A stretch of 64,000 bases of DNA, from the NCBI GenBank assembly GCA_021464245.1, contig JADCRB010000018.1:2151261-2215260 (forward strand), given 5' to 3'. A program made the translations under genes and the position numbers. The notes beneath the pieces were generated by a model, which saw nothing but the letters and a program-made list of their open reading frames with translations, had not been told where the DNA came from and did not search any database. Each line of letters opens with the position of its first letter. The stretch's first letter is position 1. The stretch is from Carallia brachiata. Lineage: Eukaryota; Streptophyta; Magnoliopsida; Malpighiales; Rhizophoraceae. This document shows positions 1 to 64,000 of this stretch, in pieces.

Positions 1-45
1 TCTCCGCCCCCCCCGCCCCCCCCCCCCCCCCCCCAAAAAAAAAAA
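1..45. repeat. Poly-C / poly-A low-complexity tract
   Basis: The window opens with a nearly pure C run followed by an A-rich run. It is simple sequence with no coding value, and runs like this often sit at sequencing or assembly weak points. Confidence 0.9.
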
Positions 46-544
46 GAAAAATGAAACAACTCAGTTTTGCTTTCAAATTGTCTCGAGCCACTGAATGTGT
101 TGTTAACTGACTGGAGACACCGATGCAATTAGCACGTCTTAACTAGTTCAGTGGCCCCCTAGTCGATACTACTAGAGATTATATCAACACCAAGAGCTGC
201 AATTGAAGCAAGAAAATTTGCATTGTGGACAGATATATCCAATGGACTAGCTTAACTAACTAAAAATTCATAATTCAAGCTTTAGCACCATATTCACTAC
301 TATTGTGCCACTTTGGAGTTTCTCTGAGCTCTCTTTTATTGTCTACTTTTCCTTCTTATTAGAAAGACTTAGAGCATTAATCCAAGAACCAAAGAAAATG
401 AACAAAAAAATGGAGGTAAAGCTAGGAAGTTTGGTTAATCAAGAAAGAATTTTAAAAAATAAAATAAAAAAAAAAGCTGCGGTGATTTTTTGGTATTTTT
501 GGGGCCTTATGGTAACAAAGTTTTGCACATATGATAGGCTTTAA

Positions 545-868
545 GTGCAGGAAAGTTCGAAATTGACAGTTTCCAAAAATGTGAGTCAGTCAGTTCTCTC
601 TGCATTATTGTGGCCAAATCACAGGAAGGAACGATCTTTCATGCATATCTGCCTGAATTCCATGGTGACGAAAATAAAAAACAGAAACGGTGAAACAAGA
701 ACAATTTGTTTCCATTTAGAATGCGACGATGCTATACACTTTAAACACATTTCTGCTCCTGCACTTTTCGAAGAGAGTGATATGCAGGATATTATCGACA
801 AAATAAGTTCTCATGAAACATTTATTCATAGATTGTGTACCGAAATAGCTGATCTAACTACAAAGTGA
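545..868 (+). CDS. Unassigned open frame, possible exon fragment
   Basis: An open frame of about 107 codons ends with TGA at 866-868. Its apparent start is GTG, so it is more likely a terminal exon or a fragment than a complete gene. The translation has mixed composition, for example 'CFHLECDDAIHF' and 'MQDIIDKISSHETFIHRL', and is richer in charged and structured residues than the AT-rich frames around it. I recognise no family. No TATA box or splice acceptor was resolved just upstream. It lies outside the minus-strand repeated units that begin near 1.15 kb. It could be chance or the decayed 3' end of a plus-strand gene. Confidence 0.2.
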   Translation: MQESSKLTVSKNVSQSVLSALLWPNHRKERSFMHICLNSMVTKIKNRNGETRTICFHLECDDAIHFKHISAPALFEESDMQDIIDKISSHETFIHRLCTEIADLTTK

Positions 869-1149
869 TACTTGTAATGTGTAATCAGTATCTAGACAAA
901 CTATTCACAAGAAATATGGTAAATAGCTGATCCGTCATTCTCCAACCAAATACGATAAGCAGCTCATCCATTGCTTAGTGACTCCAGTCTTCTGATGTCC
1001 GAGTCCATATCAAAGATGTTGAATATTTGGCCATCACAAAGAAATGCCTATCACGTCAAAACAATTTGGAGTGATCCCACAGCTTCCCAGCTATACTTAA
1101 GTTAGGCAAATGGGCATTCCTTTTGTATGAAACCAATTACAATTGTTGG

Positions 1150-3950
1150 TAGGGTAAACACTCCAATGAACCATTAGGAGTCGTTCTAACACCCGATTTC
1201 TGAACGATCTTCAGTAATTTTCATATCTATCAGATATAGCTTACACGTTTGCTGTGTGTGCATCCTTTTAGCTACCTGCTGCTTTGCTTGATGGTTAAAC
1301 AGCTGCCGCTGGCGTTGCTGTGACATTATCCACTGCTTCTGATTTTGTTCCAGCAGCAACAAGTGCTCTTGAAAGCTCATGGCATACAGGTACTGCAGCC
1401 CCAAAATTACTTATCGCAGTGAACTTATTTGAATTTCCTTGCCCTGTAGATTCTGTAAGGAAAAAAGTATAGATGATAAAACATATATATCCTACTGCAA
1501 TTTTCTTGGTGCCACAATAAAAGCAATGCATTTTTTTTAACATTTAGAGGAGATAACAAAAGAGGTAGTGAGAAACCTAAATTGGTAAGGAAGAAAGGAA
1601 AAGGCATTTCATTTGTTTGTCCTGCTTCTTTTGGCCAAGACTAATTCTTCTTGGTTTAGATTATTCTTGTTGACCTCTTGTTTTTGTTTTGCAAGCTAAC
1701 TATGGCAGATCTTTGATGTCCGCTGTTAAAACTCTTCAAAAAGCCATTTTTGGCTGTAAAGTACCATGAAGCATGTGAAAATGTGCTATACAAAGGCATC
1801 TCACTTTCATCTATGGGAGGGTGAGATTCTCAGGCTTAATGGCTTTTAACTTCACTAATACATTTCAAAGTCTTGAAGAATCGATAATAATACTTAATTA
1901 CGTCAAACAAACTTGTATCTTTGCATGTATTCAGCAATAAAAATAAAAGGTAAACACAGAAATAAAAAGTTAACATTTCAAAGCATATGTATAGAATAAT
2001 GAATTTAGTATACAGCACAACATATCTTAACTATATAACCGAAAAAAACCATGTCTTTGTCTGAACATGCACAACACAAGTCCATATTATTAGTACAACT
2101 ATTATAAATTTATAATTAAAAAATGCTTATACCACCTTGCACTGTGAAAAGAGAAAAAAGAAATTCTTAGCACACAAAGATCTAAGTACACTACTCTTAA
2201 ATGAAAGCAATCCCACGAGGGAAAGTATTCAACATTGGAAACAATTATAGGATCTGCTGAACTACGTCAATTCCATTTACGTATATTTCTTTCTCCCTTG
2301 TCTCTCTTCTTAAGTTAATGATGAAGCAACTATCCCTATTCCATTACCAGAGCAACCAAAAGTCCATAAATTCTACATACATGCTTATTAAACACATTTT
2401 TATATAGAATTAACCTGTAAGTGACTTTTCACTTGGTTGAACGTCAACCCCTCCACTTGCATGTTGTCTCTTATCTCCTTGCGAGTGGCCACTACACAAT
2501 GCAGAATAATTGTTAAAATTCACTAAAAATAGATACGTTTAATGAAGAAATTGAAGTGATTAAAAAAAATGTTTGATTTATGCATACACAAGTAAGGAGA
2601 TGCTCTAGTAAATCGCCGATATGGTGTTAGAATATCATCAGTTTCATCTCTGTATCTTCCTTGTCATCCATTTCATTGCGGATTTCAGTATCCCAAATCA
2701 ATTCCAGTGCAAAAAATGACATTTTTTGCTTCAACTTTAAGGAATTATATGAAAATAATGATGATTGTTGAAACAGAAACTAAAGAAAAACCTGACTAAA
2801 CCCTTTGCTAAATAGAAAAATACATCTGAATTCATTTTTTTACCATCTTTGACCCAAAACCTTTAATTATAAGCCCCTCTTTGTTGGCTCCGTGAAAAAG
2901 GAAAATGAACTCTTGCAAAGAACTCAAAGATTCTCCCATCAATAAATTGTAAAATGAAACCAAATCTTTTCCGATCTACCTAAAAAACTGAACAAAAAAT
3001 GCTGACCTCAAAGATGATCAAGAAGAATAATAGAGACACAGACTACCATCTCTTACACATTTTACGGAATAAGACATGTATAAATTTGCAATTATTAAAC
3101 TAATGATTGGAGAATGATTAACAAAGAATCAACAAAGAGCAAAACGTGTGGGGTCTATATAAAATCTCCTAGTAGACTGCAAGATCCAAAAGTATATGTA
3201 AGTGAACTTAAGGCATTTAAAAGGAAAACCCTAACATATTTCCACATACATCATCAGCCTAACGTGCTATCAACCAAAAAAAGGGCGGCCCAAATCATAG
3301 ACAACTCAAAACCTTCTAGCATATTGAGTTCCCATTTTTCATACCCTCCAAGATCAGCTTGCAAAGATTGTAATTGTTTAAAGGAGTGTTTCCACTACAA
3401 AAGGCTCCCACTTGGGGTATGGGGATGAGTAAGATGCATGCAGCCTTACGTTCGCATTGCGTAATTAACAAGAAACAAGAAACGAAAGTATATTAATATC
3501 CATGGCAATTCTACTGCAAAAGATGCCATTTTTGCTTCAATTTAAGGAAATATGTGGAAATTAAAACGGTGGTTGGAACAAATCCGAAAGAAAAACCTGA
3601 CTGGAGTCTTTTTTAATCGAAAAATGAAATTGAATTCCTATTTCTACCATCTATGACCCATAATCATTAATTCCAAAACCCTGTTTGTTGGCTTGGAAAA
3701 AGAAAACCAACTCTTGAAAACAAATCAGAGACTTATCCATCAATAAACATACAAAATAAAGTTTAGAGATTTAAATCAATCCAAACAATTCAACACCCCA
3801 AGAACAAAGCACATGGAATTGGAACCCACACAAGCTGAAAGAAGAGAGGGAAATAGGCACAACTTACCAATGGCGATGCCAAAAGGAGGGGCGATAGTTG
3901 GCAGTGGATGGGGTTGAAAGAAAAGAGGGGAGAGAGAGTTTGGTTTTGAA
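1150..3950 (-). pseudogene. Unit 0: decayed member of the A/B gene cluster
   Basis: Segments here match other units in order on the minus strand. The glutamine-rich 3' region at 1,186-1,404 (peptide 'LFNHQAKQQVAKRMH') matches A1 at 10,250-10,330 and A3. The stretch 1,490-1,990 matches B3 at 38,130-38,530, and 2,040-2,240 matches B3 at 39,235-39,425. The acidic first exon region at about 2,630-2,710 is recognisable but lacks an intact frame. The p23-like exons present in B3 between the matching blocks are absent here. I see no frame joining the pieces, so this is a fossil or non-coding copy. Confidence 0.55.
2700..3770. repeat. Direct repeat pair inside unit 0
   Basis: Two copies of about 270 bp, at about 2,700-2,970 and 3,495-3,770, share the same order of motifs (for example 'gaaagaaaaacctgact' in the second copy, 'taaagaaaaacctgact' in the first, then 'taccatcttgacc'-like and 'tgttggct' motifs). 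They are separated by about 520 bp and diverged by substitutions and small indels. This is a local duplication within unit 0. Confidence 0.6.
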
Positions 3951-5280
3951 ACCAGGCAGTGGCAGTAGTGTTAAAACAAAGAAATGGTCTGTACTTATAA
4001 TGTATACATCCAACGAGTCCCACCGTAACCTGAGAGGCGGTATCATTGTAATTAATTATTTTATTTTTATAACAAAACACTTAGTTTGTATAGTAAAAAA
4101 ATAAGTAAAAAATATTTTTAATTTGTTATAATAATTAAATATTTTAATGTAGAAATAAAAGGGTTTATTGTAGTATGTGTATTTCCACATCTCAGTCTCA
4201 CGTGTCTATAAATGTTTTTCGATATCGAAAATGGATTTATGAGGAGAGGTTTGTTAGCTCACAATGAATGTTATATCATTGCAATAATTTTAGATTACAT
4301 ATTAACGATTCAAAAGGACAAAAAAAAAAAGATAAAAGCATGTAAACATGACATGTATTGTGTGGTGCATAGAAAATATGAAATTAATCTAATAGTTTAT
4401 CTATTTTTAATTTTTTTTTAGACTCAATATTTTTTTTACAATTCAATAATTCAGATCTCACACGTGAACTTGTGGTAACTTTGATATACGCCAGATAATT
4501 TTTCCCATAAAGAATTTAGAAGCTTCGTGTGGAAATTTGAAAAATTTTGAAAGTGATATGAAATATAAAATGTTAGATAATTGAATTTAAAAATATAAAA
4601 AAATAGATCAACGGTTAAATATCGTTAAATAAAATTTTATTTTTATTTTAATAATATTTGAACAAAAGTATATAGTCCTAGTTTTGTAAGAGTACAAATT
4701 ATGATAATGAAAAATTGTAATTTTGCAATATTTTTTATGATCTCGCTCCCATTCCCACGCAACTCCGTGCAAATACTCCCAAATTGCAGTATTTAAGTAT
4801 CTTTTATGGTAATAAATTTTTAAACGAATGTTTTGAATTGGCGATTGAACTAACAGTTTCAAGATTTCATAAACTATGTTTATGACACTTATTTCTCGAA
4901 AGCATTGCTGAATTTAATTGAGTAGGTCGACATAATTACTAAGCGGATGCTCTCTTCTTTTGTTAGCTAATGCTTTATTTTGTTCCGTTATAACGAAATA
5001 TTTTACACTTTTTTTTTCTAAATTTTGAGTTAAATGGATGCATGTGAAGTTGTTGGATTGAAGTAGCTAATCTAAGGACAGATTAGCGTTTGGCAGTGGG
5101 AAAAGTCATTTGTTTGTTAGCACTAGTTTTATGTTTCTCAAAAAGAAATTAGTGTTTTTTCTTAAATTGAATTTCTATAAGCGAAAAAGGAAGCCCTTTT
5201 TAATTTGTATTCTTTTTACCTGTTTAGCAACCTACTAGTTTCTTAAAGATTTTAAATCCGACGATTTGCAACATAAAAAG
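3951..5280. other. AT-rich spacer, no gene seen
   Basis: The stretch is strongly AT-rich, with short open frames on both strands that look like chance. I see no conserved domain, tRNA or splice-consistent exon series. Confidence 0.6.
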
Positions 5281-5448
5281 TGATGTCTAATGACTATAAG
5301 TTAGTAGGTACGAGTTTTTTTTTTTAATAGTTTTTGCACCGATAGTTTTGCCCCAAAATACTGCTCGACTATAATCTAAGGAGAGAAATGTAACCAAGGA
5401 AGCCAAGCCATAACTCTCTGAAGCATTGAGGCATATGAGAATGTGGTA

Positions 5449-5482
<34 letters not shown>

Positions 5483-7071
5483 CTCTTTTTAACAAGATAA
5501 GCGAGATTAGAGAGGAGTTGGCCAGTAACACAATATGCCATTGATCAGAATTTGAAATCAAAGAAGAACAGAACTATATAAACACGTTTAGTGTAGTTTA
5601 CAGTTAATTCAATAATGTATCTATTTTTTTTTTATATTTAATATATTTTTCATAATCTAAAAATTCAGATATAACATACAACTTTACATGTAATTAAGTG
5701 TATGTTACATAGTTTTTTCCGTTAAAGAATATGGCTGATCAAATTATTGATGCTAACTACATTTAGGAGCCACTAAACTGTCAGGGGTACGAGGGCTGGT
5801 AGCCAGGGAGTTAACAATTAACCGAGAACCCATAAGACCAAGAAAAAGATATGCTGCCATTCAGTGAGGTGTGATCAGCTGGCATCACTTCCCATCCCCA
5901 CAACTACAAGTTGTGGCAGTGTGCTTATTGAATTTCCTTGCCTTGGATCATAATTGGAACCATCAAGCAATGGAACAAGCAATACCTTGTGCTGGGGTTC
6001 AGTAATGGAGCCTTCCACCCGGACCAGCACCCCATGGAGCGGCAGCCCACATGAACTGGTACCTGGAAAGGCACATAATTGGCAGCAGCAGAGGCGGGGA
6101 CAGCAGCATTCACAGCCATTTCAACATGAGCTTTTATCTCTGGTGTGGTGGTGAAGTAATCCGAAGCCATAATTTTGTATAGCTTCTCCCTCAATCCAGC
6201 ATCTACAGACAAAAGCCCCATTTTTTTTTTTTTTCATTGGCTTATGATACTTATGTTTATTTTGTCTGCTTTTCAAATCACAAATAGGGAAGGAGGAACA
6301 ATGGGGGAGCCCTAATTAAGGTGGTGCATTCTGCTTGAAGTCAACTCAGGTGCGGCAATGGCAGCTAGCAGACGAACCAGCACATGAGGCACCCAAAGCA
6401 GACACAAGAAGCACAACCCTCGCAATGGAATGTTCCAACTGCTTGTTCCTCCTTGTCGCCCTCTTCCTCGCCATCCATCCATATAGCTGCAGCAACGCTT
6501 ATAGTTGAGGTAAAACTCATTGTGCACATAGAAAGGCTAGAAAAATTATATAAAAAAAAAAGTGTACAGGAAGAAACTTAAGACACAAATAGAAAGGCTA
6601 GAACCCTAACCCTCCTCGGACCTCACATTGTTTTTCTGCAGTAATTATCTTTGAAAGCTAACAAATAAGGCCAATAGATTTAATTGATGCCTATGCCTTT
6701 TGATTGTGACTTTTAGAATTAAAAGCAAAATATAGGACTAGGCATATACAATCAACAACGTTACATTAATCTAACATTAACTCAAATAGAAAAAAAGAAA
6801 AAAGAAAAACAAAGAAAGAAACAAATATGCTTGATGAAGAAATTGAGGAGACTCAAAAAAAAGAGGCTAGATGTGTATACATACATGGGTAATAAGATGT
6901 AATACGGTAAATTACTGATCCGATGTCAGAATATCACGAGTTTGGTCTTTTACGGAAACATCTTCCTCTTCATCCTTCTCGTCACTGATTTCAGTGACCA
7001 TTTTTAGAACAACAACTTTTGAAAGGTTGCTGTTTGGTCGGCAGCAACAGTCAATAACACACAACCTGTGA

Positions 7072-7092
7072 CAGAGAGAGAGAGAGAGAGAG
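7072..7092. repeat. (AG)n microsatellite
   Basis: A run of AG dinucleotides lies in the intron just upstream of the acidic exon of B1. B3 has an AG run at the equivalent place (about 42,053-42,071). Confidence 0.9.
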
Positions 7093-7536
7093 GTCAGGTC
7101 AGCTCAGGTAAGTCAAATCTTTTAAGGACAGTTAATCTGATTAAATGTACGTAGGTGTGGTGTGTAAGAAATAACCTTAAAACTTGAAACAAAAATCAAA
7201 GGGTTGCTCAAAATCATTGAGAGAGGTCAGGTCATATAGATAGAAGAAGACAAAAAGCAAAGAAACAAGCTTGCTCAAACAACCAACTTTAAATCATTGA
7301 CTACACTACACAAAGTCTTTCACCATATTGAAACCCCAAATCCAATAAAACAAAAAGGTGCCCGCATATCTGATCTTAAGAGTGAGAACAAACCAAGAGA
7401 AGGTATGAGAGAAAAGTACCAATCCTTGCTGAAGATGAAGCACACAGACAGAAAGTTGGCGCTTGAAGGGAAATGGGACTTTACTCTTTGTCAAGCAAAG
7501 AAGGTGTGCGAGTTCTAAAGGGAGAAGGGGGGCGTG

Positions 7537-7545
7537 AATTTATAG
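7537..7545 (-). promoter_or_regulatory. TATA box of unit B1
   Basis: On the minus strand this reads CTATAAATT and lies inside a block conserved in B2 (24,696-24,704) and B3 (42,385-42,393). In all three it is followed by the same GC-richer leader that ends at the first donor site. Conservation of position and sequence across three paralogues supports a core promoter. Confidence 0.65.
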
Positions 7546-7826
7546 CAAAGAGAGCATTAGAGAGGCTCTGCCAGAAACACAAAATTGAGCCAGGTTCATT
7601 TGGTCAATGACATCATGCAGATTTGCTTTCTATATTATATTTTAGTACTTATCTCGTATTATTCTAGTTCATTGAACCTCTTTTTGTTTACTTTTATTTT
7701 TTTTTTATTGACCTTTAAAGTTGGCAGCGCAATAATTTGGAAATGGTAAGAAAATCTGATTTTTAAATTTTAAAATTTTCAGTGAAAGTTACTAATTTTA
7801 ACTATTTTAATTATTATTGAGTGGAT

Positions 7827-8442
7827 AAAGCATTAGGGCGAAGTTTCATGGCCGCGGGCTGGCCGACGCGCATGCGCGGCCATGTTGCTTTTTTTTTTTT
7901 TTTTTTTTAAAAATAATTAAATGAAAATTAGATTAAACACTATTTATATTAGAACGATTACTATATTTTATATAATAATAATAATAAAATATATAATAAA
8001 AATATGATTATTTTTTTAGTTTATATTTTTTTATTATTATTACATAAAATATACTGTTACTTATAATATAGATACTATTTGGTCACAAATTAGTCTGATT
8101 ATGTAATAAGATCTCTTTTTCTTTTTTAAAAAAATATACAGTATTCATATTATAACTAATGATATATTTTGTATAATTACAATCAAGACTTATATATATT
8201 TAACGTTATCATGAACGTGTGATGTAAAATTAATTTTTTAAATAAAATTCAAAAAAATTTAAACTCTAAATCTTAAAATATATTTATTATTATTTTAAAT
8301 ATACTTATTATTATTTTAAAATTTATTTAAAAAAAAACAAAAAAATAAAAAAAACGCAAATGAAGGCGGCTACATGGCTGCCATCTGTCCCGCGTCCGGC
8401 AGCGCCCGGCCATGTAGTTTTTTCTTTGTAAAGAAAGCATTA
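7827..8442. mobile_element. 598-bp non-autonomous DNA transposon with 9-bp target duplication
   Basis: The 9-bp direct repeat AAAGCATTA occurs at 7,827-7,835 and 8,434-8,442. Between them lie 598 bp with GC-rich imperfect inverted ends: 'catggccgcgggctggccga' near the left and 'gccggacgcgggac' in reverse complement of the right. The interior is AT-rich with no coding capacity. The equivalent place before unit A3 (about 25,187-25,205) reads 'gattaagcattacaaatg' with a single copy of the target, so it acts as an empty site. A 9-bp duplication is typical of Mutator-like elements, although the inverted ends are too diverged for a firm family call. Confidence 0.75.
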
Positions 8443-9000
8443 CAAATGTCTTTATCTTTATTATTACCGAAAAAATTCTTGGCCAAATGATTTTGGCATA
8501 TAAATTGGTCATACTCTAATTAGAAGGATTTTTTTTACAATCACAATAATAAAATATGTAACAAAAAAATATAATTATTTTTTTAATTCATATTTTATGA
8601 TAATGATTACAAAAAATTTGCTTATGACCAGAATATGATAACTTTTTTTAGCATACCGATATAATGACTCCCTTATTATTAATGCTTACCAATTCAGTTG
8701 TCAGATGCGTTTTCATCTACCAATGTCAATTAATAAGGGACTAATGGTCAATAATACATTAAAAAAACCAATTTATTTCCTTAATTATCTATATTCTTAA
8801 TTAATATATTTTTTTAAGAGTCTCGTTATATAAATACGAAAATAGAAAAACGAGAAGCTATGCATTATAACTGATTGAATTTTTTTATAATTAGATGTTT
8901 ATTTCTTAAAAAAATAAGAATATTCTTCATTTTTTTTTATAAACTTTAAGTGTCTAATTAAAAAAAATTCAATTAATTACAACACGTTGTTCTCTTGTTT
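8443..9000. other. Conserved 3' flank of A units, AT-rich
   Basis: There is no gene. The sequence matches 25,210-25,560 and 16,190-16,530, and in amplified form 47.8-48.7 kb, so it belongs to the repeated unit rather than being unique spacer. Confidence 0.6.
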
Positions 9001-12000
9001 CTCCTTTTCTGTGTCCTGTTATATTTTCCATCGTTTGAATTGAGACATGATGCTTGCTTGAATTCACCAGGAAAAGTAAATAGAAACTGTCAGGGAATTT
9101 ACTAATAACTTGTTTCATTAACGCCGATCTATTTAACAGTGAAATATTCTAAATTTATTAAAACTAAACAAATTAGGTCAATGCCAAAATAATAATGATA
9201 ATAATTTTTCAATTTAGAAAAGATTCTTTTCCTATTTATATTTTTTAAAACGTTGCAATTACTAGTACAACTGGCAGTTTAAATGACTATTTCCAGTTGT
9301 CGATTAAACTAACGGTTCACTATTTTGGAACGGATAAACAATAATAGTTCTACCCTCCCTATAATTTTAGTTTGAATCGAATCAATAGAAACAATAGAGC
9401 TAAGTAGTTCCAACTTGAGTTTTGATTGTATGTAATATACTTAGTGATACACGCTGAAAAATTACAATTTTTTTAACGATATTTAATAATTTATTTATTT
9501 TTCTTTTAAAATTTAATACGTCTTTGACAATCCTATGACTCAGATCACTGTATATCCATCGTACATTCATGATAGTGTTGTCAAATATTTTTTCTGTTTG
9601 TTCAATTTCAGTTCGAATGGAAATCTAGGCAAGGCTACGACTAAACAGTTGTGAAGAAACTAACTTTAAAAAGGAGCTCCACATCATTCGGGTTCATGAT
9701 TTGCGTATTTGAAGAAAAAGTGGTGAAAAAATGTTGCGTTATTTGCGTTTTTTCCTCAAAAACTTGCAAATTAATTTTTTGAGTCTTCTTTTGTTATTTG
9801 TGTAATTTAAAATTATTTTTCAACAATCTATAATTTTTTCTTTTTTTCTTTCTCCTATCCGTACTAAAAATGGTAACCCGTCAGCGAATAAAAGGCAAGT
9901 GAGATAAATGACTGTTCGAATTCATAGTTCTCTCGATGAAAAGCACAAATTTTTCATTATTCCAACTGCGCTGTATTTTTCTTTTTCTTTTTTCTTTCTT
10001 TTTTTTTGAGCAGAGGCTGTATTTTTCATTAAAAACACAAAATTTTCACTCCAATTAGCAAGACGTGACATCCACTTTCACACTGGCATACCGTGTAACT
10101 GAGCAAATGATTTTTGTTGCAAGTACAATGTGCTAATTATGATACAAAATACGAAACGAGTGGCCAGGGTAAACAGTCCACTGAAGCACTGACAGATATT
10201 CTAACACCCAATTTCTAAATGATGTTCAGTCCATTTGCACATCTATCAGATATAGCTATACACATTTGTTGTGTTGTGCATCCTTGTAGCAAGTTGCTGC
10301 TTAGCTTGATGGTTTAATAGCTGCCACTGGTGTTGCTGAGGCAGTATCCACTGCTGCTTTTTTTCAAGCACCAACAAGGTAGTACTCTTTGAAACCATTG
10401 TTTGGGCCATTGTGTTTGCACTAGCTGCTGCTCCCGCTGCTCTTTGAGACAACAAAGCTGGAAATCCCTTGGAATTTAGCTGCAAGGTCATATGAACAGG
10501 AAACATTTGCTCCACTTGGGGATGAAAAGGGGTTAATATTGACCTGTTGAGCAAAGTTCGTGGTGTACGGGTACAGCGTCCCCATAGATACTAGAAGTTG
10601 CGGTGAGCTTATTGAATTTCCTTGCCCTGGATCATAATTGGAACCTAACGCAAAGGATATGTCAGGTTTTGTCGCAATGAGGAAACTCCAGAAAAAGAAG
10701 ATACAGAAGCCCCAGAGTTGCTCAGCTCGTGAGGAGAGATCATTGGTTGTTCATGGCCCTAAGCTTGTCTACTTCCCTTTGCAGCCTCCTGTTTTGCTCA
10801 GTTAGCGAACCAAACCATCTCTTCAAATACTCACGTTCCATATCAGTCTGCTTCAGCTTGCTCCTGATATAGCATTATTAATTGATATTACATTGTAGTG
10901 GATTGCTAAAAATTAGAAAAATGAGTGCCAAAATTAAAAATATAAAGCAATAATAGTGTAATTGGTTGGAGTTGGAAACAGTAATGATAACTAAATTTTT
11001 TTTTATTTTTTGCACGATTGTGGCTAGAATAACACGAAAAAACCTTCTAATGAAAAACAGAACTTGCAAAATCTCTACAACAGTCTTACCTATAAACCTC
11101 CTCTCCTGATGCAGCAAAAGCTTCTCCACCAGTTCAACGTTTACACTCTTGAAGTGGATCTATAAACAGGAATCTTTGTATTATTTACTCAAACATTGAC
11201 TTCTATGTCAGGTGGCAGCACATTTAATATCAAAACAAAAATCCGTAACCATGCAATTGCCAACTTTAAGTCATGTAACTGTTGAATTGCAATATTCAAA
11301 TAGCTGGCAATAAAATGTCAGATTGAGCATAAACTGTATTTACAAGCAACAACTCGCAAGTGACTACCAGTATGAGTTGCAATCTTCAAGTGACACTACT
11401 TTTTCAATTTATATTGCTTTCAATTCAATTATATACTCCTTTTTAGTTTCTAGCCGTTGGGAGGCATTCCAACCCACAAACTTATTGCCAGTTTCCATTT
11501 TATTCCATAACCTGAAACTCGCTCTCCAATCTTGAATTAATCCATAATAAGATATTTGCATAACACCATAAAGTAAATAAAGCTTAAAGCAAAAAATGAA
11601 GTCACAGCATATGAATGCCACAACCAAAGAGTCCTTGTATGAACCAAGATTAACCCATGTCCTAGCAAAATATTTACCCACATTCCCAATGTGGGAAAAG
11701 AAATAAACAATTATAATAATCAGTCAAATATTTTAGAGCATACACTTACCTCAATAAGATATCTTTCATGGGAATCAAATGCCAATATAGCTCTTTGACC
11801 TCTGTCAGTAGAAAGTATTTCCTGTTTCAAAGGAAGAAGCCATGTCCATACTGTTTATGTATTTTGCAGTAGCAAGCAGCGAACAACGCTACGTGCATAC
11901 ACGTGCATGAGCATATGTGCACGAAAGCACGTGTATCATCACAAGAGAACAAAGTAATATGTCATCCCTATTTGCAAAGTCGATCCCCCGTCTTTCAGGA

Positions 12001-13163
12001 TAGGGGACACGAGGCAATCCACTTCACGAGAGACGAATCCCAACTAAGAATCATTTATACCATTCAATAACAGCATTAATGGAAAACCTTCGACATCAAA
12101 TGATTGAGAACATTCTCTTTTGATGAATTATTCATTGTCCTACTAAAACAGAACCAATTCCCAATGCAATTTTTACAAATGCACGCTAACTTTTGCCAAA
12201 TGCATATAACTGAGATGGCAATCAATTTTTTCATTACTCTTATTCTTATTACTTCGGAAGAGTAATAATGGCTAGTCCATGCAAGAAACAAATCTAGGTT
12301 GCAATTATTTGGCAAACCCTTTACATGTTATCCATAGCTTAAGTTAGATTCTTCACATTCAAAATTGAACAGTACCAATACCAAGGAATCGCAATCCTTT
12401 TCATTTACAATGATAACATGATCACTCGGCAAGTGAGGCACAACAATATGGCATTTATATGAGAAAAACAAAAAGCCGAACAATTTCATTCATGCAGATG
12501 CCTTTTGAATGTGACTTTTAGAAATTGAAATCCGGATTTAGAACTAGGCATATACGATCAACCACAAGGATTTATCCACATAACTCAGAGTGATTACCTG
12601 TTCGGGCGAAACACAAAGCAACGGCCATCCGGGTGCTCTTCCCATAAGTATGATTTGCAATAGACAACAACAGTTGAGCAAGTTGCAAGCGAACAAGACT
12701 GACACACATCAATGTCCATATCAACATCAACGTCAATATAATTTTACTTCATCAATCACTGTTCATTTCAAAATGACACGCAAAAGATGGGATTTTGGGG
12801 TTATTAAAAAACATACATAAAATTAACATAAACTCAAAAGAGAAAAAGTTAAATGACGAAGCATACATACAGAAATATAAGCAAATGGAATTTGATAAAC
12901 CACTAATCTGATGTGATTCTGATGTTAGATAGAATATATATCTATCAATCATCACTTGAGTTGGGTGTCTGGAAGTTTCTTCTTCTTCTTCATCCTTCTT
13001 CTCAGTGATGACCATCTGATCTGATGAACGGCCGTCCAATTTACAACAACCAAAAACGGTGGCCTCGTGCTTCCCGAATTGAAACGCACGACGCCTCCTA
13101 GCTCTCCTGTCCTTCGTCGATCAGAGTCGCAGACTCCCTCACTCGCCACCCTTTTATATAGAG
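9001..13163 (-). pseudogene. Unit A1: HD-Zip-zipper chimeric gene, frameshifted
   Basis: A1 is a minus-strand paralogue of A3. The exons are 12,904-13,015 (acidic '[13 protein letters not shown]'), 12,598-12,698, 11,750-11,821 (24 codons, '[18 protein letters not shown]'), 11,090-11,159 and a zipper exon ending near 10,866. The first three exons join in frame as in A3. Exon 4 is 70 bp instead of the 71 bp of A3, so the frame entering the zipper exon meets TGA after a few codons. The zipper frame itself ('SKLKQTD', '[16 protein letters not shown]') also has a TGA shortly after 'LRAM'. The region 10,246-10,640 is the conserved 3' part shared with other units. Compared with A3, A1 looks inactivated. 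Transcription is possible because the TATA box is intact. Confidence 0.6.
13149..13163 (-). promoter_or_regulatory. TATA box of unit A1
   Basis: The minus strand reads CTATATAAAAGGGTGG about 135-150 bases upstream of the first ATG. The same block occurs upstream of A3 (30,020-30,036), while A2 lacks it. Confidence 0.7.
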
Positions 13164-13500
13164 TGATAATGAAAAAAACCCAAACAAAATGGCTTGATTT
13201 TGGATTGTTTTAGGTTAGCAGCTTATTTGGGAAAAAAGTTGGGGGACATTACAATATGGATCAGTACAGATTTAGGATGGAAAGTCATAAATTGTCGAGA
13301 GAGTAAAAAGTAATATTAATTTTGTTATTTAAAATGTAGAGGACATAAAAATTTTTTACAAACAGTAAAAAAAATGATAAAAATACTCACGAAAGCAACA
13401 ACTAATACAATTATAATATGTATTTTAGTTTAAAAAAGATAATAAATATTTACGATATTTAAAAAAATAAAATTTAAAAAAAAGTATTGCGTAGACATAG

Positions 13501-14430
13501 TCGTTTTTCTGATTAAATGAAAATTATTATATTAACACTAAGTGAAATGTATATAGAATCGACACAAATTATCAGAAAAATTTACTTGAAATAGAAGAAA
13601 AAATTGACATCAATAACTTACATACTATATGATCAAACTAAACTGAGTATAAAAATAGAAAATATTGAACTACACCTAAATTTACTTAATCTTGAGGTGT
13701 TAACTAGACATAATTCAGTCCAAAAATATTAAAAACTACAAATAACAGCAGATGCCACACGACAAATATACATCAAAAATTGTTTGAGTACGTCTAAAAA
13801 ACTATTTTTGGCACAACAAAATAACAAATACAAAAGTAAATACAAATAGTAGCCACCCAACCTAAAAAAAACAGTAGAACTTCCAAATAGATCTTGCAGT
13901 GACTAGTGGCAACGGCGGGGGAGCAATTGGCAGTGGTGGCTGGAAGGTGGTCGGTGGCAGCAGAGAAGTCTTCGACAGCGGTGGCAGTAGTGCCGGCATC
14001 GACAGAACTGATGGCGGCTTTGATGTTGTCAGCTCGGTCTGCAGAGATGGAGGGTCTGACGGTCTCCCTGGTAGCCAGTGCAACAGCGCTAAAAACGAAA
14101 GCTCAGTCGGAAACGCACTCGCCAACGGCTGATACAATGGCGCTGGTGGTAGAAGCTGTAGCAGAAACAACAGTGCTACCATTGGAGACATCGAAAATGT
14201 GAAAACGAGGAGGGAATGCAAATCCGGAGCTTGGAAGATTGTACGTGACGTTATTGGAGCCCGATGTCACAGGAATCGAGCCAAGAATCCCCGTGAGGTA
14301 GTCTTGGGGGTTTGATGTGAACAAGCTAACGGGAAGGACAAGAAAATGGAGCTTGGACACCGTCGCTAGCCAACAAAGCTAGGATTTGCTGCTGGAGAGG
14401 GTCGGGAGAGTTTTTTTTTTTGCTTGCATA
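13501..14430. mobile_element. About 0.92-kb GC-rich insertion downstream of A1's promoter region
   Basis: The flanks match A2's upstream region at about 20,060-20,320 continuously, so A2 is an empty site. The left junction reads 'catagtcgtttttct' and the right junction 'catagttatctttct', which suggests an imperfect target duplication. The interior (13,860-14,360) is much more GC-rich than its surroundings and is open in several frames on both strands, for example a Pro/Leu-rich minus frame 13,862-14,221. I recognise no protein. A similar GC-rich block with a similar edge motif lies on the plus strand at 44.4-45.0 kb. It may be a non-autonomous element that carries captured gene sequence. Confidence 0.45.
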
Positions 14431-15572
14431 GTTATCTTTCTTTCTCTCATTTGTGGGGAAGGCTTTTGGTGCACTCATGACCACCCCCAAAGTCCCAAAT
14501 ATTCTCTCCACCTCCAAATCCGCGTAGAATGTTCTCTGTTGAAATTTTTATTCCTTTCCACCCGTAAATCCTTCCATCTATTTTTTGAGATCTTCCAATT
14601 ATAGGTACGACTGTTACGAACTTAATCGATTGAACTAACAATTTCATTTTTTTGGTGGGAGACAAACCATAACAAACTGACCCTTCTCTTGGTTAGAATT
14701 GTAACAGTAGAGCTACTTCCAACTCCATTTTGGTTCAAATTTGGTTTGATTCCAATTCAAACTTGAATCCAGGCCATGCCTATAATGCAGCGAAGAATCA
14801 TAAGTCTAAAAAGCACACCGTAGTCTTCATGATTGTGTATTTGAAGAAAAAGTGCTGAAAAATTGTGGCATTGTTTGTGTTTTTACTTAAAAAGTTACAA
14901 ATTAACTCTTTGGCTCTCCGCCCTTGTTTGTATTTTGGGTTATTTCAAATTTATTTTTTCAAGATTTTAAATTTTTTCTTTAAATACACATTAATTTTTT
15001 AATTTTTTCTCCAATTGGCAAGACATGTGACATCTATTTTCCCATGCATGCCATATAAAGGAGCCAGTGGTTCTTGGTATAATTACAATGCGCTATTAAT
15101 GATACATAACGCAAAATTCGTATTAACTAAAATGGTTCATGATCTAGCGTTTCAGCAGAAAAATTCATTTGTTAGAACTAGTTTTATGTGTATCTCAGCA
15201 ATAACACCTGACTATGACGAATGATCTAAGGAGAGAAATGTAAGCTAAAGAGCCAAGCCATAACTCTCTAAAGCATTGAAGCATATGAGCATCTTGTTAA
15301 GTTCAACGGACACGGACACGAACGCGGATACGAGATATGAATACGACACAACACGGATACGAAGATATGAAAATTTTAAAAAAATTAGAACACGGATACA
15401 GTGTGAACACGGCTATATAATATATTAAATATTATATATATTATATGTATATATATATATATATATAATGTAAATATTTTAATAAATTTAAAATATTTTT
15501 TATATAAAATTTATAATAATTATTATTATGATATTTTATGATGTAACTTGTATTTTCATAATTTTTTTTAAA

Positions 15573-15621
<49 letters not shown>

Positions 15622-16190
15622 TATGTGTATGTGTGAATAATAAAATATTTAAACAAATAATATATGTGTGTATATTAATTAAGATATCAAATACATATAA
15701 AAGTGTTTGACACGTTTATTAGAGGTATTCGATACGTGAATTAGAAGCGTCTAACACGAGTGTCCAAATTTTTTTTTTTTTTATTGTTTTGTTGGACAAA
15801 TTTTGGAGTGTCCAACACGTGTTTGAGAAATGTCGGACAAATATCATGTCCAACATGTATATCCAACACAGACACTCATCATTTTAACAGTGCCCATGCT
15901 TCCTAAACTTTTCGTGATTTTTTCTTGTCTCTTTTTTCCCCTTTTTTATCGATTTTTTAAACAAGATAAGAGGGATTAGAGAGGTATTGGACAATAAACA
16001 CAATTTGCCACTAACCAACTTATTTTCCTTTTTTGTGATTTTCTCACAAACCAAACAAAGCATTGAAGTTGGCAGCGTAAAAATTTGAAAATGGAAGATA
16101 ATAGGATAACTTCATATTCGAATAAGGCATTCCATATGACTTTAACGATTTTAATTGTTGGTGAGTCTTTCTTTAAATAAGGCATTCCAT
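14431..16190. repeat. Unit B': B-type remnant with the gene body deleted
   Basis: 14,440-15,290 matches the 5' part of the B2 region (20,300-20,415 and 21,885-22,625). 15,910-16,190 matches first the B2 'gtgattttttctt' stretch and then jumps to the 'aagttggcagcg' motif that follows the B1 and B2 promoters (7,720 and 24,890). The whole B gene and promoter are therefore missing between about 16,015 and 16,070. No coding capacity remains. Confidence 0.6.
15293..15910. mobile_element. About 0.6-kb insertion with (TA)n core and cggacacgg motifs
   Basis: The B2 copy reads 'gcatatgagcatgtgttgtg' at 22,616-22,635 where this unit is interrupted by about 615 bp. The left part carries repeats of the type 'acacggatacg' and 'cggacacggacacg', the centre holds two (TA)n runs (15,449-15,467 and 15,575-15,617), and the right part carries 'gtccaacacg' motifs that complement the left ones. 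The ends are weakly inverted ('ttgttaa' and 'tttaacag'). No coding frame is supportable, and the family is unknown. Confidence 0.45.
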
Positions 16191-19100
16191 ATGACTTTTT
16201 CTTAATTATTAATGCTTACTTATTTAGTTGTCAAATATCTTTTCATTTACCAAAGTCCATTAATAAGAGTCAATAATCAATATTTTTTTCCCTAATTATC
16301 AATAATTTCTAATTAGTATGTTTGTTTGAAGAGTTTCATTATTTTTTTAAAACTAGAAGTTTTTTTGCAAAAGAAAAGGAAATTATTTTTATCTTTTTTT
16401 TAGTTACAAACTTTAAGTGTAGGCTGCAAAAAAATAATAATAATAATTGCAACGCGTTGTTTCCTTGTCTCCCATTTTCCGACTCCACCTATACTTTCCA
16501 TCGTTTGAATTGGGACATGATGCTTGCTTGAATTTACAGGGAAAAATAAAAAGAAACTATCAAAGAACTTACTAATAACTTTACTTGTTTCATTAACGCC
16601 GATCTATTTAACAGTGAAATATTCTAAATTGACTATAGCTAAACACATTTGTTGTGTTCTGCATCCTTATAGCTAGCTGCTGTTTTGCTTGATGGTTTAA
16701 ATTTAATAGCTGTCACTGATGTTGCTGAGGCAATATCCACTGTCGTACTCTTTGAAACCATTGTTTGGCCCATTGTGTTTGCACTAGCTGCTGCTGCTTC
16801 GGACAACAAAGTTGGAAATCCCTTGGAATTTAGATGCAAGGTCATATGAACAAGAAACATTTGCTCCACTTGTTAATATTGACCTGTTGGGAAAAGTTCA
16901 TGGCATACAGGGAACAGCGGCACCATAGAAACTAGAAGTTGCGGTGAGCTTATTGACTTTCCTTGACCTTGACATAATTGTAAACATGACGCAATGTATC
17001 TGTCAAGTTTTGCCGCAATGAGGCAACTCCAGAAAAAGAAGATATAGAAGCCCCAGAGTTGCTCAGCTTGTGATGAGAGATCATGGCTGTTCATGGTCCT
17101 AAGCTTGTCTACTTGCCTTCGCAGCCTCCTGCTTTGCTCAGTTAGTGAACCAAACCATCTTTTCAAGTGCTCACATTCCATCTCAGTCTGCTTCAGGTTG
17201 CTCCTGATGTAGCATTATTAATTGATATTGCATTTTAGTGGATTGCCAAAAATTAGAAAAATGAGTACCAAAATTGAAAATATATAAAGCAATAATAGTG
17301 TAATTGGTTGGAGTGGTAAAAAGTAATGTCAACTAAAAAATCTTCGAATTTTTGCATGATTGCAGCTAGATTAACACGAAAAAATCTTCTGATGAGAAAC
17401 AGAAATTTCAAAATCTCTACAACAGTCTTACCCATAAACCTCCTCTCCTGATGCAGCAAGAGCTTCTCCACCAGTTCAATGTTTAAATCCTTGGAATGGA
17501 TCTATAAACAGGAACCTTTGTCAAAAACTCTACAACAGTCTTACCTATAAACCTCCTCTCCTGATGCAGCAAAAGCTTCTCAGCAGTTCAATGTTTACAC
17601 CCTTGGACTGTCAACTTTAATTCTTAATTGCAATATTCAAATATCTGGCGATATAACATCAGATTGAATGCAAACTGTATTTACAAGCGACGACTCGTAA
17701 GTGACTGCCAATGTGAGCTGTATCCATCAAGTGACACTATTTTTTTTTCTCAATTTATATCACTTTATCTTCAATTATATACTTCTTTTAGTTTCTAGTC
17801 GCTGGGAGGCATTCCAACCCACAAACTTATTCCTCATTTCCATTTTATTCCATAACCCGATATTCGCCCTCCAAGCTTGAATTGATACTTTAATAACATA
17901 TTTGCATAACACCATAAAGTAAATAAAGCTTAAAGCAAAACAATGAAGTCACAGCATATGATGCTGCAACCAAAGAGTCCTTGTATTCACCAATATTATC
18001 CCATTTCCTAGCAAAATATTTTTCCGCGTTCGCAATGTGGGAAAAGAAAGAAACAATTATAATAATCAATCAAATATTTCAGAGGATATATGCTTACCTC
18101 AATAAGAGATCTTTCATAGGAATCAAATGCCAATATAGTTCTTTGAACTCTGTCAGTCAAAAGTATTTCTGTTTCAGAGGAAGAAAGCCATGTCCAAACT
18201 GTTGAGAGGGATTTCGTTGCATGGTAAGAACATTTGAAAGCTCCACATATAGCTAGAGTGTCAGAAGAAATTTCGATGAGGACTAATACAAGATAAAAAG
18301 AAGTTAAAATTCTCCAGACCGTGGAACAGAAGCCCGTCATAGAACACAGAGAACAATAGGCACTTTCCAAGTCCATGATGTAGAAAAAACCAGTCACATA
18401 TCAACAAAAGACAACTCAGACAACACGTTTTCACAAATTATGTAGTAGCAAGCAGCAAACAAAGCTACTTGCATACCCATGCATGAGCGTACGTGCATGA
18501 AATCACACGCGTATCATCACAAGAGGAGAAAGTAATATACCATCCCTACTCGGAAAGCCAATCCCCCATCTTTCGGGATAGGGAACACGATGCAATCCAC
18601 TTCATGAGAGTGGAATCTCAACTAGGAATCATTTATATCATTCAATAAACAGAATTAATGGAAAAATTGCAACATCAAATGATTGAGAACATTCTCTTTT
18701 GGTGAACTATTTATTTTCCTACTAAAGCAGAAATAATTCCCAATGCAATTTTTATAGATGCACACTAACTTGTGCCAACCGCACACAAACAGAATGGCTA
18801 TCAATTTTTCCATTACTCATATTCTTATTACTTCAGCAAAGTAATAAATAGCTTGTCCATGCAAGAAACAAATTTAGGTTGCAATTATTTGGCAATCATT
18901 TTACATGTTTTCTACAGCTTAAGCTAGATTCTTCACAGTCAAAATTGAAAAGTACCAATACAAATAAAACACAATCCTTTTCATTTGAAAGGAGAACATG
19001 ATTACTCCGCAACTGAGGCACAACAATATGGCATTTCTATGAGAAAAACTCAAATCCGAAAAATCTCATTGCTGCCGATGCCTTTTGAATGCGACTTTTT

Positions 19101-19870
19101 AAGAATTAAAATCCACATTTAGAACTAGGCATATACAATCAACAACAAGGATTTATGTACATAACTCCCAGTGATTACCTGTTCGGGCGAAACACGAAGC
19201 AACAGCCATCCGGGTGCTCTTCCCATAAGTATTATTTGCAGTAGACAACAAGGGTTGAGCAAGTTGCAAGCGAACAAAACTGCTTCACACATCAATATCA
19301 ATATAATTTTACTTCATCAGTCACTAATTCATTTCAACATACCATGCAAAAGATGGGGTTTTGGGATTGTTAAAAAAGACATGAATTTAACATGAACTCA
19401 AAAAAATAAAAATAAAAATAAAGTTAAAAGAAAAAAATTACATACAGAAATATAAGAAACAGAAATCTGATACATCACCAATCTGATGTGATTCCGATGT
19501 TAGATAGCATACATATCAATCAATCACCAGTTGAGTTGGGTATCTGGAAGTTTCTCCGCCTTCTTCTTCTTCTTCATCTTTCTTCTTCTCAGTGACAACC
19601 ATCTGATCCGATGAACGCCAACTTTCCCGTCCAACTCTCCAATTTACAACAAGCCAAACGGTGGCGTCGTGCTTCCCAAATTGAAATGCAAACTCCGCCG
19701 ACTTCTCCTGTCCTTCGTCGATCAGAGTCGCAGACTCACAGACTGGAGTACTTAAAAAACCAAACAAAATGCCTTGATTTTGGCTTGTTTTTAGGTTAAA
19801 CAACTTACTTTGGAAAAAGTTAGGGGACGGTAAAATATGGATCGGGACAAATTTAGGATGAAAATTTATA
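16191..19870 (-). pseudogene. Unit A2: broken HD-Zip-zipper chimeric gene
   Basis: This is a minus-strand paralogue of A3. The acidic exon is at about 19,500-19,610 ('[14 protein letters not shown]'), exon 2 at about 19,180-19,290, exon 3 at about 18,095-18,170, exon 4 at about 17,432-17,503 and the zipper exon near 17,090-17,205 ('[17 protein letters not shown]'). Exon 3 has lost its first G and meets a TGA after three codons. Exon 4 is one base short as in A1. Part of exon 4 is duplicated just upstream at 17,525-17,610. The TATA block seen in A1 and A3 is deleted here (about 19,735-19,760). The copy is dead by several independent lesions. Confidence 0.65.
17525..17612 (-). repeat. Partial duplicate of exon 4 within A2
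   Basis: The stretch repeats exon 4 with its splice donor (reverse complement 'gcatcaggagaggaggttta') about 110 bases from the first copy. Only A2 has this duplication among the units. Confidence 0.75.
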
Positions 19871-20419
19871 AATTGCAAAATGGGGTGTAATCTATAAATT
19901 TATTTGTTAATATTGTAATTAAATTTAAAAGAATTTATTTTAAATTTAATAATATTTTAATAATATGTCTTTCTTGTAAGAACAATCGTATTAATAATTT
20001 AAAAGTTAATATTAATTTAAAATTTTAATAATATCTACGAAATGATGTTTTTGTGTCCAGAAAAAAAGTTATAAATTGCGAAAGAGTAAGAATTGATATT
20101 AATTTTGTTATTTAAAATGTAGAAGATAAAAAAGGAATTTTTTTTAAAAAAATATGAGTAAAATTATAAAAACTCTTACCAACATATTTACCACGTAATT
20201 TTTTAAATTAAAAAATATTATAAAGACATTAATATATTTATGATATTTAAAAATACACCACAAAAAAAAAACAGAGAGAGATTGATTAGATGTAGCCGTC
20301 TTTCTCTTATTTTTGGAAAAGGTTTTTGGTGTACTCCGTAGAATTATCTCCACTCCCAAAGTCTTAATATTCTCTCAACCCCTAATTCCCCTAGGATGTT
20401 CTATATTGAAATTTTTAAT

Positions 20420-21874
20420 TGTTAAAACATTCACACCCCATACGTACATTAAGAAATTATTATTAAGTGTAAATTCATATTTTGATAATGAGTGTTTTGA
20501 TAATGAGTTATGAACCAATATAATATAAGTACAAGTGAATTTCATTTGTATGTTCTTAAAGTATACAATTCAGGTTCAAGAAGTCCAATGAGGCATACAT
20601 ATGTGATCTTACACGTGCATGGATCACATTAGACCTTATTAAACTACTATCTTATAAAGACAGCATAAGAACAAATCTGTTTGGATAGATTTCAGGTACT
20701 AAACTCACTCACTTGAAATATATTTTGGACCTAAAATTATATATATTTTGGCAGGACTATAAGTCTAGTTTCAAATGAGCTTGGTCGTGCAATTTTTGGA
20801 GCTCTAGAAAAAAACTTATGAATTTTATACCAAGAGGGTGCAAGCTGTCAGGAACATTCAGTGCACATTGAGTGAATTACAATGACTGGCTAGAAGAGCA
20901 CTAGAAAAATTGGAATGTGAAATTTTGTGCGTTGGTTCTCTGTTCTGTCTATTAATCAATGCAAAAAGAATCACATCAAAATTCAAAGCCATCTGCAAGA
21001 TATTACCGTTCTACTAAAAGTGTGCAGACTGTCTAATGGAACTTTAACGTCAGTATTCCAACATTTATTTGACTATACTATACTCATTTAAAAATAGTCA
21101 AATTTGGTGGGTAGAGAGCTCGGACAGTCTACTAAATAACAAAAAAAGAATCGCAATTTTTCAAACTGTCTATATCAAGTTATAGTCGTTCAACCAGAAG
21201 GTTTCAAACAAGAGAATCAATGCAAAGCTGTCAAGAGGGAAACAACAAAGTATGCATGTGCAACCCATGGCAACGGTTCTAACAAGTTGCTAACCTATCT
21301 TGCAGCTACTTAAACATCACTTGAAGATATTTTACTGGTGAAGAAAAGTTATATTCAACTACTGCACAATCTCTCTCAAGTCAAAAAAGGTTTTTTTTAC
21401 TCTAAGTGCTTTCATTGTAAAACTAGCATTCAAACTAGTAAGTTTCATTTGTATTCTAATATATTGTGAGAATAGGTGAGAGCTCTCAAGTGAGACTTGT
21501 GAGGATCATCTTGTAAGGAGTTAGGGTTGAACTCAAAGAAGGAAAACCTAAAATAAAAGGGAAAGTGGTGTTGGCAAGTGAGACTTGTGCAACAAGCGTT
21601 TTAAAAGCGGACGGAAAGTGTTTGCGGAGTCTTCTTGTAAACTGTACGGTGGTGATTAGTGCGCCCAAAGGCACCCCATAGTTGAACTCTCAAGAATCTC
21701 CAAGAGAGAGATTGTTGAGAAGACCAAGGACGTAGCCATTTGGTGAACCTTGTAAAAATCGGTATTATATTTCTTTCAATCTCTTGTTTACATTAATTTA
21801 CAAAAATTTTTATTTGAGAATTTCATTGGTAAAACCTATTCACCACCCTCTAACCTTCACCCAAGGGACCAACA
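20420..21874. mobile_element. Probable Copia-type solo LTR (1.45 kb)
   Basis: Relative to the B' copy (14,530-14,560), this place is interrupted between 'gaaatttttaat' and 'tcattcttctcc'. The insertion begins TGTTAAAAC and ends GGACCAACA, the TG...CA form of an LTR. Near its 3' end it has the motif series usual in plant Copia LTRs: a purine-rich 'gagagagattgttgagaag', then 'cctattcaccaccctct' before 'gggaccaaca'. There is no gag or pol. The flanks do not show a perfect 5-bp duplication ('ttaat' against 'tcatt'), so either the target duplication has mutated or the edges are off by a few bases. Confidence 0.6.
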
Positions 21875-23049
21875 TCATTCTTCTCCTCCCCTAAATCCTT
21901 CTATCTATTTTTTAAGATCTTCCAATTATAGGTGCTACTAGTTGTTTAAACGACTGTTACAAACTTTCGATTGAACCAACAATTTCATATTTTTGGTAGG
22001 TGACAAACCATAGCAAACTGACTCTTCGTCTTGGTTAGAATTGGAACAGTAGAACTAGTTCCAACTCCATTTTAGTTCAAATTTAGTTTGATTTCAGTTC
22101 AAACTTGAATACGAGGCCATGCCTATAATGCAGCGAAGAATCTAAGTCTCAAAAGCACACCATAGTCTTCACAATTGCGTATTTGAAGAAAAAGTAAAGA
22201 AAAATTGTGGCATTGTTTGTGTTTTTTCTAAAAAAAATTACAAATTAACATTTTGGTTCTTGTTTGTACTTTTTGTTATTTCAAATTTATTTTTCAAGAT
22301 TTCATAATTTCTTAAATACACATTAATTTTTTCCCCGATTGGCAAGACATGTGACATCTATTTTCCCATGCATGCCATATAAAGGAGGAAATGGTTCTTG
22401 TAATCTTGTTATAATTACAATGCGCTATTTATAACACAGAACACGAAATTTGTGTTAACTAGCAAAAATGACTCGTGATCTAGCGCTTCAGTAGAAAAGT
22501 TCATTTGTTAGAACTAGTTTTATGTGTATCTCAAAATACCACTTGACTATGACCTGAGGAGAGAAGCGTAAGCTAGAGAACCAAGCCATAAGTCCATAAT
22601 TCTCCGAGGCATTGGAGCATATGAGCATGTGTTGTGATTTTTTCTTTCTTTTTTTTTTTTCTCCTTTTTTTCGTTTTTTAAGCAAGATAAAGAAGATTTA
22701 CAGAGAGCTGTTGGACGATACACACAATTTGTCACTAATCAAAATTGGTCATTCACTATACCCTTGCATCATTTTCCAATAATTATTTAATGTCACACAT
22801 TAAAAATACATAGGCATACCAAACCAAACTTGTAAATAGGACAAGATTACGTAAGCATACATTATGCAACAATAAGAAGACACGTGGTTAATTTAATGGT
22901 TTGTCTATTTTTTATTTTTTTAAAATTAATACATTTTTCACGATCCACCGTTCAGATTTAATGCGCCAACTTTGCAATTACATTTATATATGCTACATAG
23001 CTTTCCCTTTCTAAATAATCTTCAGTCCATTTGCACATCTATCAGATAT

Positions 23050-23100
23050 AGCTAACACATTTGTTTTTTTTTTTTTTTTGATCCAGCTAACACATTTGTT
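23050..23100. mobile_element. Tiny poly(T) insertion with target duplication in B2
   Basis: The sequence 'agctaacacatttgtt' occurs at 23,050-23,064 and again at 23,085-23,100, with T16 followed by GATCC between. Other units (for example A1 near 10,252) have the site once without poly(T). This is the footprint of a very short minus-strand poly(A) retroposition. Confidence 0.65.
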
Positions 23101-24695
23101 GTGTTGTTGTGTTCTGCATCCTAATAGCTAGCTGCAGCTTTCCTTCTGTTCCTATGGAATGTTGCTGAACTTCCTTCTGCTTAGAACAATCAGCTCGAAA
23201 TACATCATCCTTCACATCCAGATTAGATGGGTGAATATCAGTTTCTCTAATAGAAGCCAATCCGTGCGCATTGGATGCCAATAATATTACAGCATCAATT
23301 TCTCCCTCCAATGCCTTAACGAATGACTATAATTCATTCATTGTTCGACGAAGGTAGACAGATCATAGAAGCATGAGAAACTTCTATCTCCCCATTCAAG
23401 TTGAAGCCTTTTTCCATCTTCTTCAATTTCACCTCAGTTGGAAGATGATTCATTCTTTCCTGCTCAATCTGTACCCGAGCCTGTTCAATGCAGGTGCGGC
23501 TATTGCAGCCAACAAACCGGCACATTAAGCACCCAAAGCAGACACATTGCAGCCCTTGCAATGGGATGTTCTGGGACACCCTGCAGATTTTGCGGCCCCC
23601 ACGTTCTTCCTCGTCGTCCATCCATACATAGAAAGGAAGATGCTGCAACAACAACGCTTATCGTTGAGGTAAAACTCATTGTGCACATAGAAAGGCTAGA
23701 AAAATTATATAAAAAAAAAAAGTGGTACAAGAAGAAATGAAGACACAAAAAGAAAGACCGGAGGCTTAACCCTCCTCAGACCTCATACAGTTCTAACCAT
23801 CATAAAACTATGCGCTTTTCCGCAGTAATTTTCTTTGAAAGCTAACAAATAAGGCCAATAGATTTAGTTGATGCTTATGCCTTTTGATTGTGACTTTCCG
23901 AATTAAAAGCAAAATATAGGACTAGGCATATACAATCAACAACATCACATTAACCTAACATAACTTAAATAGAAAAAAAAAAAGAAAAAATAGAAAGAAA
24001 GAAACAGATATGCTTGATGAAGAAATTGAAGAGACAGCAAAAAAAAAAAGAGGTTAGATGTTTACACATACTGGGGTAAGAAGATGTAATACGGTAAATT
24101 ACTGATCCGATGTCAGAATGTCATGAGTTTGGTCTACAGAAATATCTTCCTCTTCATCCTTCTCGTCACTGACTTCTGTGACCATTTTCAGAACAGCAAC
24201 GTTCTAAAAGTTGCTGTTTGGTCGGCAGCAACAGTCAAACAACACGCTACCTGTGAGACAGAAAGGTCAAGTCTGGTCTTTGAAGGATAGTTATTAATCT
24301 GATTAGCTGTGGCTGTGGTGTGTGAGAAACAACCTTAAAACTTGACACCAAAAATCAAAGGGTTGCTCAAAATCATTTACAGAGGTCAGGCCATATAGAT
24401 AAAAAAGAAGACAAAAAGCAAAGAAACAAGCTTGCTCAAATAACCAACTTTAAATCATTAACTACACTATTCAAAGTCTTTTACCATATTGAAAACACAT
24501 ATCCAATAAAAAAAAAGGTGCCCCAAAATCTGATATAGAGAGTGATAACAAACCAAGAGAGGGTATAAGAGAAAAGCACCAACCCTTACTGAAGACGAAG
24601 CACACAGAAAGAAAGTTGGCGCTTGAAGGGAAATGGGACTTTACTGTTTGTCAAGCAAAGAAGGTGTGCGAGTTCTGAAGGGAGAAGGGGGCGTG

Positions 24696-24704
24696 AATTT
24701 ATAA
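24696..24704 (-). promoter_or_regulatory. TATA box of unit B2
   Basis: The minus strand reads TTATAAATT within the leader block conserved with B1 and B3. Confidence 0.65.
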
Positions 24705-25889
24705 GGAAAGAGAGCATTAGAGAGGCTCTGCCAGAAGCACAAAATTGAGCCAGGTTCATTTGGTCAATGACATCATGCAGATTTGCTTTCTATATTATAT
24801 TTTAGTACTTATCTTTGTATTTATTCTAGTTCATTGACTCCCCTTTTTGTTAACATGTTTTTCTGTTATCTTTTTTTTTCTTGACCTTTAAAGTTGGCAG
24901 CGTAGCAATTTGGGGACGACGAGAGAATATGATATTTTAATTTTGACACTTATTAATTTTATTTTATTTTTTAATAAATAAAATTAATTTATAATTTAAT
25001 ATTTTTTAAATATTATTTTTAATTTTTTATTTAAGTAAATTTTACTTATTATACTATATAAGATTATAAATAAATTACACTTACTAAAAAAATAATTAAA
25101 ATAATTTTTTTAAAAAATTTTAAATCTCTTTGTTAAAGTCATTACTTTAATTATTTTAGTTATTGTTGGGTTTCCATCAAACAAAGATTAAGCATTACAA
25201 ATGTCTTTATCTTTATCGTTAATGCTTACCTATTCAGTTGTCAAATATCTTTTCATTTAACCAAATCAACTAAAAAGGGTCAATAATACATTAAAAAAAC
25301 CGATTTCTTTCCTTAATTGTCTATATTCTATATTTGTTTGAAGAGTCTCACGACATAAATACAAAAAAAGAGAGATGAGAAATTATACGTTACAATCGAT
25401 TAAATTGTTTTTGTAATTAGACGTTTATTTCTTGTAGAAAAATTTAACGTGGCTAATTACAAAAAAATGAAATTTATTGCAACATGCCACTCCCCTATCA
25501 CTCAATTTCTGTGTCCCCTTATATTTTCCATCGTTTGCATTGGTTCATGATGGTTGCTTGAATTCACCTGGAAAAACAAATAGAAGATACCAAAGAATTT
25601 ACTAATAACTTGTTTCATTAACGCCGATCTATTTAACAGTGAAATATTCTAAATTTATTAAAACTCAAGAAATTAGGTTAATGTCAAAATAATAATAATA
25701 ATAATTTTTCAATTAAGAAAAGATTCTTTTCCTATTTTATGCTTTTGAAAACGTTGCAATTACTAGTACAACTAGCAGTTTAAATGACTATTTCAAGCTG
25801 TCGATTAAACTAACGGTTCACGATTTTAGAAGGGATAAATAATAATATACTTACCCTCCCTATAGTTGTGGCTTGAATCGAAACAATAG

Positions 25890-25938
25890 AGCTAATCCCA
25901 ACTTTTTTTTTTTTTGATCAAAATAAAGCTAATCCCAA
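25890..25938. mobile_element. Tiny poly(T) insertion with target duplication in A3 3' flank
   Basis: 'agctaatcccaa' occurs at 25,890-25,901 and 25,927-25,938 around a poly(T) run followed by 'gatcaaaata'. The A1 copy (about 9,396-9,420) has no poly(T) run at this place. Confidence 0.65.
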
Positions 25939-27155
25939 TTTGATTTCTGATCGTGTGTAAGATTACGTAACTACGTTCATTGATGCATTCTGGAGGGTTA
26001 AAGTTTTTTCAATAACATTCAATAATTTATCTACTTTTTTTTTAAATTCAATACATCCTTATCGATCTTATGATTTAAATCATTATGTACTTACTATATA
26101 TCCACAGTTGTGTTGCCAAAAAAAAAAATTGTTTGTTTGTTCAATTTCAATTTGAATCGAAATCGAGGCAAGGCCACGCCTAAACAGTTGTGAAGAAACT
26201 AACTTTAAAAAGGAGCACCACATCGTTAGGGTCCATGATTTGTGCATTTGGAGAAAAAGTGGTGAAAAAATGTTGCCTTATTGGTGTTTTTTCCTGAAAA
26301 ACTTACAGATTAATTTTTTGAGTCTTGTTTTGCTATTTGTGTAATTTAAAAATTAATTTTCAACATTCTATAATTTTTCCTTTTTTTTCTTTTGTCAGTA
26401 CCTTTTTCCCTTTTTTTCTGTTTACGACACTGAAAATGATAATCCATCATTGAGTGAAAGGCAAGTGAGGCAGATAACCATTCAAATCCCAAGTTTTCTC
26501 ATTGAAAAGCACATACCTTCCATTATTCTAACTAAATTGTATTTTTCTTTTTCTTTGGTTTTTTTTTTTTGAGTAGAAGCTGCATTTTTCATTAAAAACA
26601 CAATTTTCACTACGTGACATCTATTTGCACACTGGCATACCAAGTAAGCGAGCCAATGATTCTTGTTGTAAGTACAATGTGCTATTTATGATACAAAATA
26701 CGAAACGAGTGGCCAGGGTAAACAGTCCACTGAACCACTGACAGACATTCTAACATCCAATTTCTAAATGATCTTCAGTCCGTTTGCACATCTATCAGAT
26801 ATAACTAAACACATTTGTTGTGTTTTGCATCCTTGTAGCCAGTTGCTGCTTAGCTTGATGGTTTTACAGCTGCCACTGGTGTTGCTGAGGCAGTATCCAC
26901 TGCTGCTTTTTTTCGAGCAGCAACAAAGTAGTACTCTTTGAAACCATTGTTTGGGCCATTGCGTTTGCACTAGCTGCTGCTCTGCTGCTCTTCGAGACAA
27001 CAAAGTAAACCCCTTGAAATTTAGATGCAAGGTCATACGAACAAGAAACATTTGCTCCACTTGGGGATGAAAAGGGGTTAATATTGACCTGTTAAGGAAA
27101 GTTCATGGCATAAAGGCAACAGCGGCCCCAAAGATACTAGAAGTTGCAGATAGGA

Positions 27156-29877
27156 TTACTGAATTTCCTTAACCTGACATAATTGGAACCATGACGCAAT
27201 GGATATGTCAAGTTTTGCTGCAATGAGGAAATTCCAGAAAAAGAAAATGCAGAAGCACCAGAGTTGCTCAGCTTGTGTGCAGAGATCATGGCTGTTCACG
27301 GCCCTAAGCTTGTCTACTTCCCCTTGCAGCCTCCTGTTTTGCTCCATTAGTGAACCAAACCATCTCTTCAAGTACTCACATTCCATCTCAGTCTGCTTCA
27401 GCTTGCTCCTCGTGAGCATATTACTAATTGATATTAAATTTTAGTGGTGCTAAAAATTAGAAAAATGAGTGCCAAAATTGAAAATATACAAAGCAATAAT
27501 AGTATAATTGGTTGAGTTGTAAAAAGTAATGATACCTAAAAAATCTTCTGATTTTTTGCATGATTGTAGCTAGATTAACATGAAAAATCTTCTCATGAAA
27601 AACATGACTTCAAAATCTCTGCAACAGTCTTACCTGTAAACTCCTCTCTCCTGATGCAGCAAAAGCTTCTCCACCAGTTCGACGTTTACACCCTTGGAGT
27701 GGATCTATAAAGGGGAATCTTTATATTATTTACTCAAACATTGACTTCCATGTCAAGTGGCGGCACATTTAATATCAAAACCAACAACCATAACCATGCA
27801 ACTGTCAACTTTAATTCATATAGGTGTTGAATTGCATATTCAAGTAGCTGGCAATAAAATGTCAGATTGAGCGTAAACAGTATTTACAAGCAACAACGTG
27901 TAGGTGACTGCCAATATGAGTTGTATTCTTCAAGTGACACTACTTTTTTCAATTTATATTGCTTTATCTTCAATTATATACTCCTTTTTAGTTTCTAGCT
28001 GCTAGGAGGCATTCCAACCCACAAACTTATTCCTTGTTTCCATTTTATTCAATAACTTGAAGCTCGCCCTCCAAGCTTGAATTAATCCTCAATAATAAAT
28101 TTGCATAACACCATAAAGTAAATAAAGCTTAAAGCAAAACAATGAAGTCACAGCATATGAATGCCACAACCAAAGAAAACCTTGCAAGAACCAATATTAT
28201 CCCATGTCCTAGCAAAACATTTACCTGCGTTGGCTATGTGGAAAAAGAAAGAAACAATTATAATAATGAGTCAAATATTTCAAAGGATACACTTACCTCA
28301 ATAAGAAATCTTTCAAAGGAGTCAAATGCCAATATAGCTCTTTGACCTCTTCCAGTAGAAAGCATTTCCTGTTTCAAAAGAAAGAAGCCATGTCCAAACT
28401 GTTTAGAGGGATTTTGTTGCATGGCAACAACATTTGCAAGCTCCACATATAGTTAGAGTGTTAGACGAAATTTCAATGAAGATTAATACAAGATAAAAAG
28501 AAGTAAAAATTCCCCAGACCGTGGAACAAAAGCTCATCATAGAATACAAAGAAGAACAATAGGCACTTTCCAAGTCCAGGATGTATAAAACACCGGTCAC
28601 ATATCAGAACGACAACTCAGACAATACGTTTTCACAAATTCTGCGGTAGCAAGCAGCAAACAAAGCTACGTGCATACACATGCATGAGCATACGTGCATG
28701 AAATCAAATCCGTATCATTACAAGAGAACATTGTAATATAGCATCACTATTTGAAAAGTCCATCTCCCATCTTTCGGGAGAGGGGACATTAAGCAACCCA
28801 CTTCATGAGAGAGGAATCTTGACTAGGAATCATTTATACCATTCAATGAACAGCATTAATGGAAAAACTTCGACATCAAATGATTGAGAACATGCTCTTC
28901 TGGTGAACTATTCAATTTCCTACCAGAACATAAATAATTCCGAATGCAATTTTTATAAATGCACACTAACTTTTGCCAAAAGCATATAAATGAGATGGCA
29001 ATCAAATTTTTCATTACTCATATTCGTATTACTTCGGCAGAGTAATAAATGGCCCTTCCATGCAAGAAACAAATTTTGGTTACAATAATTTGACAAACCC
29101 TTCACATGTTATCTATATATAGCTTAAGCTAGAGTCTTCACATTCAAAATCGAACCGTGCCAATACAAATGAAACACAATCCTTTTCATTTAAAACGCGA
29201 ATATGATTACTCGGCAAGTGAGGCACACCAATATGGCATTTCTACGAGAAAAAACAAAAGGCCGAAAAATTTCATCGATGCCAATGCCTTTTAAATGTGA
29301 GTTTACGAATTAAAATCCAGATTTAGAACTCCGCACATACAATCAACAAGAAGGATTTATCCAGTTCTGGCAATTAACTTATTATTATGGAGATAAAGAG
29401 CTAACTAACCATCAAATCATCTACGTAACTCAGATTGATTACCTGTTCGGGCGAAACACGAATCAACGGCCATCCGTGTGCTCTTCCCGTAAGTACGATT
29501 TGCAATCGATAACAACGGTTGAGGAAGTTGCAAGCGAACAAGACTGTCACACACATTAAAGTCAATATCAACATCAACATCAATATAATTTAACTTCATC
29601 AATCAACTATTCATCTCAAAATGACATGCAAAAGATGGAATTTTGGGGTTGTTAAAAAAAAAATACATAACATTAACATAAACTCAAAAGAGAAGAAGTT
29701 AGAAGAAGAAGAAGCATACATACAGAAATATAAGCAAATGAAATTTGATAAACCACTAATCTGATGCGATTCTGATGTTGGATAGAATACATATCTATCA
29801 ATCATCAGTCCTTCTTTTTCTTCTTCTTCTTCTTCTTCTTCTTCTTCTTCTTCATCCTTCTTCTCAGTGATGACCAT
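27156..29877 (-). CDS. Unit A3: five-exon gene, acidic N-terminus plus HD-Zip II-type leucine zipper
   Basis: The exons are 29,757-29,877, 29,443-29,543, 28,297-28,368, 27,634-27,704 and 27,156-27,408. All have GT donors and AG acceptors, their phases agree, and the total is 618 bp, giving 205 residues plus a stop. An in-frame ATG at 29,955 could add 26 residues. Exon 1 encodes a long Glu run, exon 2 '[20 protein letters not shown]', exon 3 '[19 protein letters not shown]' and exon 4 '[13 protein letters not shown]'. Exon 5 begins '[20 protein letters not shown]', followed by 'NRRLQ', with leucines every seven residues. That segment closely resembles the zipper following the homeodomain in ATHB17-like HD-Zip II proteins, but no homeodomain precedes it. 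A Trp/Phe-rich tail follows. The role is unknown; dimerisation with HD-Zip II partners is an inference. The 26.76-27.15 kb region may be 3' UTR. Confidence 0.55.
29818..29852. repeat. (TTC)n microsatellite within A3 exon 1
   Basis: On the coding (minus) strand this is (GAA)n and encodes the Glu run. A1 and A2 have only about five consecutive Glu at this place, so the run has expanded in A3. Confidence 0.9.
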
Positions 29878-30019
29878 CTGATCTGATGAACGGCTACTTT
29901 CCGTCCAACCCTCCAAATTTACAACAACCGAAAACGGTGGCGACGTGGGTCCCAAAATGACGCAAACGCCGCCGGTGGTTCTCTGAGTCGGTCAGAGTCG
30001 CAGACTCCCTCGCTCGCCC

Positions 30020-30036
30020 ACCCTTTTATATAGAGT
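30020..30036 (-). promoter_or_regulatory. TATA box of unit A3
   Basis: The minus strand reads CTCTATATAAAAGGGTGGG about 145-160 bases upstream of the ATG at 29,877. It matches the A1 block at 13,149-13,163. Confidence 0.7.
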
Positions 30037-30059
30037 AATAAAGAATCCAAACAAACCCC

Positions 30060-31690
30060 ATCCGAACCTCTTTCCTTTTTTGATTTCTGGCTAAATCTTT
30101 CCTATTAAGGGTTCTCAAGTTGGACGTATTTATGGATACGAAATCTTCGTGTATTTATTTGGATGAGTCCAATTCTAATCACTGGAAAACTGAAATCCGA
30201 ACCATGTTTTTTTTTTTTTTTTTTATAACGAGATATTGTTTTAACAAAAAAACAAGTAAAAAAAACAGAAAACAATTGTCTAATTAAATAAAAAAAAAAA
30301 AAAGGCAATTGTAACGTGGCAATACCAATATCTTACTTTTGGCTACCTATTCGTTTCCTATTTGATATAAAATTTTTTTACTATATTACCTTTTATGTCA
30401 TGAAAAAGATTTTATATTTATTTAAAAAATATGAAATCGTTAATTTATGATGTAACATGTTGATGTGATAAATTTAGCACGTTGATATGATAAATTTTGT
30501 ATAAAGTAACTGTTGATAGTCTCACACCAGTGGACTTAACGATTATGTTAGCGGATTTAACAATAAATTTAATGCTTGTGTCAATTTAATCAGACAAAAA
30601 TATTGTAGCGGATCAATTTAAAAAATTATTCTCAAAAAATTGAAAAATACAAATTTTTTTTTGAATAAAATTGATCGTTAACCCCATTATTGTTAATTGT
30701 TATTCAATGCTATCTTTAACTGTGATCATAAATCGGAAGATTGACTTAAAATATGTAACTCATAATACGTGTATTCGTGTAAATACAAAAGCATTTAAGC
30801 ATTCCGTTTGTTGACATTTTTCACGGGTTTTTCTTTCCGTTTTTTTTTTTTTTTTAGGTAGAAGCAGCGTTAGAAATTTTTTACCAAAGAAATACTAAAT
30901 AATAACATTTAAACAGTAATAAAGTAATACGAGTTATTAGATAATTAATATTTAAAAAAATAAAAATATAAATAAGTTATTAAATATTATTAGATAAATT
31001 ATATAATTTTTATTATTATTTAAAATTAATTTACATGATAAACCTCTTTCTTTTTTTTCCAACAAATAAAACGTATCCTATGAATTTCAACTGGATCACA
31101 CTCTTCATGTCTTTATTAAATCAAAAATTAACGTGGAACCAATTAGCTAGCTTTAACGATCTAAAACTTCAAGTCATTTTTTGTTAATTGACTGCAACTA
31201 AATTCCAATATGAGACGTTCAATAGCAGTAAGCTAGAGCTCATTGCTCATTGCTTATTGGTATAAAGTTTTCATTCATTACCAAATAGTGATCAGAGCAA
31301 TTGGATCCAATAGTAGTTTATCTTAATAGGGGAATTTAAGTTGTTATATGAGATAAATACACAAGGAAAAACCAACCTGACAACAAATAAAATTATCAGT
31401 TATATTAGGATAATGTCTTAATTTTTATCCAATAAAAATTAGTTCAAACGGTTATTAATTTCTAACTTATCCCTAAAAATACTCTCCACGTATTTGTGCT
31501 GGCGACAGAAAGGCCCGAAGGCTGTTCCCATCCCTGTCCGGGGAGATGCCAATCATTTCTTCTTTCTACGAACACCATGTAATAGATATGTACAAATTAA
31601 TGTTACACGATTCATAATAATCCCAACAAACGCTGACCCATCGCTATTTTTGGGATTCTCCAAAACTATAGCCTTTTTTAGCTATAATTC
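30060..31690. other. AT-rich intergenic region
   Basis: Homopolymer T and A runs (30,205-30,225, 30,290-30,303 and 30,840-30,855) and AT-rich sequence fill this stretch. I see no gene. The right end grades into the GH3 promoter. Confidence 0.6.
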
Positions 31691-31707
31691 CAAAACTATA
31701 TTTACAC

Positions 31708-31743
31708 CCACTATATATGCATATAAATACATATATAGCTTTC
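31708..31743 (+). promoter_or_regulatory. Putative core promoter of the GH3 gene
   Basis: A TA-rich block with 'tatataaatac'-like content ('catataaatacatatatag') is followed about 25-30 bases later by a C/T-rich leader. A splice donor (CTTCAG|GTTAGA) at 31,843 closes a non-coding first exon. The intron would run from 31,844 to the 'ttttttcag' acceptor at 32,813. The exact transcription start is inferred. Confidence 0.45.
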
Positions 31744-32862
31744 CTTCATCAGAGTCATCAGTTTGATTCCAAAATTTTTTTTTTTTTTGGTCCCACTTAT
31801 CTTGACATTTTGAGTTTTGGACTTGGGAGTTGTTCTTCTTCAGGTTAGAATTTTCTCTTTTCTTTGTATATATAATCTAATAGGTTCATGAACTCATGTT
31901 CCATTGTATTTTATTGTTTACTACCTCTGCATCAATCGATGGGTTCAAGAGAAAAGCCGTAAACTGCAATGAAGAAGAATAAGCATGAGAGGTGGTAAAA
32001 AATATTAATGCACAGGATAAAAACTGAGCCTTTTCAGGAGAAAAGGTTGCAGGAGAATTTGAGGGCAAGGAATTATTGGAGCCTGAGAGCAGCAATGCCT
32101 GCCACTCCCCTTAAGTGGACGATTGTGCTGTAAAGAAAAACATAGAGCTTCCACAAGAACCAAAAAATCGCAAAAAATTATAAAAGGCAATGAAAGAAAA
32201 GTACTTTTGGTTCCTCATCTCTTATAAACTCTAAGTTCTGCTCATACCACGACCCATAGGTCAAATCCAATAAGATCGTCACCAAGCCACTCTCACCTTG
32301 TTGGTATTCATGCGATGATGGCGCAGAGGGAAAAAGAGATGGAGGAGGAGAACATATAAAGATCGAATTTTTCATTCACAAAGTGTAGTTGTTATTATTT
32401 AACACGAAATGACTTCGTTACATAGACTTGGGTGAATTTACGTCTTAGAGAGCCTCTGAATCAAATCAATGAATTTTAACTCATTTGTATTAAAGCTGTA
32501 TAAGAATTGGTGTCAAAAGATCCAATAGATGTCAGTTTGCTTCCAAGCTGAAAAAATTTCAACGTCCTCATCTATCCAAACAAGTAAATTGGAAAATTTT
32601 CATTTTGTCGTTTTTTTTTCATAAAAAGAAAAAAAATCACTATCAGAATTCTTGTATATCTTCATCAGATTTTGTTAACAATCTATTTTCATAAACTAAC
32701 TCCCTCTGTTTCCAACAATTTTTGTTTTCTTTTCTTTTTTGCATACAATTAATTGGTTCATATTTTCCATGTCCAATATTAAGTTATCACCTTGTTCTTA
32801 CTTATTTTTTCAGCAGGGCCAACTCCAAAGACTTAAGCAAGACTTTGTTCTGTGCCAACAAG

Positions 32863-35726
32863 ATGATGAGAATTTCCATCCCCCTACTGGGGTATCTGCT
32901 ATTATTTTGCTGTTTTGCTGCCATGGCATCAGCAACCAAGGCAAAAGGAGAATACATGATATACAAAGATCCAAAGCAACCTATGAAAGCTCGCATAACG
33001 GACCTCCTGAGCCGGATGACACTAGCAGAAAAGATCGCTCAAATGACACAAATAGAAAGGGCTAATGCAACTTTTGAGGTACTGAGGGACTACTCCATCG
33101 GCAGTGTGCTTAGTGGTGGAGGAAGTGAGCCAGTTCCTCAGGCCACTCCTCAGGATTGGATTGACATGTTTAATGCTTTCCAAAATGGGTCTCTCTCCAG
33201 CCGCCTTGGCATTCCTTTGATCTATGGCATTGATGCAGTTCATGGCCACAACAATGTCTATAAGGCCACCATATTTCCACATAATGTTGGTCTTGGAGCT
33301 ACAAGGTAATGCACTTTTTAAAGATATCAAAAAAGCTAGTTCTTATTTTGATCATCTTGCAATGATTCTGTAACTCTTTCGAGTAAGTTGCCAAGAAATT
33401 TTTGTTCTTCCCCCGATCCCTCGGTGCCAGGATTTGAGCCTAGTTACTGGAGAAGTAATAGTCAATTTGGTCTACCACTGCACCACATGGCTGGTGGCTG
33501 CAAAGAATATGCTTTAACTTGAATAGTAATATTGTTCAATCGCATATTGCAGGGATCCCGAGCTTGTAAAGAGGATAGGTTCTGCAACTGCTCTTGAAGT
33601 TAGAGCAACAGGCCTTAACTATGCCTTTGCTCCATGTATCGCGGTATGCACTAGTTTAGATGTAATTTTGCAAGTATGATCTTAATTTGAAATAGCACAC
33701 ACTTATTTCCTTGTTAATTGATCTCTTTTATTTCCCGACAGGTTTGCAGAGATCCCAGATGGGGTCGTTGCTACGAGAGCTACAGTGAGGACCCCAGCAT
33801 TGTTGTAAAAATGACAGAGATGGTTTCTGGATTGCAAGGTGACTTGCCTCCACATTCGCGAAAGGGTGTCCCTTACGTTGGTGGAAGGTGAGTTTCACAA
33901 GTTCAAACGCACTTTGCTTAGTTAAAAGCTTTAGTGCTTCAATAGTTTCTGCAAGGTTCTGTACTGCCCTTCGTATTAGCTGAATTCTCAACCTTAGCTC
34001 AGCTTTCTTTCACAAATTTGAACTCTAGTTTGTTGAGCCTTGTAATAGGGAAAGGTTGCTGCTTGTGCAAAGCACTATGTGGGTGATGGCGGCACTACAA
34101 AGGGCATTAACGAGAACAACACTGTCATTGATTATCGCGGACTCGCGAGCATTCACATGCCAGGTTATTTCCACTCTATTTTCAAGGGCGTTTCGACAAT
34201 CATGGTTTCCTACTCGAGCTGGAATGGACAAAAGATGCATGCTAACCATTATCTTGTCACCAAGATACTCAAGGGAACTCTTAGATTCAAGGTAATAAAT
34301 ATTTGTAAACATTACAGTGCAATGATATTCAATACTTAAAGTCACTGTATCTGGAGGCAATCATTTCTTCTGGTTGTTTGTACGAATTGCAGGGTTTCGT
34401 TATCTCGGATTGGGAGGGTATTGACAAAATTACTTCCCCGCCCTACGCAAACTATACAGAGTCAGTTCTTAAATCAATTTCAGCCGGGGTCGACATGGTT
34501 AGTGGCAAAGCGATTCCTTTCTAACTTGATCGCAGGAATTAACGAAAAGTTTTTGCTTGGAAATAAAAATGCCTTAACATGTACTGAAGCTTGTAAAATG
34601 ATTGCGTGTATTTGTGTTTCAGGTCATGGTTCCCTACAAATATCCAGAATTCATCAATACTCTGACCAACCTTGTCAACAAGAAGTTCATTCCCATGAGT
34701 CGTGTTGACGATGCTGTTAAAAGGATCTTGAGGGTGAAATTCGCTATGGGTCTTTTTGAGAGCCCCTGGGCTGACCAGACCTTTGTGGACCAGCTTGGAA
34801 GCCAGGTTCATTAACTCTTTTTACTGTCCTTTTTCCATCTGAATATCAACTTTTCCTTTTTTCCTCAGCAGATTTGTTCTGATATACATATAAAGATTCA
34901 CTGACAAATTAAAATTTGTTTCGAAATAAAAAAAAAACAGGCTCACAGGGATTTGGCAAGGGAGGCTGTAAGGAAATCCCTTGTTCTGCTGAAGAATGGT
35001 AACAATGCAGATAGTCCATTGCTACCTCTCTCCAAGAATACATCTAGGATTCTAGTGGCTGGGACCCATGCAAACAATCTGGGGTATCAATGTGGTGGTT
35101 GGACCATCGCTTGGCAAGGGCTTCGTGGCAACAACATCACTGCTGGTGTGCACTTTTCCTTATATAACCTCAATTCATGTATGCAAAAAAAAGTTAATCC
35201 TGTGGCTGAAGCTGTTTCCTTGTGATGAGCAGGAACCACTATTTTGAATGCCATCTCCACTGCGGTCGATCCTAGTACTGATGTCATCTACAGTCAGAAT
35301 CCTGATGCTAATTTTGTCAAGTCCAACAATTTCTCCTATGCTATTGTTGTTGTTGGAGAGCCACCCTACGCCGAGACGAAAGGAGATAGTTTGAACCTGA
35401 CCATTTCTGCACCAGGTCCAAGTACAATTACCAATGTTTGTGGGAGTGTCAAGTGTGTTGTTCTCGTAGTCTCTGGGCGCCCGGTTGTGATTGAGCCTTA
35501 TCTGTCACAAATAGATGCTCTTGTTGCTGCTTGGCTGCCAGGAAGTGAGGGACAAGGAGTTGCAGACGTCCTGTTTGGGGACTACGGATTTACCGGCAAG
35601 CTTCCTCGTACTTGGTTCAAGACTGTTGATCAGCTCCCCATGAATGTTGGAGATTCTCATTATGACCCACTTTTCCCATTTGGTTTTGGACTCACTACAA
35701 AGTCCGTCAAGGCAAACCAGGCATAA
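32863..35726 (+). CDS. GH3 beta-glucosidase / exo-beta-glucanase, apparent one-base frameshift
   Basis: This glycoside hydrolase family 3 enzyme probably removes glucose from the non-reducing end of cell-wall beta-glucans. Exons: 32,863-33,305, 33,553-33,643, 33,742-33,887, 34,049-34,291, 34,393-34,497, 34,623-34,805, 34,941-35,145 and 35,233-35,726. The start at 32,863 gives '[19 protein letters not shown]', a signal peptide, so secretion is likely. The N-terminal barrel domain includes '[11 protein letters not shown]', '[12 protein letters not shown]' and '[13 protein letters not shown]'. The nucleophile Asp lies in 'ISDWEG', and the acid/base Glu is expected in 'PPYAETKGD' of the C-terminal domain. 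The exons total 1,910 bp, one short of a multiple of three. The exon 3/exon 4 join reads AGG GAA AGG TTG where the family needs a Lys-Val-Ala-Ala frame, so one base is missing after 34,049. Without it translation stops soon into exon 5, before the nucleophile. No other plausible acceptor restores the frame. This is either a real null allele or a sequence error. Confidence 0.85.
33395..33510. repeat. Small repeat-like segment in GH3 intron 1
   Basis: The segment ends in 'gtctaccactgcaccac' after 'aggatttgagcctag'. Such strings recur in plant short interspersed repeats with a tRNA-like B box. Only about 115 bp are recognisable. Confidence 0.25.
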
Positions 35727-35749
35727 ATCTGTTGAGACAACCAGCACTT

Positions 35750-36595
35750 TTTTAGTTCATTTTTCATAGAAAACTTACAAGAATTTATTACTTTTTGGAA
35801 CAGACCAAATTTAGTAATTTGAGGATGCCGGACTTCTGGGTTTTTATGTTGTCAAGGTTGTGCTGACAGCAAACTATATTGAATGAAAAGTTATGGGATG
35901 ATTGACAAGTTATTGTTAAATACAAAGTTTGAAATCACTAGTCAAATAGGATAAGATTTTGGTGGCTTGGGTGGTTGATCCCCTTCTGTTCTGCAAATGT
36001 GAGGCTTTTTTTAGGTCAGATAAACCTTTATATGAAATTACAAAACCCTTGCTGCTAACTTCTTCTAAGCTCCACAACATATATATATATATATAAAACC
36101 TTGACAAACCCTGAGCAACAAAACACCAACCCCATCAGGCAGCACGTGTAGCAGAAACTATACCAAAATAGGTATCAAGATGTCAGAGCCCCTAACATCC
36201 AAGCTATCATCTCTTTGCCAATAATAATTCATCCTATCCAGTATTCTATGCACTTGAGAAAACACTTCAACCAAAACCAAAATTGGCCCAACTCCCGCTT
36301 ATTAAAAAAAAACAAACCTAAAAAATGGTAAAATCACGTAGATATGGTGAGGTGCGACGTAAGAGCAACGCAAGTATCCGTGTGCATAAAATTATTAGAT
36401 CTATTGCACATTCTTTTAGTCGCACGTTCTATAAGTTTCTTTTTTAACTTATGGTGTGCATGCTACCAAAGACTTCATGCAACTGAGCTATATATGTAGC
36501 TACGTCGCCACCCGCTTCGCACCTTACTCTGCTTCCTTGTATTGTAAGTCCTAAAAAATCTCGGTAGGACGTTGCAACTTACTGGTCCTTGCATT
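35750..36595. other. GH3 3' UTR and intergenic region
   Basis: 3' UTR sequence follows the stop codon to about 35,900, without a clean AATAAA. Beyond it, 36,330-36,560 contains 'gaggtgcgacgta' and, near its right end, 'gctacgtcgcc' in loosely inverted arrangement. I see no gene. Confidence 0.5.
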
Positions 36596-36599
36596 GACA

Positions 36600-37290
36600 T
36601 TAGTATGCATGAATAAATTTTAAATGAGGCATCGTTACCGAGAGACAACATAATTTTATTAAATTTCTGTTATCAATGGATGAAAAATGGAGATAGTCTA
36701 GGTACAATTCAGACAGGGAAAAAGTTATGTAAATACACGATAGTAAATACAAAATTGACATATAAAGATATGAATCGTTATATCGTAAATAATGTATTGA
36801 ATTTTTTTTGAAAAAAAGACAAACCGTTGGATAAATTGTGTGTCTTCCTTGTGGTACAGATTGCGTACTTGAAACAATGGATAAGTTAGGTTTAGCGGCA
36901 ACAAGGAAACTCCAGACAAAGAAGATACGGTCATACAGAAGCCCCCAGTGTTGAATATCCTTGTCTTCGATCATAGTTGGTTGTTGGCTTTAGAGGGCTC
37001 AATTGATAACTAAGGAAGGCACTCGAGGAATTTGACCCTTGTTGCTGCATGCATAGTAGACGATGCTTTGACACCTTGTTTTTGCTGTTGTGAAGGGACA
37101 TATTTCCTTCATACATTGCCAATATTCACTACCTCCTTGGGGATGTCCAATTTCTCCTAATTTCCAGGCAAGCCATTATCTTGCAGATTCTGCAAGGATG
37201 TCGGCGTATGCCCCTAAACATCCTTAAAATTGTGACTCTTCAGTAGCCGCTCAAGGTTGAATTGTTGCAAAGGAGGATCATGCTAGAAAA
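36600..37290 (-). pseudogene. B3 unit, 3' degenerate exon block
   Basis: The minus-strand frame from about 37,290 downward reads as protein ('PPLQQFNLERLLKSHNFKDV', then 'TSLQNLQDNGLPGN') interrupted by TAG, TAG and TGA. Further on it resembles the segment after the zipper in the A units ('SGVSLLPLNLTYPL' against 'SGVSSLRQNLTYPL' in an A1 alternative frame). This suggests an ancestral gene longer than the current A3 model. It is decayed here. Confidence 0.45.
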
Positions 37291-37799
37291 ACAAAAATGA
37301 GATATGTAAGATATATATCCAAATTTGGGATAAACTGTTTTTAGCAAAAAATTGTAAGTTTCTTGAAAGGAATACTGTTGTCATTCCTTTCGTTTTTTTG
37401 TTTTTACTCTATTGCCTCCCACGTACAGAGTCAATACTAAGTTGAACCTTCCATCAAAAAAAGGCAAGCTATTACCATTGTAAATAAATTGCAAGCAGTG
37501 GTTTTTCAGTTAAATGACAATAAATTCATAAGCACATACAACACATCCGAAGGTCTTTCCTTTCAATTTTTCCCACAGCAAAGCATATTCAGCTAAAGCC
37601 TGCCCAATAAGACAAATGGCTTTCACGGTCTCTGTAACTTTTACTATTGATTTGGCAGAAGAAAAGTAAACAAAAACCCCAGAAACAATACAGATTTAAA
37701 CATGATAAACCGATGTATATGCATTGCTTGCTGCATTTCTAAATCCAACCACATAAACAAAATGCAATTAACTGCATAACAAGCAAACATATATAGCAT

Positions 37800-38152
37800 C
37801 ATCAATGTAACTGGCAAAAAAAAAAAACATCTTGGACTTCAAGTAAAATGATGAAGCAAGCTATACCTCGTGCTGATGTCTGGTAATTGAACCTTCCACC
37901 TGGACTGGCACCCCATGGACCGGACGCATGAACTGGCACCTCAAAAGGCACACAATTGGCCGCAGTGGCTGCAACAGCAGTAGCCGCAGCCATTTCAACA
38001 TGAGCTTTCATCTTTGGTGTGGTGGTGAAGTAATCAGAAGCCATAATTTTGTTCAGCTTCTCCCTCAATTTTAATCCGAATCTGCAAATTTTACCAAAAA
38101 CCCACATTAGAAAAAACAAGAAATGGGAACCTAAACAATAAAAGCAATGCAA
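37800..38152 (-). pseudogene. B3 unit, 'FTTTP' exon
   Basis: The minus-strand frame starts after a TTTGCAG acceptor near 38,093 and reads 'LREKLNKIMASDYFTTTPKM', then an Ala-rich helix and 'VPVHASGPWGASPGGRFNY'. B1 carries the same exon, with 'LREKLYKIMASDYFTTTPE'. I do not recognise the domain. Conservation between two units with different lesions suggests it was once coding. Confidence 0.4.
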
Positions 38153-38788
38153 TCATTTGATTCAATATTCAGAGGAGATACAAAAAGAGATAAAGGGAAC
38201 CTAAACAGGTGAGGAAAAAAGGAGAAGGGAATTAAATTTTTTGTCTTACTTTTTTTAGGCTGAAACTAAGGTCTACTTGGTTTAGACTATTATTGTTGAC
38301 CTCTTGTTTTTATTTGCAAGCTAACTACGGCAAATCTCTTATGTCCCTGCCAAAAACTCTTTGAAAATCTAAGTTTGGCTATAACGTACGTTGAAACATG
38401 TGGAAGTGTGTTACACAAAGGCATCTCACTTCGTCTACGAGAAGGTGGGATTCTATTGCTTAATGGCTTTTAACTTCACTGAAGCATTTTGAAGTCTTGA
38501 GGAGTTAATGGGAACTACTATAAAGTTTGTAATAAACTGAGCTACATAATTAAGGTTCTGAGACAAGTGGAAGCAATCAATAATCTCAAATAATTTACAA
38601 ATAGAAAATTTACATCAAACATTCAATATTGGAAAATAAATTTAGAATCATATCTCCTATTCAATATGAAAATGTTATCCCCATGTCATAAATATTAGCA
38701 GCAACAACAACAACAGCTTGACACTTTTTCACCTTAATTATCACTGTCATCAAATTCACCATGATCATCACCCAATCCTCCCTCCCAT

Positions 38789-39186
38789 TCATCCCATGCT
38801 GCCAAAATTCTGTAGAGCAAAGCCAGCATTAGAATAACAATAGTTCTTCAAAGGAATGTTTACATAATTGTTGATCTGATAGCCCTTACTGAAAGATCCA
38901 TTCCTCCCAAATCGAATTCTCCAGCACCTAGCCAATGAATAAGCAGACATCAGATAACACCAAACCAAAAGTATTATTTAAAAAACACGAGCTGCATTCA
39001 TATTACCATCATTTACAGTAATTTATATTTACCTTTATCATCATCTTCATCCACCCATTTGTCCCAGTCTACCTTGACATAATGAGGTGACTTGCCATCA
39101 TCATGCAATAGCTTCTTCCACCAAACTTTCTCTGCCTTCTCCAAGATACAGAATGTGCTTCTTACCCCAACATTAATTTTGCTTTT
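38789..39186 (-). pseudogene. p23-like HSP90 co-chaperone exons within B3
   Basis: Three minus-strand exons at 39,033-39,186, 38,890-38,927 and 38,789-38,809 have proper GT/AG borders and matching phases. The first encodes 'SKINVGVRSTFCILEKAEK' and 'PHYVKVDWDKWVDEDDD', the C-terminal half of the CS domain and the start of the acidic tail of plant p23 proteins, which bind HSP90. The next two give 'GAGEFDLGGMDLS' and 'NFGSMG', like the Gly/Met-rich plant p23 tail, but TGA at 38,789-38,791 ends it. A one-base shift further on reads 'GGLGDDHGEFDDSDN', the usual acidic terminus, so the end is frameshifted. I found no N-terminal half of the CS domain upstream. It is a partial gene, absent from the matching part of unit 0. 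Confidence 0.7.
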
Positions 39187-39759
39187 CTAAAGCAATGATA
39201 AAAGGAGAATGAAAGTACTGATCATTTGAGGAATAAAAAAAACCATGTCTTTATTTAAACTTTCACTAGTCCATTTTATGTGTTTCAACTATTATAATTA
39301 AGAATTGCTTATACGATCTTGCAATGTAAAAAGAGAAAAAAGAAATTCTTGGTACACAAAGATCGAAGCAAACAACAAACTCTAAATGAAAGTAATCCCA
39401 CAAGGGAAACTATTCATCATTGGAAACTAAATATGGGACAAAGGGGAACTCAACTTGAAACTGCAAAATATCATATATTTCATCTAGTTTAGTGTTGTAA
39501 ACTTATAATTGCTTAATTCAAGTTCCTAAAAGTTTCTAAGTAGCCCCACACATACTTGAACCAGTACTTCCATTACTGGAGCAGCCAAAAGTCCATTACT
39601 TCTATATACAGGCTAATTAAACCCATATGTTGATATCGAATTTACCAGCAAGTGAATGAAACGTTTGATAGTAAAGCTTTGGGATTTATCTCCCACCATG
39701 AACCTTGAAGAAAGCATATGCACAAAAGAAATCGAAAATTCATGGTTTAATAATATGGA

Positions 39760-42262
39760 GTTCTAACCTTGATGGCCTCCAAGATACGGGCGCTACAGTG
39801 CATATTTAGTGGTCATTATTTTGCATAGAAAGCCTCAATGGCTTTGGATTTGTCATAAACCAATTGTTTAGCCTGGGAGGATAGCAAATTAAGACATAAG
39901 ATTAGTAATTAATGCACAACTAACAATCTTAAGAAAAGGGAGAGAAGGCGGGAGGAGAGAGGGAAAGAGAAAGAAAGTAAGAATGGAGAGTTAGAAGAGT
40001 CCAACCTTGGTGGTACATAGTTCTCTGGATGTGGCTCAGCAAGGCCGCAGTCATGGAAGCTTCATGAATTTGTCCTTTAGGAAAAGGAATTTGGGTCCTG
40101 AGAATATACATTCAGAGTCATTCACAAACTATATATATTTAAAGAATTTGATCTAATTTACTATGATATACAATGATATATATAGATTGGATACCCCGAT
40201 AACATTGATGATGATACAGGTCGAATGGAGCTACTATGTTGTGGACTGATTCGGATTGGATTGCCCAAATTCATCCGTTCCACTTAATCGAGTTGACCCC
40301 TTGAATTGTGGCGCCTAAAATTTTTGTTCGCAATCAAGCTTAAAAACAACAGCTGGGCATAACAAATACTGAACAAAGTTGAAACCAGTTATCTATATAT
40401 TGACACTGGATCAATGGATAAAGGTAAACAGTGATCCAGAATCTGGCAAAGAAAAGGCAATATAGAGCCAGGCCACAGGGGAACAGGAAAGTTAGGGCAT
40501 GCAGAGAATTGCGTGTGCTGTTGCTGCTTTTCTAACGCCCAGTGGCGCCCAATTCCCATAAGTTTTAAGAAGGTAAGGAATTTAAATTAAGAATTTCATT
40601 ATGGAAAGAAAGAGAATGGACCTATCTAACAATTCCAATCAATAAAGAGACAGTAAATTATAACAAAAATGACTTCCATATCAAAGAACGTAAAGGAATT
40701 AGGTGGGAGTCATGCTTCATCCAATGGATAAAGGTGCACCTGACAATTCCGATCAATAAATGAACAGGACATTATAACAATTTGTTTGCTTTCTTAGTTT
40801 GGTCAAGCACTTTCTCATTAGGATTTATTTTGCAGAGATTAAATAAACTCAAGTAAATTAAAGAATTTGCTAATCTTTATTTAACATAAATTTGACCCTC
40901 CTCTGGCCCGATAGTGCAGGATATAATTTTTAAGAGAATTTGCTAATCTCTATTCCTGATAAAGTGAAAATCTTTTTGCTGGAAAACTATTTTTTGCAAT
41001 TGCAATTCTTGCTCTTCCTCCCAACCCTGCCCCAAAAAAGGCTCAAAACATAAAATTTATTGCCTAACTAGGAAAAACGAGGCATTAGGATACACAAATG
41101 CTTGTTAGCCATTTTTGAAGAATTTGTGTACAAACCCATGATATGCCAATGATATTATCTATGCACTTGTGCAAGTGAATTCTCAAGGACATGAAAAGAA
41201 CTATGAAAGACTAGAATCGAGAAAGTACATCGGTTGTGGGAACGACAGGTCTTGTCAGCACGTCAGGATAGCCTCCTTGCATTATTGTAATCCCTCGTGG
41301 CTGGAAGATGGTAATTGTTAAGGTGTTAATAAACCCTAAACAAGAGCAGACAATCTTAAAAAAGGAACTTTAATAATCATCTTAGAAAGTAGAAAAGAAA
41401 ACTATAAATGGGATGGTCATATTAAGAAAGGAAAATGCTGCAACATGCTTATAATTGAGATAAAACTCATTGTGCTAATAGAAAGGCTGAAAAAAAAAAT
41501 TGTACAGGAAGAAAATTAAGACAAAAAAAGAAAGACTGAAACCATAACCCTCCTCAGACCTCACATAGTTCTAAGCATCATAAGACTATGTGTTTTTCCA
41601 TGGTAATTATACTTGAAGCAAACAAATAAGGTATTTATGAGAAAAATAATGGCCAGCAGGTGTAACTGATGCCTATGCCATTCAGTTGTTGCTTTACGAA
41701 TTTAAAAGTAAAATATAGAACTAGGCAAGTACAATTCAAATAGAAGAAAAAAAAAAAAAAGACAGCTATGGTTGATGAAGAAATTTAAGAGGCTCAACAA
41801 AAAAAAGAAGATAGATGTATACATACAGGGGTGTTTGATAAATCACCGATCTGATGTTAGAATCACATAAGTTTGGTCTATGGAATTATCTTCCCCTTCA
41901 TCCTCCTCATCCTTCTCGTCACTGATTTCAGTCACCATCTTCAGAACAACAACTTTGAAAGGTTGCTGTTTGGTGGGCAGCAACAGCCTGTTCTATGCAG
42001 ATTTGAGTAGGTGGGCTGATGTTAACGATCAACAACATACAACCTATGTGAAAGAGAGAGAGAGAGAGAGAAACAATCTTAAATCTTGAAGAAACAAAAT
42101 AAAAGGTTGCTGAAAATCTTTGACCCAGTAGATACAAGAAGAAGATAAAAGCAAAGAAACAAACTTGCTCAAATTCCCAACATAAATCATTGACTACACA
42201 AAAAGTGCCCCCATATCAGATCTTTAGAGTGAGAAAAAACCAAAAGAGGTTGAGAGAAAAGC
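39760..42262 (-). pseudogene. B3 unit, remaining exon-like pieces
   Basis: Short minus-strand open pieces remain at 39,770-39,890 ('QLVYDKSKAIEAFYAK' then TAA), at 40,010-40,111 ('FPKGQIHEASMTAALLSHIQ') and at 41,220-41,320 ('GITIMQGGYPDVLTRPVVPT' to TAG). The acidic exon 'MVTEISDEKDEEDEGEDN' with ATG near 41,936 is followed by a donor at 'GATCG|GTGATT'. The acidic exon and its donor match B1 and B2. The other pieces belong to no family I recognise, and their phases do not form one frame. Confidence 0.35.
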
Positions 42263-42384
42263 ACCTACCTTTGCAGAAGATGAAACACAGAGAAAGGCCG
42301 GCGCTTGAAGGGAAATGGGACTTACCCTTTGAGAAGCAAAGGAGGTGTGCGGGCCCTAAATGAGCGAAGGAGCGAAGGGCTGAA

Positions 42385-42393
42385 AATTTATAG
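42385..42393 (-). promoter_or_regulatory. TATA box of unit B3
   Basis: The minus strand reads CTATAAATT in the leader block shared with B1 and B2. The donor of the leader exon lies near 42,262. Confidence 0.6.
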
Positions 42394-42489
42394 GAAAGAG
42401 AGCGTTGGAGGCTCCGCTACCGCCATAACCTCAAAATTGGGCTGGATTCATTTCCTCAACAACATTAGGGGGTAAAAGAAATAATCCTG

Positions 42490-42685
42490 ACTAGCAAGTG
42501 TTAGTGTAGATGGCAGAAGTCTATCACCGTTTAATTAAAAATCTTGAATTTGAATCTCTGAAAATATAATCGCGTTAAATATTTACTGGGAGACCTTTAC
42601 TACCCTTTGAGATCCTACGCAAGTCGGTCCAAATTAATCAACCTATTGAATTGGACATTAGACAGTTTCAGACCGAATAAAAAAA
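42490..42685. repeat. Possible short interspersed repeat
   Basis: The segment has 'tcttgaatttgaatctctg', which resembles a degenerate tRNA B box, then 'gagacctttactacccttt' and an A-rich end ('aataaaaaaaa'). It suggests a tRNA-derived SINE, but no box A or target duplication was resolved. Confidence 0.25.
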
Positions 42686-42689
42686 AAGA

Positions 42690-44250
42690 AATAATCCTGT
42701 AAATAAACATTCGGTTTTTCAATTCGGCCAAAAACTTGTTTCAAAATGATATCAAAACTCATTTAATAAATGTATTTATCTATAAATTAGCTAAGCTAAG
42801 TAGCCAGTTGTCTCCTTCATTAGCATACCACTGGTTTATCTGTTTTGTGTTTACATGTAGGGCGAGGTTTCTGCACCGTAAACAACGACCTGTAATTATT
42901 TATTAATAAAATATAATTATATTAATAAAATATAAAATAATAAAAAATTTGAGTGAGAATATGCTTAACTCAAAAAATTTGTAAACAACTGATTTAAGAA
43001 TTATTTAAAATTTGTCCTAAATTTATTAAAATTTTTTTGAGTAATGAAATAACTTTTTGGCTAACAAAATAATAAAGTTATGTATATTTAATTTGTTTAA
43101 TCTTTCATAAATCCCCCAAATGTGGACAATTTCTCTATCGATACTCATTTTTATATTTATAATTATACATTAAAAGCAAACTTTTATTATTTTAAGTTAC
43201 TGATAATTTAATTTTAATTATAAAAATAATTTTTGTTAATACTATTAAATTAATAACTATCTGTTTATGAAAAGTTCGAAATTAAACTCGATAAACGACA
43301 GATACGAATTTGCTCAGCTCTTTAGTTTAATAGACCAAAATTAAATAGGACAAAACTCAACTCAACTCAACTCATTTATATTCGTAAATGACATCTTACA
43401 ACCTTGAATTATCTATAACAAAACTAATTAATTAAAATAAAAATTATATTTTTAATATATAACTACAAATATATGATATTTTTTTGCCTGTTAAGAGATT
43501 CATTATACACTAAGCTATGCAACAAAAAGCTATTATCATTTTCATTTTTGTCTTCTAAATTTTTTTAAACGTTCTTTTTCTTCCAAATAATTATAGAATT
43601 TAATATAAGATCAACTTCCTATACTTTCTAATTATCCATATTTATTGCATTTTATGGGCATGTTGTAACTGCTAAGGCTACAGAGTTTCTGTATTGTTTT
43701 CTATCGTTGGAGAACCATAAAGGTAACGATTTATCAATTGCACTTTTAAATTCTCCTCAATACAAACAGTGTGTTTGATTTGTGAGAATTTCGGCGAAAA
43801 GATTCGGTTAAGAAAAAACTGGATGAGAATGCTTTTAATTTCTGCATTTGGTGTTTTTTGGTGTTTAGTTGAGAAAGAAATCAAATTCCAACTCAATAAG
43901 AAAACATTCAAATGATGAGAAAATGACGCTGACTGAAGACTAACAATGCCCTGGTTTAGACGGTTATGAAATTGCCTCTACTATCGGAAAAAATTTTGGT
44001 GAACGTAATACGGTGGACGGATAAAAGATAAAAAATTTTTCTTTTAACTAACCGACTTATTTGTGTAATAAAATATTAAATTATTATAATAAAATTTAAA
44101 ATTATTATTTATTTATCTTTTATTATAAAAATTAAGTATTTAATTACACAAATAAATTTACGTCTCCTTTTCCGCATCCAGATGTTACTTTTACTATTAT
44201 CAATTCCAAACCACTAGCTTCTTTGCTAGATGCTAGGTAATGTACTTATT
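42690..44250. other. AT-rich intergenic region
   Basis: I see no gene. Short open frames (for example 43,678-43,911 on the minus strand) have no recognisable features. Confidence 0.6.
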
Positions 44251-45110
44251 TCTTGGATCACGTCTCTGTAGAATCTCTCTCTAAGCCTTTCTTTTCTCTA
44301 ACCTCTCCTACAATCCCCGAAAGCATCACCAACCTAGCCACCGTCGCCAGGCGGCCACCTACCTCCTCTCACTCTCTTTCCTCCTCCACCACTCTTCCTG
44401 ATGTCCGTTGTCCCCTCTCCTCCCCTCCCCCTTTCTCTTCTCCCTTCTGTCTCTCTCTTATGATGTTTTAGTTTATTTGTTGTCAAGATCTAGCCTAAAT
44501 AATGACATCCATGACTATCTTTGTGTCGGATTCAGACTCCTCGGACGACCACTATCACTTTCATTGTCTTGGTCTTCGTTTCTGAAGCTGCTGCACCGGC
44601 CTCTACTGCTTCCGCTGTCCTGGGCCCCTCTAGAGTGGTTGAAAATGGTGCCGATGATGTTGTCGACGCAACTTCCACTATTGGTGCCGCTGTTGCTCCT
44701 GCCACCTGTGCTGGCGCCATCCATAGCCACGGCCTACGACGTCTCCGCCCTCGCCGCCACCGCCACCGCTGCCCTTCCAGCGAGTGATGCTGTTGCCTAC
44801 GATCACGCCAACACCCCATTTGACGATGTCATCACTGCTCCACCACCGCTACCTCTGCAAGCCGTCGCCGCAACTCCTAGTTTTGGTTATGGTCAGACAG
44901 GTTTTTGTGAAATTATTTTAGGATGGGTGTTACAGCGTGTTTGGAAAATGTATTTTGAAATATGTGCTTCGTTGTTGTATTTTGTGTTGTGTGTTAGTAG
45001 TTTAAAATTGTCAAAAATCGTTGTTAGATATATTCGGTCAATTTTGATCGTAAGTCCATCATGTGTGGTTTATGTTGCTATATACAATTTTGTCCGAATA
45101 AAATAAATCT
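44250..45110 (+). other. GC-rich block open in several frames
   Basis: The block 44,250-44,890 is unusually GC-rich for this window and reads open in several overlapping frames, including a 232-codon plus frame from 44,408. Composition is Leu, Pro and Ala biased, with no domain recognised. Its right edge ('ttttaggatgggtgttac') resembles the edge of the 13.5-14.4 kb insertion in reverse complement ('tttttaggttgggtggctac'). Simultaneous openness in several frames is expected from GC-rich, stop-poor sequence, so I do not call a gene. Confidence 0.35.
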
Positions 45111-46740
45111 ATTCGAGACCTCAATTTTAAGTAAATCATACTTTGGTATGATTTCTTCTCGCGCTCGAAGGACTCGTCAAAACAAGTTTTGACTTTCGTT
45201 AGTTAATGATTATATTAATCACAGGTATAAGTTATTGTAGTTATCTTGTTCTCCTGTTTTATACAAGCCTCTTCGACACCTTCACGTTAGATTTATTTCT
45301 GAATTAAAAATTGATTAATGCAAAGTTTCTTTTCGGTAAAAAAGCAAAAAACGTGTTTGCTTCTCTCTTCTTAGGTGTAAAATGATCATTTTAAATATAA
45401 TTTTTTTTCTCTCCATTTTCTCATCTTATTCAAATAAGAAATTTATTTTTTTTCTTACTTAATTCTAATATATCTGAACAATTCTCAAGAGAGAGAAGAT
45501 AGTTGAAGAGGCCTTCACGTTAATTAAGTTATAGTACTGGAGAACCACAAGGAATTATCTAACTTAAATATATATATCCAATGCAACTAAAAAAGTCACT
45601 AGATTTCAGTTCCTTCTGGATCGTCTCTTCTCTCGTCCTTACTTGCGGGGTTTAGTGCATGGTTTTGCTCCTTATGGAAAGAAAATAAAGCTGAATTTTA
45701 GTGTTGGAAAACTTTAATTTTGGTTGAAAACTTTGCTCATAAAGTTTACGTTAAGTAGTAGCAAATGTATGACTCTACGTCACCTAATAACGAATATCAT
45801 TCGTCCTGAAACATAGCAATCAGCTTCTTTGCTATAGTCAAGCCCTTAATCTGAAGATAAGAAGAGCATTGCTAAGTTAGCAAATCAACTTGTTCTTTTA
45901 TTGCTCACAAGCACTTGATCTTCAAATGGTTGTAAGTTCAAGAGAATAATAGTTTTATAAGGTTAAGGTTCATACCTATTGAAGCCCATACTTATTGAAA
46001 GCTTTTAGTAAAACTGAGATGGTGAAAGTTTGTGTTAGGACGAGACAGTGAAAGTTTGTAGTATCTGTCTTTGAATTTGTCTTTTTTACTGGATGGACCA
46101 ATTATTTCACCCATATATGTGAGTATTATCATTTAGTATTCAATATATCTGGTCTTATTTGTACCAATTCAATTGAAGAGCCGTTTTTCATATTAGACAT
46201 ATCCATGTCAATTTCTAATGTTTATATGTGCAGTTCTTCTCTAAAATAATTTTTAACTTAGATAATAACACAAGCACACCTACACATAGAGTGGGTAAAA
46301 GATCCAATTTTTTTTAATGACTATAAATAAATTTTAAAAAAAAAAATTAACTAAACTGTTCACTAAAGTGTCTCCTATTTTTTTGACTCATTTATTAAAT
46401 AATTTAAAATTAACTTTAGTGTCATTCATTTCTATAAATTAAGTAAGAGTCGCCAAGTCCTCAATCCAACCTCAAAATAAGAAGGGAGCATGGGAGTGGT
46501 AGCATAGAAAGAAATAAACAAACTAAGGATTTATTAATGACTCACTGACCAGCTACCCCAACTAAAAAAATAAATCAATTTCTTCAGATTGTTTCCCCAA
46601 CTAACCAAACACGAGCTCAGTTGTGTATGTTTTTCTTTTATTTTGTTGTTCGATGATAAAGGATTTCCCAAAATCCCTTTCAATGACTATCCTACTGGAG
46701 ATTAGCGAGAAGACACTTGAAACTACCGCAATTAGTATTT
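45111..46740. other. AT-rich intergenic region
   Basis: I see no gene, array or recognisable element. Confidence 0.6.
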
Positions 46741-46741
46741 A

Positions 46742-46895
46742 GGACAAGGGTACCTAGCCCGAGTGTGGCTCGGGCCGGGACCATTTAAAGAGAAGGGGCC
46801 ATGGAAATTACCTTGCCCCCCATTTGTTGGAGGTACCCAGCCCTAGGACCCCGGCCGAGGTACCAACTTAGGTTGGGTACCTTTTCCGTTGTATT
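46742..46895. repeat. GC-rich island with four GGTACC palindromes
   Basis: A GC-rich stretch inside AT-rich DNA contains GGTACC four times, with inverted arrangement of the outer parts ('agggtacctagccc' on the left; 'aaggtacccaacc' in reverse complement on the right). It could be a small MITE-like element or structured relic. No target duplication was identified. Confidence 0.35.
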
Positions 46896-46899
46896 TATT

Positions 46900-47760
46900 G
46901 CCTTCCTTTTCTTTTTCTTTTTTTTTTTTTTTTATTTTTCACAAGCTTTGCGTAGATTGAAATTGATCGACAAGCAATAATAAAGAAAATAGCTATACGG
47001 ACGGAGGTGTTCATATTAATAACGAGGTATTTGGAAAAGGGTTGTCTTGACATTTATGAAAATTATTGTGGGTATATATGTATCTAAACATATCCTATAG
47101 GGCATGCAATTTTCGTTGTTCAGGGAGGGAAAAATAATAAAGAAAATTCTCCTTAATTTTTTTTTTTCTAATGTTTTACAATTGTCAAATCAGTAATAAT
47201 TTCTTAGTATTTCTTTAATGGAAATATTTCATGTTGTCAATAAAAGTTGACTTTTACATTAGAGTATGAATGATACCCAATTTGATGCTTCAGTATTTTA
47301 CTGCCATCTTAACATTTTAGTATATACAAACTTATATAATTTTGATTATAAGAAATGAAAAGGAACGGTGGACGCAACGATGTGGTCGCAAAAAATTTTC
47401 CGTTGATGAAGTTTCTTTATTTGTTCTTAAGTTTTATGGTAAAGCTAATTATTATTATGATAAATGAAATCTCCCTTTATATATTCTCTTTATTATCCAG
47501 TTGAGAAGGTCAAGTATATATTTAATACATTTAATGCAAAGCTCATATCAAACAAAATCTATGCATATACATTTAAGAATTGCTGTAAGCGAGAGAAAAC
47601 TCACCTTACTCCTTAACTATAGAGCTAAAATAAATTTGCGTCAAACATTCTAAAAATTAGGTTTTTGAGTATTTTGTTTTGATGATAAGAGAGTTCTCAA
47701 TAACATCGCCGCTAAATTTCATTTTTGTTCAACCACTACTCTCCAAGTTTAACTTCGATT
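46900..47760. other. AT-rich intergenic region
   Basis: A poly(T) run starts at about 46,914. I see no gene. Confidence 0.55.
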
Positions 47761-47764
47761 AATT

Positions 47765-48725
47765 AGAGTTAATGAAACATAGAAAAAATTAATTGATTGG
47801 TTAACTAATAAATGTATAGAATTTTTTCCTTAATTATCTATAACTACTAATTAGTATACTTGTTCAAATTGGGACATGATACTAGTTTGAATTCACAATT
47901 ATGAGTAAATAGAAACAAATAAGGATTTTAAAAATGACTTTTTCTTTATCATTAATGCTTACCTGTTTAGTATTCGAATGACTTTATCTATGTCATTGAT
48001 ACTTACCTATTTAATGGTGAGATATTCTTTGATTTACCAAATTCAATTAATTAGAGTTAACCGTAGATAAAGAAATTTAATTGATTTGTTTACCAATTAA
48101 TGTAGAGATTTCTTTCCTTAATTATCTAAAGTTACTAATTAGTATACTTGTTCAAATTGGGACATGGTACTTGTTCGAATTCAAAATCAAAAATAAATAA
48201 AAAGAAATAAGGAATTTATTAATAATGGCTTTATCTGTTTCATTAATGCTTACCTAATTAGCGGTCAATTTTTTTTTATTTACAAAATTCAATTAATTAG
48301 ACTTAATGAAACAAAAAAAATTTATTGGTTAATCAATCAATATATAGATTTCTTTCCTTAATAATCTTTAATTACTAATTAGTATAATTGTTCAGAGGGA
48401 CATGATACTTGTTTGAATTCACAATCATAAGTAAATGGAAACAAATAAGACATTTACATGACTTTATCTTTATCATTAATGCTTATCTATTCAGTAGTCA
48501 AATATCTTTTCATTTACCAAACCCAATTAATTAGAGTCAATAGTAAATAAAAAAAATTAATTGATTATTAATCAATCAATGTATTGATTTCTTTCTTTAA
48601 TTATCTATAATTATTAATTAGCTTACATGTTTGAATTGAGACAAAATACTCGCTTGAATTCACAATGCAAAATAAATAGAAGCGACTAAGGAATTGACTA
48701 ATAACTTTAATGCCGATCTATTTAA
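47765..48725. repeat. Imperfect tandem repeat of about 240 bp
   Basis: At least three and a half copies carry the ordered motifs 'cattaatgcttacct', 'caattaattagagt', 'tttctttccttaattatct' and 'gggacatgatacttg'. Copies begin near 47,765 (partial), 47,960, 48,225 and 48,460. The other A units have this block once in their 3' flank (for example 25,210-25,640). Confidence 0.65.
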
Positions 48726-50118
48726 CGGTGAAATATTCTAAATATATTAAAACTCAATTAATTTAGCTGTTAGAAGACGTTCACTGCCTTTCAAAATTTT
48801 ATCTAAATCATTTCAAATTAGTCAGTTCATTGAGCTAGATACAGGACGATCTTAGACAAAAAAATAATCTCAATTAATTAGGTTGATGGCAAAAAAAATC
48901 TTTTTTAATTTAGAAATTTTTATTTTTATTTTATATTTTTGAAATGGAATTACTATTACAACTAGGAGTAATGTTAAATATCCCGTCATAAAACATATCA
49001 AAATGTATAATTATAAAAACAATCGTTAACTTGTTTCTTTTTTTGATTTGATAATACTAAAAAAATTATAATTATATATTTTAAAATATTTTATAACACA
49101 ATTTTTGATATATTTAGTATTACTCTTATAATTAATAATTTAAATGTCTTTTTTGAATTGTCAATTGAAGTAACAGTTTCATGATTTTGGAAGGGATAAC
49201 CATGATAGACCGACCCTCCACACAATTTAGGTCTCGATCGCGACAATAGAGCTAGTTTCAACTTAGGGTTTGTTTATTTGTCATAAAATAATTTATTTTT
49301 ATAAAATATTTGTAAAAGAAAATATATGTAGTGAAAATAATAATTTTTTTATCACTTATATGAAACACACTTGTATGTTTCCCAAAAAAAATAACTTCAG
49401 TTCAAAAAAAAAAGGTAAGTTATTTATTAAAAAATTTTTAAATTTTTTTTTAAATTTTTTCTAAATTTTTCGTTGTAAAATATTTTATATGAAACAAATA
49501 TCAAAAAATAGGAAAAATTTTTTCCTATAAAATATTTTATTACGCACAAACACACCCTTAATTTTCATTCAATTTCAGTTCGAATGAAAATCGAGGTGAG
49601 GCCACGCCTATACAATAGTGAATAAACTAACTTCAAAAAGCACTCCACATCGTTAGGTTCATGATTTGTGTATTTGAAAAAAAAAAGTGTGAAAATTTGT
49701 TGTGTTATTTGTGTTTTCCTTTAATTAAAAAAAATTAAATCTTTTGGGTCTTGTTTTGCAATTTGAGTTATTTAAAAATAATTTTTCAAGATTCTATAAT
49801 TTTTCTTTAAATGTACATAACATTTTTTCTTTAATTAGTAAGACGTGACATTTATTTTCAAACTGGCATACCATGTAAACAAGCAAATGGTTTTTGTTAT
49901 AAGTACGATGTGCTGTTTACGATACGAAACACGTTGGCAGGGTTAATAGTCCACTGAACTGCTGAGGGCATTCTAACACTCAATTCTAAATAATCTTCAG
50001 TCCATTTACACATCTATCAGATATAGCCAAACACATTTGTTGTGTTTTGCATCGTCGTAGCTTAGCTGCTGCTTCTGCCTTTTTCGAGCGGTAAGTAGTA
50101 CTCTTTGAAACCATTGTT
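48726..50118 (-). pseudogene. Unit A4: 3' end fragment of an A unit
   Basis: From 48,700 on, the sequence follows the A3 3' flank (25,600-26,960) with gaps, including the region homologous to the glutamine-rich 3' block (50,020-50,110, 'tgttgtgttttgcatcg'). Similarity stops at 'actctttgaaaccattg' at 50,118, where a poly(T) run begins. All coding exons are missing. Confidence 0.6.
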
Positions 50119-50151
50119 TTTTTTTTTTTTGAGACAATTGAAACCATTGTT
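50107..50151. mobile_element. Tiny poly(T) insertion at the A4 breakpoint
   Basis: 'gaaaccattgtt' occurs at 50,107-50,118 and 50,140-50,151, separated by T-rich sequence ending 'gagacaatt'. The layout is the same as in the B2 and A3 insertions, but here the unit does not continue after the second copy. Confidence 0.5.
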
Positions 50152-50309
50152 AGTAACCGAAAGATTTTCAAGTAGTTGAATGCAAATGATTGTTGACTGT
50201 TAGTGAATGCATTAACTGCAAAGGTCCTACGTCTTCTCAAAGTCCTAGTGGTCCTTTTTTTTTTTTTTTTTGTTTTTTTTTCTTCATTCTTTTTTTTTTT
50301 TTGTTTACA

Positions 50310-50485
50310 AAATGGTGGACAAGTGGTTCACTACTCCGCGCCGGGAAGGCCCAGTTATGGGGGTAAAGCCCTCTCTCACGAGTTTTTAAAGGTGCTCCAT
50401 ACCCAAGTTCGAACCCGAGACCTAATTAAGAGAGAAAAGACCCTTTACCATTTCATCTCACAACTTAATGCAATTACTAAGAAAG
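50310..50485 (+). repeat. tRNA-B-box-like repeat
   Basis: It contains 'caagttcgaacccgagacc', close to the RNA polymerase III B-box consensus, after a GC-richer segment ('ctccgcgccgggaaggccca'). No cloverleaf can be drawn, so it is not a tRNA gene. A SINE-like relic is possible. Confidence 0.3.
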
Positions 50486-50865
50486 CTGGAAAAAAAAAAA
50501 CAAAAAACTTTGAAAAGGTTGGCTCCCTGTGATCCAAGGCCCAACTGAAGGAGCCAGCCTTATGATTCGGTTATAATTTTTGACCAAAAGTAATAATGAG
50601 CCTAAGGTTCTCGGCCTATTAAGTTTGTCCATTTCAGCCCATGACTCGTGCAGTAACAGAATCATGAGGCCCATATTCATCTTAAAGCATTGCTTGGGAC
50701 CAATTCGATCAGGTCCCAGTTAAAGTCTTCTGAAAAAGACCAAAAAACAAAAGAAAAAGACCAAAAAAAGTCTTTCATAGAGAATTAATAACGGGAAGAT
50801 TATCAAGCTGTTGGACGTTGGTAGTTCTTGACTGTTAACTAATGCATTAACTTCCCAACCACCTT

Positions 50866-52004
50866 GAACAATTATGGGGAAAAGGATAATCATGCAGTCA
50901 ATTGAAGATAATAGTTTTCAATTAAAAAATCTTAGGTTCGAACTTCAAGATTCTTCCATCATTTTCCCGGTCCCTCAACTACTAAGTTATTAGCTCTAAA
51001 AATCCAAAAAAAAAAAAAAAACAAAACATATATGATTGTTAATGTATTGGTGTGTGATGGACTGGATTTATAGACCTCTCATAATAAATTGTTTTTTCAT
51101 AATAATTTTTATCAATAAAGTAAGAAAATAGTGTATATTGGGCTATTTGCGCCTTTAGCATATGATATATTTTTTCAACAACAAAAAAACATACATCATC
51201 GTTATATAAGTTATCGCATATGTGGTCCGAAATCGAAAATCACTTGTTGACATCCTCGTTCAACATCACCTATATAAAAGATCCCTCGTTCAAGCACTAT
51301 GTTAATGAATTTTAAACTCATTACTGTACCATATTATAAATCTTTATAAACTCTAGAGGCGGCGTTGGCAAAAGATTCGAACCAAGGCCAATGTGGAAGA
51401 AGATTCAGTGAATTACGGTTAGACTGTCATATCAGATAATATTAGCATATGATATTTGAGATGCATTTTGAGAAACCTAAATACAATATGCTCCAGTGTC
51501 TTAAAAGAAATTCCAGTAATTACAAAACTAAACAAGATTACTGGAATATAATATGCTCAAGTGTCTTAATTTGCAATAACTACTGAATGTTTTTGGTTAA
51601 TATTTAAAAAATTCATGATTTTTTTTGTGTGAATTAATAAATATAATATCATTTTTTAAAAATTATAATTTAAACTCTGTAACAATTTTTATTCGCAAAT
51701 CTATCATTTTATCTAGTTCAATATACAGAATCTATCAAAAGTAATAACTTGTCACTATGATGTGAACCAAATGTTACCATGTAATTTAAAAATATGGCAA
51801 TCATAATTTACTTCAGATACAAAAAATAATCACTAAAATTGATGATGTGATAGATTTGTTAGAGAAAATTCTTACAAAATCTAAATTATGAATTTTTAAA
51901 AATAAAATTATATTTATTAATTTGTCGAAAGATCATGAAAAAATGACATATTTGAGTAATCCTATTGTAAAAAAAAAAAAAAAAAAACAAGACTTTTATA
52001 GCAA
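50866..52004. other. AT-rich intergenic region
   Basis: I see no gene. Scattered 'ggttcgaac' motifs (50,935) and 'gattcgaacc' (51,374) hint at repeat relics. Confidence 0.5.
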
Positions 52005-52310
52005 ATTAATAACCGAAAGATTTTCAAGTTGTCGAACGTAAGTGCTTGTTTACTTTGAACATCAACGTAAGCGGATGTTGGCTGTTAGTAAATGCAATAA
52101 TTGCAACGAAAAAGTTGGAGAACTAGAGATGAGAACCAAGGAGGGAAGACAGGATTTGGTAGCACGTGAATTCCGTACGGATTCGTGTCGGCAAAGCTCC
52201 CATGTCTCCTCAAAGTCCCAGCGGTCCTTTTCTCTTTTCTTTTTTTTCTTTTTTTTTTTTGTTTTTTGATTTTTTTGACCAACTCAATTCAATTACTTGT
52301 TACTTGTTAG

Positions 52311-52518
52311 TGATGTTAGGTGGGCCAGCATCTTTTGCTCGGCACTGTCTCAATTTTTTTTGGCAGAAATTTAATTTTAAATAATATTTAATATTATTTT
52401 AAAAATATTTAATCATACTTAAATCTTAATTTTTTAAAAAAATTTAAAATTATTATTATTATTTTTTTCAAAGGAGCTCGGACAGTGCCGGCTCCTTTAT
52501 TCGGCCATACTGATATTA
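52311..52518. mobile_element. 192-bp MITE with 8-bp target duplication
   Basis: The ends are inverted: 'ggcc..gctcggcactgtc' on the left and, in reverse complement of the right, 'ggcc..gccggcactgtcc'. They are flanked by TGATGTTA (52,311-52,318) and TGATATTA (52,511-52,518). The 8-bp duplication fits hAT-type elements. The interior is AT-rich and non-coding. Confidence 0.6.
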
Positions 52519-52519
52519 T

Positions 52520-54164
52520 GTTTTTTAAATAAAAAAAAATCTATCACTAATATATCAATTATCTGATTTATAAATTAAAATTACAATAACTTCTATTTAT
52601 ATACTTTATTCAATTTAACCCAAAAAAATATATTTATTATTTAAATATTATTAAATCTAAATAACAGTTATATTTTCAATTTGTTCCAATACAGCTGCCG
52701 AAGTGGAAAGATGTTAGGCCAATTAACAGTACAACTCCTTGGAAGATTTAAAAAAAAAAAGATTAAAAAACAAATTAAAACAGCAATTTTTGACTATAAA
52801 CACCACGGATTGATTTTTCATTTTCCCCCCGAGTAGACTATGAAGTGACAATTCGTCACAAATTTACATTGTCTGATTTTTTTTTGGCTATACTTCTTTT
52901 TCTAAAAAAAATTTTCTGGGGTGATTTTTTGGTTTATTCAAGACGGAGACCGGTTGCCCTGTGAATCATACATTAAATTTCCCATTTCTTGTAAGTCTCA
53001 CATCGCCATTCATAAAACTTTCAATATAGATGCCTAGACTCTTTGAGCAACTAGTGGATTCTCTTTTGGGGCACTCCTTTGACGACTTTGTATTTTAAGA
53101 AAATAAAATTTTTTATTTAGAAAACATCGAATGTGGTCATATTTTTATTGAATAAAGATTTAGTTCCACTTCTCATTTTATTCAACAATTATAAAAGATA
53201 AAAATAAATTTACTTTGTCTAGCCTAGCTGATTTTATTATGAACAAAATTACGCATCTGCTTTTTTCTTGCCAATTTTTTTTCTTAGTTATAAATAACTT
53301 AATTAATTAAAGCTTTTTTTTAAACAACAGTAAAAATAATACTTCATTAAACATAAAGCATTGGTACAGTCTCTGCCTAAAAACACGCTGCACACTTGAA
53401 GTCCTAGCAGTCCAAAGCAATCCGATGACCCAATAGGAAAGAACAACTAATTAGATCATAGCACAGCCACAGGAAAACCCAGGTCCATAGCCCAGGCAAA
53501 GACCGGCAACACAAACTAAAAAATGCTCTCGGTGCATGTTAGTAGAACCGACACACAATAAGCCTTTCTGGACGTTTGTTTTTTAATTAAAACATCTGTT
53601 AAATTGAGCACACCATACAGGATGGTGAAGAAGTATGATAATAAAGTTATGGTCTGTACCAAAAAAATAATAAAGTTATGGTAGTTGCACCATAAACACA
53701 TGGCAGACAAATCTTGAATCTTTTCTTTGTTCCTACAAATCTTGAATCTTCATCACCCCCTTAACAACCCTCCTATTGTCTTATTCTTTGTTTTTCCTTA
53801 TCAATTTCAACTTATAATTAGGTCTATTGTATCTTTAATCCGAAAGACTTAGAAATGTCCACGGCTGTGAACCGATTGTTTTATCCCTGTCCTTTCGGCT
53901 AGGATTATGGCCTCATTTGGAACTTGACCAATCAAATGTCTCAAAAACAATTCGCAATTTTGAACAAACCAAAGTAAAACTAGTTCACAATTCATAATTA
54001 TTGTCTCGATCAAATAATTACAAAATCTTTGAGGTTAGACAGGGCAGTAAAAACAAACCTCTCAGACTTTGACTATAAGTTCAATCCTTAGTTTTCATCA
54101 TCAACATCCTAAAATAAAAGCAACTGACTGTGAGTTCTACAAATTTAAAATAAATCAAACTAAA
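52520..54164. other. AT-rich intergenic region
   Basis: I see no gene. 53,300-53,520 is less AT-rich and may be an old retroelement relic, without a supportable call. Confidence 0.5.
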
Positions 54165-54898
54165 TGTAAACATGTTAAAAAAAAAAAAATCAACTTCTAG
54201 AATGGTTGGCGTTGCCGCCACCAACCATTAAATAAGCCCTCCAACCCTTAGTTCAAAATATATTCAAAAAATTTATAAATAGAAAAATAAAGAGAACTTG
54301 AAAGAAAAAAAAAATTTTGAAAATCACTTAAAAAAATTTTTCTTTTTTTTTTTACGTGTTTTTACTTTACTGTATACTCTTTTAATTTCTTTTTGAGAGA
54401 TATTTCAGATATAAACCAAAAAAAATTTTCTGTATCCATTTCTAAATTTATTTTTGGGTTTATATTCTCCGATCGCTTTAAATCTGGATTTGTGAGAATA
54501 TAGATCTAAAAATATCAAAATATTACAAATCTAATTGAGATCAAGTCTCATACGGCCCTCAGCAAAATCTAGGTAACTCATTCAAGAACATGTCCCTTCG
54601 ACCCTTGGTGAAATCAAGCAAGATCGAGTCAGATCAGGTCTCTGCAGTTCTTAACTATAGTCTAAACGTCTACATCAGATCCAGTTTCAATACTACCCAG
54701 TTCAAGATAAAGCTGTGAAATTATTTCTGTTAATACAAGCTCGTGTAGCTCTTGACAGAACCACAAAGGAACACTAATCGAAAGATTTACGAAAATCGAC
54801 CTCACGTAAATTTTCTTTTATTTTAAATTTTTATTTGCAATTTGTAATTTGTATTTTCGAGTCTAACTGTTACAGGCTCGGGATTTACGTCCGTTACA
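54165..54898 (+). repeat. 5' LTR of the Ty3/gypsy element, promoter region deleted
   Basis: It begins TGTAAACATG, matching TGTAAACGTG at 63,680, and ends ...TTACA just before a 'ttctgacacgctcggtggga' block that occupies the primer-binding position in Tat-lineage elements. Compared with the 3' LTR, about 70-75 bp are missing after 'ccaccaaccatt', including the TATA-like CTATAAATAG. Confidence 0.8.
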
Positions 54899-54944
54899 AA
54901 TTTCTGACACGCTCGGTGGGACCTCTTCACCTCTCATCTCTTGT

Positions 54945-55115
54945 TCTTTAAAAAAAAGAAAAAAGAAAAAAAGGCAAAAGGGAAGCCGAGAGAAGGAAAA
55001 AAAAGGAAAAAGAAAAAAAAGAAAAAAGGTAAAAAGGGAGCCGAGAGAAAAAGAAAAAAAAAGGAAAAAGACAAAACAGATAAAAAGACAAAAAAAGAAA
55101 AAAAAATTTTTAACA
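54945..55115 (+). repeat. Purine-rich (GAAAAA)n leader of the retroelement
   Basis: Low-complexity A/G sequence lies between the primer-binding region and gag. Its apparent poly-Lys frame runs into gag but looks untranslated. Confidence 0.6.
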
Positions 55116-55132
55116 GGTATCCAACACATCAA

Positions 55133-56831
55133 ATGACACCAAAGAGGAGTACAGCTGTCGGTACCAGCAAAAAGGCAACTGCTCCACTGCCTTCATCAAC
55201 TACCGTACATGGGTATGCACGCGCAGAAACTTGCGGATGGAGACGATTTCTCGCCATCCAAACCCGACAAAATATCGAAACGGAGAGTCCACAGCTCGCA
55301 CAGCAACAGGATCTCTCCCCTAACTCTCTGGCCGCATGGAAGAGTCGATCACCCATTCCGATCAAAGTCGGGAGCAACACGACGAAGCCTGCTCAACAGA
55401 ATCTGACTCATTCTGTAGAGATCCACACAAAGAAATCAGAAGAGCCCTCTACCCCAGTATTTGGCAGAGTTTCGTCTGCCAACACCGGCGTTGTTGCAGT
55501 CATGATAACCAACACAACTAGCACAGAAGAAAGGATTACAAAATTGAAAAACAAGATTTTGCAGCTAATCAGAGTCGTGGAGGAAAAAGATCAACAGATC
55601 GCCGCTCTCAAAGGAAAGACCTGGATCCAAGTTGACCTTGAGATCCGCAAAGAGCAACCATATCCACTTGATTTTACTCTAGAAGCCACACCAGCCGACA
55701 TCTTCACTGCAGAAAAGCAACCAGGTAGTTCTACACAGCTGCTACTCTCAAATTCTGTAGTTTCGCTATCTGTTCAACAATTGCAGGAAATGATAGCTAA
55801 TACGATCCGTCTGCAATAAGCTACATCCTTCCAAGGATCACAGATGTATGTCAAACAGTACACCAGATGGATCGAAAGTCTCAACATGCCTTTGGGCTAT
55901 CAGCCGCTCAAATTTCAACAATTCGACGGACGAGGCGATCCTAAACAACACGTTGCTCACTTCGTTGAAATATGTAATAATGCAGGACTTAAGGAGATCT
56001 CTTGGTGAAGCAGTTTGTTCGTTCACCCAGGGAGACCGCTTTTACCAGGTTCATAAATCTTGAACCAGAATCAATCGACAGTTGGGAACAGTTACAACGA
56101 GAGAGTTCCTCAATAGATTTTTCAGCGCTCGAAGGATGGTAAGTATGATGGAACTTACCAGCACCAAACAAAGGAAAGGAAAGCCCGTTGTCGAATAGAT
56201 CAACAGATGGTGTCCCCTCAGCTTGGACTGCAAAGATCGTCTGACGGAGACTTCTGCTGTGGAGATGTGCATCTAGAGAATGCATTGGGAGTTGTTATAT
56301 ATCCTGCAGGGCATCAAACCATAAACCTTCGAAGAACTGGCAACTTGCGCACGTGATATGGAGATAAGCATCCAGACTTTTGGGGGCACAGTTCCCATCC
56401 AGCTAGACCAGCAAGGAGGCAGAAGGAAGACTAAAAAGCCCAACAGCTCAGAAAAAGGCAAAGAAGTGATGACTTTCGAAACCGCACTAATAAAAGTGGG
56501 AGCTTAAGCTAAGGTAAATCCTCCGACCCAAATAACTCAGCCAAAACAACAAGAAAGGCGGACGGTGACATTGCGAGAGTTGGAGCAGAAGCAGTATCCA
56601 TTTCCCGATTCAGACGTCCTAGACATTTTTGACCAACTCTTAGAGGCGAAATTGATTGAACTCCCAGAGTACAAGTGGCCCAATGAAAAGGGTCGAGTCA
56701 GAGATTCAAAATTTTGCAAATATCACCACATAGTAAGTCATCTAACCGAGAAGTGTTTCGTTTTGAAGGAACTGATCATGAAGCTCAAGAGCCAGAATAA
56801 AATCATTCTAGACCAAGAAGGCGTGACTTAG
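55133..56831 (+). pseudogene. gag: gag of Ty3/gypsy element, degenerate
   Basis: The frame opens at ATG 55,133 and runs to TAA at 55,817-55,819. The same frame continues past it into a retrotransposon gag core ('YTRWIESLNMPLGYQPLKF', 'FDGRGDPKQHVAHF'). A frameshift near 55,990 and several more stops follow. The 3' part (56,565-56,831) holds a Cys/His motif, 'CKYHHIVSHLTEKC', of the type seen in Tat-lineage Gag. The capsid protein would package element RNA, but this copy cannot make it whole. Confidence 0.8.
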
Positions 56832-57189
56832 GTAAACCAGACCACAATCACTTCAAATCCATCAGAAGAGGCAACCACCATAAGGAGGAACCGCTCGATG
56901 ACAAAAAGTCTACAATGGAGAAGGTATATGAAGCTCTTCAAACTCTTCTCGCTGACCCTCAGCTATTTACAACTTTGCAATCAACAGAAGTGTGGCGGAA
57001 TCAAGTCAGCAATACTCTCCATACCTCAGTTGGATCTCTGCCATCAGGTGATTCCAACTCAACGGAGCATCAAGCTGCCCAAAATCATGTCGGATGTTAC
57101 TCCGCTGTCTCATTTTCATATGAGGATCTCTTGCTGGTGTCCAAGCCCCACAATCGGCTACTGTATGTATCGGGCTATGTGAGAGAATA

Positions 57190-57440
57190 GAAGGTCCGAC
57201 GTATTCTGATCGACGATGGCTCGACAGTCAATATTATCCCAAAATCCACCATAAAGGAGCTCGGCATCAATATTGATGAGTTACCCGACAGTCGCTTGAT
57301 AATTCATGGCTTTAATTAAAGAGGACAGAAAGCAATTGAGATGATTCGCTTAGAGTTGATTATCAGTAATCTCACTTCTAGCATTCTATTTTATATGATT
57401 GATACACGTACCACGTATAAGATGCTGCTAGGATGATCGT
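57190..57440 (+). pseudogene. Retroelement aspartic protease, degenerate
   Basis: The sequence 'VRRILIDDGSTVNIIPKST' contains the D-x-G-S form of the retropepsin active site, one residue away from the common D-G-G-S. An in-frame TAA follows near 57,317 and a TGA near 57,434. It would process the polyprotein in an intact element. It precedes the reverse transcriptase by about 1 kb of decayed sequence. Confidence 0.75.
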
Positions 57441-58485
57441 GGATTAATGGAAATGGAGTTGTGCCCTCAAGCCTACATCAGTGCTTCAAGTACTACAAGA
57501 ACGGCGTTCAAAAAGTCAATGCCGACTTGAAGCTATTTGATGATGTTGAATCACATTTGGCGGATGCAGTCTTCTACTCCAACACAGACAATCCAGAGAT
57601 CGTTTCATCGAAAGCTACCTGGACTGGGGGCATCCAAAAAGAAGGAAAAGCTGTCAAATACTCTATCAATACACAACCTCAGACTCTGACAAATGAAAAG
57701 CTGCCACAGCTTGTTGAGCTTCGCCCGCAAGAGGCTGTATCCTCAAGCTCCACTCCGATCCTACGCTACGTGTCAAAGTCACGACGTCCAGAAGGTCAGC
57801 CCCCTTTTTGTTATTGTATAAATCCTAAATAGGAAGAATGACACAGTCAATCTAAGACAAAAGAACTACACAACTTGAAGGAAACTCACACTCTGCCAAT
57901 ACCAAAGATTGAGCCGATTTTGTCCTGAAAACCATTAAAAGGCTTCGTTAGACCACTCACGGGAGCAGTTGAAGGCGGCTCACTTCAAGAAAGAATAACA
58001 CATAAAGGATTCGATCCTAATGCATGCAAGCTCTTAGCCAAGGCGGGCTATGACTTCTCAAACTAGAGCACAATGGCTACGCTGTCATCCACACATGACA
58101 CCACTTCTCAATCATCACAGTCCCGACCCGGCTTAGGCTATCAGGAGAAGTCACCTATGCGGATCATGCTAAAGAGCTGAAGCAGAGCAACTGATGTACG
58201 TGTCATCACCATCACCACCAAACAGGACAGGCCTGTCCAATCAAACAGAGAAGTTGAAGTCAAAATCTCTACATTACACGTCACAATTAGCGAGGAGGCT
58301 GATTCCGACTCATTGGGCGTCGAAGTAAAAGAGGCTCTCTCGGAACTCGAAGATGGTGGTCAGACAACTATTGATGAACTCAAGGAGGTCAATCTTGGCT
58401 CCCTAGAAGATCCCCGACCTACATTTGTAAGTGCTTTATTTACTGCAGAAGAAGAGCAAGAATATGTTCAGGTATTAAGTCAATA

Positions 58486-59715
58486 GTGGACGTGTTCGCA
58501 TGGAGTTACAGAGAAATGTCCGGACTTGACCTGAAGATGGCGGTGCATCGTCTAGCAGTAAAGAAGGATGTTTGTTTTGTCAAGCAGTCACAACGACGGT
58601 TCCGCCCGGAACTCATTCCACAAATCGAGGAGGAGGTAAACGAGCTTATCAATGCCGCCTTCATCCTAGAGGTCATCAACCCAACGTGGATTCCCAACAT
58701 AGTCCTGGTGAGAAAGAAGAATGGATAGTTAAGGGTATGTGTTGACTTTCGAGATCTTAACAAGGCCTATCCGAAAGATGACTTTTCGTTGCCCATAATG
58801 GATATCACAGTTGATGCAACAACGGGCCACGAAGCATTGTCCTTCATGGATGGTTCTTTAGGCTATAACCAAATCAGAATGGCACCAAAGAATGATGGGT
58901 TGACGGAATTCCGTACCCCAAAAGGTATATACTGTTACAAAGTTATGCTGTTTGGATTAAAAAATGTTGGCGCCACTTATCAGCGTGCCATGCAAAAAAT
59001 TTTTGATGATATGCTGCACAAGATTATAGAATGCTATGTCGATGACTTAGTGGTAAAGACTAAGGAGCGCAAAGATCACCTCGAGGATCTCATGACAGTG
59101 TTTGAAAGATTTCGCAGGCATCAGCTCAAAATAAACCCTCTCAGGTGTGCATTCGGTGTCACCTCAAGAAAGTTTCTTGGATTCGTAGTGCGCATCGTGG
59201 AATCGAAGTTGATCAGTGAAAGGTTGAGCCAATTCAAAAGATGCCTGAACCTAAAAACCTGCACAAGCTGCGAAGTCTACAAGAAAAACTGGCCTACATT
59301 TGCCGTTTCATCTCTAACTTCGCTAGGAGGTGTCAACCTTTCCATCAGCTGATGAAGAAGGATGTTAACTTCGAGTGAGACGAAGCTTGCAGCAAAGCTT
59401 TCGAGAGCATAAAGAAGTACCTTTCCAATCCACCAGTCATGGGTGCTCCAATTCAAAAAAAGTCGTTGATTATCTATATTGCAACGTAGAAAACGTCTTT
59501 GAGAGCCTTGCTTGCATAAGAAAATGAGCAGGGAAAGGAAGTTACCTTGTATTACTTGAGTAGAACACTAAATGGTCCAGAGATGAACTACTCACCTATC
59601 GAGAAGATGTGTCTAGTGTTGTTCTTCGCTATTGATAAGATGAAACACTACATGTAGGTTCACACGGTACGTCTCATTGTTAGAATTGATCTTATCAAAT
59701 ATATCTTATCTAGAC
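58486..59715 (+). pseudogene. pol: Reverse transcriptase and RNase H, degenerate
   Basis: Polymerase motifs appear in order: 'INPTWIPNIVLVRKKNG', TAG, 'LRVCVDFRDLNKA', 'SFMDGSLGYNQIRMAPKN', 'FGLKNVGATYQRAM' and the catalytic 'YVDD' near 59,035. The TAG at 58,726 sits where the family has Gln. After about 59,230 the frame shifts. RNase H sequence follows with stops ('SLRALLA', 'YYLSRTL', 'NYSPIEKMCLVLFFAI'). The active-site residues of the polymerase core survive, but the reading frame does not. Confidence 0.88.
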
Positions 59716-59879
59716 CAGTCTTGTCTGGACGACTTGCCAAATTGACAGTAATTCTACAAAATTACGACATTGTTTACGTGCCTCAAAAAGCAGTCAAAGG
59801 ACAAGCTCTGGCGGACTTCCTTGCAGATTACCCTATCTCGTCCGATTGGAAGTTCACAGATGATCTTCCGGATGAAAAG

Positions 59880-60191
59880 GTCTTTTACACTGAGACACTG
59901 CCACCAAGGACGATATTCTTTGATGGTGTAGTAAGGCGAGATGGTGTTGGTGCTGACATAATATTTGTCACTCTTCAACGACAAATACTACTATATGCTA
60001 TCATACTTGGTGCGTTACGTCCAAATAATATTGCTGAATACCAGACTTTAATTATTGGTCTTCAAATGGTTGTCGATGTTAAGATTCTAACTATAGAAGT
60101 CCATGGAGTTTCCCAGGTCGTTATCAACCAACTTACAAGGTTGTATGATGTGAAAAAAGAGGACCTTGTGCCTTACCATCAACGTGCTTGA
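59880..60191 (+). pseudogene. Second (archaeal-type) RNase H domain
   Basis: The open frame 59,721-60,191 contains 'TIFFDGVVRRDGVGADI', 'NNIAEYQTLIIGLQMV' and 'VHGVSQVVINQL'. This second RNase H, downstream of the normal one, is characteristic of Tat-lineage plant gypsy elements. The Asp of FDG and the Glu of AEYQ are present, but the expected Asp in the G-D-S position has become Val. Confidence 0.75.
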
Positions 60192-60535
60192 CAGCTAATG
60201 GATGAATTTGAAAGTATCACCTTGGAGCATGTGCCTCAACGAGAAAATACTCAGGTAGACACTTTAACTAACCTTGCCACTTCTCTTGTAAAGTCATAAA
60301 TCTAGGATACAGTTGTTGCCGTATGCCAGAAATGGATCGTGCCACAAAAGGATGAAAAAGCTACAGCAACTAACACTGTATCGGTACGTCTCGCGAAGGA
60401 CGAGGATTGGTGTCAACCAATCATTGACTACCTACAGCACGGGAAGCTGCCCTAAGATCGTCATCATAAGACAGAAATTCAATAACGAGCTCTCTGATTC
60501 ATATATCTCAAGGATGCTCTGTATCGAAAGTCTTT

Positions 60536-61662
60536 TGATGGAGTTTTATTTCGCTGCCTAGGCGATGAAGAGGCAAAACAAGTTCTCGCTGAAGCACATT
60601 CTGGTGTTTGTGGCGGACATCAATTAGGGTCTAAGTTGCACTTTCAGCTCAAAAGGATGAGATACTATTGGCTAATCATAGTACGTGATTCCATTGAGTT
60701 TGCTAAAACTTGTCAAACTTGTCAATTTCATGCCAATTACATACATCAACCACCAGAGCCACTGCATCTAATTGTCTCATCTTGGCCCTTTGAAGCTTGG
60801 GGTCTCGACTTAGTGGAGCCTTTGCCAAAGTTGTCCCTAGGCCACCTCTACATTCTCACAGCAACAGATTATTTCTCAAAATGGGCCGAAGAGATTCCAC
60901 TAAGGGAAGTAAAGAAGGAACATGTCAACTACATCCAGACTCATCTGATATATCGCTATGAAGTTCCTCTGTTCATCATCACTGATAACAACAAGCAATT
61001 CTACAACAGCTTGATGGAACAGCTTGATGGACAAGCTTTGCGAGAAGTTCAAATTCAAGCAGTACAAATCATCCATGTACAATGCCTCGTCTAACGGTTT
61101 GGCTAAAGCATCCAGCAAGACCTTGTGTAATCTATTGCGGAAGATAGTCTCTAAATCGAAAAGAGATTGGCATGATAGAATTCCGGAGGCATTATGAGCA
61201 TATCGCACAACTTACCGGACCCCAACACAGGCGACGTCGTACTCACTTGTCTATAGTGTTGAAGCAATATTGTTGTTGGAAACACAAATTCTATCTCTGC
61301 ACATGGTTGTTCTGGAAGGACTCATATAGAAGGAGAATGCTCGCATACGTCTGGATGAGTTAGAAGCCTTTGATGAAAGGAGACTCGAAGAACAATAGCA
61401 ACTTGAGTGCTACCAAGCCCGGCTCACCAACACGTTCAACTGTAGAGTCCACTCTCGATCTTTTCAAGTCGGAAACCTTATTCTTGCAGTACGACGACCC
61501 ATCAACTTGAATCACCGGCCTGGTGACAAGCTTATTTCCAAATGGGACGAGCCATACTTAGTACATGAGGCCTATACCCATAACGCTTACATGCTGTCAG
61601 ACTAAGAAGGTGTCCGAATTGGCCTGATCAATGGTAAATTTCTGAAACAGTATTACGTGTAA
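60536..61662 (+). pseudogene. Integrase, degenerate
   Basis: The zinc-binding region ('AHSGVCGGH', 'CQTCQFH') is followed by the core with 'WGLDLVEPLP' and 'FIITDNNKQF'. The third acidic residue, expected in 'GLAEA', reads Lys (AAA at 61,105-61,107). Frameshifts occur near 61,050 and later. The C-terminal part can still be read ('VGNLILAVRRPI', 'INGKFLKQYYV') to the natural TAA at 61,660-61,662. Without the third catalytic residue it would be inactive even if translated. Confidence 0.8.
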
Positions 61663-61699
61663 ATATGTTAAAAAAAGGAAAATAAAAAAAATCAAAAAA

Positions 61700-62055
61700 T
61701 AAAAAAAAAAGTTCGAAAGTCCCGATCTGAAAGTCCAAGCGAAAGTCCAAAACACGAAAGTCCAAGCCCAAACACTTGAGCCCAAATCAGAAAACTCAAG
61801 CCCAACTCCAAAGCCTAAAAACCAAGCCCAAGTTCAAAAGCCCAAACACTTGAGCCCAAATCCAAAAGCCCAAAACCTGAAAACCAAGTCCAGGAAAACC
61901 AAACACTCAACCCCAAAACCAAAAAACCAAGTCCAATCCATAACCCAAACACTTGAGTCCAAATCTAGAAGCTCAAGCACAGATCCAAAACCTGAAAGCT
62001 TAAATCCAAATCCAAAATCCAAACACTCAACATCTAGTCCAACTTCTGGTCCGCA
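61700..62055. repeat. Tandem 'cccaaacacttgagcccaa' repeat spacer
   Basis: After integrase, variants of 'agcccaa', 'aaagtccaa' and 'cccaaacacttgagcccaa' recur (61,768, 61,839 and 61,946 among others). Tandem repeats at this position occur in other Tat-lineage elements. The sequence is open in one frame by composition only. Confidence 0.7.
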
Positions 62056-62179
62056 TGAATATAAACTGTAAACGGCCCAAAATATATAAAAGCAATCGTG
62101 AGTTTGAGTCTGAGTCTCTGCTTCAATCTCGCTTTAGTCTTCCCTACATATTAAACTTTTACTCCTCTGCAGCAGAAAA

Positions 62180-62746
62180 ATGGAGCCATCTGCAGAACAA
62201 TAGGTTAAGGAAGAAGAAAGGTCACCCCAAAAAAGATGGCACCCAACTATAGCGCAACTGCAAATTTTTGAGGAGTTTTTCTACAACAATGGAGGAATTA
62301 TCCCTAACTCATCACAAATTCTCCAACTTGTCTCACGACTACACCCGCTAGGGGTAGTCGAAGGAAAAAATGTATATTTTTGGTTCCAGAATTGGAGAAA
62401 CAGGGAGAGAGCGGCGCTGAGAGATGCTATTTCCAAAACAAAGCATGTTGTTTCTATAGTAGATCTCACCAGTACAGTTTTACCCTCAAATGAAGTAGGC
62501 CCGAGTTCTACCACTACAATGGTCTCTCCACGGTATGTTGATCAAAGTCGTAGTTTATGGGAGCATGCATACTGCTCCTAGTGGTTTTACGGAATCAGCC
62601 AAGGGTTCATCCCTCGTAGGTACTTAAGTTCAGGAGAAACTTTTCTAACAGAAAGAAGCTATTCCGGAATATTTCGGCAATATCAACCAGTCGGAAGGCT
62701 CCAGAAACGTCAACATCATCGACCCACCAGACGAGGCCAGGCTTGA
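62180..62746 (+). pseudogene. WUSCHEL-related (WOX) homeodomain frame carried by the retroelement
   Basis: A 188-codon frame runs from ATG 62,180 to TGA 62,744-62,746, with TAG at codon 8 (62,201) and codon 134 (62,579). Residues about 18-82 match a WUS-clade homeodomain: 'RWHPTIAQLQIFEEFFYNN' for helix 1, a 'P.SSQILQLVSRLHPLG' helix 2, then 'VEGKNVYFWFQNWRNRERA' for helix 3, where the family has (I/V)EGKNVFYWFQN and RER. The long loops that set WOX apart from other homeodomains are kept. The tail has no clear TL-x-LFP WUS box. It sits about 520 bp after integrase and about 930 bp before the 3' LTR, on the element's strand. A DNA-binding role is inferred. Both TAGs could be CAG with C-to-T change. 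The homeodomain itself has no stop. Confidence 0.75.
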
Positions 62747-63015
62747 CTTGGAGTTGCGCCTTGAGCCCCGCCAGGACCACTGACAAGATAAGGTGCAACA
62801 ACTTTAGCAGCACACGGTAACGACTTTTATTATGCTCGTCAGCCGCTGCCTCTCTTGTCTTTTATGCGAGAAAGGGACGTGGAGAACCCTACTAGATTCT
62901 ACGTATTTTCTTTTAGCTTTTAAAAAAAAAAACTCTCTTTGGTGTATGTATATATATCCTGCATGCCCGAATCATAACACTTACCCCCTCAGCTCTTCTT
63001 TTTCTCAGAAAGAAA

Positions 63016-63660
63016 ATGGCTAGTCTCTACACTTGTCTCAGGAAGTTCTTTGATTAAGAAGTTGGAGGCACACGAGCTAAGAAGAGAAGGAGTAGTCTTT
63101 CTCGAGGGATCCCTAAAAGCTCTTCAAACTTAATCTCCAACACCATTGGTGTCATGGAGTTCCAACCACCCTCCTTATTTCACATCTATTGCAGCGAGCC
63201 AAGAAGTTGTGATCGTTCTCCTGGATTTATAGATGCAGCAACGTATAAGGAAGTTCCAACTACTCTCTTTATGCCGAAGTAGACTCGAAGATTATCACTA
63301 TAGTCAATCTCCCTGTGGGTTTGCCTTGTTGTTCCACGGTCCTGGACCTTCTTCATTGGGAGGTTCAAGTTTTTTGTCTACCGGATCATCCTCACCGGAG
63401 CTATGGAACTTCAAGATATATAATAAATCATTTGCGAGCTATGGAAGCTCGATGTCACCTAGAGCCAAAATGTCAATTTCTATATTGGCTGGAAGGCTAA
63501 CTTCCTCAAGATCATATTAGTTTTCATTGCGATCCAACAATAGTTAGGCACAGTCAAAGTTAGAAGACTTCAACAGTCAAGGTTCATCAAAACATCTCAA
63601 GTTTTAAACTAGACTTTAAGACTCGGTTTGGATCACGTTCGCAAAGTTCCTCATTATTGA
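63016..63660 (+). pseudogene. Second decayed frame before the 3' LTR
   Basis: From ATG 63,016 one frame reads 'MASLYTCLRKFFD', TAA, then a basic stretch 'GGTRAKKRRSSLSRG' and 'GFIDAATYKEVPTTLFMPK' before TAG. From about 63,251 another frame is open for about 83 codons ('IITIVNLPVGLPCCSTVLDL', 'HLEPKCQFLYWLEG'), stops at TAA near 63,500, then continues as protein-like sequence. This looks like one gene with a frameshift near 63,250 and a few nonsense changes. I do not recognise it. It may be a second cargo or element-specific gene. Confidence 0.4.
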
Positions 63661-63663
63661 TCC

Positions 63664-63679
63664 TTGAAGTAGAGGCATT
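63664..63679 (+). promoter_or_regulatory. Polypurine tract before the 3' LTR
   Basis: The sequence 'tgaagtagaggcatt' directly precedes TGTAAAC, as in Tat-lineage elements. It would prime plus-strand DNA synthesis. Confidence 0.6.
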
Positions 63680-64000
63680 TGTAAACGTGCTAAAAAAAAG
63701 TCAACTTCTAGAATGGTCGGCGTTACCGACACGACAACGCCAACCCAAATTGGCCACCAACCATTTGGTTGGTGGCAACCATGTTAAAAGGGGGGTGGAG
63801 AGCCTATAAATAGGCCCTCCAGCCCCTAGTTCAAAATATATTCAGAAAATTTATAAACAGAAAAACAGCGAGAACTTGAGAGAAAAATTTTTTTTTGAAA
63901 ATCTCATAAGAAAATTTCTCTTTTTCTTACGTTTTTTTACTCAGTTGTATACTCACCTAACTTCTTTTTTAGAGATATTTCAGGTATAAACCCCAAAAAA
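63680..64000 (+). repeat. 3' LTR, cut by the window edge
   Basis: It matches the 5' LTR from 54,165 on but keeps the 'gagagcctataaataggccc' promoter segment that the 5' LTR lacks. About 320 bp are visible, so the outer end and target duplication cannot be examined. Confidence 0.85.

Follow-up and report, generated by a model that had tools for sequence, protein, structure and literature searches.

The DNA examined here, a stretch of 64,000 nucleotides that we call the window, contains a Ty3/gypsy LTR retrotransposon from Carallia brachiata. Between the integrase and the 3' LTR of this element, on the element's own strand, lies a gene for a WUSCHEL (WUS)-type homeodomain. We hold it to be very probable that a spliced WUS-clade message was captured once, and that a Tat-type lineage now keeps it as a resident accessory gene, whose product is probably a DNA-binding repressor. 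A preliminary description, made from the letters alone, had the place and the strand of the frame right. It offered two readings, the capture of a host developmental regulator or a homeodomain carried as a regular extra gene. The sequence evidence supports both together.

The element runs from 54165 to beyond 64000, and its 3' LTR runs out of the window. Its features are collected in Table 1. Both LTRs start with TGTAAAC, at 54165 and 63680, and their K2P distance is 0.164 over 254 aligned sites. Within the native RNase H, PF17919 matches the first open piece and PF17917 the second, at 59520-59654. An exact 13-bp tandem duplication at 61005-61031, within the integrase, is a lesion of the window copy. 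The C-terminal part of the integrase has no Pfam match in the window; its stretch 61399-61602 is matched in 18 of 20 other copies (tblastn). Ahead of the 3' LTR, other copies have a purine-rich GAAGTGGGGGCAT.

Table 1. Features of the element in the window (all on the forward strand).
Feature	Position	Strand	Basis or remark
5' LTR (TGTAAAC...TTACA)	54165..54898	+	match to 3' LTR start; end from the LTR ends of other copies
putative primer-binding region	54899..54923	+	CACGCTCGGTGGGA after the 5' LTR; nearly the same in other copies
reverse transcriptase stretch	58729..59349	+	PF00078 E 7.9e-25
native RNase H, two open pieces	59379..59654	+	PF17919 E 0.00031 (below cut-off); PF17917 E 3.2e-9
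additional RNase H (aRH)	59658..60188	+	PF13456 E 5.8e-6; between RNase H and integrase
integrase zinc-binding domain and core	60498..61091	+	PF17921 E 2.4e-8; PF00665 E 7e-4 (below cut-off)
integrase C-terminal part to presumed pol end	61399..61663	+	one stop; ends LKQYYV*
degenerate CCCAAA-rich repeats, 5' of accessory gene	61734..62042	+	
TATA box of accessory gene (putative promoter)	62083..62090	+	TATATAAA
accessory WUS-type gene, broken	62180..62783	+	stops at 62201, 62625, 62646; one frame change
homeodomain, RW..RER, 59 residues	62234..62410	+	Pfam, PDB, genome copies
WUS-box place, decayed	62646..62666	+	position only; PEYFG behind it kept
EAR-type repression motif LDLELRL	62742..62762	+	sequence; other full frames
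second small 3' frame, KKRR, one stop	63019..63281	+	tblastn in 20 of 20 loci (L009-L028)
polypurine tract region	63666..63678	+	GAAGTAGAGGCAT directly before the 3' LTR
3' LTR, cut by window end	63680..64000	+	match to 5' LTR

The domain order, next to a pair of LTRs, is reverse transcriptase, native RNase H, aRH and integrase. In the available parts of one survey, an aRH between RNase H and integrase is the arrangement of angiosperm Ogre/Retand elements of the Tat clade (PMC6317226). By domain order, the carrier would thus be a Tat-type Ty3/gypsy element. It does not look like a Retand element in other ways: none of the five antisense frames in the window has Transposase_28, and the region from pol to LTR measures about 2.0 kb, against 2.9-6.6 kb in the Retand elements surveyed (PMC11963269, PMC6317226, as far as their passages were available). 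The same passages describe extra frames in Tat-type elements, namely an antisense TRP28/Transposase_28 in Retand, for which a DNA-binding role has been suggested, and a plant mobile domain in Ogre. A long stretch downstream of pol that holds additional frames ahead of the 3' LTR is a feature shared by those elements and ours. The Retand frame is an antisense TRP28, however, whereas the present one runs in the sense direction and its product is a WUS-type homeodomain protein.

The second small 3' frame (MASLCTCLRKFFDQEVGGARAKKRR..., about 100 amino acids with a KKRR stretch) is open in several copies; besides the window, it was noted in the 3' regions of loci L016, L019, L026 and L028. It matches no Pfam family. 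The sequence TATATATA is found at 62949 of the window.

The window copy of the WUS-type gene has an open frame of 125 codons at 62204-62578, on the plus strand. The length of this frame was dropped as evidence for a gene: at least 125 open codons are reached in 64 of 500 dinucleotide shuffles of 61606-63679. It is therefore the homeodomain match that is significant. The frame matches PF00046 at E 2.5e-7, above the Pfam gathering score, and in a phmmer search of the PDB it finds WUSCHEL at E 1.9e-15 and STENOFOLIA at 1.5e-13. These scores rule out a chance match, and the homeodomain frame that the preliminary description proposed is real. An AlphaFold model of the frame (29 database relatives) predicts three helices in the homeodomain, with pLDDT of 79-93 for this block, and the top Foldseek matches of the model are the homeodomains of WUS and STENOFOLIA.

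The gene itself is longer than the frame first described. It starts at ATG 62180. Near 62580 the reading frame shifts, and the +1 frame then leads to a TGA at 62781-62783, with LDLELRLEPRQDH at the end; the frames of other copies end alike. Two nonsense codons had been noted before (62201-62203 and 62579-62581). Both do lie outside the homeodomain, but there are further stops at 62625 and 62646. This gives three or four stops and one frame change in some 200 codons, where 62579 counts as the fourth stop only if the frame change falls behind it. The pol of the window is broken into at least seven open stretches across about 3.2 kb, and the earlier contrast between a stop-free homeodomain and a broken pol does not hold as a sign of selection: the lesions of the gene are no rarer than those of pol. 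The pattern LxLxLxL arises by chance in 1.8% of base shuffles of 62390-62783, so that an EAR motif read from the window alone is only suggestive. The frames of other copies bear out this putative motif.

Searches outside the genome add little. The protein database holds no relative of the window frame at E<=0.01 (13 candidates), nor of its residues 12-90 at E<=1 (1 candidate). Since this database does contain plant WOX proteins (1,863 profile matches, with the best 120 listed), the misses may stem from divergence; they may also come from a database without the proteins of this genome. A viral contig collection has no relative for the homeodomain, reverse transcriptase or WUS-type query. Within the rest of the 64-kb window, blastn and tblastn find no further copy of the frame.

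The genome of the window itself is a different matter. It consists of 337.5 Mb in 164 contigs, with the window at C77:2151261-2215260, and a search for the homeodomain yields 1,890 first-look candidates. The best 150 of these, window included, were scored, and all 150 match at E<=4.2e-50. The 149 others are 67-82% identical to the window. Inside the match, no stops are present in 124 of the 150 and 26 have them, in a list biased towards the best-scoring copies.

Co-occurrence was looked at from both sides. From the 150 scored matches, 20 copies (L009-L028) were picked for diversity. An integrase lies upstream in 19 of these, and a clear match to the window LTR lies downstream in 18. Locus L009 shows no integrase in the 2.6 kb upstream and only weak LTR matches; L022 has no match to the window LTR downstream. 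The second sample ignores the homeodomain altogether and takes roughly every seventh row, 20 in total, from the best 150 of 2,664 integrase candidates; distant relatives fall outside it. A homeodomain is found downstream of 19 of these 20 integrases, and in 11 cases it matches over 121-124 residues, stop-free. The exception is L070, with no homeodomain in the 1.4 kb taken downstream. Almost every close copy examined therefore has the accessory gene in the same position. Locus L009 (C141:455658-462558) has two WUS-type frames in tandem, the second of which is 51-52% identical to the window frame in the match.

The surroundings are shared as well. All 20 loci L009-L028 share with the window, at 75-84%, the spacer that separates the frame from the 3' LTR (partially in L022 and L025), which excludes an insertion private to the window copy. 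A TATAAA motif is present about 95 nt before the start position in all 20 other copies, and the ATG itself is found in 18. The preliminary description had named copies without the frame, a similarity that vanishes in a profile search and separate borders of the homeodomain as observations that would speak against it. None of the three holds: nearly all integrase-sampled copies carry the frame, the profile match holds, and no borders are seen.

What the intact protein looks like can be learned from 13 distinct full frames, defined as 190-215 amino acids with a start near the homeodomain and [LM]x[LM]x[LM] after residue 150. All are intronless, measure 203-208 amino acids and start with MEP, or in one case MKP. 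The WUS-box E[IT]LPLFP, as GETLPLFP or GEILPLFP, is present in 10 of the 13 and changed in L004, L006 and L008. A C-terminal LxLxL, typically PPDEVELDLELHLGPR, is present in 12 of the 13, a set partly chosen for it; L006 is without the EAR-type motif, and L026 is cut behind LDLEL. The same C-terminal end also occurs in frames that were not selected by motif (for example L016, L017, L018, L024, L027 and L057). Pfam gives its EAR family PF07897 an E of 0.014 on one of two proteins, below the cut-off. For PF00046, two full frames score 2.5e-9 and 1.5e-12, above the gathering score, and the L026 protein finds WUSCHEL in the PDB at E 5.5e-18.

The core tryptophan of helix 3 is kept in 27 of the 31 distinct element homeodomains extracted. 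Among the full frames it is lost in L004 of subfamily A, which is that of the window, and in L006 and L008 of subfamily B. L004 is the only full frame found in A, and L006 and L008, which are one duplicated insertion, are the only ones in B. Given that these frames are altered, the clean motif set rests on subfamilies C and D. In the third helix, the W-F-Q-N core is kept in most element proteins and its neighbours are changed, from NHKARER to NRRHRET or NRRSRKK. Because of these changed residues beside the core, the targets of the element protein may differ from those of WUS; the changes in the recognition helix may have altered binding specificity.

Some carriers have moved recently. For 10 of the 20 homeodomain-sampled copies the 5' part was also retrieved, and 9 of these show an LTR pair; L028 has none in the stretch taken. 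The K2P distance within pairs is 0.014 for L016, 0.016 for L017, 0.018 for L014 and 0.028 for L019. L011 and L012 follow with 0.050 and 0.056, but with flanks in common they look like one duplicated insertion. L010 is at 0.14 (partial). For L026 and L024 the distances are 0.098 and 0.106, and these pairs are less sure since both adjoin the 3' part of another copy. Those parts, L076 and L082, directly precede the 5' LTRs of L026 and L024, which means that some copies stand in tandem or nested.

Exact 5-bp target-site duplications flank L016 (TACTT), L017 (CTAAC) and L019 (GAGAC), all three with full frames. Carriers with full frames thus transposed recently. A commonly used substitution rate is 1.3e-8 per site and year; at this rate, the youngest copy is about 0.5 million years old and the window copy about 6 million.

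Copies L014, L016 and L019 of subfamily C, compared with L026 of subfamily D, are 98-99% alike in the integrase, 90-91% in the WUS-type gene and 86-88% in the LTR (~340 bp). An integrase so alike, with a gene, LTR and silent divergence that differ, suggests that pol and 3' modules may have been exchanged between element lineages.

How would such a gene work? WUS binds DNA with its homeodomain, and recruits TOPLESS corepressors with its WUS-box and EAR motif. In the mechanism that we propose, a Tat-type lineage would have taken up a spliced WUS-clade WOX message once, long ago. The gene is now found 3' of pol and ahead of the second LTR, reads in the direction of the element and would have a TATA box of its own as promoter. 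Its product would be a nuclear protein of about 205 amino acids that binds DNA by the WUS-type homeodomain and, by analogy with WUS, represses through TOPLESS-type corepressors recruited by the WUS-box and EAR motif. The benefit to the element most likely would be transcriptional action in meristem stem cells, on host genes or on LTRs. The descendants of these cells form the germ line, so expression there would serve the element.

A tentative extension, which we regard as rather doubtful, is that the element imposes or prolongs a WUSCHEL-like state, or represses meristem genes, and so makes cells bound for the germ line permissive for its expression and inheritance. Acute retroviruses, which carry host growth regulators, offer an analogy for an element that keeps a stem-cell regulator as a working gene.

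It is conceivable, if on the whole unlikely, that the protein targets the element's own LTR promoters instead of host genes. The LTR of L016 holds 12 TAAT against a shuffle mean of 5.4, a count that 0 of 200 shuffles reach. In the young LTRs of subfamily C, TAAT is at about twice the shuffle mean, reached in 3 of 200 shuffles for L014, 2 of 200 for L017 and 27 of 200 for L019, and TTAATSS occurs 2 times where shuffles give 0.4-0.6 (15-22 of 200 get there). These four TAAT-rich LTRs are close relatives and hence roughly one observation. Against this, the LTR of L012 has no TAAT excess (198 of 200 shuffles are at least as high), and the TAAT test was done only after a negative result had been seen for the window LTRs, where canonical WUS sites are not enriched. 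TGAA and CACGTG likewise show no enrichment in the five LTRs of L012, L014, L016, L017 and L019.

Whether the gene is of any use to its carrier can be judged from substitution patterns. As had been proposed in the preliminary description, dN/dS was computed between copies, by the Nei-Gojobori method, on frames of subfamilies A, B, C and D; open frames were chosen, and the pairs are not independent. Over the whole frame, dN/dS is 0.30-0.59 in 8 of 8 pairs, with a bootstrap share at or above 1 of at most 0.030. In the homeodomain it is 0.22-0.40 for the 7 pairs with silent changes (bootstrap share at most 0.044), and outside the homeodomain 0.31-0.73, where one pair in 8 is not below 1 at 5%. 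The integrase, in 7 pairs of the same loci, is at 0.03-0.41, lower than the accessory gene.

Between subfamilies C and D, the spacer diverges by 8-12% and the integrase by 1-5%, and the gene shows a dN of 0.09-0.11 and a dS of about 0.22. With dN near the divergence of the spacer and dS above it, part of the low dN/dS comes from a high dS on few sites. Uneven mutation, or exchange between element lineages, may be behind this excess of dS. We have moderate confidence that the accessory gene is under purifying selection, judging from dN/dS and from C and D both keeping the three motifs.

The competing view is that the gene is a passenger, a WUS-type transcript captured once by chance, spread by hitch-hiking and not used. 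Captured genes are frequent in plant LTR elements, to go by the available parts of one study (PMC3726574). Many copies are broken, as the stops among the scored matches show, and 11 of the 20 integrase-sampled copies keep the long stop-free match. The upper dN/dS values outside the homeodomain and the full frames of subfamilies A and B, with their changed WUS-boxes and lost core residue, fit a passenger too. We nevertheless think it improbable. Subfamilies C and D, at a silent divergence of about 0.22, both retain the homeodomain, the WUS-box and the EAR-type end, and dN/dS is below 1 in every whole-frame pair, non-independent as these are. The TATA motif in all 20 copies also argues against a passenger, with shared descent accounting for part of this. 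In a neutral simulation that began with WUS homeodomains of host type, 0.7-1.4% of runs kept as many as the 22 invariant sites, out of 34, that the window retains, a figure subject to ascertainment bias. The argument from neutral decay of the window copy alone has been superseded by the comparison of copies.

The resident gene appears to descend from a processed message of host type. The host has two WUS genes (L029 and L030), whose homeodomains share 84 and 81% identity with that of Arabidopsis WUS. The nearest named protein of L030, among the 120 matches listed, is Hevea WUS at 83% over 113 residues; for L029 this is less clear. This kinship points to Malpighiales, and probably away from the legumes to which Vigna belongs. 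A look at host introns, suggested at the outset, is informative here: in both genes, the homeodomain and ETLPLFP are 1.2-1.3 kb apart, whereas in the element they are joined in one uninterrupted frame. A spliced WUS-type message is therefore the likely source.

The WOX tree proposed in the preliminary description was built from 57 homeodomains, 30 of them from elements; its WOX9 and WOX13 rows were entered by hand. It replaces a first tree in which the homeodomain of the window was a very long lone branch. All 30 element homeodomains form a single clade (98/96), and a long branch (0.9) sets them apart from the WOX proteins of the host and the database. Relative to WOX9 and WOX13, they join the broadly drawn WUS clade at 95/88. 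Their tentative position is beside, not inside, the sampled WUS clade (80/78), and a grouping of elements with WUS has a p-AU of 0.409 and is not rejected.

The spacing from RWxP to EGKN is 38 in 62 and 37 in 58 of the best 120 database matches listed. It is 38, the spacing with the extra loop residue, in all 31 distinct element homeodomains; the pattern used to extract them demanded EGKN or ESKN and allowed a length of either 37 or 38. By this count, the loop length of the element homeodomains is that of WUS. One old capture of a WUS-clade gene would fit these data best.

The element protein has in common with WUS-clade WOX proteins the WUS loop length, the TLPLFP WUS-box, the EAR-type C-terminus and the MEP start. 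It differs from WUS in being only about 205 amino acids long, in having no intron between homeodomain and WUS-box, and in its carrier, a mobile element. Its homeodomain is about 53-57% identical to that of Arabidopsis WUS, with a changed recognition helix.

Nested insertions are common in plants, and an A-tract at 62922-62932 would fit one, but the chance insertion of a retrocopy or DNA transposon into the element independently of it is so improbable as to need little discussion, given the shared flanks, an A-tract that has no duplication to go with it and a frame around which no long inverted repeats lie. For the same reasons, a LINE-type retrocopy (the missing paired duplication) and capture by a DNA transposon (the missing inverted repeats) were rejected as routes of origin.

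WOX genes in LTR elements are not new. The preliminary description knew of no described element of this kind, but a meeting report, in an account by Naito, mentions many WOX copies in Vigna marina and V. riukiuensis; the copies, over 1000 of them in the second species, lie for the most part between identical LTRs and have target-site duplications (PMC10714607). The kind is thus already known. The likeness to our case lies in high-copy WOX-family genes between LTRs with target-site duplications; the report, in its available part, is silent on the lineage of the element, the structure and clade of the gene, and selection. In the open PMC literature it is the only account found of WOX genes inside LTR elements, as far as the accessible passages go. 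In three studies of additional frames carried by plant LTR elements (PMC11963269, PMC7264820, PMC6317226), the main-text passages available do not contain the words homeobox, homeodomain or WUSCHEL, supplements apart. The present analysis contributes the set of motifs, the assignment to a Tat-type carrier, the evidence for one origin, the TATA motif inside the element, the test of co-occurrence and the estimates of age.

Other LTR elements have captured genes, like Bs1 of maize and elements with captured genes of rice and sorghum (PMC7264820, PMC3726574, both in part). They too hold a gene of the host, most often in the orientation of the element. Transduced genes however come as one or a few copies, according to the part available of PMC7264820, whereas the present gene is a regular gene of its family.

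Extra genes in plant LTR retrotransposons have no settled role, and most of these frames have no recognisable domain; in the available part of one survey, 21.4% did (PMC6317226). The present frame can be identified as a stem-cell transcription factor whose biochemistry is known. Many of its copies are open, some of these are young, and the host has an evident counterpart. This makes its expression, its binding and the element's need for it testable. An element that carries a WUSCHEL-type regulator raises the possibility that elements manipulate the cells needed for their own inheritance. The Vigna WOX amplification may be the same phenomenon. In addition, element-borne frames would inflate WOX family counts in genome surveys.

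The window also contains features away from the element. Diverged repeats, mostly in three copies, of a stretch of several kb take up approximately 7348-29991. Within them, a minus-strand frame at 16876-17214 matches the homeobox-associated leucine zipper PF02183; a motif scan found no homeodomain exon for it. A host gene of glycosyl hydrolase family 3 (PF00933, PF01915) is present at 32695-35723, and on the minus strand at 31475-31575 there is a U6atac minor spliceosomal RNA (Rfam RF00619, 54.3 bits).
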